From assembly GCA_019634625.1 (NCBI GenBank), contig JAHCBA010000006.1, forward strand, positions 62,001-126,000: a stretch of 64,000 nt of DNA, given 5' to 3'. Positions 1 to 64,000 of the stretch are shown here, piece after piece. The stretch is from Verrucomicrobiia bacterium. Lineage in GTDB: Bacteria > Verrucomicrobiota > Verrucomicrobiia > Limisphaerales > CAIMTB01. The position numbers were made by a program, and so were the translations under genes. Position 1 is the first letter of the stretch. Every line of letters begins with the position of its first letter. Below the pieces are notes generated by a model. The model ran no database searches. It was not told where the DNA came from and worked only from the letters and a program-made list of their open reading frames with translations.

Positions 1-2
1 GC

Positions 3-107
3 CAACCCCCGGTTCGGCGGGCCCGCCCAGGATTCGGGGCGGGGGAGCAGTTCACCCCGGAAATGCTGTTGTTCGGCGGATTCCGAGGCAGCCTTGCGGG
101 CGGTTGA
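3..107 (+). CDS. possible 3' end of an upstream gene (partial)
   Basis: The frame is open from the window edge to a TGA at 105-107, 48 nt before the ROK kinase start. The last residues read like an ordinary C terminus (FTPEMLLFGGFRGSLAGG). With only 34 codons visible and high G+C, an open frame here could be chance. Nothing can be said about function. If real, it would be the upstream member of the ROK/isomerase operon. Confidence 0.25.
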   Translation, partial: QPPVRRARPGFGAGEQFTPEMLLFGGFRGSLAGG

Positions 108-155
108 CGCATCGGCTTGAGTCGATGCCTGGACCCTGTGAACCCGTCCCAACCC

Positions 156-1109
156 ATGACCGTGCTGGCTGCGGATCTGGGCGGCACCCGCATCAAGCTG
201 GGTGTCGTCCGGGACGGCGTGCTGCTCGCCCAGGGCAGTTGCCCGGCACGGGCCAGGAAGGGGTTGGCGCGCCAGTTGCCGGTTCTCCGATCGGCCTGGC
301 TGGACCTTCTGACCCAGGCCGGGGTCGGGATCGGGGATTGCGCCGGGATGGCACTGGCCTTTCCCAGTGTTGTCGAGCGCGGCACCGGCAGGATCCTCGA
401 TGCCTACGGCAAGTACCGCGATGCCCCGGGTCTCGATCTGGCGGGATGGGCGAAGGATGCCTTTGGGCTGCCGCTGGCGATCGAGAACGACGCCCGGATG
501 GCGCTGCTCGGCGAGTGGCGTCACGGTGCCGGTCGCGGCTGCGACAACGTGGTGATGGTCACCCTGGGGACGGGCATTGGAACCGCCGCCGTGTTGGAAG
601 GGCGCCTGATTCAAGGGTGCCATGGACAGGGGGGCATTCTTGGCGGGCACATGACGGTGCGGCATTACGGGGAGCGGTGCGTGTGCGGCAACCTGGGATG
701 CGCCGAAGCCGAGGCTTCGACCGTCGCCTTGTCGGGTCTGGCCGCGCGTTTGCCGTCGTTTGACTTCAGTCCGCTGCGGAAGGCGGCGACCTTGAACTAT
801 GCGATCGTGTTCAAGCTCGCCGCGGCCGGGGACCCGTGCGCTGTCGCCCTGCGCGACCACAGCCTTTGGGTCTGGGGTGCCATGGCAGTCAGTCTCATCC
901 ATGCCTACGACCCCGAACGGCTGATCCTGGGAGGGGGCATCATGGCGTCCGCGGACGTTGTGCTACCGGCGGTGTCGGACTTCGTGCGGCGCCATGCCCA
1001 CACGCCCTGGGGTCAGGTCCAGGTGATGCAGGGGCAGCTTGGAGACCGGGCAGCCCTCCTGGCTGCGGAGCCACTCGTGCGGGAACGGATTCGTCAAGGC
1101 GTCCCGTGA
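156..1109 (+). CDS. ROK family sugar kinase
   Basis: Cytoplasmic ATP-dependent hexose kinase of the ROK family, 317 aa, the usual length. Visible motifs: N-terminal phosphate-binding DLGGTRIK (7-14), catalytic Asp in ENDA (Asp112), a second Gly-rich phosphate loop TLGTGIG at about 138-144, and the ROK zinc site with His170 and CVCGNLGC (Cys175, 177, 182). The ATG at 156 is chosen because the family begins directly with the phosphate loop; an in-frame TTG at 117 would only add a non-conserved tail. The stop overlaps the GTG start of the downstream mannose-6-phosphate isomerase (GTGA at 1106-1109), so the two are translationally coupled. That partner suggests mannose or fructose as substrate, but glucose or another hexose is possible; ROK substrate cannot be read from the sequence. 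Confidence 0.92.
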   Translation: MTVLAADLGGTRIKLGVVRDGVLLAQGSCPARARKGLARQLPVLRSAWLDLLTQAGVGIGDCAGMALAFPSVVERGTGRILDAYGKYRDAPGLDLAGWAKDAFGLPLAIENDARMALLGEWRHGAGRGCDNVVMVTLGTGIGTAAVLEGRLIQGCHGQGGILGGHMTVRHYGERCVCGNLGCAEAEASTVALSGLAARLPSFDFSPLRKAATLNYAIVFKLAAAGDPCAVALRDHSLWVWGAMAVSLIHAYDPERLILGGGIMASADVVLPAVSDFVRRHAHTPWGQVQVMQGQLGDRAALLAAEPLVRERIRQGVP

Positions 1110-2884
1110 ACCCATTCGCGTATGACCTTCAACCAAGCCTGGCGGTGCCGGGCTCGGAAGGATCGTGCGTGACGGGCTGGGATGCCATTGCGGACCGGCT
1201 GGCCGTGGCGTTGGCCGGGAGGAGACGCGCTGCGGGAGGGCCGCGGGTGCTGGTGGTCGAAACCTACCCCGGGATCGAGGTCGAGGCCGTCGAGCGGGCG
1301 CTGGTCGGGCGGTTGCGTCCGGCGCGGGTGCTGCGGGCGGCGGAGGCAATGTGGCCTCCGGACCGGATCGATGCCCTGGTGGCGCCGTTCCTGGGCGGTG
1401 ACGATCCGGTGTTCGGGTTCATGAACGGCCTCCAACTGCCGGACTTCTTCGATCCGGAACGGCTCGCCCTCAGCCGGGACGCGATGCGCCGGGCTGGGAG
1501 CGGTATCATCCTTGCGATCGGGGTCGGGGCGTCGTGGCTCGCGGGCGGGGCGGGGGATCTGCTGGTGTACGCGGATCTGTCGCGGTGGGAGGCGCAGCGG
1601 CGGTTCCGTCGGGACGCCGCCAGCAATCTCGGGGTGGAGAACCGCACGGCGCCGGCCTCGCTCCAGTACAAGCGGGCCTTCTTCGTGGACTGGCGCGTCG
1701 CCGACCGTTGGAAGCGGCCGCTGCTGGCGGGCTGGGACTACGTCCTGGACACCCATGATCCCGCGGTGCCGAAGCTGGCGGACGGGGAGGCGGTCCGGGC
1801 GGGGCTGCGTTGGGCGGTGACACGACCGTTCCGGGTGGTGCCCTACTTCGATGCGGCGCCCTGGGGGGGGCAATGGATGCGGGAACGGTTCGGTCTCGAT
1901 CCGGCGGCGCCGAACTACGGCTGGGGTTTCGACGGGGTGCCGGAGGAGAACAGCCTGTACCTGGACCTTGGCGGAACGCGCATCGAGATCCCGGCACTGG
2001 ACCTGGTTTTCCACCAGCCGCGTGCGTTGCTGGGGGAGGCGGTGCATGCGCGTTTCGGGGATGAGTTTCCCATCCGCTTCGATTTCCTCGACACCCTGGG
2101 GGGTGGACCTCTGTCGCTTCAGGTCCATCCGCTGACCGAGTACATCCAGCGTCATTTCGGGATGCACTACACGCAGGACGAGAGCTACTACCTGCTCGAG
2201 GCCGGGCCGGAGGCGGGGGTGTATCTCGGGTTGCGGGAGGATGTGGACGCTGCGGCGATGGTGAGGGATCTGAGGGTGGCGCGGGAAGGTCGGGCACCGT
2301 TCCCGGCTCATCGACATGTCCAGTTCTGGCCGGCGCGGCGCCACGATCATTTCCTCATTCCGGCGGGCACGGTGCATGCCAGCGGGGCCCACGCGGTCGT
2401 CCTCGAAATCAGCGCCACGCCCTATCTCTTCACCTTCAAGATGTGGGACTGGGAGCGGCTCGGGCTCGACGGACGGCCGCGGCCGATCCACCTCGACCAC
2501 GCTCTCGCCAACATCGACTGGACGCGGACCGCCGGGTGGGTGGGGCGGCATCTGGTGAACGCGGTCACCCCAGTACGCGCCGGGCCGGGCTGGCGCGAGG
2601 AGCGCACCGGCCTGCACGAGCGGGAGTTCATCGAGACCCGGCGTCACTGGTTCACCGTGCCGGTGCCGCACCACACCCGCGGCGGAGTCCACGTGCTCAA
2701 TCTGGTCCAGGGCGAGGCCGCCTGGGTGGAGAGTCAGGACCACGCATTCGAGCCGTTTCTCGTCCGGTTCGCCGAAACCTTCATCGTCCCCGCCGCGGTC
2801 GGACCGTACCGGATTCGTCCCTTTGCACCCAACCCGTCCCGGGACCTCGCCACACTCCTAGCGAGCGTGCGAACGGGGCTTTAG
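1106..2884 (+). CDS. two-domain class I mannose-6-phosphate isomerase
   Basis: Interconverts mannose 6-phosphate and fructose 6-phosphate. 592 aa, longer than the 300-400 aa of single-domain bacterial enzymes. The C-terminal part (about 250-592) carries the type I PMI metal-site motifs: QVHP (Gln339, His341), an acidic DESYY segment about 20 residues on, and the late His in AGTVHA (His424). The N-terminal part (about 30-240) contains VLVVETYPG and resembles the extra nucleoside-kinase-like domain I recall in long PMI proteins of Bacteroidetes and Verrucomicrobia; I see no intact P-loop in it. The GTG start at 1106 overlaps the ROK kinase stop, giving a kinase-isomerase operon that would feed mannose into glycolysis. 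The longer in-frame extension upstream lies inside the kinase gene and is not used. Confidence 0.88.
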   Translation: MNPFAYDLQPSLAVPGSEGSCVTGWDAIADRLAVALAGRRRAAGGPRVLVVETYPGIEVEAVERALVGRLRPARVLRAAEAMWPPDRIDALVAPFLGGDDPVFGFMNGLQLPDFFDPERLALSRDAMRRAGSGIILAIGVGASWLAGGAGDLLVYADLSRWEAQRRFRRDAASNLGVENRTAPASLQYKRAFFVDWRVADRWKRPLLAGWDYVLDTHDPAVPKLADGEAVRAGLRWAVTRPFRVVPYFDAAPWGGQWMRERFGLDPAAPNYGWGFDGVPEENSLYLDLGGTRIEIPALDLVFHQPRALLGEAVHARFGDEFPIRFDFLDTLGGGPLSLQVHPLTEYIQRHFGMHYTQDESYYLLEAGPEAGVYLGLREDVDAAAMVRDLRVAREGRAPFPAHRHVQFWPARRHDHFLIPAGTVHASGAHAVVLEISATPYLFTFKMWDWERLGLDGRPRPIHLDHALANIDWTRTAGWVGRHLVNAVTPVRAGPGWREERTGLHEREFIETRRHWFTVPVPHHTRGGVHVLNLVQGEAAWVESQDHAFEPFLVRFAETFIVPAAVGPYRIRPFAPNPSRDLATLLASVRTGL

Positions 2885-2969
2885 ACCCGTGGAGGGTCAC
2901 GATGAAGGGCATCCCATGGCGCGGTGCCCTGCCTTCCTTCAGACCCATCCCGACCGGTGGCGCGGCGCG

Positions 2970-5900
2970 TCACTGCACGCGGAAGAATCGTGCGGGGGCC
3001 GAGCAGTCCAGGGGCACCGTGAGAAGGTTTGGAAGGTCCTCTCCCACGAATGTGTCCACGACATCCCAGCGCACGAGGTCGGGCGAGGCTTCCAGTCGAT
3101 ACGGGGTATCGCGAAATCCCTCGAACCGCATCGCCATGTGACCTTCGGTGTCCAGGGATGCGCTGACCAGCCGGCCGCCCGCCGGAATCCAGCGGAAACT
3201 CCAAACGAACGACTGAACGTGGTCGGGTGCATCGAAGGCGATCGAATACCCGGTGTCGGATTCCAGGTCGTGGTGGTCGCCATGGGGCGACGGTGCAACC
3301 CGGACCAGGGTGTCCACCGACCCGCCCCGATAGATGCCGACCGGGGTGTCGGGGTGTCCGCGCTCGATAAACAGGCGGCCCGCCAGGGTCGGGTGGAAGG
3401 CCCACCAAACGGAGCGGTGGGGCATGCCGAGTCCATGATCGGGTTCGCCCTCCTCGGCGGAGGCATCGCGGGGATCGACCTCGAAGGACCCCTGGTAGCC
3501 CGTTATGGGAAGGCGGGAGGCGAATGTGTCGTTGGCCGGTCGTGCGCGGATGGCGACCCGCACCGGGAGGGAATGGAGGGTCGTCCCGGAGGCGTCGGTG
3601 CAGGCGGCACGCAGCAGGGCCGTGCCCGTTTCCGTTGGGGTCCACTCGATGCTCCAGGGTTCCGACGCCCGCGTGGCCAGCGTCCGGTCGCCGAGGTGGA
3701 ACGAGACGCTGACGATCCCGCTGGCGCCGGGGTTGCAGACCGCCTGGATGACCAGGGGATCACCGATCCATTGCGTGCCGCCTTCAGGCGCGACGATGCG
3801 GACTTCGGGAGGTGCAACGTCCGGAGCCACCCGGGTCGTTTCAACCCGGGACACGAACGGCGTCGCATTGCCGGCAACGATGCGGACCCCGCGGAATGCG
3901 AGCAGCGTGGGTTCGGTCGGCGCGGTCAGGCGACAGGAGACCCGAAGGGACTCGGCGGCGGGCAGTGCAAGCGTCCAACGCACCGTTCGATCCTGAATCG
4001 ATCCGCCGCCATCCGCCGCGACGAATGAAACCCCGTCGGGCAGAGGAAGCAGAATCTCGGCAGCGGCGGGGCCGAGGCCGGCGACGCGATGTGCCAGCAG
4101 TTCGACTTCGAACTCGGCGCCGGGCGCGACGGACTGCGGGACCATCGGGGCCAGCTCGAAGTCCCCGTGCGGATCGGCCCAACGCGCGATCCCGAAGGAA
4201 GAGGAGTCGCCAGCCTGGATGAAGCTGCCTCCGATGTACGCGGCGCCGCGCCACCATGCCAGGGCGGTGGGAATGGTCGGCCAGACCCCGGACCCCATGC
4301 GTTGCCATTGGCCGGCTTCCAGATACGCGACACGGGTGGCCTCGGAAGGTTGGGCGATGAAATCACCCGCCAGGAACACCCGTCCGCGACCGTCCGTCGC
4401 AATGGCGTTGACCACGCTGAATGGCATCTCGATCAGGCGTGAACCGACGGCGGACCAGGCGTGACCGTTCCACATGGCCACTCCCGAAGCCTCGATATCG
4501 CCGATCCGGGTGAACCGGCCTCCGAGGAACAGTCGCTCCCCGTCGTGGTGCAGTGTCAGGACGCCGGATCGGATGCCGTCGGCGAGGACGGTCCACTCGA
4601 AACCGTTCCAGCGGAAGACGGCGCCAAGGCGGTTGGTTGGCGGGGTGTCGGGACGGAAGCCCGCCGCAAAGAGTTGGTGTCCATCGACGGCCAGGGATTG
4701 GACGGTCAGGTCGGGGGCGAGGCCGGGCGAACTCCAGCTCCGGCCATTCCACACGGCGACCCCAAACGGAGCGCCGGCGGCGATCAGGCGATCGCCCTGC
4801 CAGGCAAGAGCGGACACCGGCCCGGGCAATCCTTCGCCGAGGGGTTGCCAGGATGCCCCGTCCCAATGCGCGACATGATTGGCGGTCAGGTCCCGGATCC
4901 GGCTGAAACGGCCGCCGATGGCGTGGTGAGGACCGGCGTTGGCGACGGCCAGGATCTCCGCCGTGACCCCGGAGCGAGGGATGCCGAGACCCGACCCGAG
5001 TTCGCCCCAGGTGGTGCCGTTCCAGGCGGCGACGCAGTTCCACAGGGAAGCACCATCCGGGTAGAACCGTCCGCCCACGAGAAGCGACTCCGGGGTCGCC
5101 ACCACGGCGGGAATGCCGGGGGCCTCCGGACCGCTGTAGCCCAGCCCTTGGAACACGCTCCCGGTTTCGCGCACCAGCGCCACGGTGCGACGTCCGCCGC
5201 AAAAGGCGTTGGTGCTGAAACCGAGCCCCATTAGATCATCCCCGGCCCGGACCATCGACGTGAACTGGGCGTAGGAGTGTCCGGTCCAGGGCCGCCAGCG
5301 GGTGCCGTTCCATGAAGCCAGACCGGAGGCGGCAAGGTCACCCGCGACCCGGAAGGTGCCCGCAGCCACAAGTTCGCCCTCGAAGGCATGGAGCGCCGTT
5401 GCGGTCGCCACGCCCGGTCCGATCCCGTCGCCCAGAGCGTGCCATCGCACGCCGTCCCACCGCGCGATGTTCTGCACCGGAGTGTCCCCGGCGAGCGTGA
5501 AGCGTCCCGCAACGAACAGTTCGGTCCCAAGGGCGCGGAGGACGCTGACAAAGTGCGCGGGTTCGGCAGGGCCCAGGCCCCCGCCCTCGAACGGTTGCCA
5601 GTCGTGCCCATCCCATCGCAGGAGGCCTCCGGGGCCCGCCGGGTCCGAGGCGTCGCCCGCGGCAATGAGGTCGCCGCCATAGGTCGCCAGCGCCAGGATC
5701 GGAAAGGGGACACCCGTGCCGACCGGGGACCACGCTTCGCCATCCCAGGAGGCGATATTCCGCACGGCGTGACCCCCTGCCCGCTGCAACGTCCCGCCCA
5801 CGTACAGCCGCCCCTTGTGCTCGATGAGGCAGGCCGGCGTGCCCTCGATGCCGTCCCCAAGACCGGACCACACCCCGTTGCTCCAGCGGAGGAGGTTGCG

Positions 5901-6281
5901 GACGGGAATCCCATCCCCCTGCCAGGTCATGGTCCCTGCCAAATACACCGACTCGCGGTACTCCAGGACGTCTCGAAAGACGGTCGCCGGCAGGGACGGG
6001 AACGACAGTCCATGGGCCACTGGTGCCCAACCCGTTTCGGGTCGCCATCGGAGGATCGTGTGCTGGGCCCGGTCGGGACCCGGCGCGACCAGCAGGCGAC
6101 CGCCGGCAAGGACACTTCCATCCGGCAGTTCGCGCAGGACATGGACCTCCCCGAGGCCGCGGGAGAATCGGGAGTCCCAGGCTCCGTTGCCGGGGTCTGC
6201 AAACGGCTCCTGGGCCAGGGAAAGCGGAAGATGAAGGACGATCGAACCTGCAATCCAGCACACCGAATAAGCGGACGACAT
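2970..6281 (-). CDS. large exported beta-propeller (kelch-like) repeat protein
   Basis: 1103 aa. The start at 6281 gives a signal peptide ending near LSLAQ; 13 further in-frame codons upstream would spoil it. Residues about 40-740 are many copies of a roughly 50-residue repeat built on LRWDG.xWxxLGxGI and VGGxFxxAG, typical of exported propeller proteins. They are followed by an Ig-like domain (starting near VRIVAPEGG), a domain starting near NDTFASRLPITG, and a C-terminal module with YRLEASPDLVRW ending in ARFFRVQ. Similar Trp/FFR modules occur in other exported proteins of this window. No catalytic site is visible, so a surface or matrix adhesin-like role is inference. It converges with the isomerase gene and is divergent from the mannosidase across 170 nt, which must hold both promoters. 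Confidence 0.82.
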   Translation of the reverse strand: MSSAYSVCWIAGSIVLHLPLSLAQEPFADPGNGAWDSRFSRGLGEVHVLRELPDGSVLAGGRLLVAPGPDRAQHTILRWRPETGWAPVAHGLSFPSLPATVFRDVLEYRESVYLAGTMTWQGDGIPVRNLLRWSNGVWSGLGDGIEGTPACLIEHKGRLYVGGTLQRAGGHAVRNIASWDGEAWSPVGTGVPFPILALATYGGDLIAAGDASDPAGPGGLLRWDGHDWQPFEGGGLGPAEPAHFVSVLRALGTELFVAGRFTLAGDTPVQNIARWDGVRWHALGDGIGPGVATATALHAFEGELVAAGTFRVAGDLAASGLASWNGTRWRPWTGHSYAQFTSMVRAGDDLMGLGFSTNAFCGGRRTVALVRETGSVFQGLGYSGPEAPGIPAVVATPESLLVGGRFYPDGASLWNCVAAWNGTTWGELGSGLGIPRSGVTAEILAVANAGPHHAIGGRFSRIRDLTANHVAHWDGASWQPLGEGLPGPVSALAWQGDRLIAAGAPFGVAVWNGRSWSSPGLAPDLTVQSLAVDGHQLFAAGFRPDTPPTNRLGAVFRWNGFEWTVLADGIRSGVLTLHHDGERLFLGGRFTRIGDIEASGVAMWNGHAWSAVGSRLIEMPFSVVNAIATDGRGRVFLAGDFIAQPSEATRVAYLEAGQWQRMGSGVWPTIPTALAWWRGAAYIGGSFIQAGDSSSFGIARWADPHGDFELAPMVPQSVAPGAEFEVELLAHRVAGLGPAAAEILLPLPDGVSFVAADGGGSIQDRTVRWTLALPAAESLRVSCRLTAPTEPTLLAFRGVRIVAGNATPFVSRVETTRVAPDVAPPEVRIVAPEGGTQWIGDPLVIQAVCNPGASGIVSVSFHLGDRTLATRASEPWSIEWTPTETGTALLRAACTDASGTTLHSLPVRVAIRARPANDTFASRLPITGYQGSFEVDPRDASAEEGEPDHGLGMPHRSVWWAFHPTLAGRLFIERGHPDTPVGIYRGGSVDTLVRVAPSPHGDHHDLESDTGYSIAFDAPDHVQSFVWSFRWIPAGGRLVSASLDTEGHMAMRFEGFRDTPYRLEASPDLVRWDVVDTFVGEDLPNLLTVPLDCSAPARFFRVQ

Positions 6282-6451
6282 AAAATGGATAAGAAGCGGC
6301 GCACAGTCCCACAGGCACACGCGCTGTCAAGAGGTCGCCTGGCGGGTTGTCGGGCGTCCCGCCGTGTCCCTGGCCGGTCCGCAGCAGGTCGCCCCAAAAA
6401 CGGTGCCGGTGGGGGTTCCCTTGGGCAGCGTTCGCCCAACCGAGAACGCTC

Positions 6452-9400
6452 ATGAACCGCATCCGCTGCCTCGCCGCTCTGTTGTCCCTCGGACCCGTCA
6501 TGGCCTTCGGAGCGCCGTACACGCGATGGGTGCCGCTGCCGCCCCCGGCCATTATCGAGGCGGCCGAGGACTATCCCGGCGGCAACCACCGGGTCGCCCA
6601 CCTGCTCGATGGCGATCCCCGCACCGAATACTCGTCCAGCTCCTCGGGCACCAACACCTTCGTCGTGTTCGACTTCGGCGTGACGGTGCGGCTGGCCGGA
6701 TTCCGGCACCAGGACCGTAACGATCCGGCGACGGTGGCGGCCTCCGAACTGGTGTTTCTCGATGCCGCCGGGAGATCCGTGGGCCGGGCGTCCGTCACCC
6801 ATGTCAACCAGCGCGGTGGCGTCACCTTCCATGCCCTGGAACGGCCCGTCGAAGCGCGCCGGGTGCGATGGCAGGTGCGGGAACTGGGACCGCACCGGTA
6901 CGGCACGGTCGGGGGCGCGGAGGTGGCCTTCTTCGCGGCGGGCGACACGGTGCCGTGGCCCGACGCCCTGGCCCTCGAGGCCCGCGCCCTGCCCCGGGCC
7001 GAGAAGACCCCCGACGGGCTGCGCCAGCCGTTGCGCGTGCGTCTCGAATCGCCCTATGTCGAACCCATCGACGTCACCCTCCGCGTGGGGGAACTCGACG
7101 CGAGGCCGTGGTCCCTCAAGGCCGGGCTTCAGTCGCTGGATCTTCCCATCCCGGCCGGCGAGCGCGAACGCGTCATCCCGATCACGGTGACCGGGGCCGG
7201 CGGCCGGGTGCTGGTGGCGAAGGAGATCGTCGTGCCGCCCCTGCCGCGTCTGACCGTGTACATCCTGCCGCATTCCCACACGGACATCGGGTACACGGAG
7301 ATCCAGACGGACATCGAGGAGAAGCAGGTGAACAACCTGGTGGCGGCGATGGCGGCGGCGCGGCGGACGGCGGACTACCCGGAAGGCGCACGCTTCGTGT
7401 GGAACGTCGAGGTGCTGTGGGCCGCGGATCTCTATCTCCGCCGTCTGGACGCGCCTCAACGCGAGGCCTTCTTCGAGGCGGTGCGGCGCGGCGAGGTGGC
7501 CCTGTGCGGCATGTATCTCAACGAACTCACCGGCCTCTGCCGCCCCGAGGAACTGGTCCGGCTGTTTCGTCAGGCCACCCGGCTTCGGGAGCAGACCGGG
7601 GTTCCTCTGGACACGGTGATGATCAGCGACGTTCCCGGGCTCACCTGGGGCACCGTCACCGCCATGGCCGGCGCCGGGCTCAGGTACCTGTCCACCGCGC
7701 CGAACTACTTCGATCGCATCGGCAACATCCTCGTCGAGTGGGAGAACCGGCCCTTCTGGTGGCGCGGGCCCGACGGCCATTCGCGGGTGCTGGTCTGGAT
7801 TCCGTTCTGGGGCTACGCCATGTCCCATCGCTACGGGAGCATGTCGCTGCCCCTGGTCGAGGATTTCCAGGAGGGCCTGGCACGCCGCGACTATCCCTAC
7901 GAGATCGCCTACGTCCGCTGGGCGGGTCATGGCGACAATGCCGTGCCCGACCCCGCCATCTGCGACTTCGTCCGCGACTGGTCCGAACGCTACGCCTGGC
8001 CGCGATTCATCATTTCCTCGGCCCGGGACGCCTTCGTCGCCTTCGAGGAACGGTATGGCGACCGGCTGCCGGAGGTGGCGGGCGACTGGACGCCATACTG
8101 GGAGGACGGGGCGGGATCGTCGTCGCTGGAGACCGCGATGAACCGGGCCAGTTCCGACCGGGTGATCCAGGCGGAGGCCCTGTGGTCGATGCTGGCGCCG
8201 CAACGGTATCCGGCGGAGGCGTTCGAGGACGCCTGGAGACAGGTCCTGCTCTACTCGGAACACACCTGGGGCGCCTGGTGCAGCATCAGCGAACCGAACC
8301 GTCGCGAGACCCTCGAACAGTGGTCCATCAAGCACGGCTACGCCGCCGCCGCCGATGCGCAGTCCCGTGACCTGCTCCAGCGCGCCCTGGCCCTCGGGCC
8401 CGGCGGCGGGGAGATCCAGGCCGTCGATCTGTTCAACACCACCTCCTGGCCGCGCACCGAGCTGGTCATTCTGCCCCGCGACTTCTGCGAAGGCCGGGAC
8501 CGGGTCCTGGACGAACGCGGTCGCCCGGTGCCCTCGCAACGCCTGGCCAACGGCGAACTGGCCCTCCTCGCCCGTGACCTCCCGCCGCTGGCCGCACGTC
8601 GTTACCGGGTCGAACGCGGCGCGCCGCACCCGGCGGAAGGATTGTCCTGGGGCGAGACCTGGCTGCAGAACGAGTCGCTGCGTGTCGCCCTCGATCCGGT
8701 CACCGGCGCCATCGCCGAACTCCGTCGGCGGGGTCACGACGGCAACCTGGTCGATGCCTCGTCCGGACACGCCCTGAACGATTATCTCTACTTCACCGGC
8801 GACGATCCGGCCGCCGCCCGGCGCAATGGTCCGGTTCGGATCCGGATGCACGAACGCGGTCCGCTGATCGCGTCGTTGCGGGTCACCTCAGAGGCACCCG
8901 GCACGCACCGGCTCGAACGTGAGATCCGGCTGGTTGCCGGACAGGATCACGCGACGCTGGTGAACCTGGTGGACAAGCAGCGCCTGGTGGCGGCGAGCTA
9001 CCACGCCCGCGAAGGCAAGGAGAGCGTCAACTTTGCCTTCCCCTTCGCCGTTCCCAACGGCCAGGTCCGGATCGAAGTCCCGTTCGGCGTGGTCCGACCC
9101 GATCTCGACCAGATCCCGAGCGCCTGCAAGAACTGGTTTACGGCGGGCCGCTGGGCCGATGTCTCGAATGACCGGTTCGGGGTCACCTGGATCACCCTGG
9201 ACGCGCCGCTGGTGCAGGTCGGAGGACTGACCGCCACGCTGCTGAACTCGCAGACCGATCCCAAGGTGTGGCAGCGCGAGGTCGGGCCGACCCAGCGGCT
9301 CTATTCGTGGGCGATGAACAATCATTGGGGCACCAACTACCGCGCCTATCAGGAGGGGCCCGTGACCTTCCGGTACGTCCTGCGCCCCCACGGCGGCTAC

Positions 9401-9799
9401 GATCCCGCCGCAGCCTCCCGCCTCGCCATCGCCCAGTCCCAACCCATCCTGCCCGTCCGCGCCCGCGGACCCGCGCCCGATGCCAGCCCCCTCCTACGCC
9501 TGTCCAGCGAGGAGGTCCTCGTCACCGGCCTCAAGCCCTCCGACGACGGCCGCGCCTGGATCGTCCGCCTCTGGGGCGCGGGCGGACGGGACACCGCCGT
9601 GCGGCTCGACTGGCGGGACCCGGCGCCCGTGCGGGTGGGGTGGAGCGACACCGGCGAGACGGCCGGGCGCGAGGTCACGGGACCGGTCACCGTTCCCGCC
9701 TGGGGGCTGGTGACCCTGCGAGCCGAACGCCCACCCGGAAGCGATCGGCTGTCCGCCTCGGCGGGGACGGGGTCCGGACGGGAGAGCGCCCATGACTGA
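6452..9799 (+). CDS. exported GH38-type alpha-mannosidase
   Basis: 1115 aa glycoside hydrolase. Starting at ATG 6452 gives a signal peptide (RCLAALLSLG to MAFGA). Residues about 25-170 look like a discoidin/F5-8C-type carbohydrate-binding domain. The GH38 catalytic domain starts near 265 with the zinc motif HSHTDIGY (His274, His276, Asp278); ISDVPG with Asp393 is the best candidate for the nucleophile, and a middle three-helix and large beta-sandwich region follow (about 600-1060). Expected reaction: release of mannose from alpha-mannosides outside the cytoplasm. The gene overlaps the downstream sugar porter by 8 nt (9792-9799), arguing for co-expression of hydrolysis and uptake. Members of this clan with other specificity exist, so the exact glycoside is uncertain. 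Confidence 0.85.
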   Translation: MNRIRCLAALLSLGPVMAFGAPYTRWVPLPPPAIIEAAEDYPGGNHRVAHLLDGDPRTEYSSSSSGTNTFVVFDFGVTVRLAGFRHQDRNDPATVAASELVFLDAAGRSVGRASVTHVNQRGGVTFHALERPVEARRVRWQVRELGPHRYGTVGGAEVAFFAAGDTVPWPDALALEARALPRAEKTPDGLRQPLRVRLESPYVEPIDVTLRVGELDARPWSLKAGLQSLDLPIPAGERERVIPITVTGAGGRVLVAKEIVVPPLPRLTVYILPHSHTDIGYTEIQTDIEEKQVNNLVAAMAAARRTADYPEGARFVWNVEVLWAADLYLRRLDAPQREAFFEAVRRGEVALCGMYLNELTGLCRPEELVRLFRQATRLREQTGVPLDTVMISDVPGLTWGTVTAMAGAGLRYLSTAPNYFDRIGNILVEWENRPFWWRGPDGHSRVLVWIPFWGYAMSHRYGSMSLPLVEDFQEGLARRDYPYEIAYVRWAGHGDNAVPDPAICDFVRDWSERYAWPRFIISSARDAFVAFEERYGDRLPEVAGDWTPYWEDGAGSSSLETAMNRASSDRVIQAEALWSMLAPQRYPAEAFEDAWRQVLLYSEHTWGAWCSISEPNRRETLEQWSIKHGYAAAADAQSRDLLQRALALGPGGGEIQAVDLFNTTSWPRTELVILPRDFCEGRDRVLDERGRPVPSQRLANGELALLARDLPPLAARRYRVERGAPHPAEGLSWGETWLQNESLRVALDPVTGAIAELRRRGHDGNLVDASSGHALNDYLYFTGDDPAAARRNGPVRIRMHERGPLIASLRVTSEAPGTHRLEREIRLVAGQDHATLVNLVDKQRLVAASYHAREGKESVNFAFPFAVPNGQVRIEVPFGVVRPDLDQIPSACKNWFTAGRWADVSNDRFGVTWITLDAPLVQVGGLTATLLNSQTDPKVWQREVGPTQRLYSWAMNNHWGTNYRAYQEGPVTFRYVLRPHGGYDPAAASRLAIAQSQPILPVRARGPAPDASPLLRLSSEEVLVTGLKPSDDGRAWIVRLWGAGGRDTAVRLDWRDPAPVRVGWSDTGETAGREVTGPVTVPAWGLVTLRAERPPGSDRLSASAGTGSGRESAHD

Positions 9800-11153
9800 A
9801 GCCGGCCGAACGACCGGGGGCACAGGGGTGCTGGTGTGGGTCACGCTGGTGGCGGCCACCGGCGGGTTTCTCTTCGGCTACGACACCGCCGTCATCAACG
9901 GGGCCAACCAGTACCTGCGGGCGCATTTCGATCTGTCCCCGGCCCAGGAGGGATTCGCGGGGGCCAGCGCGATCATCGGCTGCATTCCAGGGGCGATGGC
10001 GGCGGGGTTCCTGAGCGACCGTTTCGGACGGCGCAAGGTGGTGTTCCTGTGCGCCATCCTCTTCGCCCTCTCGGCGCTGCTTTCGGCGGTGCCCCGGACC
10101 TTCGCCGAGTTCCTCGCCGCCCGGTTTCTCGGCGGCCTGGGTCTGGGCGCGTGCTCGATGGTGTGCCCGGTCTATGTCTCGGAACTCGCCCCGGCCCGGA
10201 AGCGGGGCGCGCTGGGTGCCCTCTTCCAGTTGGGGATCGTCACCGGGATCTTCCTCACCCTGTTCATCAATGCCTGGATCCAGGGCTGGGGAGACGACTC
10301 ATGGAACCGCACCGCGGGGTGGCGGTGGATGTTCGGGGCGGAACTGTTCCCGGCGTTGCTGCTGCTCGGACTGATCCTGCGGGCGCCGGAAAGTCCGAGA
10401 TGGCTTCTGCAGGCCGGACGCGACGAGGAGGCCCGAGGGGTCCTCCAGGCGGTGGGCGGACGGGAACACGCCGAACGCGAGATCGTCGCCGTGCGGGAGG
10501 TGCTGGCCACCGGGGAGGGGCGCTTCGGCGAATTGTTCAGCCCACGCTTCCGCGTCCCCCTGATCCTCGCGGTGGCGCTGATGGCCTTCTCCCAGTTCAG
10601 CGGCATCAACGCCATCATGTACTACTCGACGCGGATCTTCACCGCCGCGGGCATCGGCGTCCGGGACGCCTTTCAGGCCTCGGTCCTGGTCGGCACCATC
10701 AATCTCCTGTTCACCTTCGTGGCCATCGCCCTGGTGGACCGGGCCGGGCGGCGTCCGCTGCTGCTCATCGGCCTCGCCGTGCAGGTCATCGCCCTGACCA
10801 CGGTCGGAGTGCTGTTCGCCTCCGGGTCCGGGACGGTCCTCTTGCTGCCCGCCATCCTGGCGTTCATCGCCGCGTTCGCCATGGCCCTCGGGCCCATCCC
10901 CTGGATTGTCTGCTCGGAAGTGTTTCCCACCCGCATCCGCGGACGGGCCATGGCGGTGGCCACCTTCACCATCTGGACCGCCTGTTTCGCCGTGGCCCAG
11001 ACCTTCCCCATGCTCAACGACCATCCCGCTGTCGGACCGGCCCGGACGTTCTGGATCTACGCCGGATGCAGCCTGGCCGCCCTGCTGTTCGTCTGGCGCC
11101 GCCTGCCCGAAACCCGCGGACGCACCCTCGAGGACATCGAACGGAGCTGGTGA
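9792..11153 (+). CDS. MFS sugar porter (sugar:H+ symporter)
   Basis: 453 aa inner-membrane transporter of the MFS sugar porter family with 12 predicted helices. All family signatures are present: GYDTAVINGA in helix 1, DRFGRRK after helix 2, PESPRWL after helix 6, QFSGINAIMYY in helix 7, DRAGRRPLL after helix 8 and the C-terminal PETRGRTLEDIE. These match the XylE/GalP/GlcP type, so proton-coupled uptake of a hexose or pentose is expected. Overlap of the start with the stop of the mannosidase gene suggests the substrate is the sugar it releases, plausibly mannose; this is inference from context. A palindromic repeat begins 10 nt after the stop. Confidence 0.93.
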   Translation: MTEAGRTTGGTGVLVWVTLVAATGGFLFGYDTAVINGANQYLRAHFDLSPAQEGFAGASAIIGCIPGAMAAGFLSDRFGRRKVVFLCAILFALSALLSAVPRTFAEFLAARFLGGLGLGACSMVCPVYVSELAPARKRGALGALFQLGIVTGIFLTLFINAWIQGWGDDSWNRTAGWRWMFGAELFPALLLLGLILRAPESPRWLLQAGRDEEARGVLQAVGGREHAEREIVAVREVLATGEGRFGELFSPRFRVPLILAVALMAFSQFSGINAIMYYSTRIFTAAGIGVRDAFQASVLVGTINLLFTFVAIALVDRAGRRPLLLIGLAVQVIALTTVGVLFASGSGTVLLLPAILAFIAAFAMALGPIPWIVCSEVFPTRIRGRAMAVATFTIWTACFAVAQTFPMLNDHPAVGPARTFWIYAGCSLAALLFVWRRLPETRGRTLEDIERSW

Positions 11154-11163
11154 CACCGGCCCC

Positions 11164-11245
11164 GGGGTCAGATCTGTGAATTTGACAAATGGAGTGGCAG
11201 CGCCCGAAAGGGGTGGCCAAATGTCAAATTCAGAGATGTGACCCC
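11164..11245. repeat. palindromic REP-like element, family GGGGTCA, copy 1
   Basis: Imperfect inverted repeat: the left arm starts GGGGTCAGATCTGTGAATTT and the right arm ends in its complement ATTCAGAGATGTGACCCC, with a short unrelated centre. The same arms occur at 57062-57141 and 58156-58235. It lies just after the sugar porter stop, where it could fold in mRNA and act as a terminator or 3' stabiliser. Arms of this kind are known from REP/IS200-like palindromes moved by Y1 (RAYT) transposases; no such transposase is in the window. Confidence 0.8.
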
Positions 11246-11257
11246 GGCATGTCACAT

Positions 11258-11281
11258 TGACAGCATAAATGCATGCTGTCA
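11258..11281. promoter_or_regulatory. probable operator/promoter of the vapBC-like pair
   Basis: A perfect 9-bp inverted repeat, TGACAGCAT and ATGCTGTCA separated by 6 nt, lies 10 nt upstream of the antitoxin ATG (11292). TTGACA at 11257-11262, overlapping its left arm, resembles a -35 box. Ribbon-helix-helix antitoxins commonly repress their own operon by binding such palindromes, so autoregulation is the natural reading. No clear -10 box was identified. Confidence 0.5.
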
Positions 11282-11291
11282 CGATGCCTGC

Positions 11292-11573
11292 ATGCGAACG
11301 ACGGTCACGTTGGACCCCGACGTCGAGCGGATGCTCCGGGATCGGGTCCGCGCTACCCGATCCAGCTTCAAACAGGTGCTCAACAACGCGGTGCGCGAAG
11401 GGCTTCAGGACAAGCGAGGCTCCCGGACAAAGACGAGGTTTGTCGTCGAGGCCCGGCCCCTCCGGCTTCGGGCGGGGATCGATCCCGCCCGCCTCGGCGA
11501 GGTGGCCGACGAACTTGAGATCGAGGCGTTTCTCCGGACCTCGGGTCGCTTGAACGCCCGGAAGTCACCATGA
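11292..11573 (+). CDS. ribbon-helix-helix antitoxin (VapB-like)
   Basis: 93 aa. MRTTVTLDPDVERML at the N terminus is a typical ribbon-helix-helix DNA-binding start, and the following helices plus a charged C-terminal tail (about 45-93) would bind the toxin. ATG 11292 is chosen because the RHH strand starts there; the frame is open further upstream but non-conserved. The stop overlaps the toxin start (ATGA at 11570-11573), the classical coupling of such pairs. Probably neutralises the downstream PIN toxin and represses the promoter through the palindrome at 11258-11281. Confidence 0.82.
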   Translation: MRTTVTLDPDVERMLRDRVRATRSSFKQVLNNAVREGLQDKRGSRTKTRFVVEARPLRLRAGIDPARLGEVADELEIEAFLRTSGRLNARKSP

Positions 11574-12007
11574 TCGTCCCCGATGCGAACCTTCTTCTGT
11601 ATGCCTACGACGCCGCCAGCCCGTTTCACCCGGCGGCGGCGGCATGGTGGTCTGACTGTCTTTCCGGCAGCGAACCGGTCGGCCTGTGTCCGGCGGTCCT
11701 CTTCGCCTTCGTTCGGATTGGGACCAGCGGGCGGGCTTTTGTGGATCCGATGACCGTCCAGGAAGCCGCCGCGCATGTCGAAAAATGGCTCGATCAGCCT
11801 GTGACCCAGCTTCTCGACGTCGAGATTGAAGACATCCGCAGCGCACTTGGCATGCTTCGCGGCGCCGGGGCGGGAGGAAATCTCACGACCGATGCGCAGT
11901 TGGCTTCATTGGCCCTTCGCCATCGGGCGGTCGTTCATACTGCGGACAGCGATTTTGCCCGGTTCCCGGAGGTCCGCTGGCACAACCCGCTCTTTCCGGA
12001 ACTCTGA
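11570..12007 (+). CDS. PIN-domain toxin (VapC-like RNase)
   Basis: 145 aa PIN-domain ribonuclease. Acidic metal-binding residues expected of the fold are visible: Asp5 in VPDANLLLYAYD, an Asp in TTDAQLASLA and the Asp pair in TADSDFARF near the C terminus. VapC toxins cleave tRNA or rRNA when not bound by the antitoxin; the actual target here is unknown. Gene order (antitoxin first, 4-nt overlap) is standard. A palindromic element starts 10 nt after the stop, and a truncated gene on the opposite strand ends at that element. Confidence 0.85.
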   Translation: MIVPDANLLLYAYDAASPFHPAAAAWWSDCLSGSEPVGLCPAVLFAFVRIGTSGRAFVDPMTVQEAAAHVEKWLDQPVTQLLDVEIEDIRSALGMLRGAGAGGNLTTDAQLASLALRHRAVVHTADSDFARFPEVRWHNPLFPEL

Positions 12008-12016
12008 GCCGATCTT

Positions 12017-12097
12017 TTCGGGCAAGAGCTTCGCCATTTGCTCGTTACCCATCTCGGTTCCGATACGCGCCTCGATCACTCCGTGTCCTGCCCGAAA
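12017..12097. repeat. palindromic element, family TTTCGGGCA, copy 1
   Basis: An 81-bp element bounded by TTTCGGGCAAGAGCTTCG and GTCCTGCCCGAAA, so the ends are inverted repeats (TTTCGGGCA/TGCCCGAAA). Its core GGTTCCGATACGCGCCTCG is repeated at 17136-17210. It separates the PIN toxin stop from the broken 3' end of the cyclase-family gene on the other strand, whose reading frame runs straight into it. Confidence 0.75.
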
Positions 12098-12679
12098 TTC
12101 ATGGAACCCGGGAAAGTGCAACCGGCCCGCCGCATCGGCGCCCCGGAACCTCGCCGAACGCGCATGCGCCCCCCAACCGCTGCACAACGCCACGATCGCC
12201 CCGTCAGGAAGCCGTCCGTGCCGCGCCTCCCACCCCCGCACATCGTCCGGGGTCAAGGGGGTGTCCGGGTCCCGTTCCGCCCTGGCCCGCAGATCGATCA
12301 CCGCCAGTGGCCCGATCAGCGCCTCGACCGGCACTGCATCGACGGACATCCCGCCCGCGGTGCGGTGCAGCGGCGCATCCAGGTGCGTCCCCGTGTGCTC
12401 GTTGAACTGCCACTCGCGCATGTTCCATCCGTCGGCCGCCAGCGTGGACACCGTGCGGACCGTCACCTGGGCGTCGCCCCCGAAAGTCGGGAAATCCGGG
12501 TCAAGGGTGTGCGTCAAGTCTGCGACCCGCCGGGCCGATATGATCGGAACGGACAGGGCCGCCCCGGCTGCCGGGGAACCGCCTCCATGGGATGTGGGGA
12601 CCACACCGAGGCTTCCGGGACAGAGGCTGTGACGGGTGACCCAGCGGGCGAGATAGTCTTGGCAGGCGGGCAGGCACAT
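12098..12679 (-). pseudogene. cyclase-family (kynurenine formamidase-like) gene, 3' truncated
   Basis: Starts at 12679 with a MCLPACQDYLARWV leader that resembles the leader of some secreted cyclase-family proteins. The metal-site motif HTGTHLDAPLH is intact, as are RVADLTHTLDPDFPTF before it and SGWGAHA after it. Homology stops at AAGRLHFPGF; about 70 residues that normally follow in this family are missing. The frame instead continues into the palindromic element at 12017-12097 and ends only at 11906, with residues (EFRAGHGVIEARIG) simply encoded by the repeat. The family hydrolyses N-formylkynurenine and related amides through a divalent metal. The product is probably non-functional, although the metal-site half is kept. 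Confidence 0.65.
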
Positions 12680-12727
12680 GGCGGTACAGGGGGATTGGCG
12701 TGCAGCAAGGGACTGGCCTGAAATGCC

Positions 12728-12860
12728 TCAGTCTTCACGGTCTCCGCTCGATGAGTAGGGATCACGGGCCTCTGCCCGCACCACCAGTCCACCATTCTTC
12801 AGAACGACCTGAAAGTCCGAGATCACACGCATGTCGTCACCGAGGAACTGGCGGGCCCCG
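12728..12860 (-). pseudogene. 3' remnant of an unknown conserved family
   Basis: This frame encodes QFLGDDMRVISDFQVVL followed by a Gly- and Arg-containing tail and a stop at 12728. The first part matches the end of the truncated gene at 14228-14548 (HQFFADDMRVIS), at both DNA and protein level (shared stretch GAGATCACACGCAT). It therefore looks like the last 40 or so codons of a paralogue whose 5' part was lost. The methyltransferase gene upstream reads into this segment in another frame for its last residues. The family is not one I recognise. Confidence 0.5.
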
Positions 12861-13575
12861 GAGTCCGTGCCTGCCACGCATGGATGAGGACGGTCTGGAG
12901 AAAGATGACCGGCTCTTCGAAGCCGCCTGCGGCGATGATGGACCCTACTTCCTGCGTTGGTAGAACCGCCACGTCGCGTCCATAGGTGACTCGAAGCTTT
13001 TCGATCTGCTCGGGCGGACTTCCGGTCTCCCGCATCAGGCGGAGCCAGACCTCCAGAAGCCTCTGATAGGTCCCGGATGTCGTATCCGACGCCAGGTCGG
13101 CGCTGACCAGGAGTCCCCCCGGCCGCAACCGGCTGGCAATCGCCCGGAAGAATCCAACCCGGTCCGATGGTGCGAGAATGAACTGAGATACCAGCAGAGA
13201 GGTCGCCGCATGAAATGCCGGGGAGGCAGGAAGCGAGTCCAGGTAGCCCTGGTGAAACTCGCAGCGGGGAGCAATCCCGTCCTCGACGGCCTTCTGGCGG
13301 CAGAGGTCCAGCATTGGTGCGGAAGGTTCCACCGCCACGAAGCGCCACTGAGGGAACTTCCGCGCGAGGTACATCAATTCATGCCCGGTTCCCACGCCGA
13401 CCAGCAGAACACGTGCATCGCCGGGCAGGTCGGCGAACACGGCGCTGATCAGCAGGTGCAACGCATCGCGCATGGCCGCCAGCCTGGCAAAGCGCTGATC
13501 GTAGGCGGCCGCATGTTCGCGATCGAAGGCGACTGAAGGTGCACGGGACATGTCCTGGACTTGGGTTGATATCAT
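12823..13575 (-). CDS. class I SAM-dependent methyltransferase
   Basis: 250 aa. The SAM-binding motif VLLVGVGTGHE (motif I), an acidic end of strand 2 (FVAVEPSAPMLDLC) and the LRPGGLLVSADLA segment identify a class I methyltransferase acting on an unknown small molecule. The start at 13575 is chosen because it overlaps the stop of the upstream small membrane protein by 4 nt (ATGA), so the two are co-translated. The last 10 to 15 residues (after FLQTVLIHAWQA) are encoded by DNA belonging to the remnant of another gene at 12728-12860, so the native C terminus may have been replaced. Confidence 0.78.
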   Translation of the reverse strand: MISTQVQDMSRAPSVAFDREHAAAYDQRFARLAAMRDALHLLISAVFADLPGDARVLLVGVGTGHELMYLARKFPQWRFVAVEPSAPMLDLCRQKAVEDGIAPRCEFHQGYLDSLPASPAFHAATSLLVSQFILAPSDRVGFFRAIASRLRPGGLLVSADLASDTTSGTYQRLLEVWLRLMRETGSPPEQIEKLRVTYGRDVAVLPTQEVGSIIAAGGFEEPVIFLQTVLIHAWQARTPGPASSSVTTCV

Positions 13576-13832
13576 TGTCGCCGGTTCCAGAGAGGCCCGC
13601 CCACGACGACCAGGATGCAGAGCGGAAGCCATGCCCACGCCCGCCATGTCGGCAGATAGAAGACCGCGAGCGCCGTCAGTCCCAACGTGAACCATGCAAG
13701 AATGGCAGCGTGAATCACGAAGCTCCGCTCACGGGGGCTGTTGGTGTTTCGGATGCTGTAAAGAGTGCCGACAACCCCTCCAAGAACGCCCAGGCCACAA
13801 CCGACGATGGCGCCTATGCTTACGGTCTCCAT
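13572..13832 (-). CDS. small three-helix membrane protein
   Basis: 86 aa, almost entirely membrane-spanning: helices at about 4-26, 38-60 and 65-82, separated by a short loop containing NTNSPRERSF. Such PRER-type loops are common in small uncharacterised inner-membrane proteins; no function is known to me. The gene overlaps the methyltransferase start by 4 nt and is the first gene of that two-gene operon. The 116 nt between its start and the palindromic element at 13949 must hold the promoter; no convincing box was identified. Confidence 0.68.
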   Translation of the reverse strand: METVSIGAIVGCGLGVLGGVVGTLYSIRNTNSPRERSFVIHAAILAWFTLGLTALAVFYLPTWRAWAWLPLCILVVVGGPLWNRRQ

Positions 13833-13948
13833 GGTTTGTCACATTCCGGCACCCGTTGACCGACGGAGTGCGCGGCGATACCGAACGCAAGGGTCACCGG
13901 GGCGGGCCCCTGACTCAAGATTGAAAGCCTGCGTTCATCCTGCCGCAG

Positions 13949-14105
13949 TGCATCCCGGAGTGGTGGGTCGAGGTGCGAACTCCGCCAAATGGCGCTTCGG
14001 AGGGCCGAGTTCCACGAGGCCGCAACGGTGTGGAGCGTTGGGTTGAGGACTCGCGGAGCTCGTCCCTCCGATTCGCTGGCTCGGTACCGACAACTTGGGG
14101 ATGCA
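13949..14105. repeat. 157-bp palindromic element, copy A (full length)
   Basis: Full-length copy, exactly 157 bp, of a dispersed element whose ends are TGCATCCCGGAGT and its approximate complement. The two halves are imperfect inverted repeats: GGAGGGCCGAGTTCCACGAG in one half pairs with CGCGGAGCTCGTCCCTCC in the other. Orientation is opposite to copies B and F. It lies between the membrane protein/methyltransferase operon and a truncated gene. Confidence 0.88.
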
Positions 14106-14227
14106 CCGATCCTGCCGTTCGGTGGAACGTCGGTTCTCTCAGCCTCAATGGGGCGTCCCATACCTGCCCGGGACAGGCCCCGAGTCGGCGAGGGGCGGCG
14201 CCGTGAGTACGACACCCCGCCCATCCC

Positions 14228-14548
14228 TCAGCAGCCCCAACGGGGCGAAGCCATCGTGGAGATCACACGCATATCGTCAGCGAAGAACTGGTGCCTTCTC
14301 TCAACCGGAATCCGGATGGCCGGATTCACCTCCCAATGACTGCCCAAAGCCTTCCGAACCCTGTCCATGTGCTCTGAACCCTGCTCGACAGCATCCAGAA
14401 CGATGGCGTTCCAGATGGTGATGGCGACCTGCAGGGCTTCCGTCAGCCTGCCCTGGGACGGCTGTGGTCCAAGCAAGGCGACGATGGGCTCTGCGAAGTC
14501 GAGCAGCGTCTCGGAAATCTTTCGATCTGGAAATCTTCGTGGAGTCAT
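14228..14548 (-). pseudogene. conserved unknown protein, 3' truncated
   Basis: Likely start is ATG 14548 (MTPRRFPDRKISETLL), giving about 107 codons. The protein is helical and charged (ALQVAITIWNAIVLD, VRKALGSHWEV). After HQFFADDMRVIS it departs from the sequence preserved in the fragment at 12728-12860 and ends at 14228 after 9 unrelated residues, so the native C terminus of about 30 residues seems lost. The break falls at 14257 or so, between this gene and the palindromic copy A. I do not recognise the family. The fact that one locus keeps the 5' part and another the 3' part suggests a duplication followed by repeat-associated loss. Confidence 0.5.
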
Positions 14549-14807
14549 CTGACGTGTGGATGGCGGGTGGAGGTTATTCCCGCAGAACCTGATCCTGCAA
14601 GAGCTCAAGTCCTGGCAATGACACCTATGAGGGGGCGATTATGGAACGGCGTTCTGGAGTCCTGTGGCAGGACGGATTCGTTACTCTTCCGATGGCCCTG
14701 GTCGCGGTCTTTGGAGTGATCCGGGCCCCGGGGTCCGCCCCTGCTGTATCGGCGGCGGAAGACCTGGCAAAAGTAGCCATAATCAGGAAGTGACCATGTC
14801 ATGACAT

Positions 14808-15386
14808 TCAGGTCTCCGCAGTCTGCTCTGTATCGTTGCGAATGACGATGTCAAACACCTTGTTTTGCATGCCCAATTTGGCAAACAACTCGCTTATGGA
14901 TTCTAGCGCCTTCTGACTATCCGCGAATTCAAACAATTCATGGTGAAGTCTCCTGCCAATGTGCTCAGCGCATTTGAGTGCTGCTCTCTCAGACCAAGCA
15001 TCGCTAGTGGGCCAAAAGCCCTTTATGCGCAAGTCAGGGACTATTGTTCTGTACGTAGCATAGCGCTCCGTGAAGTTTTCGCTCCAGCCGATCTTGATGC
15101 GAACTGCCCCGTCGTAAGAAGGCACCTCTATAAAATAGACTCCCGACACTCTGCCAGCCAATCTGCCAGGGTGCGGGTGAAATGTATTGTCTCTCTCTGA
15201 TTCTATTTGCTTCTTGAAGGCCTCAGCATCCGAACCCTTGAGATAAAGCGGCTTGTTTGGTTCGTCTGAGAGTCTAAATGGAACTAGGCCGCGTCTGACA
15301 ATTGCCTTCCGGACAGATGACGGGTGGAATCCAAGATCATCAGCGAGCTGCTTGAGGAGAATAGGCTTATCGGGCGGGTATTCCAT
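14808..15386 (-). CDS. HTH plus T5orf172/GIY-YIG-like domain protein
   Basis: 192 aa with visibly lower G+C than its neighbours. The N terminus (about 8-32, LLKQLADDLGFHPSSVRKAI) is a helix-turn-helix of the kind that recognises DNA. Residues about 83-155 contain GVYFIEV, RIKIGWSENFTERYATY and a C-terminal helix with HHELFEF; this is the pattern of the T5orf172 (GIY-YIG superfamily) domain found in phage and defence-associated proteins. A nicking or DNA-binding role is possible but the catalytic residues cannot be fixed by eye. It stands alone, flanked by repeats, and its base composition suggests horizontal transfer. Confidence 0.68.
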   Translation of the reverse strand: MEYPPDKPILLKQLADDLGFHPSSVRKAIVRRGLVPFRLSDEPNKPLYLKGSDAEAFKKQIESERDNTFHPHPGRLAGRVSGVYFIEVPSYDGAVRIKIGWSENFTERYATYRTIVPDLRIKGFWPTSDAWSERAALKCAEHIGRRLHHELFEFADSQKALESISELFAKLGMQNKVFDIVIRNDTEQTAET

Positions 15387-15480
15387 GATCGGATCTGTGC
15401 CTAGGGTTGGCTATCTTGTGCGAAGGCTGGTAGAGCGAGGGTGGAATTGTCAACGGTGGATTGACCTGGGGGCGTTGGCA

Positions 15481-15571
15481 GGTCGCATCTCCATGTTGTC
15501 GGAGATGCCATCGGTCGCGGGATGCGAGGAGGGGACTGCCTGGGTCGAGGTTGCTATCGGTAGCGAACCGG
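15481..15571. repeat. inverted repeat partner, left copy (GGTCGCATCTCC family)
   Basis: About 90 bp beginning GGTCGCATCTCCATGTTGTC. Its imperfect inverse complement is at 15779-15866 (GGCCGCATCTCCTTGGTGTC when read on the minus strand). The two copies flank the 157-bp element copy B symmetrically, making a nested palindrome in the gene-free region 15387-16140, in which I see no coding sequence. Confidence 0.65.
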
Positions 15572-15581
15572 AACAGTGCGG

Positions 15582-15738
15582 TGCATCCCCAAGTTGTCGG
15601 TACCGAGCCAGCGAACCGGAGGGACGAGCTCCGCGAGTCCTCAACCCAATGCTCCACACCGTTGCGGCCTCGTGGAACTCGGCCCTCCGAAGCGCCGCTT
15701 GGCGGAGTTCGCACCTCTACCGACAACTCCGGGATGCA
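15582..15738. repeat. 157-bp palindromic element, copy B (full length)
   Basis: Full-length 157-bp copy, same orientation as copy F. Ends are TGCATCCCCAAGTTGTCGG and its approximate complement CCGACAACTCCGGGATGCA. The arms pair through GGAGGGACGAGCTCCGCGAG and CCTCGTGGAACTCGGCCCTCC-like sequence. It sits in the middle of an outer inverted pair (15481-15571 and 15779-15866). Confidence 0.88.
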
Positions 15739-15778
15739 CTGGGACCAGTGTCCTGGGATGCTTGAAGCTTTATGACTC

Positions 15779-15866
15779 CTGTCGATTCCGATACCGACCC
15801 CGACCCCGAGTCCCCTCGTCGTATCCCTCGATCGATCGAATCTCCGACACCAAGGAGATGCGGCCC
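15779..15866. repeat. inverted repeat partner, right copy (GGTCGCATCTCC family)
   Basis: Imperfect inverse complement of 15481-15571, with the simple-sequence stretch CGATTCCGATACCGACCCCG at its left. A similar ATACCGATTCCGATACCGAC tract recurs near 57337-57358, so the element may be part of a further dispersed family. The rest of 15867-16140 holds no gene that I can support. Confidence 0.6.
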
Positions 15867-16140
15867 GCGGTGTTCGGATTCCCGGAAAAAGGTTTGACAT
15901 ATACCACCGCAACCAATATGAGCGGTTCCAATATTGATCCAGCAGCACGCCATGAAACAGGCTCTGTCCTAGTTCCGAGCTTGGGAGTGTTGGGTGCCCA
16001 GAGTGCGTGGCAACGTACGGTATACAGTGCGCGTTCTTCGATGAAGCCAGAGGCGATCGACACATGGCATACCAGATCCAGACTACCAGGAGTTGCATGG
16101 CACATGGATTGCTGAGCGCCAGCCGCAAGCCCAGGACTGG

Positions 16141-17121
16141 ATGAGAACGCACTTCCTGATCTTTGTAGCAGGTATCATCATCGGCGTCACAGCGTCGAAG
16201 CTATCTGCGAATCGCTTCCATCGGGTTGAACAGCCAGGCCCTGCTGCTTCAAAGCCATCAGGTTCCAGTGCGCAGCCGTGGACGTCGGGCGGATTCCCCG
16301 ACCGCACGGGAGTGCCAAGCGAAGCCACCTCGTCGGGAGAGGAGATAGAAGCCGGTATTCAAAGAATAATTGACGAAGGATTGGTGAATGGTGAATTCTT
16401 TCTAAGCTCAGAACATCCTGGCTACTCCGCTTCGGTTGGAGCGTCGATCACCAATATCATCGAACACGAGCTGGCAGTCCTCACCGATACTTACTCTCCA
16501 GTTTTTGCAGAGCTTGGATTGGCTGCGGGCGACGCCGAGATTCTGATCAGACATATGGGCAAGATCAAGAGAGCACACCTGAATGCCACGGGTGCTCTAC
16601 TGGAGCTGGGAATAGCCCAGGTCGAGTATGACAGGCGCATCAAGGAGCGGTTGGGTGAGGATGCCTATGGCCACTACAGGGAATTCGAGGCAGGCAGGGC
16701 CATTCATCAAGAGATAGGTCGTGTTGTTGCGTTCGCTGGAGACAGTGGCGTGCATCTGCAGGCTGGCGATGAGCGGGCTTTAGAGGATCTGTTACAGATT
16801 GGCGGCACGTTTTTGGGGATGGAGCCCACCTCGCCGTATATGCAGACCCCAACGGTATTTGTTGGGGATCACGAGGCTTCATTAATGAGGTATAGACGGG
16901 GTATTGCTGAACTTGTCGACGCAATACAGCGTATTGATGGAGTTGCAGGGGACGCCGCGTGGAATCCTGAAATGGTGCAGCTTGTGCGGCATTATTTCGG
17001 AACGGAATTGGCCGGTAGGGAGCGGGGTTTGAAGAACAGCATGGCAATAAGGGCCTTGGAGGAGGCCAGGGGACGACCGCTGCTTCCGGATGAGCTTGGT
17101 GCGGTTTTCGAGAGTCCATGA
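16141..17121 (+). CDS. membrane-anchored orphan protein
   Basis: 326 aa with lower G+C than the surrounding genes. ATG 16141 gives a single N-terminal membrane segment (FLIFVAGIIIGVTAS, about 5-19) suited to inner-membrane anchoring, then a Pro/Ser-rich linker (about 30-65) and a mostly alpha-helical soluble domain (about 70-320). Periodic charged and hydrophobic residues around 145-180 could form a coiled coil. I do not recognise a family and see no catalytic motif. The frame extends upstream to 16093, but that part lacks the features of a start. The stop is 14 nt from the palindromic element at 17136. Confidence 0.65.
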   Translation: MRTHFLIFVAGIIIGVTASKLSANRFHRVEQPGPAASKPSGSSAQPWTSGGFPDRTGVPSEATSSGEEIEAGIQRIIDEGLVNGEFFLSSEHPGYSASVGASITNIIEHELAVLTDTYSPVFAELGLAAGDAEILIRHMGKIKRAHLNATGALLELGIAQVEYDRRIKERLGEDAYGHYREFEAGRAIHQEIGRVVAFAGDSGVHLQAGDERALEDLLQIGGTFLGMEPTSPYMQTPTVFVGDHEASLMRYRRGIAELVDAIQRIDGVAGDAAWNPEMVQLVRHYFGTELAGRERGLKNSMAIRALEEARGRPLLPDELGAVFESP

Positions 17122-17135
17122 TGAGCGTTGGCGTA

Positions 17136-17210
17136 GGGCAGGAGCTTCGTCGTTCGCTCGCTCCCTATCCCGGTTCCGATACGCGCCTCGCTCACTCCTC
17201 GTCCTGCCCG
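17136..17210. repeat. palindromic element, family TTTCGGGCA, copy 2
   Basis: Runs from GGGCAGGAGCTTCGTCG to CTCGTCCTGCCC, so its ends are inverted repeats, and contains the core GGTTCCGATACGCGCCTCG shared with 12017-12097. It lies between the orphan membrane protein and the GH26-type gene. The GH26 reading frame is open through it, but the start is placed downstream at 17295. Confidence 0.75.
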
Positions 17211-17294
17211 AAAGTCTGCGGCGCAGGATTGACTCGTTTGGATCTGCGGGAAGCGATTGCGTGGGGTGGGGGGGTGGGGGCAGGGTGGGGCGTG

Positions 17295-18404
17295 ATGCAG
17301 GCGACCACGGAAGTTGTTTTGGATGGAGCAGGGGCCGGGTGTGAGAAGCGGAGGGATGTCGGAGGGGGCAGGGGAGGGTGGCGAGGGTGGGGGCGGCTGG
17401 CGGGGTGGTTGATGATGGGGCCGTTGCTGGGGGCGGGGCCGGCGTTCGGGGCGACTCCGGGGCCAACTGCGGGGGCAACTGCGGGGGCAACTGCGGCGCA
17501 GGAGCTGATCGAGACATTGCGCGGGTTCGGGAATGGAAAGTATCTGTTCGGGCAGATGGGGACGTGGGTGCACAACGAGAATCCGGATCCGGACCATGGG
17601 AGCAACTGGTTGAGGAAGCTCCGGGATCATACGGGGCGGGAGGCGAAGTACGGGTGCATCACTTACGATTTCGAGGACGACCCGTTTCCGGACGAGGCGT
17701 GGAACGCCGGGGTGAAGCGGATGCACGACCGGGGGATGATCGTGGGGGTGTACACGTTCTGGGCCAATCCCTGCGGGGGCGCCTGGAACGAGCCCTGCGC
17801 CAGCGAGGCGATCCGGTCGCCGGAGGACAACCCGGTGAAGACGCACTTCCACCGACAGCTCGACCGCATGGCGGCGAATCTTCAGGGGTTGAGGGAGCAG
17901 GGGATCGCGGTGGTGTACACGCCGTTCGTGGAGAGCGACGATGGATACAAGTGGCACGCGAAGCAGGGTGCGGAGAATATCATTGCGCTGTACCGGGTGG
18001 TTCACGATTACTTCACGCGGGTGAAGGGGTTGGACAATGTGGTGTGGGCGTATCACACGACACAGCGGCAGGGGGCGTTGCAGGCGTATTATCCGGGCGA
18101 CGCTTATGTGGATGTGATCGGGAAGTCGGCGTACGGGATGGGTCTGGTGTTCGATGAGTATGAGTGGGCGGTGGGGAAGAAGCGGAACGACGGCAAGGTG
18201 ATCTGGTGGGCGGAACTGGGGATTCGAGGTCGGAACGAGCCGCCGCGTGATTCCCTCGATGTGTGGCGCAAGCTGGAGGGCGCGTTTCCGGAGCTGGCGG
18301 GGTTTGTGTTCTGGGGCGACGAGGCGTTTTACAATGTGATCGGGAACCGGAATGGCCGGGAGTTGATGGTGCATCCGGGGATTGTGATTCTGCCGGAGCG
18401 GTGA
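17295..18404 (+). CDS. exported GH26-type glycoside hydrolase (mannanase-like)
   Basis: 369 aa. ATG 17295 is chosen because the upstream part of the open frame is encoded by a repeat; it is followed by a Gly/Arg-rich leader and a hydrophobic segment ending at AGPAFGA, read as a signal peptide. The catalytic (beta/alpha)8 domain starts near 75 (FGNGKYLFGQMG). GH26 pattern: GYDF-like ITYDFEDD early, acid/base Glu213 in TPFVESDD, nucleophile Glu307 in IWWAELGIRG and FVFWGD at the end. GH26 enzymes cleave beta-1,4-mannans or related beta-glucans in endo mode. The acid/base context differs from the canonical RPFHE, so substrate is open. A GGGGCGGG hairpin follows 63 nt after the stop. Confidence 0.75.
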   Translation: MQATTEVVLDGAGAGCEKRRDVGGGRGGWRGWGRLAGWLMMGPLLGAGPAFGATPGPTAGATAGATAAQELIETLRGFGNGKYLFGQMGTWVHNENPDPDHGSNWLRKLRDHTGREAKYGCITYDFEDDPFPDEAWNAGVKRMHDRGMIVGVYTFWANPCGGAWNEPCASEAIRSPEDNPVKTHFHRQLDRMAANLQGLREQGIAVVYTPFVESDDGYKWHAKQGAENIIALYRVVHDYFTRVKGLDNVVWAYHTTQRQGALQAYYPGDAYVDVIGKSAYGMGLVFDEYEWAVGKKRNDGKVIWWAELGIRGRNEPPRDSLDVWRKLEGAFPELAGFVFWGDEAFYNVIGNRNGRELMVHPGIVILPER

Positions 18405-18467
18405 GTCTGGGGAGCGGCGTTTCGGAGGGGACGAATTGCGCGTGTCCAAGCGACTGGAGTTACTCGC

Positions 18468-18492
18468 GGGGCGGGCTTGTGGAACCCGCCCC
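18468..18492. terminator. hairpin between convergent genes
   Basis: GGGGCGGG (18468-18475) and CCCGCCCC (18485-18492) form a perfect 8-bp stem with a 9-nt loop. It lies between the stop of the GH26-type gene (18404, plus) and the end of the alcohol dehydrogenase (18527, minus). The following TCCGGGTTTCTT is only weakly T-rich, so it may work as a bidirectional terminator or simply as an mRNA 3' stabiliser. Confidence 0.55.
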
Positions 18493-18526
18493 TCCGGGTT
18501 TCTTACGGGTTTCTGTGCGGGCGGGG

Positions 18527-19558
18527 TCAGGCTGTGACTTCGACCAGGGCTTTGATGACGCGGGTCTCGGGGAGGAGGTAGGTGGGGAAGATTTCCGGGA
18601 CGGCTTCGAGGGTGGTGCGGTGGGTGATCCAGGGATCGGTGCGGAGGTGACCGTCTTCGATGGCCCGGATGATGCGGGTGAAGTCGTCGGGGAGGGCGTT
18701 GCGGCTGGCGAGGAGGGTGATTTCGCGGCGGTGAAAGATCGGGGCGTGAAGGAAGGAGACCTTCTCCTGGGTGATGCCGACGTACACCCAGCGTCCGGCG
18801 AAGGCGCAGTATTCGAGGGAGGTGCTCATCGAGTGGTGGGAGCCGGTGGCGTCGATGGTCACGTCCGCCAGGGCGCCGCCCGTGAGGTCGCGGAGGGCGG
18901 TGAGTTCCTGTCCGTCGCCGCGGGAGAGGAGGGTGTCGGAGACGCCGAGGCGGTCGCGGACGAAGGCGAGCCGATCCTCGTTCATGTCCATGACCACGGT
19001 GCGGGCGCCGCTGAGGCGGGCGAATTCGATGGCCGAGAGTCCGATGGGACCGGCGCCGACGACGAGGACGGTTTCGCTGGGCTGGGGGGCGGCGCGGTTC
19101 ACGGCATGACAGCCGATGGCGAGGGTTTCGACCAGGGCGAGCTGTTCGAAGGTCAGGCGGGTGGAGGGATGGACCTTGCGGGCGGGGACGGTGAAGTACG
19201 GGCGGAGACCGCCATCGCAGTGGACGCCGAGGGTCTGGTTGTGCTCGCAGCAGTTGGTGTGTCCGCGCTGGCAGGCGTGGCAGCGGTAACAACTGATGTA
19301 GGGCTCGACGGAGGCCCGGTCGCCGGGTTTGAGGTGGGTGACGTCTTCGCCGACGGCGGTGACTTCGACACCGAGTTCGTGGCCGGGGATGCGGGGGTAC
19401 GAGAAGAACGGCATTTTCCCGAGGTAGCCGCTGTAATCGGTCCCGCAGATGCCGACCTGATGGACGCGGAGCAGGGCTTCTCCGGGTCCGGGCGGGGGCG
19501 GTTCGGGGAGGTCGATGAGGTGGAAGGAACGGGGTTCGGTGAGTTGAAGGGCCTTCAT
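18527..19558 (-). CDS. zinc-dependent medium-chain alcohol/polyol dehydrogenase
   Basis: 343 aa MDR-family NAD(P)-dependent dehydrogenase. Catalytic zinc ligands: Cys38 in GICGTD, His60-Glu61 in PGHE, and Glu144 region. Structural zinc: Cys90, 93, 96 and 104 with the classical spacing. Rossmann motif VVGAGPIG at 167-173 and Asp in VMDMNEDR indicate NAD preference. The family oxidises secondary alcohols of sugars and polyols such as sorbitol, galactitol or hexonates. It is the last gene of a minus-strand operon with a UxaE-type epimerase and an aldo/keto reductase, so a sugar or sugar-acid substrate is likely. The same frame is open far upstream, but only as antisense to other genes; ATG 19558 is the start. 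Confidence 0.9.
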   Translation of the reverse strand: MKALQLTEPRSFHLIDLPEPPPPGPGEALLRVHQVGICGTDYSGYLGKMPFFSYPRIPGHELGVEVTAVGEDVTHLKPGDRASVEPYISCYRCHACQRGHTNCCEHNQTLGVHCDGGLRPYFTVPARKVHPSTRLTFEQLALVETLAIGCHAVNRAAPQPSETVLVVGAGPIGLSAIEFARLSGARTVVMDMNEDRLAFVRDRLGVSDTLLSRGDGQELTALRDLTGGALADVTIDATGSHHSMSTSLEYCAFAGRWVYVGITQEKVSFLHAPIFHRREITLLASRNALPDDFTRIIRAIEDGHLRTDPWITHRTTLEAVPEIFPTYLLPETRVIKALVEVTA

Positions 19559-19656
19559 GGCGGGCGCGGTGCGGAGCGCGTTGGGGGAATGGGGGGGAGA
19601 CGGGGCGGGAGGGAAGTTGCGGTTGGGGCGCCCGGTCAGGGCGTTGCGTCGGGGGG

Positions 19657-20589
19657 TCAGTTGTTTTCGGGGAGGCCCTCGAGGTGGCCGATGTTGCGGA
19701 CGGGGCGGAAGATTTCGCGGACTTCGTCGAGGAGGGCGGTGTCGAGGGGTTCGGCGGCCCAGCGGGCCCATTGGCGGATGTTTTCGGGGTTGGCGCTGCC
19801 GGCGATGGTGGAGGCGATGTCGGGGTGGGCGAGGCTGAACTGGAGGGCGAGCCTGGCGATATCGACACCGCGGCGGGCGCAGTGATCGGCGGCCTGGCGG
19901 GCGGCGGCCTTGACCTCCTCGGGTTCCTTGAGCCAGGGGGGCAGTGGAGCGTGAGTGAGGAGCCGGGCGCTGAAGGGTCCGGCGTTGAGGGCGCCGATGC
20001 CCTTGTCGCGGAGGTAGGGAAGGGTTTCGTCGGCGAACCGGGTGTTCTGGAGGGTGTACTGGTTGTAGCTGAGGACGCAGTCGAGGGGCGCCTGGTCGGC
20101 GATGAAGCGGAAGATCTTCTGCGGATAGCCGCTGATGCCGAGGAAACGGACCTTGCCCTGGGCGCGGGCGCGTTCGAGGGCGGGGAGGGTTTCGTCCACG
20201 ATCTGCTGCATGGGGACGAATTCGATGTCGTGGCAGAGGACGATATCGAGGTGATCGGTGCCGAGGCGGTGGAGGCTGACGTCGATGCTTTCGGCGACGC
20301 GACGGGCGCTGAAGTCGAAGTGGGCGAGGTCGTAGCGGCCGAGTTTGGTGCAGAGGACGTACTGATCGCGGGAGACATCGCGGAGGGCGAGGCCGAGGAG
20401 GACTTCGCTCATGCCGCGACCGTAGAAGGGGGAGGTGTCGATGAAGGTGAGGCCGCATTCGAGCGCGACGCGGACGCTGCGGAGGGCGTCTTCGACGGTG
20501 ATCCGGCGGAACTCCTGGCCGAGGGAGGAGGCGCCGAAGCCGAGGATCGGCAGGTGGAGGCCGGTGCGGCCGAGGGGACGGGTGATCAT
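19657..20589 (-). CDS. aldo/keto reductase (sugar dehydrogenase type)
   Basis: 310 aa, a (beta/alpha)8 NAD(P)-dependent oxidoreductase with the complete catalytic tetrad: Asp51 and Tyr56 in FIDTSPFYG, Lys82 in CTKLGRY and His120 in VLCHDIEF. Sequence character resembles the aldose 1-dehydrogenases (L-fucose, D-threo-aldose or L-galactose dehydrogenase) rather than the stress-type reductases. It lies 36 nt downstream of the UxaE-type epimerase and 98 nt upstream of the zinc dehydrogenase, on the same strand. A role in oxidising an aldose to its lactone in the same pathway is inferred. Which aldose is not visible. Confidence 0.88.
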   Translation of the reverse strand: MITRPLGRTGLHLPILGFGASSLGQEFRRITVEDALRSVRVALECGLTFIDTSPFYGRGMSEVLLGLALRDVSRDQYVLCTKLGRYDLAHFDFSARRVAESIDVSLHRLGTDHLDIVLCHDIEFVPMQQIVDETLPALERARAQGKVRFLGISGYPQKIFRFIADQAPLDCVLSYNQYTLQNTRFADETLPYLRDKGIGALNAGPFSARLLTHAPLPPWLKEPEEVKAAARQAADHCARRGVDIARLALQFSLAHPDIASTIAGSANPENIRQWARWAAEPLDTALLDEVREIFRPVRNIGHLEGLPENN

Positions 20590-20625
20590 GGGGAGGGCGG
20601 GACGGCGAGGTGGGGATTGGGGGGA

Positions 20626-21870
20626 TTAACCGACGAAGAGGGGGCGGAGATGGCGTTCGTAGAGGTTGGCGGTGACGTTGCGGCCGACGACCTCCTCGTT
20701 GCCGCGGACGAGGGTGAGGTAGGTCTGGCCCTGTCGGGCGGCGAGTTTGAAGGCGACATGGAGCAACTGGCGGAAGCTGGGATTGAACTCGGGATGCGCG
20801 GGGACGTGGCGGAGGGCGTTGGCGAACTGGGTGCCGTTCCAGCCGGAGACGGTCGAGGCCTTGGGGAGCTTCTTGAGATCGACGTCGATGACCGAGGCGT
20901 AGGGCGCGCACAGTTCCGCGGCGTGATCGAGGGCCGAGGCGTAGATCTCCTTCACCAGCACGAGGCCGCCGCCGCCGGCTTCGGCGAGGCCGATGAGTTC
21001 CTCGAGCCAGGTGGTGCCGGCGGTCTTGAGGTGGACGCCGGCCCCGGTGCGCTGGAGGGCGCGGCGGACGATGGGGTAGAGGGAGAACTTGTCGCTGCCG
21101 GAGTGGATGCTGAGTTTGAGGTTGGCGGGCAGGCCGTAGCGATGGATCGCGAGCTGGAGGACGGCGAGGTCGTCGTGGAACTCCCGCTCGAACTGGTCGA
21201 GGTCGCCGACGTAGTCCACGCCCTTGTTGAAGCGGCCGGTGAACTTGGGGGCGATGGTCTGGACCCGGACCCCCTGGTCGGCGAGGGCGGCGAGGATGGT
21301 GAGGAGTTCCGGGGGTGTCTGGGGTGCGTCGGTTTCGTCCATCGAGACCTCGGCGATAAAATCGCCCACGTGTTCGGCGATGTGCCGGTAGAGCCGGCCG
21401 GCCTCGATGGCGGCGAGGAGGTACTTGCGGGCCATGGCTTCGATGGCCTCCCGGGAGGTGGTGAAGGGATCGGTACGGCCGGGCAGGTCGAGGATGCCGA
21501 CGAGTTCGGGGTGGCGTTCGACGAAAGCGGCCACGTCGGCGGCCGGGGCTTCCTTCCCGATGCTGTCCGCCACGTCGAGGGTGAAGAAGTCGGAGCAGTC
21601 GAGGAACCGGTCCACGGTGTCCAGGCGGATGTGATCGGCGTCCACGTGCCAGTCGCCCTTCCAGCCCATGGCCTCCACGGCTTCCTGGGCGGCATCGAGG
21701 ACGCTGCGGGGTTCGGAGCCGATGAAGGAGTGTTCGCGGTTGGATTTGTTCCAGACGGGGACCACCTCGACGCCGTCCTCGGCCAGGCGGCGGAAGGCGG
21801 TCAATTGGGCTTTCGCCTGCTGGGCAAACCGGTCTCCGACCCCGAACGAGAAGCGTGCCAGTTCGATCAT
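20626..21870 (-). CDS. uxaE: tagaturonate epimerase (UxaE) family protein
   Basis: 414 aa. UxaE enzymes epimerise D-tagaturonate and D-fructuronate, allowing galacturonate to enter the glucuronate branch. The sequence shows the family layout, with DVADSIGKEAPAAD in the middle, KFTGRFNKGVDYVGD, and the signature KFSLYPIVRRAL then GVHLKTAGTTWLEE near the C-terminal third, and metal-ligand-type residues (HVDADHIRLD, HSGSDKFSLYP). ATG 21870 is chosen; a further 19 in-frame codons upstream read as low-complexity Pro/Ser. It heads an operon with two sugar oxidoreductases. No other hexuronate genes are in the window, so the natural sugar acid could be a relative of tagaturonate. Confidence 0.82.
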   Translation of the reverse strand: MIELARFSFGVGDRFAQQAKAQLTAFRRLAEDGVEVVPVWNKSNREHSFIGSEPRSVLDAAQEAVEAMGWKGDWHVDADHIRLDTVDRFLDCSDFFTLDVADSIGKEAPAADVAAFVERHPELVGILDLPGRTDPFTTSREAIEAMARKYLLAAIEAGRLYRHIAEHVGDFIAEVSMDETDAPQTPPELLTILAALADQGVRVQTIAPKFTGRFNKGVDYVGDLDQFEREFHDDLAVLQLAIHRYGLPANLKLSIHSGSDKFSLYPIVRRALQRTGAGVHLKTAGTTWLEELIGLAEAGGGGLVLVKEIYASALDHAAELCAPYASVIDVDLKKLPKASTVSGWNGTQFANALRHVPAHPEFNPSFRQLLHVAFKLAARQGQTYLTLVRGNEEVVGRNVTANLYERHLRPLFVG

Positions 21871-21965
21871 GGGGGACGAGAGGGTGCCGGGATCCGGGGA
21901 CGGGGGAAAGTCTGGAGCGGCTTCCATCTTTACTTCCCAGGGCGGGGGAATCCACGCTTTTGCCC

Positions 21966-22364
21966 ATGCGACGCATGCAGTGGCTGGTGCCCGGGATGCT
22001 GGGCGCGCTGTTGGCGGTGACGGGGTGCGCGACGCGCATCACCAATCTCACACCGTCCACCCTGCCCCGTGAGGAGAGCGGGCTGTACGCGTTCGAGGCG
22101 GAGTGGACCAGCACCGAACGGACGCGCGAACTGCGGCAGGACCGCATCCGGGGCTACGTGGTGTACGACGGGAACTTCTATGCGATGGAACGGGTGTCGC
22201 GGATGACCAACCGCTGGGAGAGCATGGTGCCGATTCCCGAGGACCGGCGGATTGTCTTCTACCACTTCAAGTGGGACTACGAGAACGCCGGGTTCGGCCG
22301 CAACCACCCCAACAGCCTCCGGTCCCAGCAGTTCCAGCTCGAGATCGCGGATACGTATCCGTGA
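21966..22364 (+). CDS. small lipoprotein
   Basis: 132 aa. The N terminus is a lipoprotein signal peptide with positive start (RRMQWL), a hydrophobic core and the lipobox VTGC (Cys about 20), so the mature protein is lipid-anchored. The remainder is a beta-rich domain (SGLYAFEAEW, GYVVYDGNFYAMERV, IVFYHFKWDYE) resembling small uncharacterised lipoproteins of this phylum. It is transcribed divergently from the UxaE-type gene across 95 nt and converges with der, with only 21 nt between stops. Function is unknown; envelope maintenance is a guess. Confidence 0.75.
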   Translation: MRRMQWLVPGMLGALLAVTGCATRITNLTPSTLPREESGLYAFEAEWTSTERTRELRQDRIRGYVVYDGNFYAMERVSRMTNRWESMVPIPEDRRIVFYHFKWDYENAGFGRNHPNSLRSQQFQLEIADTYP

Positions 22365-22385
22365 CCGGACCCGGGCGGAACGGAA

Positions 22386-24008
22386 CTACCGGCGGCCCCG
22401 GATCTTGCCGCGCCGGGTGGGTTTGGCGGGGCGGGCGGATCGGTCGGATCGGGCGCGGGCGGGCGGTCGGCTGGAGACCTTGCGTCCCTTTGGGGCGGGG
22501 CGGTCCTTGCGGACGGATTCGATGGTCTTGGGTCGGGCGCGAAGGATGAGGACGAGGGGACAACCCTCGTAGCCGAAGGCGGTGCGCAGCGAGCCGGAGA
22601 GATATTTCTCGTAAGGGCGGTCGAGGATGTCGTTGCGATTGACGAAGAGGACGAAGCGCGGCGGCGCCTGGCCGATCTGGGTGGCGTAATAGAATTTGAG
22701 GCGGTCGCCCCGCGGGGTGATCGGCTGGCGGCGGGTGACGGCGTCGTGAAGGGTCCGGTTGAGGACGGCGGTGGGGACGTGCTGGTGGAGCTGGGCGGCG
22801 ACGTAGCGCACCGCTTCGAGGAGGCGATCGAGATGGAAGCCCGAGGCGGCCGAGGTGAAGATCACCGGGGCGTAGTCGAGGAAGAAGAGCTTCTCCTGCA
22901 CCCAGCGGCCGAACTCGCCGAGGGTGGTCATGGGCATTTCGGTGTTGCGGCCCTTGCGGACGCCGGACTCGCGGCGCTGCATTTCCCGTTCACGGGCCTC
23001 GCGGACGTTCTCTTCCACCATGTCCCATTTGTTCACCACCACGATGCAGGCGCGACGGGCCTCGGTGATGAGGGCGCCGATCTTCTTGTCCTGCTCGCGG
23101 ATTCCGTCGGCGGCGTCGAGCACCAGGATGGCGATGTCGCAACGGCCGATGGCCTCCTCGGTGCGCTTGACGCTGAAGAACTCGATGGAGTTGTCGATGC
23201 TGCGCCGCTTCCGCACCCCGGCGGTATCGACCAGGACGTAGCGTTCGCGGCGTCCCTCGGTCTCGATCTCGAACGGGACATCGACGGCGTCGCGGGTGGT
23301 GCCGGGAACGGCGCTGACCACCACCCGGTTCGATTGGGTGAGGGCGTTGATGAGGGAGGACTTGCCGACGTTGGGCCGGCCCACGATGGCGAGCTTCAGC
23401 GGGGCGTCCGGATCGCGGGGACGATCCGCGGCCGTCTCCGGGTCCGCGGACGGGTCGGATTCCGCAGGCGCGGGGCGAATCGATGCGGTGTCTGGTCCGG
23501 GTTCGGGCAGGTGATCGAGGGCGGCCCGCATGAGCGCCTCGACGCCGCGCCCGTGGATGGCGCTGACGGGGAAGAGGCGGTCGAAGCCGAGCGATGCGAA
23601 GTCCACGGCACCCGCGGCGACGCGTTCGTTGTCGGACTTGTTGGCGGCGAGGAGCACGGGTTTGCCGGCTTCGCGGAGGCGGGCGGCGACCTCGGCATCG
23701 AGCGGGACGAGTCCTTCCTGGACGTTGACCACCAGGATGATGGCGTCGGCGGATTCGATGGCGACGGAGGCCTGTTCCATGGCCGCCTGGGTGATGGCGT
23801 CCTGGGCCTTTTCGCCGCGCCGCAGTCCGAGGCCGCCGGTGTCGATCAGGGTGAAAGGACGGCCGTTCCACTCGACCTCGGCGGTCACGCGGTCGCGCGT
23901 GACCCCGGGGAGGTCGTGGACGATGGCGATCCGGCGACCGGCGATGCGGTTGAAGAGGGCCGACTTGCCGACGTTCGGCCGGCCGACAATGGCGAGGACT
24001 CCTGGCAC
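22386..24008 (-). CDS. der: GTPase Der (EngA), ribosome assembly
   Basis: Tandem-GTPase protein for 50S subunit maturation, 540 aa. G-domain 1: GRPNVGKS at 9-16, DTGG at 56-59, NKSD at 123-126. A Pro/Asp-rich linker of about 35 residues follows (168-202), longer than usual. G-domain 2: GRPNVGKS at 210-217, then TTRDAV, DTAG and NKWD, and finally the KH-like domain (TPRGDRLKFYYATQIG). The last 45 residues are a basic Arg/Pro tail. The GTG at 24008 is chosen because homology begins at once (VPGVLAIVGRPN); no good Shine-Dalgarno is visible, and the frame is open upstream only through a repeat element. Confidence 0.95.
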   Translation of the reverse strand: MPGVLAIVGRPNVGKSALFNRIAGRRIAIVHDLPGVTRDRVTAEVEWNGRPFTLIDTGGLGLRRGEKAQDAITQAAMEQASVAIESADAIILVVNVQEGLVPLDAEVAARLREAGKPVLLAANKSDNERVAAGAVDFASLGFDRLFPVSAIHGRGVEALMRAALDHLPEPGPDTASIRPAPAESDPSADPETAADRPRDPDAPLKLAIVGRPNVGKSSLINALTQSNRVVVSAVPGTTRDAVDVPFEIETEGRRERYVLVDTAGVRKRRSIDNSIEFFSVKRTEEAIGRCDIAILVLDAADGIREQDKKIGALITEARRACIVVVNKWDMVEENVREAREREMQRRESGVRKGRNTEMPMTTLGEFGRWVQEKLFFLDYAPVIFTSAASGFHLDRLLEAVRYVAAQLHQHVPTAVLNRTLHDAVTRRQPITPRGDRLKFYYATQIGQAPPRFVLFVNRNDILDRPYEKYLSGSLRTAFGYEGCPLVLILRARPKTIESVRKDRPAPKGRKVSSRPPARARSDRSARPAKPTRRGKIRGRR

Positions 24009-24109
24009 GCGGGGAGCATGGGGGAGGAGAGACCGCGGGATGAAGGGCGAAGTGAAGGTCCGGGCTGACTTGCCGCATCGCGGGGGGACCAGGAGGAGGG
24101 GAGCGATGG

Positions 24110-24267
24110 GATGAGGACTCGCGGAGCTCGTCTCTCCGGAGTGAAGCAAAGGGGTGAGATCGGAGGGCCGAGTTCCACGAGGCCGCAAGGGAGTGGTGCG
24201 TGGGGTTGAGGAATCGCGGAGCTCGTCCCTCCGATTCGCTGCCTTCTCACCCACCCCTTCGGGATGC
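24110..24267. repeat. 157-bp palindromic element, copy C (rearranged)
   Basis: Carries the right part of the element intact, from GGAGGGCCGAGTTCCACGAG through CCTCCGATTCGCTGCC to CGGGATGC, in the same orientation as copy A. The left end is replaced by a second piece of the other arm (GGACTCGCGGAGCTCGTCTC at about 24114), so it looks like a recombined or nested copy. It sits in the 288-nt intergenic space between der and the DUF1501 gene, close to der's presumed promoter. Confidence 0.75.
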
Positions 24268-24296
24268 CGATCCTTCGCGGAACCTCGCACCGCGAC

Positions 24297-25691
24297 TCAC
24301 ATCAGCAGTTCGTGCACGACGTGGCCATGGACATCCGTGAGCCGGTAGTCACGTCCGCCGTGGCGGAAGGTCAGACGCTCATGGTCGATGCCGAGCAGAT
24401 GCAGGATGGTGGCATGGAAGTCGTGGACGTGGACCAGGTCCCCGGTGACGGTCGCGCCAATGTCGTCGGTGGTGCCATGCACCATGCCGCCCTTCACCCC
24501 GCCGCCGGCCATCCAGGAGGAGAAGCACGAACTGTGGTGACCCCGGCCCTTTTCGCCGTCCACGCCCGGCGTGCGGCCGAACTCGGTGGTCCACACGACG
24601 AGCGTGTCGTCGAGAAGGCCGCGTTGCTTGAGATCGGTCAGGAGTCCGGCGATGGGCTGGTCGATGTTCCTGGCATGCTTGGCGTGCTCGGCCATGTCGC
24701 CGTGCTGGTCCCAGTTGTGGCTGGAGGTGCCGTCCACGATCTCGATGAAGCGCACGCCGCTCTCGGCGAGCCGGCGGGCGACGAGGCAGGGCCAGCCGAA
24801 GCCGTCGGTTTGTCCGCGCTGCATGCCGTAGAGTTCATGGGTGGCGTCACTTTCCTGCGACAGGTCGAACACTTCGCGCGCCTCGGTCTGCATGTGGAAG
24901 GCGGTTTCGAAGGCGCGGAGGCGCGCGGCCAGTTCGCTGTCGTGGCCGCGGGATTGGAGGTGGCGCTGGTTGAACGCGCCGGCCAGGCCCAGTTCCAGTT
25001 CCTGCAATTCGCGGCGCGGGGTGCGGGGATCGAGGTTGGCGATGGGTTCCCTGCCGGGCACGACGCGCACGCCCTGGTGGTAGGCGGGCAGGAAATCGTT
25101 GTTGAAGATCTGCGTGCCGGCGTAGGGCGACCCGGCGGAGAGCACCATGAACGAGGGCAGGTTGCGGTTGAAGGTGCCGAGGCCGTAGCTGATCCAGGAG
25201 CCGATGCTCGGGCGGGAGAAGAAGAACGAGCCCGTGTGGATGGCGAGCGTGGCCTGGTAGTGTTCGTTGTCATCGGACTTCATCGAGCGGATGAGGCAGA
25301 CGTCGTCCATGCGCTCGCGCAGGTGGGGGAAGAGGTCGCTGACGAGCGTGCCGCAGCGTCCGCCCGGGTGAAACTCCCAGCCGGGCCGGAGCAGGCGGCG
25401 GAGCTGGTTTGAGAGGCCGCCCCCCACGCCCATCGTCTTGCCGTCGGCGGCGAAGAGCGCGGGCTTGTGGTCGAAGGTGTCCATATGGGACACCCCGCCG
25501 TTGGAGAAGATGAAGATGACGCGTTTGGCCCTGGCCGGGAAATGCGGCGGCTTGGGCGCAAGGGGATCGGCCGCGGCGGGGGCGGCGGAACCGGACTCGG
25601 CGAGGAGGTTGGACACGATGCCGGGCAGCAGCATCGAGCTGCCGACCAGCGAACGGATGAAGGCACGGCGGTAAAGGAGGGGGTGGTTCAT
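24297..25691 (-). CDS. DUF1501 protein (sulfatase-fold, exported)
   Basis: 464 aa. DUF1501 proteins are alkaline-phosphatase/sulfatase-fold proteins found next to PSD1-type cytochromes in Planctomycetes and Verrucomicrobia; their reaction is unknown. The N terminus (MNHPLLYRRAFIRSLVGS, then a hydrophobic stretch) is a Tat-like signal sequence. Family landmarks: VIFIFSNGGVSHMDTFDHKP near 70, CLIRSMKSDDNEH, VLSAGSPYAGTQ, HNWDQHGD and LVVWTTEFGRTPG followed by GRGHHS near the C terminus. The start at 25691 overlaps the stop of the upstream PIN toxin by 4 nt, which separates this gene from its usual PSD1 partner. Confidence 0.9.
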   Translation of the reverse strand: MNHPLLYRRAFIRSLVGSSMLLPGIVSNLLAESGSAAPAAADPLAPKPPHFPARAKRVIFIFSNGGVSHMDTFDHKPALFAADGKTMGVGGGLSNQLRRLLRPGWEFHPGGRCGTLVSDLFPHLRERMDDVCLIRSMKSDDNEHYQATLAIHTGSFFFSRPSIGSWISYGLGTFNRNLPSFMVLSAGSPYAGTQIFNNDFLPAYHQGVRVVPGREPIANLDPRTPRRELQELELGLAGAFNQRHLQSRGHDSELAARLRAFETAFHMQTEAREVFDLSQESDATHELYGMQRGQTDGFGWPCLVARRLAESGVRFIEIVDGTSSHNWDQHGDMAEHAKHARNIDQPIAGLLTDLKQRGLLDDTLVVWTTEFGRTPGVDGEKGRGHHSSCFSSWMAGGGVKGGMVHGTTDDIGATVTGDLVHVHDFHATILHLLGIDHERLTFRHGGRDYRLTDVHGHVVHELLM

Positions 25692-26122
25692 GAACAGTCG
25701 GGGGGTGGACTGGTTCTCTTGGCGGGCAGCAGTTCCTGGCACAACAACGCCGTCGGAATGGCGGAAAAGTGGGGATCACGATGGACCAGTGTCGCCCCAT
25801 GCAACGACGCGGTGGCCCCGATCAACGCATCCATGGCCGAGATATGCGCGATGGCACGGGTGCGCAGGCGAATGGCCTCGCCGCGGACCGCTTCATGCAC
25901 GTCCACGACCCGGTCGAGCAGTTCGCGATAGCGGTCCAGTTCTCCGGCCCGGGTCGGCTCATCAAGCCCCAGGTGATGCAGGCGCAGTTCAAACTCATAG
26001 AGCGAGAGGATCGAAACACCGACGACCACCCTCTCATCCTCCAACAACGCCTGCACGCGCTCGGCGCCATTCTCCGCGAGGTAATGCGCCAGGAGGGCGG
26101 TGGTGTCGAACAGATGCGTCAT
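25688..26122 (-). CDS. PIN-domain toxin in a PSD1/DUF1501 operon
   Basis: 144 aa PIN-domain RNase. Acidic site: Asp6 in HLFDTTALLA, Glu in LSLYEFELRL, Asp in SAMDALIGA and Asp in VHRDPHFSA. Start overlaps the antitoxin stop by 4 nt (26119-26122) and its own stop overlaps the DUF1501 start by 4 nt (25688-25691), so toxin and DUF1501 are translationally coupled. The layout antitoxin-toxin is standard for VapBC; the location inside a metabolic operon is not. Could be a maintenance cassette or a recent insertion that kept the reading arrangement intact. Confidence 0.82.
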   Translation of the reverse strand: MTHLFDTTALLAHYLAENGAERVQALLEDERVVVGVSILSLYEFELRLHHLGLDEPTRAGELDRYRELLDRVVDVHEAVRGEAIRLRTRAIAHISAMDALIGATASLHGATLVHRDPHFSAIPTALLCQELLPAKRTSPPPDCS

Positions 26123-26388
26123 GGCCTTGCGACACCGTATTGCGGCGGCTCATCCTGGGCACGTTCGCGAAGCAGATCTCTGATGGGATCGGCGCCGGGC
26201 TGGAGCCAGTGTCGGCCCGCTCCCATCAGACGGCGAGCGAGTTCCGCCCGGCGTGGCCGAGGTTTCAAGAGAATCGTCCCTTCGCCCCCCGCGGACCAGT
26301 CCAGGCGCATCCCCGGACGGATGCCAAACTCCCGCGCAATTTCCGGAGGAATGCTGACCTGATTGCCCTCGTGGACCGTGGTTGTCAT
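26119..26388 (-). CDS. AbrB/SpoVT-type antitoxin
   Basis: 89 aa. The N-terminal swapped-hairpin DNA-binding domain (TTTVHEGNQVSIPPEIAREF, then GIRPGMRLDW) is that of AbrB/VapB/MazE-type antitoxins; the C-terminal part from about 45 would bind the toxin. It is followed with a 4-nt overlap by the PIN toxin. Upstream, 102 nt separate it from the PSD1 stop; this spacer contains a perfect 12-bp palindrome ATGGGTACCCAT (26451-26462), a candidate operator for self-repression, and a GTTGG/CCAAC inverted pair at 26401-26421. Confidence 0.8.
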   Translation of the reverse strand: MTTTVHEGNQVSIPPEIAREFGIRPGMRLDWSAGGEGTILLKPRPRRAELARRLMGAGRHWLQPGADPIRDLLRERAQDEPPQYGVARP

Positions 26389-26490
26389 GCGTGCAGGATG
26401 GTTGGGAGCGAAGAAACCAACAAGGGTTTGAAACGACGCGCCCTCCCCTGATGGGTACCCATGGGGGGCCCCTGACGAGGTGATGTCCGA

Positions 26491-29418
26491 TCAGTCCACG
26501 TAGGCGAATTCATTGAGTCGGTAGAGCACGCGGGCGAAGGCCTGCCACGCGGCGGTTTCAGGCTCCGCCGTTGCCGCGGATTCCCGCGCGAGGAGGGTGC
26601 GGGCGGCCTCGAGGAATTCGCGGGCGTGGTTCAGCTCCTCCGGGTCCGGCGGTCGGGCCAGCGCGAGTTCGTAGGCCCGACGGAGGCGCGCCTCGTCCCC
26701 GTCCGTTCCGGTGGTGATGCGTTCGGCGAAGTGCCGGGCCTGTTCATGCACGAAGGCGTCGTTGAGCAGGTACAACGCCTGCAGGGGCGTCGTGCTCACG
26801 GCGCGGACGGCGGTGCTGGCGGAGGGGTCGGCGCCGTCGAAGATGGCGAGGTAGGGATGGCGCTGGATCCGCTGGGTCATCAGATAAACGCTGCGCCGCG
26901 GATGGTCGTACACCGCCCGGAAGGGGTTGTGCTGCGTGAAGTTCCAGGCTGTCTGGGGGGGGAAGGGATGCGGGCCGTGCGGGGTGAGGTCGAGGTTGCC
27001 GCTGATGGCGAGGGTGGCGTCGCGGAGCGACTCGGCATCGAGCCGGCGGCGGGGGAAGCCGCTGTAGAGTTCGAGGGTGGGGTCCTTCGCCAGGGCCAAC
27101 TCGTCGCGGGTGGCGGATTGCCGGTAGGTGCGCGAGAGCAGGATAAGGCGGTGCATCGCCTTGACGGACCAGCCGGACTCCACGAAGCGGGCTGCCAGCC
27201 AGTCGAGCAGGGCGGGATGCGTGGGCGCCTGGCCCTGTTTGCCGAAGTCGTTGGGCGTCGTCACCAGGCCGCGGCCGAAGTGATGCAGCCAGATGCGGTT
27301 GACCATCACGCGCGCGGTGAGCGGGTTGGCGGGGTCCACAATCCATTCGGCCAGTTCGCGGCGGCCGCTGGACGGGTGGCCGGGCGGGAGGGCGGTTCCG
27401 CCGAGCACGGTGAGGAAGCGCCGTGGCACCACCTCGCCGGGAAGGGCGGGGTCGCCCCGACGCTGGAGCGCCACGTCGCCGATGCGGGCCCCTTCGGCCA
27501 CGGCGTAGGCGAGCTCGAAGGGCAGCGGCTGGTTCTTGTGATCGTTCAGGGCTTTCTCCGCCGCCTTGATCTCTTCCTCCAACGCGGCCTTCTCTTCTTC
27601 CGGCGTATCCTTCACCCGATCCTTCAGGCGCCGGACTTCCCGTTCGAGACGACGCTGTTCCCCGGCGCGGATCCCGGGGAGGGATTCGGCGTCCGCCCGT
27701 TGTTCCGGGGGGACGAGCGGCACGAGGTCGCGCTGCGTCTTGTCCAGCTCGATGCCGGGCCACGGGTAGCGGGTGCTGTGGAAGATGCCGTAGAGCGCGT
27801 AGTAATCCGCTGCGGTGATCGGATCGAACTTGTGGTCGTGGCAGCGGGCGCAACTGACCGTCAGCCCGAGGAAGGCACGTCCGAGATTGTCGAGGGTGTC
27901 CTCGATGGTGAGGTGCTGCGGGTAATCCTCGACGCGCGACCCGAAGCGGCGGGCGTTGGCGAGATAGCCGGTGGCAACGATGCGGTCGAGGGTGTCATCG
28001 AGGGTTTCCGCCGGCATCAGATCGCCGGCCAGTTGTTCGCGCACGAACTGGTCGAAGGGCAGATCGCGGTTGAACGCGGCGATGACCCAGTCCCGGTACC
28101 GGTAGATCTGCGGGATGGGGAAGTCCGAGTTGTCCCCCGCGGTGTCCGCGTAGCGCACCACGTCCAGCCAGTGGCGGCCCCAGCGTTCGCCGTAGTGCGG
28201 TGAAGCCAGCAGGCGGTCCACCACCTGCGCGAAGGCCTCCGGGGAATCGTCGGCGAGGAAATCCGCCACCTCCTCCGGTGTGGGCGGCAGCCCGGTGAGA
28301 GTGAATGTCGTCCGGCGGATCCATGCGCGGCGGTCCGCGTCGGCAGCGGGCCCGATGCCCGCCTGTTCCAGCCGGGCGAGGATGAAGCGGTCCAGGGGGT
28401 TGGCGGGCCAGTCCTCATCCTGGATGTCGGGCGGGGCGGGATCGGACACCGGCTGGAACGACCACCATTGGCGGGCGAGGTCCCAGTCGATGGATTCGCG
28501 GGCGAGCTGCACGGCGACAGTGTCGTTGGTGCGCGGATCGGGAGCGCCCATGCGGACCCAGGCCTCGATGTCGGCGACGGCCAGCGGCGACAGTCGTTCG
28601 CGGGGCGGCATGGTGAGTTGCGGGTCCGTATGGCGGATGGCGTGGATCAACAGGCTCGCCTCGGGATCGCCGGGGGTGATGACCGGACCGGTGTCGCCGC
28701 CGCGCAGGATGCCCGCGCGGGAATCGAGCAGGAGGTTGCCGCCAAACTGGCGCGCGCCGGCCCGGTGACATTCGTAGCAATTGTCCACCAGCACCGGCCG
28801 CACCCGGCGCTCGAAGAACTCGATTTGTTCTGCCGAGGGATCGAGGACGAACTGCGGCCCCTCCGGCACCGGCACGGGGCCTGTGCCGGACCAGACCTCG
28901 AGGCCGGACAGGTTGACGGCGCCGTGGCCCGGGGCGCGACCGGAGATCCTGATCTTCCCGTCCTGACTTTCCGCCGGCCACGGTCCATGACGCCGCCACA
29001 GCCCGGCCTTGCCGGTGTGGGCCTTTTCCAGGAAGGGCCGGTCGTTGATCAGCAGGTCGATCTGTTCGCTGTGGTTGTCCTCCCAGAGGTACACGAACAC
29101 CTGGTAGTTACCCGGCGGGACGTCGATCAGTTCGAGGTCCACCCGGCTGCCGATGATGCTGCTGCGGATCATCTGCGCCTTGACCGGGTCGGTCGGCGGG
29201 CGGAGGAGAACGGCCTGGTTCTCAAACCGGTTTCCCTGACGGACGACGAGGTGGGGGGTGTCCATGCCCTCCCACGACTGGCCGAGGAGGGTGGCACCCG
29301 GGCCGTTGAGGTTGATCGCGCGGAAGAGCACGGCCTCGTCGGCGGCGAGCACGCGGGCGAGGGCGCACAATCCGATGGCCGTTCGAAGCGCGGTGCGCAG
29401 GCGGCGGTGGCAGTTCAT
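26491..29418 (-). CDS. PSD1 and planctomycete-cytochrome C domain protein
   Basis: 975 aa exported protein. Signal peptide 1-25 (GLCALARVLAA). Residues about 30-180 form a malectin/F5-8-like carbohydrate-binding domain. PSCyt1 cytochrome domain: CYECH haem site at 214-218 with Met270 as likely distal ligand. PSCyt2/DUF1549 at about 310-530, ending in a second CARCH site (523-527), then a coiled-coil-like charged stretch (about 575-610) and PSD1/DUF1553 to the C terminus. Such proteins accompany DUF1501 proteins and are thought to take part in polysaccharide breakdown at the cell surface. Here a toxin-antitoxin pair separates the two. Preceded by the nucleoside-hydrolase-like gene, 63 nt away. 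Confidence 0.9.
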   Translation of the reverse strand: MNCHRRLRTALRTAIGLCALARVLAADEAVLFRAINLNGPGATLLGQSWEGMDTPHLVVRQGNRFENQAVLLRPPTDPVKAQMIRSSIIGSRVDLELIDVPPGNYQVFVYLWEDNHSEQIDLLINDRPFLEKAHTGKAGLWRRHGPWPAESQDGKIRISGRAPGHGAVNLSGLEVWSGTGPVPVPEGPQFVLDPSAEQIEFFERRVRPVLVDNCYECHRAGARQFGGNLLLDSRAGILRGGDTGPVITPGDPEASLLIHAIRHTDPQLTMPPRERLSPLAVADIEAWVRMGAPDPRTNDTVAVQLARESIDWDLARQWWSFQPVSDPAPPDIQDEDWPANPLDRFILARLEQAGIGPAADADRRAWIRRTTFTLTGLPPTPEEVADFLADDSPEAFAQVVDRLLASPHYGERWGRHWLDVVRYADTAGDNSDFPIPQIYRYRDWVIAAFNRDLPFDQFVREQLAGDLMPAETLDDTLDRIVATGYLANARRFGSRVEDYPQHLTIEDTLDNLGRAFLGLTVSCARCHDHKFDPITAADYYALYGIFHSTRYPWPGIELDKTQRDLVPLVPPEQRADAESLPGIRAGEQRRLEREVRRLKDRVKDTPEEEKAALEEEIKAAEKALNDHKNQPLPFELAYAVAEGARIGDVALQRRGDPALPGEVVPRRFLTVLGGTALPPGHPSSGRRELAEWIVDPANPLTARVMVNRIWLHHFGRGLVTTPNDFGKQGQAPTHPALLDWLAARFVESGWSVKAMHRLILLSRTYRQSATRDELALAKDPTLELYSGFPRRRLDAESLRDATLAISGNLDLTPHGPHPFPPQTAWNFTQHNPFRAVYDHPRRSVYLMTQRIQRHPYLAIFDGADPSASTAVRAVSTTPLQALYLLNDAFVHEQARHFAERITTGTDGDEARLRRAYELALARPPDPEELNHAREFLEAARTLLARESAATAEPETAAWQAFARVLYRLNEFAYVD

Positions 29419-29481
29419 GGCGGAACGCTGATGGGGTACCGGATTGGCGGGTGGAAACTCAAGCGCTGTCCGATGGACTCG

Positions 29482-30552
29482 TCATCGTGCGAACAGCCGC
29501 GGATGGGTCATCACGCGGAAGAACTCCTCCCGGCTCGCCGGCAGATCGGTGGCGGCCTTGGGGATGACCAGCACGTCGCCGGCCTCACCGGGCGGTACGG
29601 GCCGGAAGACAAGCGCGCGGCCCTCGAATTCCGCCCGGCGGATTTCGGCACCGGTCCAGCACATCGGCTGGAAGAGCCAGACCAGCGGCGCTCCGTCGCC
29701 GAGCTGGTTGGCCCGGCCGAGATCGGTCCGGATGAAGCGTTTCATATCCTCTGTGAACGGGTTGTCCGGCAGCCTGTCGAAGTGCTCTGCGCGGAAGACC
29801 GAGTCGCGGTCCCAGAACGCGCCGCCGCCCCAGTCCACGTATCGAGTCCGTTTCGCCACGATGTAGGCGGCCCAGCCGTCCTTGCCGTTGTAGCCATAGT
29901 TGCTGACGGTCAGGTTGAACACGACGAGGTTCGCCGCGATCTCCGGGTTCGTCAGCAATGCGTTGGCCACGGTGGTCTGCGGCCCGCCGGCGATGATCAG
30001 CAGGGGCTTCTCCGGCGACGCCTTCCTCGCCTCGACCGCGATCAAGCGGCTGCCGTCGGTGGGACGAGCCAGGGTGTCCTCGATGCGCCCGCTGTCCGGC
30101 CGCACGAGCACACGGTCGGCGCCGCGCGTGAGCCCGGGGATGTTTTTCAGGCCGGAGTCGCGTGCGAGCTTCAGCGCCTTTTCGGCGTCCTGCCACGATT
30201 GCTCGAAGGAGTAGTGATAGCCCTTGTCCCAATCCCACATGTCACGCGAGACGATGTTGCCCCGGAGGTTTGCCTTTCCGAGGCTGGCCAGTGCCCAGAG
30301 GTAGTTGTTGTCGAAGACATCGAACCACCAGTCGTTGTCGTAAAGGATCGGATTGTCCGGGCCGACGCCGACGAGGTGGACGCCGTTTCCATCCACCCGA
30401 TGCCCGGGCACTTCGGCCGCCGAGCGTCCGGCCAGAAGGAGTCCAAGCCCGGCCAGCAGACACGCCCAGGCCAGCCGGTTCGCGCCCCGGTTCGGTCCCG
30501 GGTCCGGGCAGATCCCGCGAGGGCGAAACCATGGAAAGGTCATGCGGCGCAC
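29482..30552 (-). CDS. exported nucleoside-hydrolase-like protein
   Basis: 356 aa with a signal peptide (RLAWACLLAGLGLLLAGRSA, about 26-45). Mature part begins VDGNGVHLVGVGPDNP and has YDNDWWFDVFDNNYLWALA, RDMWDW and PLLIIAGGPQTTVANALL. The Asn/Asp-rich N-terminal loop and the GGPQTTVANALL segment echo the inosine-uridine nucleoside hydrolase fold, but the canonical DxDxxxDD calcium loop is not clearly present. Probably an extracellular hydrolase or binding protein of that superfamily in this phylum. It heads the operon leading to PSD1, toxin-antitoxin and DUF1501. An in-frame ATG at 30543 is an equally possible start. Confidence 0.68.
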   Translation of the reverse strand: MRRMTFPWFRPRGICPDPGPNRGANRLAWACLLAGLGLLLAGRSAAEVPGHRVDGNGVHLVGVGPDNPILYDNDWWFDVFDNNYLWALASLGKANLRGNIVSRDMWDWDKGYHYSFEQSWQDAEKALKLARDSGLKNIPGLTRGADRVLVRPDSGRIEDTLARPTDGSRLIAVEARKASPEKPLLIIAGGPQTTVANALLTNPEIAANLVVFNLTVSNYGYNGKDGWAAYIVAKRTRYVDWGGGAFWDRDSVFRAEHFDRLPDNPFTEDMKRFIRTDLGRANQLGDGAPLVWLFQPMCWTGAEIRRAEFEGRALVFRPVPPGEAGDVLVIPKAATDLPASREEFFRVMTHPRLFAR

Positions 30553-30663
30553 CCTAGCGGTCGTTCCGCCACGGGCTAGGAGGATGCTCTCAATAAATAG
30601 GTCGATCTGGAAGGCATGGCGCGAGCAGGAGGCCGTCGCGTATCTACTGTGGCCGTTGGAGGG

Positions 30664-31303
30664 TCATGGGTCGGCGGGCAGGGGCGATACCGCGAGGGTG
30701 AGGCGGCGGAGGAAGGCGTCGAGAGTGCCGGGCGGCGCGTTGCCGTCGACGCCCATGCGGACGATGACCATCTCCCATTCGGGAATGATGATGCAGAGGT
30801 TGTGGTTCAGGCCACTGGCGTAATCCGTGCCGGGCGGGAAGCCGGTCCAGGTGAGGCCCGGGCCGGGCCCTTGGCGGATGTTGCCCGGGCGCAGCCCCTC
30901 GCCGGTGCGCGGGTTGAACCACAGGATTTCGTAGAGGCCGGGATGATCGCCGAGGTCGAAGCGTGTTCCGCCGCCGTGGGGCAGGTGGATGGCGTACAGT
31001 TCGCCGGGAGCGAACAGGCCTTGTGCGCCGTGACCGACGACCGCCTCGTCGGCCGGAGCCAGCCACCAGAACGGGAGGTGTTCGTGGAAGAAATCGAGCG
31101 CGATCCTCGTCTGGCGGTACATGGATTCACGGGTTCGCCAGTCCTCGCAGGAGAGGTCGCTGAACGGGCTGTTGTTCTGCCAGCCGAAATACCATTCCAC
31201 CCCCGCACCGCCGGCCATCAACGAAGCCCATGGTCCGAAGCGCCGCGGATCGTCCTGGTCGGGATCGTCGGCGTCGGGGAGGGTGCCAAGGTTCGCGCCG
31301 CCC
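30664..31303 (-). pseudogene. 5'-truncated exported protein with collagen-binding-like domain
   Basis: The frame is open from 31353, but its first 17 codons are encoded by a piece of the 157-bp repeat, which also supplies the ATG. The remainder matches the middle and C terminus of the family with a putative collagen-binding domain (PF12904 type): SMYRQTRIALDFFHEHLPFW, GELYAIHLPHGG, GLYEILWFNPRTGE. It lacks the N-terminal hydrolase-like (beta/alpha)8 domain and any signal peptide. The tail GLNHNLCIIIPEWEMVIVRMGV ends at 30664. Reads as the remains of a larger exported glycoside-hydrolase-type protein cut by repeat insertion or deletion at about 31303. The domain assignment is by pattern recall. 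Confidence 0.55.
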
Positions 31304-31352
31304 AGTTCGTCCCTCCGATTCGCTGCCTTATCACCCACCCCTTCGGGATGCA
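31304..31352. repeat. 157-bp palindromic element, copy D (one end only)
   Basis: Only the right-hand 49 bp remain: TCGTCCCTCCGATTCGCTGC through CCTTCGGGATGCA, same orientation as copies A and C. Its inner edge abuts the broken coding sequence of the collagen-binding-like protein, and on the other strand it encodes that frame's first residues. Confidence 0.8.
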
Positions 31353-31356
31353 CGGG

Positions 31357-32712
31357 TCATTGAGCGCGGACGAGCCGGAAGAAGGCGGGTTCGCCGGTGA
31401 GGGGGATGCGCACGGGCGCCGGCTCGGGAAGGGGTTGCCAGTCGGGAGGCGCGAGGCGGGTGGCCCGTTCCAGCACGAAGCCTTCCGGCCATGGGGCGAA
31501 GTGGAGGGTGCGGGATTCGGACTGCCAGGTGTAGGAAAGGGTCGGACGTTCCACGGTGGGGGGCGTGCCGACGAGCTGGATGGCGTCGATTTCGTTCCAA
31601 CCGCGGACACGGGGGGAATCGAGGGTGATGCGGACCCGTTGCACCGGGCGGCCAGTTGTTGGAAACCGGATGATGAACCAGGCGATCTGCCTTGGGGTGT
31701 AGGCGTTGGTGTCGGATCCTGAAAACACCGTTGTGCCGACGCCGGCGGGGTCGAACACCTCGATGCGGGAGATGGCGCCGACGTTGAACACCTGCCTGAC
31801 GCGTACCGCGGTGGCATGAACGGCCCGGGCGAATGTGGCATCGAGCCATTCCTCCTGGCCATCGGCGGTCCGGCTGGCCCATGCGAACCGGCTGTCCCCG
31901 TAACGCGTGACGTCGGGCGGCCCTGCGGCGCGCGAGGCGGAGTAATCGCCCTGCGACTGGTACTCGCTGCTGGCTGTGACCGTGGCGGCCCACTGCCCGT
32001 TCGGGTCTTCGCCGAAGGCCCTGTCCTGTTCTTCGAGTGTGACCGGTTCGGGTTCGTAGGGCGGGGCCAGGGGCAGCGTGGCGACCACGTCCTCCCAGGC
32101 CGCGTTGACGGCGAGAAGGAGGCTGTGCGGCGGGCGGAGGTTCCAGTCCTGGACATCGAGGACGGTCTGGTACGACGCCAGTGCATCGCGCGCCCGACCC
32201 TGGGCGGCGAGGGCATCCGCCAGCAGCGTGCGGGCCAGCACCGAGTCGGGTTGCTCTGCCAGCCACGCCCCGGCCAACCGCTGGGCCTCGGCGGCCGGTC
32301 CCAGCGCCAGCAGATGTCGAATCCGCACCAGGTGACGGGCCTCCTCCTGGTGGGGCGTCAGGGGCGTGGGCCGATCGACCACATCGAACGGCAGTACCGC
32401 CTGACCCAACCTGGCCACGGCGGGGCCGGTGGGAAGGTCCAGGGTCTGCGCGGGTGACAGCCACCAGCGTCCGGGCGTGACGGCCGAGACCTGGATCCCG
32501 GTGCCATCGGAGCCCTCAACCACGAGGGTGTCGGGCACCGTTCCCGGGTTCAGCACATACCAGACGAACGGCCATGGCCAGCCGCGCGGGCCCTGCACCG
32601 GGTCGCCCGCGAGGTCGAGATACAGCACACCGGCGTCGGGTTCCTGGGAAGGAGCGGACAGGGCGCCGGCAAGGAGGCAACCCAGTCCGAGACAAAGGGC
32701 GCGGAGGTTCAT
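31357..32712 (-). CDS. exported TPR/discoidin-type protein
   Basis: 451 aa from ATG 32712 (MNLRALCLGLGCLLAGALSA signal peptide). Residues about 120-195 are helix pairs with the Ala/Leu spacing of TPR repeats (EAQRLAGAWLAEQPDSVLA, DALASYQTVLDV). Residues about 230-370 form a discoidin-like beta-sandwich (ATVTASSEYQSQGDYSASRA, WNEIDAIQLVGTP). The C terminus ends in the Trp/FFR module shared with other exported proteins here (LERATRLAPPDW to FFRLVRAQ). The gene begins 14 nt after the stop of the metzincin-like gene and is co-directional, so both are probably one operon. Role unknown; carbohydrate or matrix binding is plausible. Confidence 0.75.
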   Translation of the reverse strand: MNLRALCLGLGCLLAGALSAPSQEPDAGVLYLDLAGDPVQGPRGWPWPFVWYVLNPGTVPDTLVVEGSDGTGIQVSAVTPGRWWLSPAQTLDLPTGPAVARLGQAVLPFDVVDRPTPLTPHQEEARHLVRIRHLLALGPAAEAQRLAGAWLAEQPDSVLARTLLADALAAQGRARDALASYQTVLDVQDWNLRPPHSLLLAVNAAWEDVVATLPLAPPYEPEPVTLEEQDRAFGEDPNGQWAATVTASSEYQSQGDYSASRAAGPPDVTRYGDSRFAWASRTADGQEEWLDATFARAVHATAVRVRQVFNVGAISRIEVFDPAGVGTTVFSGSDTNAYTPRQIAWFIIRFPTTGRPVQRVRITLDSPRVRGWNEIDAIQLVGTPPTVERPTLSYTWQSESRTLHFAPWPEGFVLERATRLAPPDWQPLPEPAPVRIPLTGEPAFFRLVRAQ

Positions 32713-32725
32713 GGGGAAGACGGGA

Positions 32726-35152
32726 TCAGGGCGTGTCGGGACATTTGCCCGTGGGCGGGGGACGGGCTGGGGCGCTGTCGCGCACACAGAGCTGGCTCAC
32801 GCAATCGCCCCGGGTTGCGTGGCCGAAGCGGGCCGGGTTGAAGGAGGTTCCCTGGCAATTGCGGCACAGGACGTACGGGTTCATGCCCGGGAGCACCACC
32901 AGCACGTTTTTGGGCGTCAGGACGCGGTCGATGATCAGTCCGTTCCGTGGAATGTACGCCCCGGCCAGGTCGTAGCGCATGATGCAGTACCGGTCGCCGG
33001 AGTGTTGTCCGCCGCGCCGCGCCACATAGATCGGCATGGGGGCGATGGTCACGTTGGTGCCGTTCTCGGGAAGGACTTCGAGAGACTGGCCCTCCCGGAA
33101 GACGCGGATGCGATACCCTGGTCCGACGGGAACCAGCGTGCCTGTTGCGGAATCGGACCGATGAGCCTGCTCCTCGAACCACCGCGTCACCGTGCCATCG
33201 GGCTGGACCGCCTCGCGAACGGTCCATCGGGCGTGGAAATCGGCGTCCCCATGGTGATGGACCCCGATCGCGTGCGCGATTTCGTGGGCAATGGTCTCGA
33301 CGGTGTTGTCGTAAGGGTGGACCACCACCCGTCGCACGTTTTTGGGGCGCCACGGCGTGGCGATGACGTCGGCGTAGGAGATGATCACGGCGCCATTGGT
33401 GGCGAGGTTGGGTTCGACCAGGATGCCGTGCTGAAACTCCTCCGAAGACCGTGGCGAGTTGGCGCCGCGGTTGGGATTCATCACCCGGGAATCCTGCCAT
33501 TCCTCGTCGGCAAGGGCGTCCCAGATCTTCAAGCCCTTGCGGGCGTCCACGGCGGTTTGGACTTCGAGAAGGCGGCACGCGGCGCCCACGGGGCCCTTGT
33601 TCAGGTTGCGGATGAACAGGTCCTTCACCGCCGGGTCCGTGGAGACATGGCGGCGGTTCACCCGGAAACCCCGGTATTCCTCGTAGGCACTGAAACCGTC
33701 CCCCTTCTGTCCGTCCCCCGTCGGCTGATCGTCGTCGTCGGCGTCGTCCGTTCCCGTGAATGGATTCTGGTTCCGCCAGACCTGGGCGATCCGGCTGCCC
33801 AGGGGACGCTCCGGGATGGGGATTCTGTAATGCCGTTCCCCGCCGACCCTGCGGTGACCCACGATCTCACGGCCGTCGGCGAGTTCGGCGTAGACCTGCA
33901 ATTCCGCGAAGGCGCCGAAATCGTAGCTGTTCAGGCGGACCCAACCCCGACGCGGTTCGAGGTCGCCACCGGCGAGCTGGGGTACGCCCGCCTTCTGGCC
34001 CATGGGGGACAGCACCGTGACTTCGGGAATGGCCGCGCTGAAGCGCAGGTCGAACTGGGGATCCTCGCCCAGGAACGGGGGGCCGGACGGCGAGGGCCAG
34101 TTCATGCACACCCCGGGCTCGCGGGATGTCCCGTTCAACTCGAACCGGAAGCGCCGCACCTCCGGCAATGCCCGCCACTGTTCGGGCGTCGGCGCCTCGG
34201 CCCTGGGCCGCAGCAGGGCTTCGATCCGCAACGGCTTCGGGCCAGCCCGATCGGGGTGCGTGTCATTCCCCTCGGGCCGCCAGGTTTCGAACGGCATCTC
34301 GCGATCCGTCTCCACGTGGAGTTCCACCTGGAGTTCCACGTCGCTCCAGTCCGGCCAGAACTGCACCCACGCCTCGCGGCGGAACCAGCCATGCCCCTGG
34401 TCCGTGATCTGCGACACTGCCATCCGTGCCGAGAAGGGCATCGCCTCCTTGGGGGCGTTGAAGGGAACCCACGAGTTCTCGAATGCCGTCTCATGGGCCG
34501 GACGGGGAAGGAGGTCGTCGAAGTTCCGTGTCTCCAGGGAGAAGGTGTCGGAACTGAACCTTGTGGCCGATCCCCAGCTCCGCTCGCTCCACGGCTGGGC
34601 GGGGGTGCCAAGCGTCATGAAGCCGCCTCCGCCATCGTCGAGGCTGATGTAGAGGTTGGCGTCCCTCTGCAGACTGAAGGGACCGGAATACGACCCCGCG
34701 TTGGAGGCCTCGCTGCCCTCGCCGAGCGAGGTGTAGACCTCGGACCAGGAATGGAGCGAAGCCGCACCGTGGGCGGAGGCTACCCTCCAGCCCACCCCAC
34801 GCAGGGTCCCGATTTCCTGCGCCGACAGGCGCCGGAACTCCATGAACACGGTGGTATGGTTCTGACCCGAAGCCCGCCGCCGGGTGGTGTCGCCCTGGAA
34901 CGAGGTGCCACTGACGATGTCCGCCTGCGACACGCCGAGCAGGCGGGGGACCGACTGCCAGGCCGTCCAGCCGGTTGCCGGGGGGCGGCCGGGGTCCAGC
35001 GGGGGCAGCGGGGGCAGGGGGTCCTCCGACGCCGGTTGCGCCGGGATCCGAAGGGCCGTGAGGAGGAGAAGCCCCAGCCGCCACACCACGGGGGCGGGGG
35101 TGCCCCGGGGAGGTGCGGCAAACGTCGCGGAGCGACCGTGCAAGGCATGCAT
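32726..35152 (-). CDS. exported metzincin-like metalloprotease
   Basis: 808 aa with an N-terminal hydrophobic signal (LGLLLLTALRIPAQ). At about residue 620 HEIAHAIGVHHHGD fits the metzincin zinc site HExxHxxGxxH, so it is most likely a zinc endopeptidase. An acidic TDDADDDDQPTGDG loop at about 500 looks calcium-binding. A late Met (CIMRYD, about 30 residues from PIYVARRG) could be the Met-turn. The N-terminal 400 residues are a beta-rich part I cannot assign. C-terminal Cys pairs (CRNCQG, CVSQLC) may form disulfides. The adjacent discoidin-type gene would be a plausible partner. Target protein unknown. Confidence 0.75.
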   Translation of the reverse strand: MHALHGRSATFAAPPRGTPAPVVWRLGLLLLTALRIPAQPASEDPLPPLPPLDPGRPPATGWTAWQSVPRLLGVSQADIVSGTSFQGDTTRRRASGQNHTTVFMEFRRLSAQEIGTLRGVGWRVASAHGAASLHSWSEVYTSLGEGSEASNAGSYSGPFSLQRDANLYISLDDGGGGFMTLGTPAQPWSERSWGSATRFSSDTFSLETRNFDDLLPRPAHETAFENSWVPFNAPKEAMPFSARMAVSQITDQGHGWFRREAWVQFWPDWSDVELQVELHVETDREMPFETWRPEGNDTHPDRAGPKPLRIEALLRPRAEAPTPEQWRALPEVRRFRFELNGTSREPGVCMNWPSPSGPPFLGEDPQFDLRFSAAIPEVTVLSPMGQKAGVPQLAGGDLEPRRGWVRLNSYDFGAFAELQVYAELADGREIVGHRRVGGERHYRIPIPERPLGSRIAQVWRNQNPFTGTDDADDDDQPTGDGQKGDGFSAYEEYRGFRVNRRHVSTDPAVKDLFIRNLNKGPVGAACRLLEVQTAVDARKGLKIWDALADEEWQDSRVMNPNRGANSPRSSEEFQHGILVEPNLATNGAVIISYADVIATPWRPKNVRRVVVHPYDNTVETIAHEIAHAIGVHHHGDADFHARWTVREAVQPDGTVTRWFEEQAHRSDSATGTLVPVGPGYRIRVFREGQSLEVLPENGTNVTIAPMPIYVARRGGQHSGDRYCIMRYDLAGAYIPRNGLIIDRVLTPKNVLVVLPGMNPYVLCRNCQGTSFNPARFGHATRGDCVSQLCVRDSAPARPPPTGKCPDTP

Positions 35153-35286
35153 GCCGGGCCGGGATAGTTCGACTCCCTGGGTCCGCTGGCAAGGGGCGGC
35201 ATGGGAGGCGGGTGAGCCACGATTGGGACGTGGTTGCCGGACTCAACGGCGGCGCGGGAGCACGGCGCGGGTCGGGAGCGGAGCGT

Positions 35287-36510
35287 TTACGGGCCCGAAC
35301 GGGATCGATGTCGAATGGCGTCGGTGAGGAGTTGTTCAACGGCGCGGAGGTGGGGTTCCTCCAGGAAGGCCTGGGTGGCGTCCAGGGCGCCCCGGCTCAG
35401 GTGCCGGTAATGCCCGGGGTCCGAGAGGCAGGCGACGATGGCGTGGGCGAGACCGGCGATGGTGGGGGGATCGCCCGGAGCGAGGTGCCCGTTGATCCCG
35501 GGATGGAGCCAGGAGCGAACCCCTCCGACATCGAAGCTCGCGGCCGGGATGCCCCAATGACCGGCCTCGACGCCGACCTGACCGAACGGTTCCGGCCAGA
35601 CGCTCGGCACCGCGATCAGATCGCTGGATTGGAACAGGCGATGCCGGGCGTCCTCCCCGATCCAACCGGTGAACCTCACTTCGATGTCATCGGTCGCCAC
35701 GATTGCCCGGGCCCGGGCTTCGAGGGCAGGCCGATGGGGACCTTCACCGGCGAGATGCAGAACGAGGGGCCGTCCCAGGGCGCGCCGGACGATGGGCAGG
35801 GAGTCGAGGAGAAGCAGGGCGCCCTTCACGGGTTCGAGCCGGCCGAGGAACACGAGGCGGACGGGTCCGTCGGGCGGCAAGGACCGCGGTTGCGATGCCG
35901 AGCCACCCGTTTTGGGAGGGGGCACGAGAAAGGGGAGGGTGCGGACCTGCCCCGGGGGGAACCCGTGCCGGTGGAGTTCGCGGGCCATGGCGTCGGAGTG
36001 GCAGGCGATGAGATCGAACCGGCGCATGACACGCTGCCATCCACGTTGCGCGACGAACCCACGCCAGAGAGCGAAGGGGTTCCACCCGCCGCAGCGCAGG
36101 GGGTAGTGGCAGGCCAGGCAGGACCATCCGAACGTGCGGGAACAGGGTTGGGCGCGGGGCGTGTGGATGCGCTTCCATCCCGTGGCGCAGGTGCCGAAGT
36201 AACCGTGCTGAAAGGCCGCGGCCGGCCAGCGCCGCACCGCCTCCATGGCAAGCGATGGGCGCATGGGGCTGTGAACATAGAGGACGTCCGGACGCCAGGA
36301 GGCGAGGCATTCGAGAGCTTCGCGGTCGTCGCGTCCGGCGAGGGACTGGCCGTGGTCCGGCGCGATGGGTGCGCGGGACGGAGGGGGTGGCCATTCGTGA
36401 AAGAGCCGGACCTCATGCTGCGCCGCCTGGAGGGCGGGCAGGAGTCGCGCCAGGTGGATCTCCAGTCCTCCGACACAACCGCCTTGGGCATTGAGGAGGG
36501 CGATGCGCAC
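35287..36510 (-). CDS. GT4-family glycosyltransferase
   Basis: 407 aa, GT-B fold. N-terminal acceptor domain starts MRIALLNAQGGCVGGLEIHL (Gly-rich loop), and the C-terminal nucleotide-sugar domain has LVFLGRLEPVKG, ADDIEV.. FTGWIG and the EPFGQVGVEAG segment with the conserved Glu pair typical of GT4. Retaining transfer of a sugar from a nucleotide donor to an unknown acceptor, probably cytoplasmic face of the membrane. Four Cys (CSRTFGWSCLACHYPLRC, about 142-159) in the acceptor domain could bind zinc, an unusual feature. The gene stands alone, with the metzincin gene's start 134 nt downstream and divergent from the BNR-type gene. Confidence 0.85.
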   Translation of the reverse strand: MRIALLNAQGGCVGGLEIHLARLLPALQAAQHEVRLFHEWPPPPSRAPIAPDHGQSLAGRDDREALECLASWRPDVLYVHSPMRPSLAMEAVRRWPAAAFQHGYFGTCATGWKRIHTPRAQPCSRTFGWSCLACHYPLRCGGWNPFALWRGFVAQRGWQRVMRRFDLIACHSDAMARELHRHGFPPGQVRTLPFLVPPPKTGGSASQPRSLPPDGPVRLVFLGRLEPVKGALLLLDSLPIVRRALGRPLVLHLAGEGPHRPALEARARAIVATDDIEVRFTGWIGEDARHRLFQSSDLIAVPSVWPEPFGQVGVEAGHWGIPAASFDVGGVRSWLHPGINGHLAPGDPPTIAGLAHAIVACLSDPGHYRHLSRGALDATQAFLEEPHLRAVEQLLTDAIRHRSRSGP

Positions 36511-36830
36511 GGGCGGGGAGGGAGGGCGGGGCGGGCGGGAAGGATCGGGCGTGATGCGATTCGAGCTGGGTTCGGCCTGGGTTCGGCCTGGAACCGACCG
36601 GACCGGGCCGCAGGGTTTTCAATCGGGATCAGGGCGTCAACCCTGCCTTGTCTCGAAAATGGACTTGCCCGGCCCCGTCGGAACGCGTGGCATGGATGCC
36701 CTCGATGGGCACATCGCATCCCTGTCTTCCGCCGGCCCGACGCCATCTCTTCGGTCCCCTCGCCTCGATGAACCGCTCCGGAGCACCCGACTCGAGTCGC
36801 AGTGCACCTCGATGCCAACCGCCTGTCCCC

Positions 36831-39800
36831 ATGATCCCCATGATCCGTTACCTGACCTCTGTCCTGGCATGGTTCGCGATTTCGGGCGCGTGTTTCGCGC
36901 AGACCACCTGGACCCTGAGAAACTCGAACTCCGGCGATCTCCTCTACGATGTCACCTTCGGCGGCGACACCTTCGTCGCCGTTGGCACGACCACCGCGTC
37001 CGGCAGTTCCGTCACGTCGCCGGACGGCATCGTCTGGACCCACCATGTCAGCGCGGTGGGCGGGATCTTTTATTCGGTGGCCCATGGCAACAACCGTTTC
37101 GTCGCGGTGGGGTCCAATTCCGCGTCGTCCACCAGCGCGGTTTCCACGGATGGCGGGCGGACCTGGGCCGGCGGACCGGTCGGCATCGGCCTCGAGTTCC
37201 GCGGGGTGGCCTGGACCGGCGATGGATTCATCGCCGTGGGTGGCACCGGCGGCAACGCCGTCATTGCGACCTCGCCTGACGGCGCATCGTGGACCGGCGG
37301 TGCGGTGGGAGTGGCGAGCACCCTGAAGGGGGTTGTCCAGGGCGGGACGACCCGCGTGGCAGTGGGCACGACCGGGGTGATTCTCTACTCCCTGAACGGA
37401 GGCGAGTGGAGGAGGGTTGCGGCGACGCCCAATGTCGATTGGGAGGATGTCGCATTCAATGCGGGCCGGTTCCTGGTGATTGGCGTCGGGGGGCAGATCA
37501 TGACCTCCACCGATGGGATCACCTGGGTCCTGGTGAATTCCGGGTCGGGCGATCTGTTGTACGGCATTGCCACGCTGTCCTCCCCGCAAATCTGGGTCGC
37601 CACGGGAAGCAACGGTCGGATTCTCGTTTCGAACAACGCCCAGGACTGGACCACGGTGCTGCCGGCGGTCACCGGGGATTTCCTATACGGGGCCGCCGCG
37701 GGCGTGCCGGCGGGGTCCACCTTCCTTCGGTTTGTGGCGGTGGGGACGAACGGCCGGATCCTCAGCTCGGACGGACCGGAGGTGGACGGTCCCACGCCGG
37801 CGGCCTTCGTCGATGACAGGCTGACGTTTCCAGGCATGGGCGGAGCGTTCACGGCGCCGATCACGGCCGGCCCGTCCGTATCGTGGAACGCCACGACGGG
37901 CGCCGGATGGATCACCTTGAGCAATCCACGCTCCGGGACGGGCAACGGCCAGATCTCGGGTTTCGTCCAGCAGAACCTCACTGCGGAGGCGCGCACCGGC
38001 ACCATCTCCATCGGGACGGACACCCTGGTCATGGAACAGGCGGGCGTGGCGCTGCTTCCACCTGGGTTCCTGAACGGATCGTTCGAGGACTCGGTGAACG
38101 CCATTCAGTTGAGCTGGGCCGGTGTCTTCGCGGCCCAGCGTTTCGAGATCGAACGCCGCAACGTTCCCGAGGAGGCCTTCACACTGGTTTTTTCGGTGGC
38201 CAACGACGGCCCCCGCACGGTCACCGACTCCGATGTCACCCTGGGGCAGGATTACGAATACCGGATTCGCTCCGTCTCGGGCGCCATTCGTTCGGAATGG
38301 TCGAGCGTGCTCCAGGTTTCGGCGCCGCCGGAGATTCCGGGAGGCTTCGCGGCGACGGCCCGCAACGCCAGTCAGATCGAACTCACCTGGAGCGACGTCC
38401 GTGGCGAACTCGGGTATCTGATCTTCCGCGCCAGCGGGGAGGAGATGTTCCTCAATCAGATCGCGCGCCTGCCCCCGGACGAAGTCCGCTACCTCGACAG
38501 CGGCCTCGATCCCTCCGAGACCTATCACTACGAGATCGAGGCGGAGAGCCGGGTGTTCGGACGGCGTTCCCCGACGGTCACCGCCACCACCCCGGCCGAA
38601 TCGAGAACGATCGTCTGGGGACCCGCCACGCTGAACACCGTGAACTACACCGGGATTGCCCACGGCAACGGGATCACCGTCGCGGTCGGGAACGGCGGAC
38701 TGGCGACCCGATCCACGGATGGGCTGACCTGGACGGATGGGATCACGCCCACGGAGGAGACCTTGAACGCCATCGATTTCGCGGAAGGACGGTTCGTGGC
38801 GGTCGGCAACGCCGGGACCCTCATCACCTCCATCGACGGTCTGAACTGGACTGCTGCGGCCAGCCCCGCGACGGAGTCCTTGAGCGGGGTTGCGTTTCTC
38901 GTTCAGTGGTACGCCGCCGGTGTCAACGGCGCGTTGTTGAGCAGCCTCGACGGGCTGGTTTGGAGCCCGTTGGTCAGCCCGGCGATCGGGGGGTTCGTCG
39001 ATCTGTTCGCCGGCGACGTCCTGGTGGCCATGGAGGATTCCGGGCGGTTCCTGACCAGCGCCGACGGCCTGGCATGGACGGAGACGCGGGCGGGCACGCC
39101 GCCGGACGAGACACTGCCCTTCTTCTGGACCCGCACCGCCGGGGCCTTCGGGAACGGCGTGTATTCCGTGGTGGGTCCCAACGGCCATACATCCACCAGT
39201 GCCGATGCAGCCACGTGGGGCGAGTTCCGGGGCGGCGGATTCCTGTATCTCGATGCGGTCGCCCATGGCGGGGGACGCTTCGTGGCCGTCAGTCGCAACG
39301 GCAGAACCGGCTACTCGACAGACGGCCGGAATTATCTCGCGGGGCGTGACCAGTCGGCCGGGCTGCAGGCGGTCACGTATGCCCACGACCGGTTCGTCGC
39401 GGCGGGGCAGCGCGGCCTCATTGTCACCAGCCCCAACGGTGTGGATTGGACCGAGGTGCAGAAAGCCAGGACTCCGGCGACCCATTTGTCCCTGATCGCC
39501 ATCGGGGGAGGGCGACAGGTCGCCTATGGGATGAACGAGAACATCAACGGGGTCCGTACGCCGGTCATCCTTCGCAACGCCGCCGACGGAAACGGGTGGA
39601 CGGAACATCCGGTCTCCGTGGAAGGCGTGGCGGAGACACCGGCCTTCCACGAGCTCGTGCACCTCGAAGGCCGGTTCCTGCTGGCCGGGGACAACGCGGC
39701 GATTCTGACCTCGACCGATGGAACCGGTTTCGCCACGCGACATGTCCTTCCGGGATTTCTCCATCTCAACGCGGTCCGCTCGGTCGCCATGCATGACGGG

Positions 39801-40649
39801 GTCCTGCTGGCCGGCGGCGATCTGGAAGCGGGTCTGCTTCGGTCGGAGGACGGCGGCCTCACCTGGAATCCGGTTCCGGATCTGCCTCCCGCCTTCTCCG
39901 CCGACCGCCTGCGCCATGCCTCCCGTTGGGTGGGCGGTGCGGGCGAGTTCTACTCGGAGGATGGCGGCATGTGGAGCCAGGCCCATGTCAACGGTGTCGG
40001 CCCGCGTCCCCAGATCGGTGCGCTGGGGAGACTCGGCGACGAACCGCTCCTTGTGGACCTGGGCAGCACCTTCGGCGGTTCGGACGCCTCCGCTTCCATC
40101 TCCTGGGACGGACGCAACTGGAACCGGCGCCCCTTCCAGTCCCCGTCTCCACCGAACCAGTTGCTGAATGCCGTTGCCTATGGCGCCGGTGTGTTCGTGG
40201 CGTCCGGCGGAGATCGCGACGAGGGCGCCCGCCTGTGGGCATCCCTGGACGGGGTTCGCTGGGAGACCGCTCCCGGCGGGATTCTTCCGGCGGCGTTCTT
40301 CGAGCATGGAGGCGTGGCCGACCTGGCGTTCCATGAGTCGGATCGGGCCTTTTACGGCGTCGGCCGCAACGGGCTGATCCTAAGACTCACCGTGGCCTCC
40401 AGCGACTTTGCTGGCGCCGGTCCCGACACCTCCATCGGGATTGAGCGCCGGGAGGATGGGATCCATCTCACCTGGCACGGCGACCCCGCGTACACCTATC
40501 TGTTGCGACACAGCGAGTCGCTGAGTCCGCCATCCTGGACGCCGGTGGGTTCCGCCGTGGTTGGAACCGGTTCATCCATGAGCCGCCTGGTGCCCGTGTC
40601 CCCTTCCGTCCCCGGTGGTTTCTGGTCGCTCCTGATCGAGGAGGACTGA
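36831..40649 (+). CDS. giant exported propeller/FnIII/BACON protein
   Basis: 1272 aa from ATG 36831 (second ATG 36840 equally possible); both give a signal peptide ending in ISGACFAQ. Residues about 25-310 repeat the pattern FVAVGxxG.I.TS.DG.W, a BNR/photosystem-stability-factor-like beta-propeller. Then come a BACON-like Ig domain (SVSWNATTGAGWITLS), two fibronectin type III domains (about 415-590, IQLSWAGVFAAQRFEIERRN), a second propeller (about 600-1200) and a C-terminal Trp module (LRHSESLSPPSWTPV). No catalytic residues are visible. Probably a surface or secreted binding protein. Its G+C matches the neighbours. Upstream it is divergent from the GT4 gene over 320 nt, where I see no gene. 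Confidence 0.85.
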   Translation: MIPMIRYLTSVLAWFAISGACFAQTTWTLRNSNSGDLLYDVTFGGDTFVAVGTTTASGSSVTSPDGIVWTHHVSAVGGIFYSVAHGNNRFVAVGSNSASSTSAVSTDGGRTWAGGPVGIGLEFRGVAWTGDGFIAVGGTGGNAVIATSPDGASWTGGAVGVASTLKGVVQGGTTRVAVGTTGVILYSLNGGEWRRVAATPNVDWEDVAFNAGRFLVIGVGGQIMTSTDGITWVLVNSGSGDLLYGIATLSSPQIWVATGSNGRILVSNNAQDWTTVLPAVTGDFLYGAAAGVPAGSTFLRFVAVGTNGRILSSDGPEVDGPTPAAFVDDRLTFPGMGGAFTAPITAGPSVSWNATTGAGWITLSNPRSGTGNGQISGFVQQNLTAEARTGTISIGTDTLVMEQAGVALLPPGFLNGSFEDSVNAIQLSWAGVFAAQRFEIERRNVPEEAFTLVFSVANDGPRTVTDSDVTLGQDYEYRIRSVSGAIRSEWSSVLQVSAPPEIPGGFAATARNASQIELTWSDVRGELGYLIFRASGEEMFLNQIARLPPDEVRYLDSGLDPSETYHYEIEAESRVFGRRSPTVTATTPAESRTIVWGPATLNTVNYTGIAHGNGITVAVGNGGLATRSTDGLTWTDGITPTEETLNAIDFAEGRFVAVGNAGTLITSIDGLNWTAAASPATESLSGVAFLVQWYAAGVNGALLSSLDGLVWSPLVSPAIGGFVDLFAGDVLVAMEDSGRFLTSADGLAWTETRAGTPPDETLPFFWTRTAGAFGNGVYSVVGPNGHTSTSADAATWGEFRGGGFLYLDAVAHGGGRFVAVSRNGRTGYSTDGRNYLAGRDQSAGLQAVTYAHDRFVAAGQRGLIVTSPNGVDWTEVQKARTPATHLSLIAIGGGRQVAYGMNENINGVRTPVILRNAADGNGWTEHPVSVEGVAETPAFHELVHLEGRFLLAGDNAAILTSTDGTGFATRHVLPGFLHLNAVRSVAMHDGVLLAGGDLEAGLLRSEDGGLTWNPVPDLPPAFSADRLRHASRWVGGAGEFYSEDGGMWSQAHVNGVGPRPQIGALGRLGDEPLLVDLGSTFGGSDASASISWDGRNWNRRPFQSPSPPNQLLNAVAYGAGVFVASGGDRDEGARLWASLDGVRWETAPGGILPAAFFEHGGVADLAFHESDRAFYGVGRNGLILRLTVASSDFAGAGPDTSIGIERREDGIHLTWHGDPAYTYLLRHSESLSPPSWTPVGSAVVGTGSSMSRLVPVSPSVPGGFWSLLIEED

Positions 40650-40723
40650 TCGGGTCGCGGCGAGTCCGTGCAACGGACGGTCGTGATGGGGAGCGAGGAT
40701 GTGGAGGGGAAAGGCATCGACTC

Positions 40724-41488
40724 TCATTCGTGGAGCCTGTTCAGCCGGTCTCCAAAGTGGGCGAGGGCGTGCGCGGCCATCGACCTCGCGAAGGTCGCAA
40801 ATGCCAGTTCAGGTGATGGTTCGGCGTACTCTACTTTGGCACCCCGACTTTGAGGGCTCAGGATGAGGCATGCCGCATCCAGCAGGCGTTCACGAACCAA
40901 ATTCTCCAGCAGAATTCGATAACGTCCTATGTAGGATGCACCGCGAAACTCCGGGAAGACCTTGAAGTGGGGCTCTTCCACGCCAACGGGGCGGCGGACC
41001 GTTGGGTGATCTTCGAGGAGCATGAGGAAGCCAAGCCACGGCCGGGCGCTGGGAGCGAACGCACCCTTTCCATAGGCGGTCCAGAGGTCGTGCGCCAGAC
41101 CTACAACCTCCTCTGCCCGGTTGTTCTGATTGTTCCCGAAGGAGCCGACCTGGGATTTAAACTCGATGCACAGGAGCAGGCGACCTTCGTGGATGACCAG
41201 TACATCCCACTTCTTTTCGGATCGAAAGTAACCTGGAAGTTGGAGCGGCTGGCGTTTCGTGTAGATGCAGTCTTCCGGCACGTTGTAGATCTTCAGGACC
41301 GCGGCAATGAGATCTGCGAAGCCATCCAGTTGTGCGCCGCCGGTGACCGCCGACCGGGTGCCACGGTCCCGCTCTCCAGATTTCAGCCCCTGGTTGGCAG
41401 CCTGTCTATCGCGGACGGTCCAAAAGTGCTGAACGGCCGTGGCGATCTGATCCCGCATGGGTGCTTTCCCGATCCTTGTTCGCCTCAT
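40724..41488 (-). CDS. XhoI/PaeR7I-type restriction endonuclease
   Basis: 254 aa type II restriction enzyme of the XhoI/PaeR7I family, expected to cut CTCGAG. Landmarks: N-terminal AVQHFWTVRDRQA, GTRSAVTGGAQLDGF and the PD-(D/E)xK core KWDVLVI (Asp95) then CIEFKSQVG (Glu109, Lys111). Length is that of PaeR7I. The start at 41488 lies inside the methyltransferase gene, overlapping its last 83 nt; an internal ATG at 41458 would shorten the overlap to 53 nt. Unmethylated CTCGAG sites exist in this window (for example 11127 and 36791), so the partner methyltransferase must protect them. Cleavage specificity is inferred from the family. Confidence 0.88.
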   Translation of the reverse strand: MRRTRIGKAPMRDQIATAVQHFWTVRDRQAANQGLKSGERDRGTRSAVTGGAQLDGFADLIAAVLKIYNVPEDCIYTKRQPLQLPGYFRSEKKWDVLVIHEGRLLLCIEFKSQVGSFGNNQNNRAEEVVGLAHDLWTAYGKGAFAPSARPWLGFLMLLEDHPTVRRPVGVEEPHFKVFPEFRGASYIGRYRILLENLVRERLLDAACLILSPQSRGAKVEYAEPSPELAFATFARSMAAHALAHFGDRLNRLHE

Positions 41489-42479
41489 GAATGGTAACCT
41501 TGGCTGGTGAGATCATGTCGCCGGCCTTGTCTGAGAGCCGGTTCCAGGCGAGGCGGAAATACTCGGGATCCACTTCCACACCGATGGAGTTCCTTCCCCA
41601 CTGCGCGGCGGCGAGGGCAGTGGTGCCTGTGCCGAGGAATGGGTCAAAAACCGTGTCTCCCACGAAGCTGAACATGCGAACCAGCCGCTCCGCCAATTCC
41701 ACAGGATAGGGTGCGGGATGCTGGCGTGTGGATGCACCCGTCACTCCGGCCCAAACCTGCTGGAACCAGGCACCGTGATCGGTGGCGGGAATAACACTCA
41801 AGATTCGTTCGGCATTCGATGGCTGCCTGTACCCACCCGGCTTGCGCTGCATCAGGATGTACTCGATGTCGTTCTTGATGACCGCATTTGGCTCGAATGG
41901 CTTTCCGAGGAAGCCGCCACCATTCCCTTCAGCCTCGTAGGCAGCGTTGGCAATCTTGTGCCAGATGATGGGCGCGAGGTTGTCAAAGCCGATCAGCCGG
42001 CAACGTTCCTGCAAGGAGGCGTGGAGCGGAACAACCGTGTGTCTGCCGCCATTCTCCCGACGGGATAGGCAAACGTCACCGACAACAATGATCAATCGCC
42101 CGCCGGGTACCAACGCATCAAAACATGTCCGCCATATCGTGTCGAGTTGGTCGAGGAAAGCCCCGTAGTCCTTGACGTGTCCAAGTTGACCTTTGTGATC
42201 CCTGTAGCGCTTGAGAGTCCAGTAGGGAGGCGAAGTGAGAACGAGGTGGACGCTCTCCGGCGGAAGGAGTTTGAAGGCCGTGGAATCGGCGAGGTGAAGG
42301 TCGTGTCGAGTCGGGATGCTCTGGACGGCATACCTGATCTCTCGAAGCAGCTTTGCATCCCTGGCCAGCTTGGGAATCGCCCGCTGATCGATTGGAACGT
42401 CCCGGAGATCCACAGGTAAGTAGGCGTCCAGCCCGTTTTTGACGATGGAGTCGGTGGATTTGGGGTGGGATCGCCTCAT
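41406..42479 (-). CDS. DNA methyltransferase (TSPPYW class), cognate of the XhoI-type enzyme
   Basis: 357 aa. Motif IV TSPPYW at 82-87 precedes motif I DPFLGTGTT at 279-287, the permuted beta-class order of N4-cytosine or N6-adenine methyltransferases. With a CTCGAG partner, N6-adenine methylation is the simplest expectation, but TSPPYW proteins also include N4-cytosine enzymes. The classical M.PaeR7I and M.XhoI are, as I recall, larger gamma-type enzymes, so this pairing may be a swapped partner. The gene is upstream and overlaps the restriction gene, giving protection first. No HTH control gene is adjacent. Confidence 0.88.
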   Translation of the reverse strand: MRRSHPKSTDSIVKNGLDAYLPVDLRDVPIDQRAIPKLARDAKLLREIRYAVQSIPTRHDLHLADSTAFKLLPPESVHLVLTSPPYWTLKRYRDHKGQLGHVKDYGAFLDQLDTIWRTCFDALVPGGRLIIVVGDVCLSRRENGGRHTVVPLHASLQERCRLIGFDNLAPIIWHKIANAAYEAEGNGGGFLGKPFEPNAVIKNDIEYILMQRKPGGYRQPSNAERILSVIPATDHGAWFQQVWAGVTGASTRQHPAPYPVELAERLVRMFSFVGDTVFDPFLGTGTTALAAAQWGRNSIGVEVDPEYFRLAWNRLSDKAGDMISPAKVTIHEANKDRESTHAGSDRHGRSALLDRPR

Positions 42480-42552
42480 CAGCGTGTGGAGACAAGGTTT
42501 CGGACCTCTCCATGCTGAATGCGAGGCGTTTTTTTACCCTGCCCGCCGCCCC

Positions 42553-42633
42553 GTGCCTCCCGGATGTGCGGGGAGCGGTGCGAACTTCGCGAAGCGTCGC
42601 CTCGGAGGGCCGGGTTCCACGAGGCCGCGATGG
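42553..42633. repeat. 157-bp palindromic element, copy E (half)
   Basis: About 80 bp corresponding to one arm, from GTGCCTCCCGGATG through GTGCGAACTTCGCGAAGCGT to GGTTCCACGAGGCCGCGATG. The second arm is missing. It lies 6 nt from the stop codon of the RND pump gene (42640), between it and the methyltransferase gene's start. Confidence 0.75.
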
Positions 42634-42639
42634 ACGTGT

Positions 42640-45600
42640 TCAGTCGGTGGCGGGGGCTTCGCGCTGGACGGAGATTTCGGCGGGGCGGCGGCCCCAGAGG
42701 AGGAAGGCGGCGGGGGTGGCGACCAGGCCCAACAGGGTGGAGGTGACGAGTCCGCCGCAGAGGGCGACGGCGACGGGGTGAAGGATCTCCTTGCCGGGTT
42801 GATCCGCGGCAAGGACGAGGGGGACGAGGGCGATGCCGGCGCTGAGGGCGGTCATGAGGACGGGAGCGAGACGTTCCAGGGTGCCGCGCACAACGAGTGC
42901 GGGACCGAACGGGACGCCTTCCTGGCGCATGAGCCGGAGGTAGTGGGAGAGGAGGAGAATGCCGTTGCGGGCTGCCACGCCCGCCACGGCAATCATGCCG
43001 ACCCAGGAGGCGATGCTGAGCTGGCCGGGGCCCAGCCAGGTGAAGACAAGCCCGCCGGTCACCGCAAGGGGAAGTCCGGCGAGGACCTGGACCGCGAGGG
43101 GTACGCTCCGGAAGTAGCCGGCGAGAAGGAGGAGCATGACTCCGGCGACGAGGGCGGACAGCCAGACGATCCGCAGCACCGCCGCCTGGCGTGCGGCGTA
43201 TTCGCCTTCGATGCGGGCGTGGTAGCCGGGGGGCCAGGCCATGGCGTCGGTGAGGAAGGCCTCGAGGCGTTCCGCGGCCTGGGCCAGGTCACGTCCACGA
43301 GGGTTGGCGGAGAGGACGATGCGCCGTTCGCCGTTCTCGCGCTGGACGATGTTCGGTCCGAGGGCTTCACGGACGTCGGCGAGGCGGTGCAGGGGCACCC
43401 AGCCGGCCGTGGACGTTTCAACGGGCAGTTCCGAGAGGCGTTCGGTCGAGTCGCGAAGTTCGGAAGGGAGGCGGAGGGTGAGGGGGACGGGACGGTCGGC
43501 CTGACGGAGTTCGCCGAGGGACAGTCCGCCGACGAGGCTGGCGACACGCTGGTGAAGGTCTCCCGGGGTCAGGCCATAGGCGGCCGCACGGTTCGGGTCC
43601 ACTTCGAGGCGGACCTCGGGAATGGGCACCTGGGGTTCGAGGGCCACGTCGGTCAGGCCGGGAAGGCGGCGGGCGTGTTCCTCGACCTGCCGTCCGAGGG
43701 CGTGGAGGGTGTCGAGGTCGGGTCCGAAGATCTTCACGACCAGCCGGGCGGAGACACCGCTGAGCATGTGGCTGAGGCGATGTCCGATGGGTTGCCCGAG
43801 GGCGACCACGGTGCCGGGGATCCTGCCGAGTTCCCGGCGGATTGCCGCGAAGACGGCGGCGCGGGGCCGGCCTTCGGGGTGGAACTCGATGTCGAACTCG
43901 GTGACGGACACCGGCATGACATGGTCATCGCGTTCGGCGCGGCCGGTGCGGCGGGCGATGCTGCGGATCTCGGGGATGCCTTGCAGGAGGCGGGTGCCGA
44001 TTTCACCCAGGGCGCTGGCTTCGACGAGGGAGGTGCCGGGGGCGCAGGCGAGGGTGACGGTGGCGCTGCCTTCGTGGAAGGCGGGAAGGAATTCGCGGCC
44101 GAGTCTCGGGTAGAGTGACCAGGCGCCGGCAACGGCGAGGGCCGAGAAAGCGAGAATCCACGCGGGCCGACGGAGCGCGGGTTGGAGGCAGGCGTGAAGG
44201 AAGAGGAACTTGAGGCCGCGGATCAGCGGGGCTTCGGGGATTGGGCGGGGATGGAGCGCCTCGGGGAGGAAGGAACACAGCACGGGGATCACGGTGAGGG
44301 AGACCACGAAGGAGGCGGCCATGCTGACGATGGTGGCGAGGGCCATCGGGGCGAAGAGCCGCCCCTCGATGCCTTCGAGGCCAAGGAACGGCAGGAAGAC
44401 CAGGATGATGAGGAGGGTGGCGTAGAGGAGTCCCTGGCGGACCTCGTTCGAGGCGCGGGCGATGATCTCAATCGAGGGGCGTGGGGAGGGGCGGGCGGCG
44501 TTTTCGCGGAGCCTTCGGAACACGTTCTCCACATCCACGATGGCGTCGTCCACCACCATGCCCGCCGCCACGGCCAGGCCGCCCAGGGTCATGGCATTGA
44601 CCCCGACGTCGAAGGCGCGGAACACGAGCAGCGTGGTGGCGAAGGACAACGGGATGGCCACGAGGGCGATGACGGTGGTGCGGATGCGGAACAGGAACAG
44701 AAAGAGCACCACCGCCACCATGAAGGCCCCGTCGCGCAGGGCCTCGCGGACATTGCCAAGGGCGGCGTCGATGAAGTCCGCCTGGCGGAACAGCACGTCC
44801 ACCAGTACGCCCGGCGGGAGCGAGAGTCGCAGGTCTTCGAGGGCACGCTCGACGGTGGCGGTCAGGCTGCGGGTGTCGAAGCCGGGCGCCTTGTCGATGC
44901 TGAGAATGACGCCCGGGAAGCCGTTGACGCTGGCGTCTCCGCGGCGGGGTTGGGTGCCCCAGGCAACGGTGGCCACGTCCCGGACGAGAACGGGCCGGTC
45001 CTCGATGGTGCGAATCCACGTCGCACCCAGCGCCTCCGGATCGAGCGTGGCGGTCCGGTGCCGGATCATCACCTCGCGGGGGCCGGCCTGGAGATAGCCG
45101 CTGGTGGCGGCGAGCGTGGATTGGGAGAGGGCGCGTTCGAGATCGGCGAGGGAGAGTCCGTGGGCGGCGAGCCGGTGAGGATCCGGCTGGACCTGGAGTT
45201 CCTCGACGCCGCCGCCGAGGTTGAGGACGTCGGCCACGCCGCGGATGCCCTGCAGGCGCCGGCGAATGGACCAGTCGGCCAGCGTACGGAGCGCTTCGGG
45301 CGAGACGCTGCCATCGGGACTGCTCAGTCCCACCAGCAGGATCTCGCCGAGCAGCGACGAGACCGGCGTCATGTCGGTGCGGGCCTGCGGGGGCAGATCG
45401 CGCGCGACGGACTGCCAGCGTTCCTGGACCCACTGGCGGGCCCGGTAGATGTCGGTGCCCCAGGAGAACTCCGCCACCACCAGGGACAATCCGACATCCG
45501 AGGTGGACCGGACCCGTTCGAGTCCGGCGAGTCCGAGGATGGCGGACTCGAGGGGGCGCGAAATCCAGGTTTCGACCTCCTCCGGGGCCAGGCCGGGCGC

Positions 45601-45756
45601 CTCGGTCAGGAGGGTGACCGTGGGTTTGTTGAGATCGGGCAGGACATCGATGGCCAGGTGGCGGGCGGTTTGCCAGCCCAGTGCCAGGCAGGCCAGCGCG
45701 GCGGCCAGCACCAGGGCCCGGTGTCGGAGCGAGAGGCGGATCAGGGCTTCCAGCAT
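42640..45756 (-). CDS. RND-type metal efflux pump, inner-membrane component
   Basis: 1038 aa proton-driven RND transporter of the HME (CusA/CzcA) subfamily, which exports divalent metals or copper/silver through an adaptor and outer-membrane channel. Twelve helices in the usual arrangement: helix 1 at 14-33, then a large periplasmic loop, helices 2-6 near 330-540 containing GMVVDDAIVDVENVFRR (proton-relay Asp), helix 7 near 545 and a second periplasmic loop, then helices 8-12. The metal-specificity Met or acidic residues cannot be decided by eye. ATG 45756 chosen for MLEALIRLSLRHRALVL. Third in the order small Cys protein, TolC, adaptor, pump; 7 nt separate it from the adaptor. Confidence 0.92.
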   Translation of the reverse strand: MLEALIRLSLRHRALVLAAALACLALGWQTARHLAIDVLPDLNKPTVTLLTEAPGLAPEEVETWISRPLESAILGLAGLERVRSTSDVGLSLVVAEFSWGTDIYRARQWVQERWQSVARDLPPQARTDMTPVSSLLGEILLVGLSSPDGSVSPEALRTLADWSIRRRLQGIRGVADVLNLGGGVEELQVQPDPHRLAAHGLSLADLERALSQSTLAATSGYLQAGPREVMIRHRTATLDPEALGATWIRTIEDRPVLVRDVATVAWGTQPRRGDASVNGFPGVILSIDKAPGFDTRSLTATVERALEDLRLSLPPGVLVDVLFRQADFIDAALGNVREALRDGAFMVAVVLFLFLFRIRTTVIALVAIPLSFATTLLVFRAFDVGVNAMTLGGLAVAAGMVVDDAIVDVENVFRRLRENAARPSPRPSIEIIARASNEVRQGLLYATLLIILVFLPFLGLEGIEGRLFAPMALATIVSMAASFVVSLTVIPVLCSFLPEALHPRPIPEAPLIRGLKFLFLHACLQPALRRPAWILAFSALAVAGAWSLYPRLGREFLPAFHEGSATVTLACAPGTSLVEASALGEIGTRLLQGIPEIRSIARRTGRAERDDHVMPVSVTEFDIEFHPEGRPRAAVFAAIRRELGRIPGTVVALGQPIGHRLSHMLSGVSARLVVKIFGPDLDTLHALGRQVEEHARRLPGLTDVALEPQVPIPEVRLEVDPNRAAAYGLTPGDLHQRVASLVGGLSLGELRQADRPVPLTLRLPSELRDSTERLSELPVETSTAGWVPLHRLADVREALGPNIVQRENGERRIVLSANPRGRDLAQAAERLEAFLTDAMAWPPGYHARIEGEYAARQAAVLRIVWLSALVAGVMLLLLAGYFRSVPLAVQVLAGLPLAVTGGLVFTWLGPGQLSIASWVGMIAVAGVAARNGILLLSHYLRLMRQEGVPFGPALVVRGTLERLAPVLMTALSAGIALVPLVLAADQPGKEILHPVAVALCGGLVTSTLLGLVATPAAFLLWGRRPAEISVQREAPATD

Positions 45757-45763
45757 GGGGACC

Positions 45764-47014
45764 TCATCGGGGGGTGTTGCTGGAGGAGCCATCTGCGCCG
45801 CCGGGCGCTTCCGTGCCGCGGCGACGGCGCCGGGAGCGGGCGATCAGGGCCCAGGCCGACAGTGCGGTGGCACCCAGCACGACGGCGAGGATTCCGGTCA
45901 TCCGGGCATCGAGGGGAAAGGGGAAGGGGCCCGCCTGGCTGACGCGGCGATGGCTGTGGCCGTGACTGTGGCCGTGGTCGTCCGCGCCGTCGTCGTGGTC
46001 GTCCTCATGGTCATGGTCATCGTCGTCGGGACCGTGGGAATGACCGTGGGCCGCATCGAGAGCGGCGCGCAGGCTGGCGGCGCCCTGGCCGGCAAAGAGA
46101 AGCGGGTAGGCGCCACGGGTCACCACCCGGTCCCCGGGAGTGAGGCCGCGGACGATTTCAACCCACTGATCGTTGCGGGCACCCGGGGTGACGGGTGTGC
46201 GCAGGAACGCGTGGGGGGCATCGGGATCCGCCAGAAACACGAGGCGTCCGGTGGCGTCGCCGAGGAGGGCTTCGCGCGGCACGGCGAGGACGTTCGGACG
46301 GGAGGCGACCACGATGGAGAATTCGGCGCGCATTCCCGGACGGAGCGCGAGGTCCGGGTTGGCCACATGAAAGGCGGCTTCGAGGGCGCCGGCGTCGCCG
46401 TCGGCCATCGCGCCGAGGTGGGCCAGTTCGGCGAGGTATTCGCGGTCGGGATGGGCATGCACGCGGATCCGGGCGGATTGGCCGACACGCAGCCGGCCCA
46501 CGGCATGCTCGGGGACCATGGCGACGGCGTGGATGTCGGCGAGGTCCACGATTTCGACGAGGACATCGTCCGGGCTGACGGGTTGGCCTGGGACCACGTG
46601 GACGGCGGAGACTATGCCGCCCATGGGGGCGGTCAGGGGAATGACGGGGGGAGGATCACCCGGCTGGCGGCTTTCGACGGTCAACGCCCGGGCGCCGGAT
46701 TCGATCGGGGTGTCCACGTGGACCTCCACCTCGCGGACCCGCCCGGCAATGCGGCTGCTGACCACGGCGCGATGGCCCGGGGCCACGCGGAGTCGTCCGA
46801 GAGCGAAGACGGTTTCCTCGAAGGTCCGTTCTTCGACGGGCGCGATGCGAAGGTCGAGGAGGGCGACGCGGTCTGCATCCAGGACGACGGTGCGCGCGGC
46901 CCGGTCGGGCGGGGCGTCGGGCGAGGCGGAAAGGGCCAGGGCCAGGGCGACGAGGGTGAGCCGCGGCACGGAGATCCGGGGCATGCATTGGGGAAGGAAA
47001 GGGTGGAGGGACAT
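45764..47014 (-). CDS. metal-efflux periplasmic adaptor with His/Asp-rich tail
   Basis: 416 aa membrane-fusion protein. Signal-like N terminus (VALALALSASP), then the lipoyl-like hairpin and barrel segments IAGRVREVEV, PMGGIVSAV.VVPGQPV and GARNDQWVEIVRGL. Unusual is the segment at about 323-357, a run of HGHSHG, DDDDHDHE, DDHDD and HGHSHGHSHRR blocks, which would chelate zinc, nickel or copper. It is followed by a C-terminal membrane helix (about 375-395) that most adaptors lack, so the His-rich part would face the periplasm near the membrane. ATG 47014 leaves 22 nt from the TolC stop; ATG 46984 is an alternative. Confidence 0.9.
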   Translation of the reverse strand: MSLHPFLPQCMPRISVPRLTLVALALALSASPDAPPDRAARTVVLDADRVALLDLRIAPVEERTFEETVFALGRLRVAPGHRAVVSSRIAGRVREVEVHVDTPIESGARALTVESRQPGDPPPVIPLTAPMGGIVSAVHVVPGQPVSPDDVLVEIVDLADIHAVAMVPEHAVGRLRVGQSARIRVHAHPDREYLAELAHLGAMADGDAGALEAAFHVANPDLALRPGMRAEFSIVVASRPNVLAVPREALLGDATGRLVFLADPDAPHAFLRTPVTPGARNDQWVEIVRGLTPGDRVVTRGAYPLLFAGQGAASLRAALDAAHGHSHGPDDDDHDHEDDHDDGADDHGHSHGHSHRRVSQAGPFPFPLDARMTGILAVVLGATALSAWALIARSRRRRRGTEAPGGADGSSSNTPR

Positions 47015-47036
47015 GGCGGAGACGGGCGTGGGAGAA

Positions 47037-48371
47037 TCAGGGTTGGGTGAGGCCGGTGACGGATTCGTGGCGGACCCGGGCGAGGTGGAAGTCGCGCAGG
47101 GCCTCGATGCGGGCTGCTTCCAGGGCAAGTCGCGCTTCGCGCGCCCGGAGCAGTTCGCCAAGGGGGAACTGTCCGTTGCGGTGTCCTGAAGCCAGTTGGT
47201 TTTCGACCGCTTCGGACTGCGGGAGGAGGGATTCGGTGAGGCGGGCGTGGCGTTCGGCGGCCACGATCATTTCGCGGTGAGCGGTGGCGGCTTCGGCGGC
47301 GAGGTGGCGGTGCACGGACTCGGCTTCCCATCCGCGGCGCCGGATGGCGGCGGCGGCCTCGTCGATGCGTCCCCGCTGGCGATCCCAGAGGGGCAGCGGG
47401 ATCTTGAGCCGCAGGCCGACCCAGACGTCGTTCTCCAGTCCGACCGGGACGTCCTCCATCCGCTGTAACTCCCCGAAGATTCCAAAGGTGGGCTGCTCCC
47501 ATCGACGGGCCCGGGCCAGATCCGCTTCGCGCTCGGCAAGATCGATCCGGCGGGTGGCGACGGTCGCATCCGGTGCCGTCGGTATCGCGGCAGCGGTCGT
47601 GGGCGGCAAGGCGCCGGGGGGGGCGGGCGGATCGAGGGTGTCGCGGATCTCCAGGGGGTCCGAGGGAGAGAGACCCAGCATTGGAGCCAGGGTTCCCACG
47701 ATGGCGGATCGCTCGGACCGAAGGTGGTCGAGGGACAGGTCCAGTTGGCCGAGTTCAAGCCGGAGTTGCATGGCCTCGATGGTGGACGCTTCGCCCCGGG
47801 CGGCAGCCTCATCGGACACCTTCAGGCGTTGGCGTGCGGCTTCGAACTGGCGCTCGACCAGGTCGCGTTGGGCATCGACGGCGAGCAACCGGATGGCTGC
47901 GGATCGCACGGCGAGGGCAAGGTGGCGTTCCGCGGCGCGCACCTCGGCGTGGGCGACCGCGACGGTGGTGTCGGCGACGGCACGTTCCAGGCGGCGGCGT
48001 GGTCCCAGGGGAACGGGCTGGTTGACGCCGATCCCCAGCAGGAACTCGCGACCGCGGGAGTTTGGGGCGAACTCCGTTTCGATCTCCGGATTGGGCAGGA
48101 GTCCGGCCTGACGCCGCCGCCCCTGGGCCTCCTCGATGCCCGATTGCATTGCGGCGATCCCGGCATTGCGGGCGAGGGCACGGGCCACCGCTGTCTCGAG
48201 GGTGAACGGCTGGGCCGTGGCTTCCAGGCTGGCCGCGATGGCCAGCAGCGACAGGATCGCCGTTTTCCCCCGGCGCCAGACTCCCCATCGGGTCCGATCC
48301 CTGACCGGGTTCGACCACCCTGCCGAATCCGCCGACTTCACTGAACGCACCGCATCTGTTCCGACAATCAT
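47037..48371 (-). CDS. TolC-family outer-membrane factor
   Basis: 444 aa. N-terminal leader with a hydrophobic stretch ending ASLEATAQ (about 38-52), followed by two TolC-type repeats of long helices and short strands: ARNAGIAAMQSGIEEAQGR, GIGVNQPVPLG, then VGLRLKIPLPLWDRQRG and AEAATAHREMIVAAERHARL. Forms the trimeric channel of the tripartite metal pump. The start is uncertain; starts inside the 35-residue Arg-rich leader would give a more typical signal peptide. Gene order TolC, adaptor, pump is CzcCBA-like. 131 nt separate it from the small Cys-containing gene upstream. Confidence 0.88.
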   Translation of the reverse strand: MIVGTDAVRSVKSADSAGWSNPVRDRTRWGVWRRGKTAILSLLAIAASLEATAQPFTLETAVARALARNAGIAAMQSGIEEAQGRRRQAGLLPNPEIETEFAPNSRGREFLLGIGVNQPVPLGPRRRLERAVADTTVAVAHAEVRAAERHLALAVRSAAIRLLAVDAQRDLVERQFEAARQRLKVSDEAAARGEASTIEAMQLRLELGQLDLSLDHLRSERSAIVGTLAPMLGLSPSDPLEIRDTLDPPAPPGALPPTTAAAIPTAPDATVATRRIDLAEREADLARARRWEQPTFGIFGELQRMEDVPVGLENDVWVGLRLKIPLPLWDRQRGRIDEAAAAIRRRGWEAESVHRHLAAEAATAHREMIVAAERHARLTESLLPQSEAVENQLASGHRNGQFPLGELLRAREARLALEAARIEALRDFHLARVRHESVTGLTQP

Positions 48372-48502
48372 CGATGACTCCTCTCCGAACCTTCACGCAT
48401 GCAGACATTCCTTGGCCGCGATGGTTGGACCACGGCGGCACCGACAGGGAAGGCGCCCGATGGGCAGACCACGGGATCTGCCAGGCAGGCGGGCGGGAGG
48501 AA

Positions 48503-49039
48503 TCAGACGAGGAGGACGATCGAACGGGCGACCTGAAGCGCCGTCGGCGGCGCCAGACCGGAACCGGAAACGCAGCCGCCGGGGAGGTTCCTGACGACGC
48601 TCACCGGCGGGGGCATCGGATGACTTGGCAGGGCTGGCGGTGCCGGATCCGAACCCAGCGACGCGGAGAGCCGATGGCAAAGCCGGGCCGAAGTGTCGGC
48701 AACGGCGAATCCAAGCACGTGATCCGGTTCGGCGGCGTCCAGGGTGGGCGTCGCCTCCAACAGCACCGCGCACACAAGGCAGGCGGGGCAGTGAACCGCG
48801 CCCGGGGCGGGCCCGGGTTCGTCGCGATGCGCCAGGACGATCCGGAGCCCTGCGGCCCCGGCTGCGAATCGGACATCGTGGTGTCCGTCAAGAACCGCCC
48901 AACCGGCACGTATCCAACCTGGCAAAGCGGTATTGCCGAGGAGGTGCGCCAGCAGGCAGAGCCACACCGCGAGACGTGGCAACCCGGTCCGGCCCATGCA
49001 GGACCGGACGCTGAAGGAGGGGGCTGCCGACCGCGACAT
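48503..49039 (-). CDS. small Cys/His-rich membrane protein of the efflux operon
   Basis: 178 aa from ATG 49039, preceded by CAGAGGGCG, a good Shine-Dalgarno-like sequence; ATG 48997 is a second possibility. A hydrophobic segment (LPRLAVWLCLLAHLLGNTAL, about 22-40) is followed by GHHDVRFAAG and HCPACLVCAVLLEATP. The CPACLVC-type Cys cluster with nearby His is what one expects of a metal-binding protein; DUF2946-like proteins with HxxH and Cys clusters are common beside CusCBA-type operons. Not a firm family match. Placement at the head of the operon on the same strand supports a role in metal sensing or trafficking. The open frame further upstream comes from repeat DNA. Confidence 0.5.
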   Translation of the reverse strand: MSRSAAPSFSVRSCMGRTGLPRLAVWLCLLAHLLGNTALPGWIRAGWAVLDGHHDVRFAAGAAGLRIVLAHRDEPGPAPGAVHCPACLVCAVLLEATPTLDAAEPDHVLGFAVADTSARLCHRLSASLGSDPAPPALPSHPMPPPVSVVRNLPGGCVSGSGLAPPTALQVARSIVLLV

Positions 49040-49094
49040 CGCCCTCTGGATAAGTCGGAAGACGCGCTCGTGGCAATGGCCAAAGCACGAACGG

Positions 49095-49160
49095 TCGGGT
49101 GTACACGCTTCAGCGTGAGCCTTCCCAACCACCCCGACACGCGAAAGCGTGCACACCCAA
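49095..49160. repeat. TTGGGTGT palindrome, copy 1
   Basis: 66-bp element from TCGGGTGTACACGCTTCAG to GTGCACACCCAA, with arms that pair over the length except for a short centre (AGCCTTCCCAACCACCCCG). The same arms occur at 49211-49276 and, with altered inner parts, four more times in 57590-58115. Region 49040-49359 contains these two palindromes and no gene that I can support. Confidence 0.8.
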
Positions 49161-49210
49161 CGAAGGGCGGCCAAACTCTGTGTCCCCACGTCCCCGCCCC
49201 GCAAGGACGG

Positions 49211-49276
49211 TTGGGTGTACACGCTTCAGCGTGAGCCTTCCCAACCATCCCGACACGCTGAAGCGTGTACACCCAA
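49211..49276. repeat. TTGGGTGT palindrome, copy 2
   Basis: 66-bp near-perfect palindrome from TTGGGTGTACACGCTTCAGC to GAAGCGTGTACACCCAA, 116 bp downstream of and nearly identical to copy 1. It lies 84 nt upstream of the tricorn protease start, and could form a strong hairpin in the leader mRNA or a cruciform. Confidence 0.82.
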
Positions 49277-49359
49277 CGAAGACTTGTGGAGCCACCGATC
49301 GTGGCGATTGCCAGGTTTTTCCCATCGCGGCGAACGCTCCACTTTGAGATGACTGCCAG

Positions 49360-52300
49360 ATGCACCGTGCGCTCCTGGCGGCCGTTCTGCTCCTCTGCCT
49401 TTCCGCCCATGCAGCGTCTCCCGAGGGGTACTATCGCTACCCCGCGATCCACGACGACACCGTCGTATTCACCAGCGAAGGCGACTTGTGGCGGGTTGCG
49501 GCTTCGGGGGGGCTCGCCCGAAGGCTGACCGCGCACCCCGGGATGGAGTCGTTCGCCGCGATTTCGCCCGACGGTTCCACGATCGCGTTTTCCGCCCAGT
49601 ACGAAGGCCCGACCGAGGTGTACACGATGCCGGTGCATGGCGGCCTTCCCGTCCGACGCACCTTCGATGGCGTCACCACCCGCGTGGCCGGCTGGACGCC
49701 CGATGGCCGCATCCTGATCCGGACCGCCATTCGATCGACGCTCCCGGCGGAACAGTTGGCCATCCTGCGACTCGATCGAAGCGACCCGGAATGGCTCCCT
49801 CTCTACGAGGCGAGCGAGGCGGCGTTCGATCCGGCGAGCGGGGATCTCTACTTCACGCGGCTCCCCAAGCAGGGCAGCAGCACCAAGCGCTATCGGGGCG
49901 GCTGGATCCAGAATCTCTGGCGGTTTCCATCGAAGGGCGACGCGGCCGGTGCCGGCGTGGATCGTGAGGCCGTCCTCATTCATCCCGAGGAGACGGCCAC
50001 CAGCCGGAACCCGATGGGGTGGCAGGGGCGCCTCTACTTCATCAGCGATCGGGACGGGATCATGAACCTGTGGTCCTCGTTGCCCGACGGTTCAGACATG
50101 CGACAGCATACCCATCATCGCGACTTCGACGTCGCCGAGGCGTCCCTGCACGCCGGTCGCATCGCCTATCAGCACGGTGCGGATCTGCGACTCCATGATC
50201 TCGTCCGCGACACGGACGCCCGGATTCCCATCCAGCTCGCCTCGGATTTCGATCAGCAACGGGAACGCTGGGTGAAGGATCCCGTCACGTTTCTCACCTC
50301 CGCCCATCCGTCCCCCGATGGCGATCGGGTCGTGCTCACGGCAAGGGGCCAGGTCTTCATCGCGCCCGTCGGCCAGGGGCGGTTTGTCGAGGTCCCGCGC
50401 CTTCCGAATGTGCGCTATCGCAATGCCCGGTTCCTTCCCGACGGCACCAACGTTGTCGCCCTCTCGGATGCGACCGGCGAACTCGAGTTCTGGCGGTTTC
50501 GGGCCAACGGCACGGGCGGATCGGGCCAGCTCACGGACGATGGCACGGTGTTCCGTTTCGGCTGTGTGCCGTCTCCGGATGGCCGGTGGATCGCATGGGG
50601 CGACAAGGATCTGCGGCTTTGGATCCGCCATCTCGAACGCAGGGAGTCCATCCTGGTGGCCGAGTCGCGGATGACGACTCTGACCGATTTCAGTTGGTCC
50701 CCGGACAGTCAGTGGCTCGCGTACACCGACGTCGCAACCAACACCTACTCCCACATCAAACTCTACCGCCTGTCCGACGCCGCCCATGTCACCGTGACCG
50801 GCGATCGCACGGACAGCTCCAGTCCTGCATGGTCGCCGGACGGAAAATGGTTGTACTTCCTCAGCGATCGCCATCTCCGTTCCCTGGTGGGCAGCCCGTG
50901 GGGTTCGCGGCAACCGGATCCTCACTTCACGGAGGGAACGAAGATCTATCAGGTCGCCCTGACCCACGGACTCCGCTCGCCGTTCGCACCCGCGGATGAA
51001 CTTCACGCGGCCGCATCCCGGAGTGCCGGGGAGACCCGGACCCCGGACGCGGAAAAGCCCGGGTCCGATGTCCCGAACGACACGACCGCAGCCACCAACC
51101 AGGTCACGGTCCGGGTGCAGGTTGACGTGGAGGGACTGGGTGGCCGGCTCTCCGAGGTGCCGGTTCCGCCCGGCAATTATGCCAGCCTCTCCGTCACCGC
51201 GAAGCACCTTCTCTGGACGTCGCGTCCGACCGGCTTCGACGCGAAGACAAGTCTCATGCAGCTCGAAGTCACCGCCAAGGATCCCAAGCCGAAGACCCTG
51301 GTCGAAGACATTCGAAGTCACGAAGTGACGGCCGACGGCCGGAAGCTGCTGGTGCGGAAGGGCGACGACTTCCACATCGTCGCCACCGATGCCGCCGCCC
51401 CGGCGAAACTCGACGAGAAGCTGAACCTCGCGGGATGGACGTTCCCTGTCCAGCCGCGCGAGGAATGGCGCCAGATCTTTACGGAATCATGGCGCATGAT
51501 GCGCGACTACTTCTACGACCGCGGCATGCATCGGTTGGACTGGGCGAGCATGCTCGACAAGTACCGCCCGCTGATCGATCGGGTCAGCGACCGGGCCGAA
51601 TTGAGCGATGTCATCGCCGCCATGGTCGGCGAACTCTCCACGCTTCATATCAATGTCGGAGGCGGGGACGAACGGGACGGGCCCGACAACATCCGCCCCG
51701 CCTCGCTCGGGGCCCGGCTCGGCCGCGACGAGGCCGCCGGCGGCTGGAGAATCCAGCACATCCACCGCGCCGACCCGGACTACCCGGATCAATGGTCGCC
51801 CCTGGTCCGTCCGGACCTCTCCATCCGCACCAACGACGTGCTCGTCGCCATCAATGGTCGCCCCACCCTGAGTGTCCCCCATCCCTCCGCCCTGCTTCGC
51901 AACCAGGCGGGCAAGCAGGTCCTCATTGAAGTCAAGGACGCCGAATCCGGCGAGATCCGGCCGTACATCGTGAACCCCATTCCGATGGATCGGGAGGCCA
52001 ATCTCCGGTATCGGGAATGGGAACTCACCCGCCGCGAACGTGTCGAGGAACTGGGCAGGGGCGCCATTGGGTACGTCCACCTCCGCGCCATGACGGCCTC
52101 CAACATTGCCGAGTGGGCCCGTGACTTCTATCCGGTCTATCAACGCCAGGGCCTCATCATCGATGTCCGCAACAACCGCGGCGGAAACATCGATTCCTGG
52201 ATCCTGGGCAAACTCCTTCGCAAGGCGTGGTTCTATTGGCAGCCGCGTGTCGGCGATCCCTTCTGGAACATGCAATACGCCTTCCGTGGACATCTCGTCG

Positions 52301-52689
52301 TCCTCTGCAACGCGCGAACGGCGAGCGACGGTGAGGCCTTCGCCGAGGGCTTCCGCCGCCTCGGCCTCGGCAAGGTCATCGGCACCCGCACCTGGGGTGG
52401 CGAGATCTGGCTGTCCGCCCAGCGCTGGCTCGTCGATCGCGGCATGGCCACCGCCGCCGAGATCGGTGTCTATGGTCCCGAGGGCGAATGGCTCATCGAG
52501 GGCCACGGCGTCGATCCCGACATCGTGGTGGACAACCCGCCCCACGCCACCTTCCTCGGTCAGGACGCCCAACTCGACGCCGCCATCCGTCACCTCCAGG
52601 AACGGATCGAATCGGATCCCCGCCCTGTTCCTCCCGCGCCACCCTATCCCGACAAGTCCTTCCCCGCGCGGCCTGCGGATGGGCGGTAG
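49360..52689 (+). CDS. tricorn protease homologue (S41 family, exported)
   Basis: 1109 aa. Signal peptide 1-19 (ALLAAVLLLCLSAHAA). Residues about 25-330 and 335-690 are two TolB/DPP-like propellers (SPDGSTIAFSA, SPDGKWLYFLSD, SWSPDSQWLAY). A PDZ-like segment around 790-880 (GARLGRDEAAGGWRIQ, SIRTNDVLVAINGRP) precedes the S41 protease core: RNNRGGNIDSW and the catalytic Ser989 in NARTASDGEAFAEGF. Tricorn homologues hydrolyse peptides or misfolded proteins; with a signal peptide this would act in the periplasm or outside. Length is that of the archaeal tricorn core. Preceded by two palindromes, followed by the glycosyltransferase. Confidence 0.93.
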   Translation: MHRALLAAVLLLCLSAHAASPEGYYRYPAIHDDTVVFTSEGDLWRVAASGGLARRLTAHPGMESFAAISPDGSTIAFSAQYEGPTEVYTMPVHGGLPVRRTFDGVTTRVAGWTPDGRILIRTAIRSTLPAEQLAILRLDRSDPEWLPLYEASEAAFDPASGDLYFTRLPKQGSSTKRYRGGWIQNLWRFPSKGDAAGAGVDREAVLIHPEETATSRNPMGWQGRLYFISDRDGIMNLWSSLPDGSDMRQHTHHRDFDVAEASLHAGRIAYQHGADLRLHDLVRDTDARIPIQLASDFDQQRERWVKDPVTFLTSAHPSPDGDRVVLTARGQVFIAPVGQGRFVEVPRLPNVRYRNARFLPDGTNVVALSDATGELEFWRFRANGTGGSGQLTDDGTVFRFGCVPSPDGRWIAWGDKDLRLWIRHLERRESILVAESRMTTLTDFSWSPDSQWLAYTDVATNTYSHIKLYRLSDAAHVTVTGDRTDSSSPAWSPDGKWLYFLSDRHLRSLVGSPWGSRQPDPHFTEGTKIYQVALTHGLRSPFAPADELHAAASRSAGETRTPDAEKPGSDVPNDTTAATNQVTVRVQVDVEGLGGRLSEVPVPPGNYASLSVTAKHLLWTSRPTGFDAKTSLMQLEVTAKDPKPKTLVEDIRSHEVTADGRKLLVRKGDDFHIVATDAAAPAKLDEKLNLAGWTFPVQPREEWRQIFTESWRMMRDYFYDRGMHRLDWASMLDKYRPLIDRVSDRAELSDVIAAMVGELSTLHINVGGGDERDGPDNIRPASLGARLGRDEAAGGWRIQHIHRADPDYPDQWSPLVRPDLSIRTNDVLVAINGRPTLSVPHPSALLRNQAGKQVLIEVKDAESGEIRPYIVNPIPMDREANLRYREWELTRRERVEELGRGAIGYVHLRAMTASNIAEWARDFYPVYQRQGLIIDVRNNRGGNIDSWILGKLLRKAWFYWQPRVGDPFWNMQYAFRGHLVVLCNARTASDGEAFAEGFRRLGLGKVIGTRTWGGEIWLSAQRWLVDRGMATAAEIGVYGPEGEWLIEGHGVDPDIVVDNPPHATFLGQDAQLDAAIRHLQERIESDPRPVPPAPPYPDKSFPARPADGR

Positions 52690-52734
52690 AGCTTCGGAAT
52701 TCCGCCAGGAGCGCCTTCAACTCCACGCCGCTGA

Positions 52735-53937
52735 GTGGGATCTGCCGTGCGCCAGGAGTTCCTATCGGAGCCACAGGATGTCCGCCCGACCGTGGAACCT
52801 CTGCTGATCCTTTCACCGGACGCTCCGCCCGCCCGGGGCGGCCTGGCGGACCACACCGATCGGCTGGCGACGGTTCTGCAGGACCGGTTTGCGGTGACCG
52901 TCCTGACCTCGCCGGGTGCGGAGGCGCGACGGCCGTACACGGTGCGAGGGGAGATCGGTGACTGGCAGAGTGCGGCGCGCGTGTCGGAGGCTGTCGAGCG
53001 ATGGAGGCCTGTGGGGCCGATCCTCTGGCAATACGTGCCGCACATGTACGGGCGCGGCGGGGTGAACCTGGGACTGCCACGGGTAATGAAGACGCTCCGG
53101 CGACGCGGCCGGCGGCAGGTGGTGCTGGCCCACGAAGTGGCGGCGGGTTGGTCGCCCTGGCCGCATCGCATCGTGTACGCGCTGGCCCACCGCTGGATGT
53201 GGCGCGGCGTTCTGGGGCAGGCGGACGCAGTGGGTCTTTCGACCGAACGCTGGCTGGAGCGGTGGCGTCGGGTGCAACCCTGCCGGGCCGCACTCTTTTT
53301 CGCACCCTCGCCCTCGAACATCCCCATCGCACCGGTCGCGGTGGCCGGTCGTTCGATCGGGCGCGACCGCCTCGGGTTGGGAGCGGCCCGACGGGTGGTC
53401 GGATTCTTCGGGTCACCCGGACCGGACAAACGGATGGATTGGGTGGTGCACGCATGGCGGTTGGCACGGCGCCGCGATCCGGCGACGGCCCTGGTGTCGA
53501 TGGGCGGGCTTCCCGCATTCCGACCTTCGGCCGATGAGGCCGCCTGGTACCGGGCCACGGGTCATCTGCCGGGGCCGCAGGCCTCCGAGACCCTGCAGGC
53601 GCTCGATGTCCTGGCGCTGCCGTTTCTGGACGGCGTGTCCGAACGGCGATCCTCGTTCATGGCGGGACTGGCGCACGGTCTGGCGGTGGTGGCGACGGTG
53701 GGGCCGGCGACCGGTTCGAGTCTGCGCGATTCGGCGGCGTTCGAAGCGGTGGCCGAACGCGACGGGATGGAGGCCTTTGGCGCGGCAGCCGCGGCGTTGC
53801 TGGAAGACGACACGCGGCGAACCGGGCTCGGTCAACGGGCCCAAGACTATTACCGAAGTCACTACGACTGGCCCTGCCTTGCGGACCGGCTCCTGCCCTG
53901 GCTCCGAGGTTCCGGTGCATCCCGGAGTTGTGGGTGA
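52735..53937 (+). CDS. glycosyltransferase (GT4-like)
   Basis: 400 aa. GT-B fold: N terminus LLILSPDAPPARGGLADHTD with a Gly-rich acceptor loop, C-terminal donor domain with RRVVGFFGSPGPDKRMDWVV and DVLALPFLDGVSERRSSFMA, the conserved position of the GT4 Glu pair being replaced by DGVSERR. Probable transfer of sugar to a lipid or polysaccharide; donor unknown. Three in-frame GTG codons (52735, 52747, 52792) and no ATG make the start uncertain. The last 7 residues (GASRSCG, stop 53937) are encoded by the 157-bp repeat copy F, so the native C terminus was altered by the insertion. Confidence 0.75.
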   Translation: MGSAVRQEFLSEPQDVRPTVEPLLILSPDAPPARGGLADHTDRLATVLQDRFAVTVLTSPGAEARRPYTVRGEIGDWQSAARVSEAVERWRPVGPILWQYVPHMYGRGGVNLGLPRVMKTLRRRGRRQVVLAHEVAAGWSPWPHRIVYALAHRWMWRGVLGQADAVGLSTERWLERWRRVQPCRAALFFAPSPSNIPIAPVAVAGRSIGRDRLGLGAARRVVGFFGSPGPDKRMDWVVHAWRLARRRDPATALVSMGGLPAFRPSADEAAWYRATGHLPGPQASETLQALDVLALPFLDGVSERRSSFMAGLAHGLAVVATVGPATGSSLRDSAAFEAVAERDGMEAFGAAAAALLEDDTRRTGLGQRAQDYYRSHYDWPCLADRLLPWLRGSGASRSCG

Positions 53938-54072
53938 GGAGGCAGCGAATCGGAGGGACGAGCTCCGCGAGTCCTTAACCCAACGGTCCACACCCTTGCG
54001 GCCTCGTGGAACTCGGCCCTCCGAAGCGATGCCTGGCGAAGTTCGCAGCTTTCCCAACAATTCCGGGATGCA
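53916..54072. repeat. 157-bp palindromic element, copy F (full length)
   Basis: Exactly 157 bp. Ends TGCATCCCGGAGTTGTGGG and its near-complement CCCAACAATTCCGGGATGCA (about 19 of 20 matched). Inside, GGAGGGACGAGCTCCGCGAG in the left half pairs with CTCGTGGAACTCGGCCCTCC in the right half, so the whole element is one long imperfect hairpin. It lies between the glycosyltransferase, whose stop falls inside it, and the TOTE-type gene start (54138). Same orientation as copy B. Confidence 0.9.
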
Positions 54073-54137
54073 TGGAGATGCGCCCGCTTCATGAGCTCAG
54101 GCTGTGGACTTGTGGACGGGTCTGGTAGGATCCGGAA

Positions 54138-57029
54138 ATGAACGGGGAAGGGTCGATGACCAGCGGCGTACCCGGGATGGCGGCGACGATGCGGGGTCCG
54201 GAACCCATTCGGGTGGCGCCGGTCTGCCGGAGTTCGGATGCGGCGGCGAAGATCGAGTTGTTCCGGTCGCTATTCCGGGGGCGCGAGGATGTCTATCCGC
54301 GCCGGTTCGAGAGTCGGCGGACCGGGCGCTCGGGGTATCAGCCGGCGTGTGGCAACGAGTGGGTGCGGGGCATCTGCGAGAAGCCGCGCATCCGGTGTTC
54401 CGAGTGTCCGCATCGGCGGTATCTGCCGGTGACGGGGGAGGTGGTGCGGTGGCACCTGAGCGGGAGGGACGCGGAGGGGGCGCCCTTCGTGATGGGGCTC
54501 TATCCGATGCTGGCAGACGAGACGTGTTGCGTGCTGGTGCTGGATCTCGATGGCGAGGCGTGGGTCGAGGACGCGGCGACATTGCGCGAGGTGTGCCGGA
54601 GACAGGGGCTTCCGGTGGCGTTGGAACGATCCCGGTCGGGGAAGGGCGGGCATTTCTGGTTCTTCTTCGAGGAGGCGATCCCGGCGCGCCTGGCAAGGAG
54701 TCTGGGTTCCGCCCTGCTCACCGAGGCGATGGACGTGCGTCCGGACCTTGGACTGGGCTCGTATGACCGGCTGTTCCCGAACCAGGACACGTTGCCGCGG
54801 GGTGGCCTGGGCAATCTGATCGCCCTGCCGTTGCAGCGGGAGGCGCGCGATCGGGGGAACAGTGTCTTCGTGGATGAAGCGCTCGCGGCGTACCCGGATC
54901 AGTGGGCGTTCCTGTCGGGGATCCAAAGGCTGTCCCGTATCGAGGTGGAACGGAGGGTTCGGAAGGCGGAGGCGACGGACCGGGTGATCGGCGTGGTGCG
55001 GGCGATGCCGGAGCCGGACGAGACCCTCGAGCCATGGCTCAGGGTGCCGTCGCGGAAACGGCGTGATCCGCCTCTGACCGGACCCATGCCGTCGAGGATG
55101 GAACTGGTGTTGTCCGACCAGATCTACCTGGCGAAACCAGCGCTGCCGCCCGGGTTGCGCAACCGGCTGGTGCGGCTGGCGGCCTTTCAGAATCCCCTGT
55201 TCTACAAGGCCCAGGCCATGCGGCTGCCCACCGCGCAACTGCCGCGGGTGGTGGCGTGTGCCGAGGATCTGCCAGGCCATCTCGGGTTGCCGCGGGGGTG
55301 CCTGGGCGACGTGGAGGCCCTGCTGCATTCCCTGGGCATCGAACCGGTCATCCGGGACGAGCGGAATGCGGGTTGTCCGATCGGAGCACGGTTCCAGGGG
55401 ACGTTGAGGGAGGAGCAGCAGGAGGCGGCGGAGGCGCTGCTGCGCCACGACACGGGGGTTCTGGCGGCGACGACGGCGTTCGGGAAGACGGTGGTGGCGG
55501 CGTGGCTCATTGCGGCGCGTGGGGTGAACACGCTGGTGCTGGTCCATCGAAGGCAGCTCCTCGAACAATGGGTTGAGCGGTTGGCGACGTTTCTCGGTGT
55601 CCCGGCAAAGGACATCGGGCGGCTGGGTGGGGGGAGGCGCCGACTGACCGGCGTGTTGGATGTGGCCCTGATTCAGAGCCTGGTGCGGCGCGATGAGGTG
55701 CGCGACGCGGTGGCGGACTACGGGCACCTCGTGGTGGACGAATGTCATCACCTGCCGGCGCAGAGCTTCGAACGCGTCGCCCGCCGGGCGAAGGCCCGCT
55801 TCGTCACCGGCCTGTCCGCCACGGTGGCGCGACGCGACGGCCATGAACCGATCGTCTTCATGGAGTGCGGGCCGGTGCGGCACCGGGTGGACGCGCGACA
55901 GCAGGCGGCGGTGCGTCCCTTCACCCATGAGGTGTTGGTCCGGCCCACCGGGTTTCAACCGCGCGAGTCGTCCGAGTCCGACCCGGGGGCGGCGTTCCGC
56001 GAGCTGATCGGGGCCTTGTCCAGGGATGCGGCCCGGAACGCCATGATCCGCGACGACATCCTGGGCGCGGTGGCGGCGGGCCGATCGGTGCTGGTGGTGA
56101 CCGAGCGGACGGATCATCTCGAGGCGCTGGCGGGCGGATTGCGGGAGGCGGTGCCGCACGCGGTCGTGCTGCGCGGCGGGTTGGGAAGGCGGGCGTTGCG
56201 GGATGCCATGAACGGCCTGTCCGGGGTGCCCGACGGGAAGGGCCTCCTGCTGCTGGCGACGGGCAGCTACATCGGGGAGGGGTTCGACGATCCGCGGCTG
56301 GACACGCTGTTCCTGACCATGCCGGTGTCGTGGCGTGGAACCGTGGCCCAGTACTGCGGGCGGTTGCACCGGTTGCACGACGGCAAACGGGCGGTGCGGG
56401 TGTACGACTACGCCGACCTCGACATTCCCGTGCTGAGCCGGATGTTCGACCGTCGATGCCGCGGCTACGAGGCGATCGGCTACACGATCCTGCTGCCGGC
56501 CAGCGCGATGGCGGGGTGGCCCGCCGACGTGCCTCTGCCGGTCGATGCCGCATGGAAACACGACCATTCGGAGAGCATCCGGCGGTTGGTGCGGGACGGG
56601 GTGGATGCGACGCTGGGGAGATTGTTTGCGGGAGCGTCTTCGCCACCGGCACCGGATGCGGAAGGCGAGGCGCGGGCGCGGAGTGCGGCGGAGGCGTTCC
56701 TGTACCGGCGGTTGGAGACGCTGCCTGAGACGAGGGGGCGTTTCCGCCTGAACGCCGATCTTCCGATCGCCTTCGACGGCCGCGGTTGCATGGAGGTGGA
56801 TCTGCTCGATGCCGGGGCGCGGCTGGTTGTGGAACTCGACGGCGAGCAGCATCTCGGGAATGCCGAGGCGTATCGCCGGGACCGGCGCAAGGACGCCCTG
56901 CTCCAGGAAAACGGGTACCGTGTGCTGCGATTCCTGACGGAGGATCTCAGCGTGCGACTGGATGCGATCCTCGACGCGATACTTCGTGCGGTGGCGGGTA
57001 TGCGAAGATCCACAACCCCGCACTGTTGA
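54138..57029 (+). CDS. TOTE-type primase-helicase-nuclease fusion
   Basis: 963 aa. TOTE proteins are predicted conflict-system effectors combining an archaeo-eukaryotic primase, an SF2 helicase and an endonuclease. Here: a Cys-rich zinc cluster (Cys71, 80, 87, 90, His92) before the primase; primase core with DLD (136-138) and SGKGGH (167-172); helicase with Walker A AFGKT (447-451), DECHH (534-538), SAT (560-562) and QYCGRLHR (738-745); and a C-terminal DUF559/Vsr-type nuclease (about 845-950) with Glu886, ELDGEQH (899-905), Asp915 and Lys918. Start could also be ATG 54156, which has a better GGGGAAGGG upstream. Repeats flank it on both sides. Single-gene layout; no adjacent regulator is apparent except the nucleotidyltransferase pair 1.4 kb away. 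Confidence 0.88.
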   Translation: MNGEGSMTSGVPGMAATMRGPEPIRVAPVCRSSDAAAKIELFRSLFRGREDVYPRRFESRRTGRSGYQPACGNEWVRGICEKPRIRCSECPHRRYLPVTGEVVRWHLSGRDAEGAPFVMGLYPMLADETCCVLVLDLDGEAWVEDAATLREVCRRQGLPVALERSRSGKGGHFWFFFEEAIPARLARSLGSALLTEAMDVRPDLGLGSYDRLFPNQDTLPRGGLGNLIALPLQREARDRGNSVFVDEALAAYPDQWAFLSGIQRLSRIEVERRVRKAEATDRVIGVVRAMPEPDETLEPWLRVPSRKRRDPPLTGPMPSRMELVLSDQIYLAKPALPPGLRNRLVRLAAFQNPLFYKAQAMRLPTAQLPRVVACAEDLPGHLGLPRGCLGDVEALLHSLGIEPVIRDERNAGCPIGARFQGTLREEQQEAAEALLRHDTGVLAATTAFGKTVVAAWLIAARGVNTLVLVHRRQLLEQWVERLATFLGVPAKDIGRLGGGRRRLTGVLDVALIQSLVRRDEVRDAVADYGHLVVDECHHLPAQSFERVARRAKARFVTGLSATVARRDGHEPIVFMECGPVRHRVDARQQAAVRPFTHEVLVRPTGFQPRESSESDPGAAFRELIGALSRDAARNAMIRDDILGAVAAGRSVLVVTERTDHLEALAGGLREAVPHAVVLRGGLGRRALRDAMNGLSGVPDGKGLLLLATGSYIGEGFDDPRLDTLFLTMPVSWRGTVAQYCGRLHRLHDGKRAVRVYDYADLDIPVLSRMFDRRCRGYEAIGYTILLPASAMAGWPADVPLPVDAAWKHDHSESIRRLVRDGVDATLGRLFAGASSPPAPDAEGEARARSAAEAFLYRRLETLPETRGRFRLNADLPIAFDGRGCMEVDLLDAGARLVVELDGEQHLGNAEAYRRDRRKDALLQENGYRVLRFLTEDLSVRLDAILDAILRAVAGMRRSTTPHC

Positions 57030-57061
57030 GCGGCGCACCCGGGAGTCGGCGAGCAACCCCC

Positions 57062-57141
57062 GGGGTCACATCTCTGAATTTGACATTTGGCTCCCTCTCA
57101 GGCGCCACGACCTGATTTGTCAAATTCACAGATCTGACCCC
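57062..57141. repeat. palindromic REP-like element, family GGGGTCA, copy 2
   Basis: 80 bp: GGGGTCACATCTCTGAATTT on the left, TTCACAGATCTGACCCC on the right, nearly identical to copy 3 at 58156-58235 (differences at only a few positions) and in the same orientation. It starts 33 nt after the stop of the TOTE-type gene. Confidence 0.85.
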
Positions 57142-57433
57142 GGGTCCGCTCCCACTTGCCAGTGCGCGCGTACACGGTGCAGGGCCAGTACACGTTACCC
57201 CTGAATCGGCGTCGGGATCGGAACCGAAATGGATGACCTGGGTCTTTGACACGAGAGACTTGATCGGGGCCATGCGACCATCGATGACCTACGGTGGGAA
57301 TCCCTGAGCGGCGGATGATCGACCGGACCGAAGCGATACCGATTCCGATACCGACCCCGATCCGACCATCAAGCCGGGGAAGCGCGCACCACTGGAGGCT
57401 CGAACCGCTCCAGGGAGTGGCCAGGATCCGGGA

Positions 57434-57536
57434 GAAACCCGGAGGGTTTCCAGAGATTAGCCGGGGGTCGAGCCCGGCTCCGCGGGTTCGACCCCCGGGA
57501 AAAGGCCCACACCGCACACGACCCCGCCAGGGGTCG
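57434..57536. repeat. cluster of three hairpins
   Basis: Three separate perfect stems: GAAACCC/GGGTTTC (57434-57440, 57444-57450), CCGGGGGTCGA/TCGACCCCCGG (57461-57471, 57488-57498) and CGACCCC/GGGGTCG (57519-57525, 57530-57536). The region 57142-57589 holds no gene that I can support; it also contains a CGATACCGATTCCGATACCG simple-repeat tract at about 57331-57358. Confidence 0.6.
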
Positions 57537-57589
57537 TAGAACTTGTCCTCGTCCTCGAACCGGCAGACCCGTCCCCAATCCCCAACCCG

Positions 57590-58145
57590 TTGGGTGTCCC
57601 GGCTTCAGCCGGCTGCGACCCCACCATCCCATCCCGCCGCGTCGCGCAGCTCTCCCCTTCCAATCCTCATGCCCCGACACGCTGAAGCGTGGACACCCAA
57701 CCGCCCGTCCCCAATCCCCAACCCGTTTGGTGTGCCGGCTTCAGCCGGCCGCGACACCCTCCTCTCCCATCCCGCCGCGTCACGCAGCTCTCCCCTTCCA
57801 ATCGTCATGCCCCGACACGCTGAAGCGTGGACACCCAACCGCCCGTCCCCAAACCCCCGACCCGTTGGGTGTCCCGGCTTCAGCCGGTCGCGGCACCCTC
57901 CCCTGCCATCCCGCCGCGTCGCGCAGCGCTCCCCTTCCAATCCTCATGCCCCGACACGCTGAAGCGTGGACACCCAACCGCCCGTCCCCAATCCCCGACC
58001 CGTTGGGTGTCCCGGCTTCAGCCGGTCGCGGCACCCTCCCCTGCCATCCCGCCGCGTCGCGCAGCGCTCCCCTTCCAATCGTCATGCCCCGACACGCTGA
58101 AGCGTGCACACCCAACCGCCCGTCCCCAATCCCCGACCCGTTGGG
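57590..58145. repeat. tandem array of four TTGGGTGT palindromes
   Basis: Four consecutive units, starting at 57590, 57726, 57865 and 58003 (period about 136-139 bp), each opening with TTGGGTGT.CCGGCTTCAGCC and closing with CACGCTGAAGCGTG.ACACCCAA, then a spacer of about 25 bp (CCGCCCGTCCCCAATCCCC). A fifth start at 58141 is cut off by repeat copy 3 at 58156. The outer arms match the palindromes at 49095 and 49211, whereas the inner GGCTTCAGCC hairpin differs. Units are nearly identical over most of their length, indicating recent tandem amplification. Confidence 0.85.
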
Positions 58146-58155
58146 TGCGAGCCCA

Positions 58156-58235
58156 GGGGTCAGATCTCTGAATTTGACATTTGGCTCCCTATCAGGCGCC
58201 ACGACTTGATTTGTCAAATTCACAGATCTGACCCC
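58156..58235. repeat. palindromic REP-like element, family GGGGTCA, copy 3
   Basis: 80 bp, GGGGTCAGATCTCTGAATTT to TTCACAGATCTGACCCC, nearly identical to copy 2. Copies 2 and 3 bracket the hairpin cluster and the tandem array in direct orientation. It abuts the partial 157-bp element copy G with only a GGGTCCGTTCCGGGTCCGTC linker. Confidence 0.88.
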
Positions 58236-58251
58236 GGGTCCGTTCCGGGTC

Positions 58252-58360
58252 CGTCGTCGGAGGGCTGGGTTCCACGAGGGCGCAACGGTGTGGAGCGTTG
58301 AGGACTCGCGGAGCTCGTCCCTCCGATTCTTTGCCTCCTCTCCCACAACTCCGGGATGCA
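58252..58360. repeat. 157-bp palindromic element, copy G (5' truncated)
   Basis: About 109 bp from GGAGGGCTGGGTTCCACGAG to CCGGGATGCA, same orientation as copies A and C. The left end is missing where it meets repeat copy 3. The small gene of the nucleotidyltransferase pair starts 57 nt downstream. Confidence 0.82.
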
Positions 58361-58416
58361 CCGGTCTCGCTGTTCGTTTCTTGCCACCCGTGGATGGCCG
58401 GGTGGAGGCTTGGGTC

Positions 58417-58611
58417 ATGGATGCGAACCCGCCGCCCGGTGTGGCGATGCACCGGCCCCGAGTAAGCCGTGTGGCCCAGGCTTCGCTGCAGGCCGAGATC
58501 GAACGCGTCGCAGCGATGACGATCGAGGAGCGGGTGCGGGCCGCGCTCTCGATGGGGGACCGGTTTGCCTGGATTTCGCCTGTTCCGATCGACGCCAGGA
58601 GGAAGGGCTGA
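58417..58611 (+). CDS. small partner of the nucleotidyltransferase
   Basis: 64 aa. ATG 58417 is preceded by GGAGG at good spacing. The protein is short and helical, with IERVAAMTIEERVRAALSMG at about 31-50; comparable 60-90 aa proteins with an M-T/S-P/I-EER helix are frequently found just before DUF6036/AbiEii-like nucleotidyltransferase genes. Its stop is 3 nt before the next start, so the two are one operon. Likely an antitoxin-like partner, by context; no DNA-binding motif is evident. In-frame GTG at 58390 is possible but would run closer to the repeat. Confidence 0.6.
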   Translation: MDANPPPGVAMHRPRVSRVAQASLQAEIERVAAMTIEERVRAALSMGDRFAWISPVPIDARRKG

Positions 58612-58614
58612 GGG

Positions 58615-59178
58615 ATGCCGGATCCCGAGTCGATCATTGAGGTTGCGGAGGGGGTCGCCCGAATTCTGGAAGCGCGCGGCGTGGGAGCCGTGGTGATTGG
58701 CGGAGTGGCCCTGGCCGCCCACCGTTATGTGCGGTTCACGGACGATCTGGACCTGGCGGTGAGCATCGAGCGGGATGCGCTGCATGCGGTTGCGGACGCG
58801 ATACGCGGTCAAGGCCATTCCGTGGCGGTTCGGGATCCCGATCTGGACGACCCGCTGGGGGGGGTCATGGATGTCACGGGCCGGTTCGGTCAGGTGCAGG
58901 TGATCAACTACGGTGGACGGTTTCCGGCGGTGATCGATGATGCGCTGCGAGAGGCGACCCAGACGATTCGGCCGGGGAGTCCGCTGCGGCTGGTGCCGCT
59001 TCCACACCTGGTCGCTTTGAAACTCTATGCCGGGGGTCACAAGTCCAAGGCCGACATCGCCGAACTCCTGCGCCGCAACCCGGAGATCGATGTGGACGGG
59101 CTGCGGAAGCTTTGCCGCCGGTACCGCCTGCCCGGGCTCGACGAGCTTTTGCGCGACGAGGGCCTGGTGTCCCCGTGA
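58615..59178 (+). CDS. MNT/AbiEii-like nucleotidyltransferase
   Basis: 187 aa with the nucleotidyltransferase signature GGVALAAHRYVRFTDDLDL (Gly29-Gly30, Asp44, Asp46), the pattern of DUF6036 and AbiEii/MNT toxin-type enzymes that transfer nucleotides to proteins or tRNA. The rest is helical, with LVALKLYAGGHKSKAD typical of the C-terminal part of this family. It lies 3 nt after its small partner. Standing between a repeat island and a giant exported gene, it may be an accessory toxin or a free-standing enzyme. The third carboxylate cannot be fixed by eye. Confidence 0.78.
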   Translation: MPDPESIIEVAEGVARILEARGVGAVVIGGVALAAHRYVRFTDDLDLAVSIERDALHAVADAIRGQGHSVAVRDPDLDDPLGGVMDVTGRFGQVQVINYGGRFPAVIDDALREATQTIRPGSPLRLVPLPHLVALKLYAGGHKSKADIAELLRRNPEIDVDGLRKLCRRYRLPGLDELLRDEGLVSP

Positions 59179-59464
59179 GATCCTCTGCCACGCTGGACTG
59201 GCTCGTTCCGGCGGCTGTTCGGCCCGGGGGAATGGCGAATCGTAAGGGGGGGTGAGTTCCTGATCATGGCTGTCCTCCAGGCCTGCCGCCGCCGATACGG
59301 CCGGTGGTTCAGGTGTCCCCGCGTGCCCATCCCCAGGCGGGCCGCCATCCTGCCCACCGTCATCGTCGGTTCCGCCCACAACTCCGGGATCCACTGCGCC
59401 GCGGCCGGGCATGATCAATTTGTGTGACGCTGAGCTTTATCCTGTGTTATGGCTCGGCACTGTC
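59179..59464. other. intergenic region upstream of the giant exported gene
   Basis: 286 nt with no gene that I can support. A short tract at 59375-59393 (CCCACAACTCCGGGATCCA) resembles the end of the 157-bp palindrome in degenerate form. TTGTGTGACGCTGAGCTTTA at 59420-59439 is the most AT-rich part and is a possible promoter zone for the downstream gene; no unambiguous boxes were seen. Confidence 0.4.
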
Positions 59465-62400
59465 ATGCATTCCATTCGGCGTGGGGTGGCGTCGGGATTC
59501 CCTTGGTGCGTCCTCGGGTTGTTCTTCTGCCTGAATGGTCCGATCCAGGGTCACGGGCAGGCCGCCGCTGGCGCCGGGCCCCGGCTGTCCATCCGGGCGC
59601 TCGATGCCTTCGATTTCCGCCTGTCATGGCCGGCCGAACCGGCGGGATTCGGGGTGGAGGAAGCCGCCTCGCTGTTGCCGCCGATCGCGTGGACTCCCGT
59701 CTCGGCGACCCCGGCGGTGGAGGCCGGGGAGATGACGGTGCGCCTCGCGTTCGGACCGCAGGCGCGGTTCTTCCGGCTGCGGACCATGACAGCTCCGCTC
59801 ACGACGATCGCCTCGACGTCGCCCGCCCGGGGCGAGAGCGGCGTGGCCGTGACGCGCGAGACCGTCGTGCGTTTCTCCGCTCCGCTGGCGGCCTCCGCGC
59901 AGATCACGACGGATCAGTTCCATGCGGAGTTTGGCGGACGCCGGATCCTCGGCCGGGTCGAGATCGGCGGCGACCGGCGCACGGCCACTCTGTTCCATCT
60001 GGAACCGCTCCCTGGCAGCGCGCGCATCCGGGTCACGTTGATGGGCGAGGGGTTGACCGACGGGCTGGGCCGTCCGCTGGACGCCAATGGCGACGGGGAA
60101 CCGGGCGGCACGGCGGTGTTCGATTTCACCACGCTCAGCCTGAGCAGCGTGCCGAACACGGCAGTGACCGGGCGGGTGTTGGCTTCGGAGACCGGCCTTG
60201 GGCCCGACGGACAGCCCATCAACCGTCCCCTCGCCGGCGCGATCGTCACGCTCGACGGACGGGAGCAATCGGTCCGCGCGACCACGGAGGAGGACGGGAG
60301 CTTCATCTTGAGCCCGGTGCCGGCGGGGGAGTTCTTCGTGCATATCGATGGCCGGACCGCCGAGGGCAGCGCGTATCCGAACGGATCGTTCTATCCGTCG
60401 GTCGGCAAGTCGTGGACCGCGGTGGCGGGAAGGACCAACCTGGCGGGCGGCACCGGGGAGGTCTATCTGCCGCGGATCATCGCGGGCACGCTGCAACCGG
60501 TCAGCATGACGGCGGACACGGAGATCGCGTTTCCCGCGGAGACCCTTCGGGAGCACCCGGAACTGGCCGGGGTCACGGTGACGGTCCCCGCCAACGCGCT
60601 GTTTGCCGATGACGGACGCCGCGGCGGGTTGGCGGGGATCGCGCCGGTGCCTTCGGATCGACTGCCCGGACTGTTGCCCGTAGGACTGGGGTTCCCCCTG
60701 GTCATCACCATCCAGACCGACGGCGCGCTCAACTTCGACAGGCCCGCGCCGGTCCGCTTTCCGAACCTCCCCGATCCTGTCACGGGGGAGGTCCTGCCGC
60801 CCGGGGCAAAGACGGGCCTGTGGAGTTTCAACCACGACACCGGGCGATGGGAGCTCCAGGGATCGATGACCATCAGCGCCGACGGGCGCCTCGCGGTGAG
60901 CGACCCGGGCGTGGGCGTCACGGCGCCCGGGTGGCATGGGACCAATCCAAACACCGAGGGGGGCGGCGGAGGCGGTGGAGGCCCGCGGAATCCGCGGGAT
61001 CCGCGGGATCCCGACGACCCGGACGATCCGGACGACGATCCGGTCGATCCCTGCGATCTCGAGCGCAAGAAGCTGCTGCTTTCCGATGGCCAGTGCGCCT
61101 TGTCGCTGCTCTCGGCGATTCCGGTGTTTGGTTGCGGGGTGAGTTTCTTCGCGGGCGGCGTGAGTGCAGCCGCCGATTGTGCGGTCGATTACGATTCCTG
61201 CGGAGGTTCGGTGCTGGGCAATGTGGCGACGAGCCTGATCGGGTGTGTTCCGGTGATTGGCGGGGCGACTTCGGCTTCGATGACCTGCCTGTTTGGGCGC
61301 GAGAACGCCTATGTGCGCTATCGGTTGTGCCGCGACGCCCCGCGGTCGGTGTTGGCGCTGCACGGCCTCGATCCCAGGCCATCGGTGGTCGTGCCTCCGG
61401 GCGCCATTCCCTCGGGACTGCTCTTCGAACAGGCGCGACTTTGGTCCGACTCGGCGGATTTCTTCGCGGCGCTGTACGGAAGTTCCAAGTGGAGTGTCAT
61501 CCCTCCCGAAGGCGCCGTCGCCGCGCATGCGATCCTCGGTGCCGTCCGGCAGGCGAGCCAGATCTCGAGTCCCGCGGGTGTCCGCATTTCGCCGGAAGAA
61601 CGGGACGCGATTGTGGCCATGCCCCGTCCGCCTGGGATCGCGATGAGCGACGTCCTAGCGGTGATCGACCGGAAGGACCGGATGAACGCCGGGTTGCTCA
61701 CCCCGGCCGAGTTGAACCTGCCGGCGATCCGCGAGACGGCGGAGACGCTCCTTCAGACGGCGCTGACCCTTGAGGCCCGGGGCTGGGAGACGACTCTCGA
61801 CTACTTCGAACACGCTCTGAAGCTGGCGGACGATCAGGATGCGGCCTTTCACGGTCACCGTTCCGCGGGCGGTCGCGCCGCCCTCGCCTCGCCCTCGCCC
61901 ACCTCGGCGCGGCCGTATGAACTTCGTCCGTCGGTGTTCTACAAGATCACCAACACGCAGAACGGCTTTGCCCAGCGCGGACGTCTCGGGCCCAACGGCG
62001 AGTTCAACAGCCTGATTCTCGTCGCCGAGGCGATTTACCTCGTTCAATACGCAGACCCGCACTCTCTCGAGACTGCGGTCACCGTGTTCCGAGCCGCTCG
62101 GGCCGGGAATTTCACCACGATCCCGCGCGCCATCTTTTCTCCGGAGGATTCCGCGGATTCCGACGGCGACGGCCTCCCTGACGATCTCGAGGACGTTCTC
62201 GGCACCAACCCGGCCAACCCGGACACCGACGGCGACGGGATCCCGGATGGCGTGGAGGTGCGGAACGGAACGGATCCACTCGACGGCCTGCCCATGGCGA
62301 CCGGGGTCCTGGCTTCGGTGGACACTCCGGGGACCGCAATGGACCTCGGGATCGGGAACCAACTGGCGGTGGTGGCGGATCAGTCGCAGGGGATCGCCGT

Positions 62401-64000
62401 GATCGACATCTCCAATCCTTTGAGCCCGCTGCACCTCGCTCAGGTGCCTTTCGAACGTTCGGTGCAGTTGGTGGCGGTTTCAGGTCCCACCGCTCTGGTG
62501 GGCCTCCCGACCCAGGTGGCCGTGGTTGACCTGAGCGCACCGGCGAGTCCACGAGTCACCCATCGGTTCGACACGTTCTTCACGGTAACAGCAGTCGGCG
62601 TCCGTGGGGTGTACGGGTACGCAGGCCTGCAGAACGGATGGGTGCGGAAATACGACCTTCGCACGGGCGCCATGCTTTGGGAGTGGACCGGGGACGGTCG
62701 GCCCGTTGATCAAGTCACCGCCACGCGCGGCATGATCTTCGTGCTCACGCGCAACGCATTGCACATTCTCAGCGACGCACCCGGCCCGCCCACGCCGATC
62801 GGGACCGTGGCCGTCCCGGGCGACATTCCTGTTCTTGTGCCCGGGCGCCCTCTCTTCGTGGGCGATGACCATGCGGTGGTGGGCCACAACCGGGGTTACG
62901 CGATCATCGACATTCGCGATCCGACGGCGCCTGTCGTCGTGGGCGCGGCGGACGAAACGCAGTTGTCCGTTTGGAACCTGGCCTCGACGGGTTCGGGGAT
63001 GATGCTGGCAGCGACCGCCCCGTGGGGTGTTGGCGCCACCGCGCTGCGATTGACGCTCTACGATGCCACGGACCCCGGGGTGGCGGGCCAGGTGCTGACC
63101 ACCTTCGACACGCCGGGAGACTCGAGGAAGCCCGTCCTCCACAACGGCCTTGCGCTGATCGCCGATTCGGGCGCCGGACTGCAGGTCTTCAACTACCTTC
63201 CGGCCGACCTCGCGGGAGTGCCGCCCAGCGTTTCACTGCACCCCATCTTCGACCCGGCCGGGCCCGAGGGCGACTCCGTCGAACCCATCTGGGTGTCGGT
63301 TCGGGCCACCGACGATGTCCAGGTCCGCGATGTGGAGTTGTACCTCGACGGCGAACGCATCCAGGTGGACGGCACGTATCCGTTCGAGTTCGGGTTCCTC
63401 GCGCCGTTGCGCTCGGCGACCCGGAGTGAGTTCACGCTCCGGGCCAGGGCGACCGACACGGGAGGCGCCTTCGCCTGGAGCGACCCGCTCATCGTGCCGG
63501 CGCTGGTGGATCGGGTTCCGCCCACGGTTCGCGCGGTGCATCCGGCAACCAACGCGGTGGTACGCAGCGGCACGTTGTCGCGCCTGTGGGCGACGGTCAG
63601 CGAACCGCTCGACCCGGCAACCGTGAATGCGTCCACGTTCCGGTTGTTCGAGGCCGGCCCCGACGGGAATCCAAACACCGCCGATGACCTCGCGATCGCC
63701 GGTGCGGTGGGGTTCGAGGCCGCGACGAGAACCGCATTCCTCCAGACGGCGCTTCCTTTGCCGCAGGGTTCGTACACCGCCGTGTTGTCCGCGGGCCTCG
63801 CCGATCGTTCGGGGAACACGCTTCCGCAGGAGGTGCGATGGTCATTCCAGGCCCGCGACACCAATACCTGGATCGCGGCCACGGGCGGGAACTGGAATGT
63901 CGCCGCCAACTGGTCGATGGGGGCCATTCGCGCCGGAGACGATCTTGTGATCGACGTGCCGGACGCCGAGATCACCACCCAGGTCACGACCGGCTTCTTC
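59465..64000 (+). CDS. giant exported multi-domain protein (3' end beyond window)
   Basis: Open from ATG 59465 to the window edge, 1512 codons without a stop. Signal peptide of about 35 residues (WCVLGLFFCLNGPIQGHGQA). Then a Trp/FFR module ending PQARFFRLRTM (about 45-115), an SbsA/Big-type Ig domain (about 120-230), a carboxypeptidase-regulatory-like domain (VTLDGREQSVRATTEEDGSF), a Gly-to-Arg/Pro/Asp linker (GPRNPRDPRDPDDPDD, about 505-530), a hydrophobic Cys-containing stretch (550-610), thrombospondin type 3-like calcium repeats (DSDGDGLPDDLED, DTDGDGIPDG, about 900-930), LVIVD-like repeats, another Ig-like part and a further Big domain (about 1345-1460). Probably a surface or matrix protein. 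Long open frames on the other strand here are shadows. Confidence 0.82.
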   Translation, partial: MHSIRRGVASGFPWCVLGLFFCLNGPIQGHGQAAAGAGPRLSIRALDAFDFRLSWPAEPAGFGVEEAASLLPPIAWTPVSATPAVEAGEMTVRLAFGPQARFFRLRTMTAPLTTIASTSPARGESGVAVTRETVVRFSAPLAASAQITTDQFHAEFGGRRILGRVEIGGDRRTATLFHLEPLPGSARIRVTLMGEGLTDGLGRPLDANGDGEPGGTAVFDFTTLSLSSVPNTAVTGRVLASETGLGPDGQPINRPLAGAIVTLDGREQSVRATTEEDGSFILSPVPAGEFFVHIDGRTAEGSAYPNGSFYPSVGKSWTAVAGRTNLAGGTGEVYLPRIIAGTLQPVSMTADTEIAFPAETLREHPELAGVTVTVPANALFADDGRRGGLAGIAPVPSDRLPGLLPVGLGFPLVITIQTDGALNFDRPAPVRFPNLPDPVTGEVLPPGAKTGLWSFNHDTGRWELQGSMTISADGRLAVSDPGVGVTAPGWHGTNPNTEGGGGGGGGPRNPRDPRDPDDPDDPDDDPVDPCDLERKKLLLSDGQCALSLLSAIPVFGCGVSFFAGGVSAAADCAVDYDSCGGSVLGNVATSLIGCVPVIGGATSASMTCLFGRENAYVRYRLCRDAPRSVLALHGLDPRPSVVVPPGAIPSGLLFEQARLWSDSADFFAALYGSSKWSVIPPEGAVAAHAILGAVRQASQISSPAGVRISPEERDAIVAMPRPPGIAMSDVLAVIDRKDRMNAGLLTPAELNLPAIRETAETLLQTALTLEARGWETTLDYFEHALKLADDQDAAFHGHRSAGGRAALASPSPTSARPYELRPSVFYKITNTQNGFAQRGRLGPNGEFNSLILVAEAIYLVQYADPHSLETAVTVFRAARAGNFTTIPRAIFSPEDSADSDGDGLPDDLEDVLGTNPANPDTDGDGIPDGVEVRNGTDPLDGLPMATGVLASVDTPGTAMDLGIGNQLAVVADQSQGIAVIDISNPLSPLHLAQVPFERSVQLVAVSGPTALVGLPTQVAVVDLSAPASPRVTHRFDTFFTVTAVGVRGVYGYAGLQNGWVRKYDLRTGAMLWEWTGDGRPVDQVTATRGMIFVLTRNALHILSDAPGPPTPIGTVAVPGDIPVLVPGRPLFVGDDHAVVGHNRGYAIIDIRDPTAPVVVGAADETQLSVWNLASTGSGMMLAATAPWGVGATALRLTLYDATDPGVAGQVLTTFDTPGDSRKPVLHNGLALIADSGAGLQVFNYLPADLAGVPPSVSLHPIFDPAGPEGDSVEPIWVSVRATDDVQVRDVELYLDGERIQVDGTYPFEFGFLAPLRSATRSEFTLRARATDTGGAFAWSDPLIVPALVDRVPPTVRAVHPATNAVVRSGTLSRLWATVSEPLDPATVNASTFRLFEAGPDGNPNTADDLAIAGAVGFEAATRTAFLQTALPLPQGSYTAVLSAGLADRSGNTLPQEVRWSFQARDTNTWIAATGGNWNVAANWSMGAIRAGDDLVIDVPDAEITTQVTTGFF

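Follow-up and report, generated by a model that had tools for sequence, protein, structure and literature searches.

The window, a stretch of 64,000 nucleotides from a Verrucomicrobiia bacterium (C6:62001-126000), belongs to a genome of 6.74 Mb in 88 contigs. Its repeat-bearing intergenic stretch (57030-58614) lies between a gene for a TOTE-type primase with superfamily-2 helicase and DUF559 nuclease (54138-57029, forward strand) and a small gene beginning at about 58615. The product of the small gene (58615-59178) contains about 187 amino acids, has no Pfam match and looks nucleotidyltransferase-like by eye. From left to right, the stretch contains a family A element, a family C element with a leader, four family B units plus eight bases of a fifth, a second A element and a family D copy, all on the forward strand. 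Each of these families has further copies elsewhere in the genome.

The first A element (57059-57144, copy 2 of an earlier note made on this sequence) has arms that match the flanks of Y1 transposase genes. It is followed by the leader of the C element (57151-57432), which includes a run of CGATTC/CGATAC-type short repeats and, from about position 57334, is common with a locus on contig C19 (82%). The C element itself (57433-57542) is made up of three perfect hairpins (folding z = -6.5). A junction between C and a B-type spacer (CCCGTCCCCAATCCCCAACCC, 57568-57588), also present 3' of a C copy in C19, leads into the B units, which are inverted pairs of REP-like half-sites with a spacer: unit 1 (57589-57724), unit 2 (57725-57863), unit 3 (57864-58001) and unit 4 (58002-58139). 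Their starts are spaced 136, 139 and 138 bp apart, and TRF reports the array (57568-58147) with a period of 138, 4.2 copies, 93% matches and a score of 990. The array stops eight bases into the fifth unit (GTTGGGTG, 58140-58147), the remainder of which is absent, and the second A element (58153-58238, the earlier note's copy 3) begins five bases on. The D copy, of the 157-bp family, occupies positions 58257-58370.

The bracketing of a hairpin cluster and four tandem units of about 138 bp by the A pair, as the earlier note described it, is confirmed by these coordinates. The two A elements, which begin with GGGGTCAG, are indeed near-identical direct repeats (95% identity), with a length of 86 bp each and not the 80 bp proposed. 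Copy 3 was said to cut a fifth unit and to join the 157-bp family directly; only a spacer and GTTGGGTG (58117-58147) precede it, no remainder lies beyond it, so that a clean insertion of A into unit 5, which was looked for, finds no support, and about 8-18 bp separate it from the D copy. Part of this gap (TCCGYT) is also found with other A copies. The window contains a further A copy on the reverse strand (11161-11245) and a second B array on the forward strand, with two units of the B1 subtype at a period of 116 bp (49094-49277). Folding of the B, C and A sequences of the locus is strong (z -4.4 to -7.9). Rfam gave no match at E up to 1 across positions 56000-59500, and nothing at gathering score in four array-bearing loci.

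Family A and its transposases

The arms of family A are 27-bp inverted sequences (CCCGGGGTCACATCTCTGAATTTGACA / TGTCAAATTCACAGATCTGACCCCGGG), 93% complementary, and the element has a folding z of -7.9. More than 20 near-complete copies are present at unrelated sites, and outside the arms their flanks are unrelated to one another. No target duplications were seen at A copies when these were inspected by eye. Full-length copies show a weak preference in the left flank, with C at -1 in 16/21 and A at -4 in 13/21. Most copies carry GGGGTCAG or GGGGTCAC, in agreement with the terminal motif GGGGWSAS. Two Y1 (HUH) transposase genes of the same genome are flanked upstream and downstream by A arms (L069 1462-2514 and L070 1456-2523), starting about 35-60 bp past one arm and ending at or near the opposite one. 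In the congener G002, an orthologue of the A-type transposase with 67% identity has both arms at matching positions. The two A-flanked genes score 59.4 and 45.6 bits against Pfam Y1_Tnp (cut-off 23) and 56-60 bits against the RAYT equivalog NCBIfam NF047646 (cut-off 80); among solved structures, the A-type transposase found no match.

Because the same arms flank Y1 transposase genes, family A appears, from its sequence, to be a miniature derivative of a RAYT/TIRYT transposon, and its anatomy is as expected for one. TIRYT transposase genes are surrounded by GGGGWSAS terminal repeats (Di Nocera et al. 2013, PMC3733652). Family A resembles these in its GGGGTCAG start, in flanking Y1 genes and in being a moderately abundant dispersed family; it differs in that most of its copies are inverted pairs of 86 bp, and so miniature elements, and in its Verrucomicrobiota-type host.

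Another Y1 transposase family, of about 330 amino acids, is present at about 28 places in the genome, with copies about 90% identical (for example L086 1449-2436, L073 1460-2444 and L075 1455-2439). Homology extends from about 5 bp before the ATG to the stop codon, with no conserved ends beyond the open reading frame, and several contigs break or end inside this gene. As a mobiliser of B this family was rejected, since its homology stops at the ends of the open reading frame.

The B hairpin and its arrays

A B half-site consists of a GTTGGGTGT arm, one free base and a 5-bp stem closed by a four-base loop of TTCA type. Two inverted half-sites form a unit of 67-70 bp (B1) or 91-115 bp (B2), and 43 such inverted pairs were found, with spacers between dimers of 19-64 nt. 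In 1.37 Mb of the genome there are 65 half-sites, as against 0 in the reversed sequence (up to 4 mismatches). G1 and GGTGT (columns 5-9) of the arm are invariant, and arm and loop are constant while the stem varies on both sides: a free-stem scan recovered CACGC/GCGTG, CCGGC/GCCGG, CACCC/GGGTG and CCGCC/GGCGG, among others. Stems are fully paired in 99/110 half-sites of this genome and in 41/46 from other genomes, where frequencies are biased because loci were mostly fetched by similarity to B. Over 37 distinct half-sites, 91.9% of cells pair and two-sided changes affect 36 cells, compared with 13.0 in shuffles (0/500 reach that value); the covariation score is 0.53, against 0.02-0.09 with slid partners. 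Since the stems of copies differ by compensatory changes, the B hairpin itself is conserved, as would be expected if an enzyme reads the folded form.

The REP-like nature claimed for these elements is supported, with B classed as REPIN-like and not as a REPIN because a GTAG tag and a linked transposase are missing. No GTAG (or GTGG-type) tag is present beside the hairpin. B was also considered as a CGTC-tagged REP, where CGTC stands directly beside a stem of 8-9 bp, and this was rejected; CGTC is found in some B1 arrays only, after CCCAAC, and never beside the 5-bp stem. Among the loci checked in the genome and its relatives, no transposase is flanked by B, and the Y1 genes examined carry either A arms or no conserved flank.

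B is spread over the whole genome and forms tandem arrays at ten or more loci. Array periods are specific to the locus and range from 97 to 155 bp (about 97, 100-103, 111-124, 113, 114, 116, 136-139 and 155). For 25/30 array units the nearest neighbour is in the same array, and within the locus array units 3 and 4 are 98.6% identical, with the other pairs at 88.5-92.8%. The 52.6% obtained for the array on contig C18 in this comparison probably stems from one misoriented unit, its printed units being near-identical. As units resemble their array neighbours most and units 3 and 4 are so similar, the locus array is best read as a local, partly recent amplification, and the tandem amplification proposed in the earlier note is supported. 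Not all arrays behave in this way. Six B1 arrays have one unit of about 115 bp in common, spacer included, at 71-85% identity (shuffled mean 46, maximum 74), together with the junction ...CCCAAC/CGTCC.... The second array of the window (49094-49277) is of this class and has its unit in common with five other arrays. A spacer is common to the locus array and C19 (87%), and the remaining B arrays have private spacers. These comparisons point to local amplification on several occasions and to dispersal of at least one larger unit. Runs of hexamers (GATTACGATTACGAGTACG...) adjoin the B arrays at L090 (about 4560-4700) and L098 (about 10200-10400), and runs of a similar kind come after some C elements.

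This genome contains the exact B1 core 81 times, and 57 relatives, four congeners included, do not contain it at all; a wider arm-plus-loop pattern occurs 80 times here and 0-2 times elsewhere. An identical array in all relatives, which the earlier note had named as excluding recent amplification, is accordingly not seen, with the relatives, at 67-70% protein identity, being too distant to date the array or to prove that it is recent. Several of them have related inverted pairs of other sequence, and the named public genomes with a B2 half-site are Verrucomicrobia MAGs. The B type is accordingly wider than the species, and the expansion seen here is the species' own. The TOTE orthologue in the congener G001 (70% identical protein) lies in a different context, with other sequence downstream. 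Orthologues of an upstream Tricorn-like gene in G002 and G004 have no other window genes adjoining them in the stretches of 8-14 kb that were read. No empty site could accordingly be read.

When the arrays are compared with known systems, the principle is familiar. E. coli BIMEs are mosaics of palindromic units that cluster in intergenic DNA, and the locus is alike in both respects; its sequences are other, and it mixes in three unrelated families. BIMEs have been named as mosaics of REPs (PMC8266576). Pseudomonas fluorescens SBW25 has 16 ordered REPIN clusters, with tandem repeats that include the flanks; clusters also arise there by insertion of REPINs into or beside REPINs, and the largest contains four REPINs and an extra REP in more than 700 bp (Bertels and Rainey 2011, PMC3116915). 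As in SBW25, the unit in our genome is an inverted pair of hairpin half-sites, and near-identical units are repeated head to tail together with their flanking sequence. Unlike the SBW25 REPINs, B has a GTTGGGTGT arm where those carry the GTAG tag, lacks a linked RAYT and is found in a host of a different phylum, and one unit type (about 115 bp with its spacer) is common to several arrays. Grouped REPs reiterated in tandem with flanking DNA segments have been described, and REPs of the CGTC type are known that have no transposase of their own (Di Nocera et al. 2013, PMC3733652); B differs from the grouped REPs in its sequence family and in the absence of CGTC/GTAG tags.

Shared repeat zones and the origin of the array

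The analysis covered about 1.9 Mb of the genome in separate stretches, and the copy numbers of C and D apply to the parts covered: family C has 40 copies with about 75-96% identity (about 1.9 Mb), and family D, the most abundant, forms 113 clusters in 1.36 Mb. Statistics are based on 1.36 Mb in six contigs. There, C lies within 300 bp of B in 3/8 cases (random mean 0.14), B within 300 bp of D in 13/23 (random mean 1.57) and A within 300 bp of B in 2/24 (random mean 0.30, with 9/300 trials as high); these excesses are upper estimates, because random placement was uniform over all DNA and such repeats mostly avoid genes. C clearly clusters with B, and so does B with D; for A and B the clustering is weak. 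On contig C19, one stretch (C19:64098-64797) contains B, C, A and C and shows the same passage from C into B spacer as the locus. The C19 array is adjoined by a fragment (L089 5973-6106, C19:63972-64105) that is 92% identical to the neighbour gene of the A-type transposase on contig C61 and ends where B starts. The repeat families gather in shared intergenic zones, of which the locus is one. The single hot spot of the earlier note is too narrow a description, given the same families in C19 and at least ten other B arrays.

We consider it probable that small palindromic repeats of several families land and decay in this intergenic stretch, with A inserted by a transposase and B amplified in place. 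Anatomy, copy numbers, linkage of A to its transposases, stem covariation and local similarity of units are observed; which enzymes acted, in what order events took place and how amplification came about is inferred. The non-autonomous A, with its RAYT/TIRYT (Y1, HUH) terminal arms, would most likely have been inserted by the A-type transposases of the genome, which would use single-stranded DNA in its folded form and leave the target unduplicated. Following the arrival of one or a few B units, as REPIN-like inverted pairs of hairpin half-sites, a unit and the spacer next to it would have multiplied head to tail on the spot, through slippage during replication at the hairpins or through unequal recombination. 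The step producing units 3 and 4 would be recent, and C and D would be additional dispersed hairpin repeats nearby. That several families arrived in succession, as the earlier note held, is supported. No remainder of unit 5 is found past the second A copy (between 58239 and 59400): A may have landed at the end of the array, or the rest may have been lost later by deletion or recombination, and this genome is compatible both with A before B and with B before A. The unit of about 115 bp counts against part of this explanation: because six arrays have it in common, spacer included, they do not each reflect independent amplification, and dispersal of a unit that was already tandem, or larger, accounts for part of the pattern.

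These same six loci, with their common junction, speak for a rival explanation in which a hairpin-acting enzyme (a RAYT in trans, with circular or rolling intermediates), in place of slippage or unequal recombination, made or spread the B arrays and so gave exact head-to-tail units. The REP-like structure, with a fixed arm and an exchangeable stem, agrees with this, and a circular-intermediate model of REP arrays has been discussed (PMC3733652). Such an origin is conceivable and we regard it as rather unlikely, since no B-linked transposase was found, the other arrays have private spacers and units group by locus.

Strong folding of B, C and A and the compensatory stem changes would also suit a retained functional structure, such as hairpins that end transcripts or stabilise mRNA, or an array bound by a protein downstream of the TOTE gene. 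This appears improbable: recognition by a transposase predicts stem covariation equally, the region contains two terminator-like sites, both in or near D (shuffle mean 1.0), and no promoter-like site, and the sequence downstream of the TOTE orthologue in G001 is different.

The fit of the B arms to integron boxes prompted a genome-wide search for the integron integrase family. One gene is above the cut-off (C17:74-1645, L101; 523 amino acids, TIGR02249, 435 bits), and directly 3' of it lies a 613-bp tandem repeat in two copies at 98%, with a B half-site and C within about 350 bp of the gene. Two integrase remnants (C20:71834-72028, L106 9835-10029; and C1:114460-114570) both adjoin B and C and lack the same internal segment (C17, about 276 to 1641-1650). 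Contig C20 had been fetched because of C, C17 came from the genome-wide search and C1 from systematic reading. The association with B and C is accordingly probably real; duplication of a single locus may be all that lies behind it, and we regard it as a lead. An intact gene and two copies with the same deletion, all adjoining B and C, resemble an autonomous element with deleted derivatives, from which one could suppose that an integron-type tyrosine integrase, acting on folded non-attC hairpins, dispersed or rearranged B and C; we give this little credence. If the association holds in other genomes, it would be worth more than the array itself.

Faulty assembly of part of the array or of its junctions, which the 88 contigs, several ending in a repeated transposase gene, might suggest, is very improbable: units differ at many positions, the array lies inside a 213-kb contig with unique flanks, and similar arrays are present in many contigs. 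Least credible is a cassette-like array in which B or C hairpins are attC-like sites of an integron-type integrase. The B arms do fit GTTRRRY/RYYYAAC, and the sole TIGR02249 gene above the cut-off and the two remnants adjoin B and C. In attC sites the box order is RYYYAAC, then GTTRRRY. This order is reversed in B dimers on both strands, and the reading was rejected on this ground, the integrase gene being present but elsewhere; spacers between dimers go down to 19 nt without a second box pair, C has no such boxes, and no remnant of the integrase is present at the loci of the window and of C19.

The locus is a composite of known kinds, new in its sequence families and ordinary in its principle. 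It widens the range of tandem REPIN-like clusters and of RAYT-type miniature elements to include a Verrucomicrobiota-type genome, in which one place combines several families. B, a REP-like hairpin with a fixed arm, an exchangeable stem and no known mobiliser, provides a test case for the spread of transposase-less REPs.
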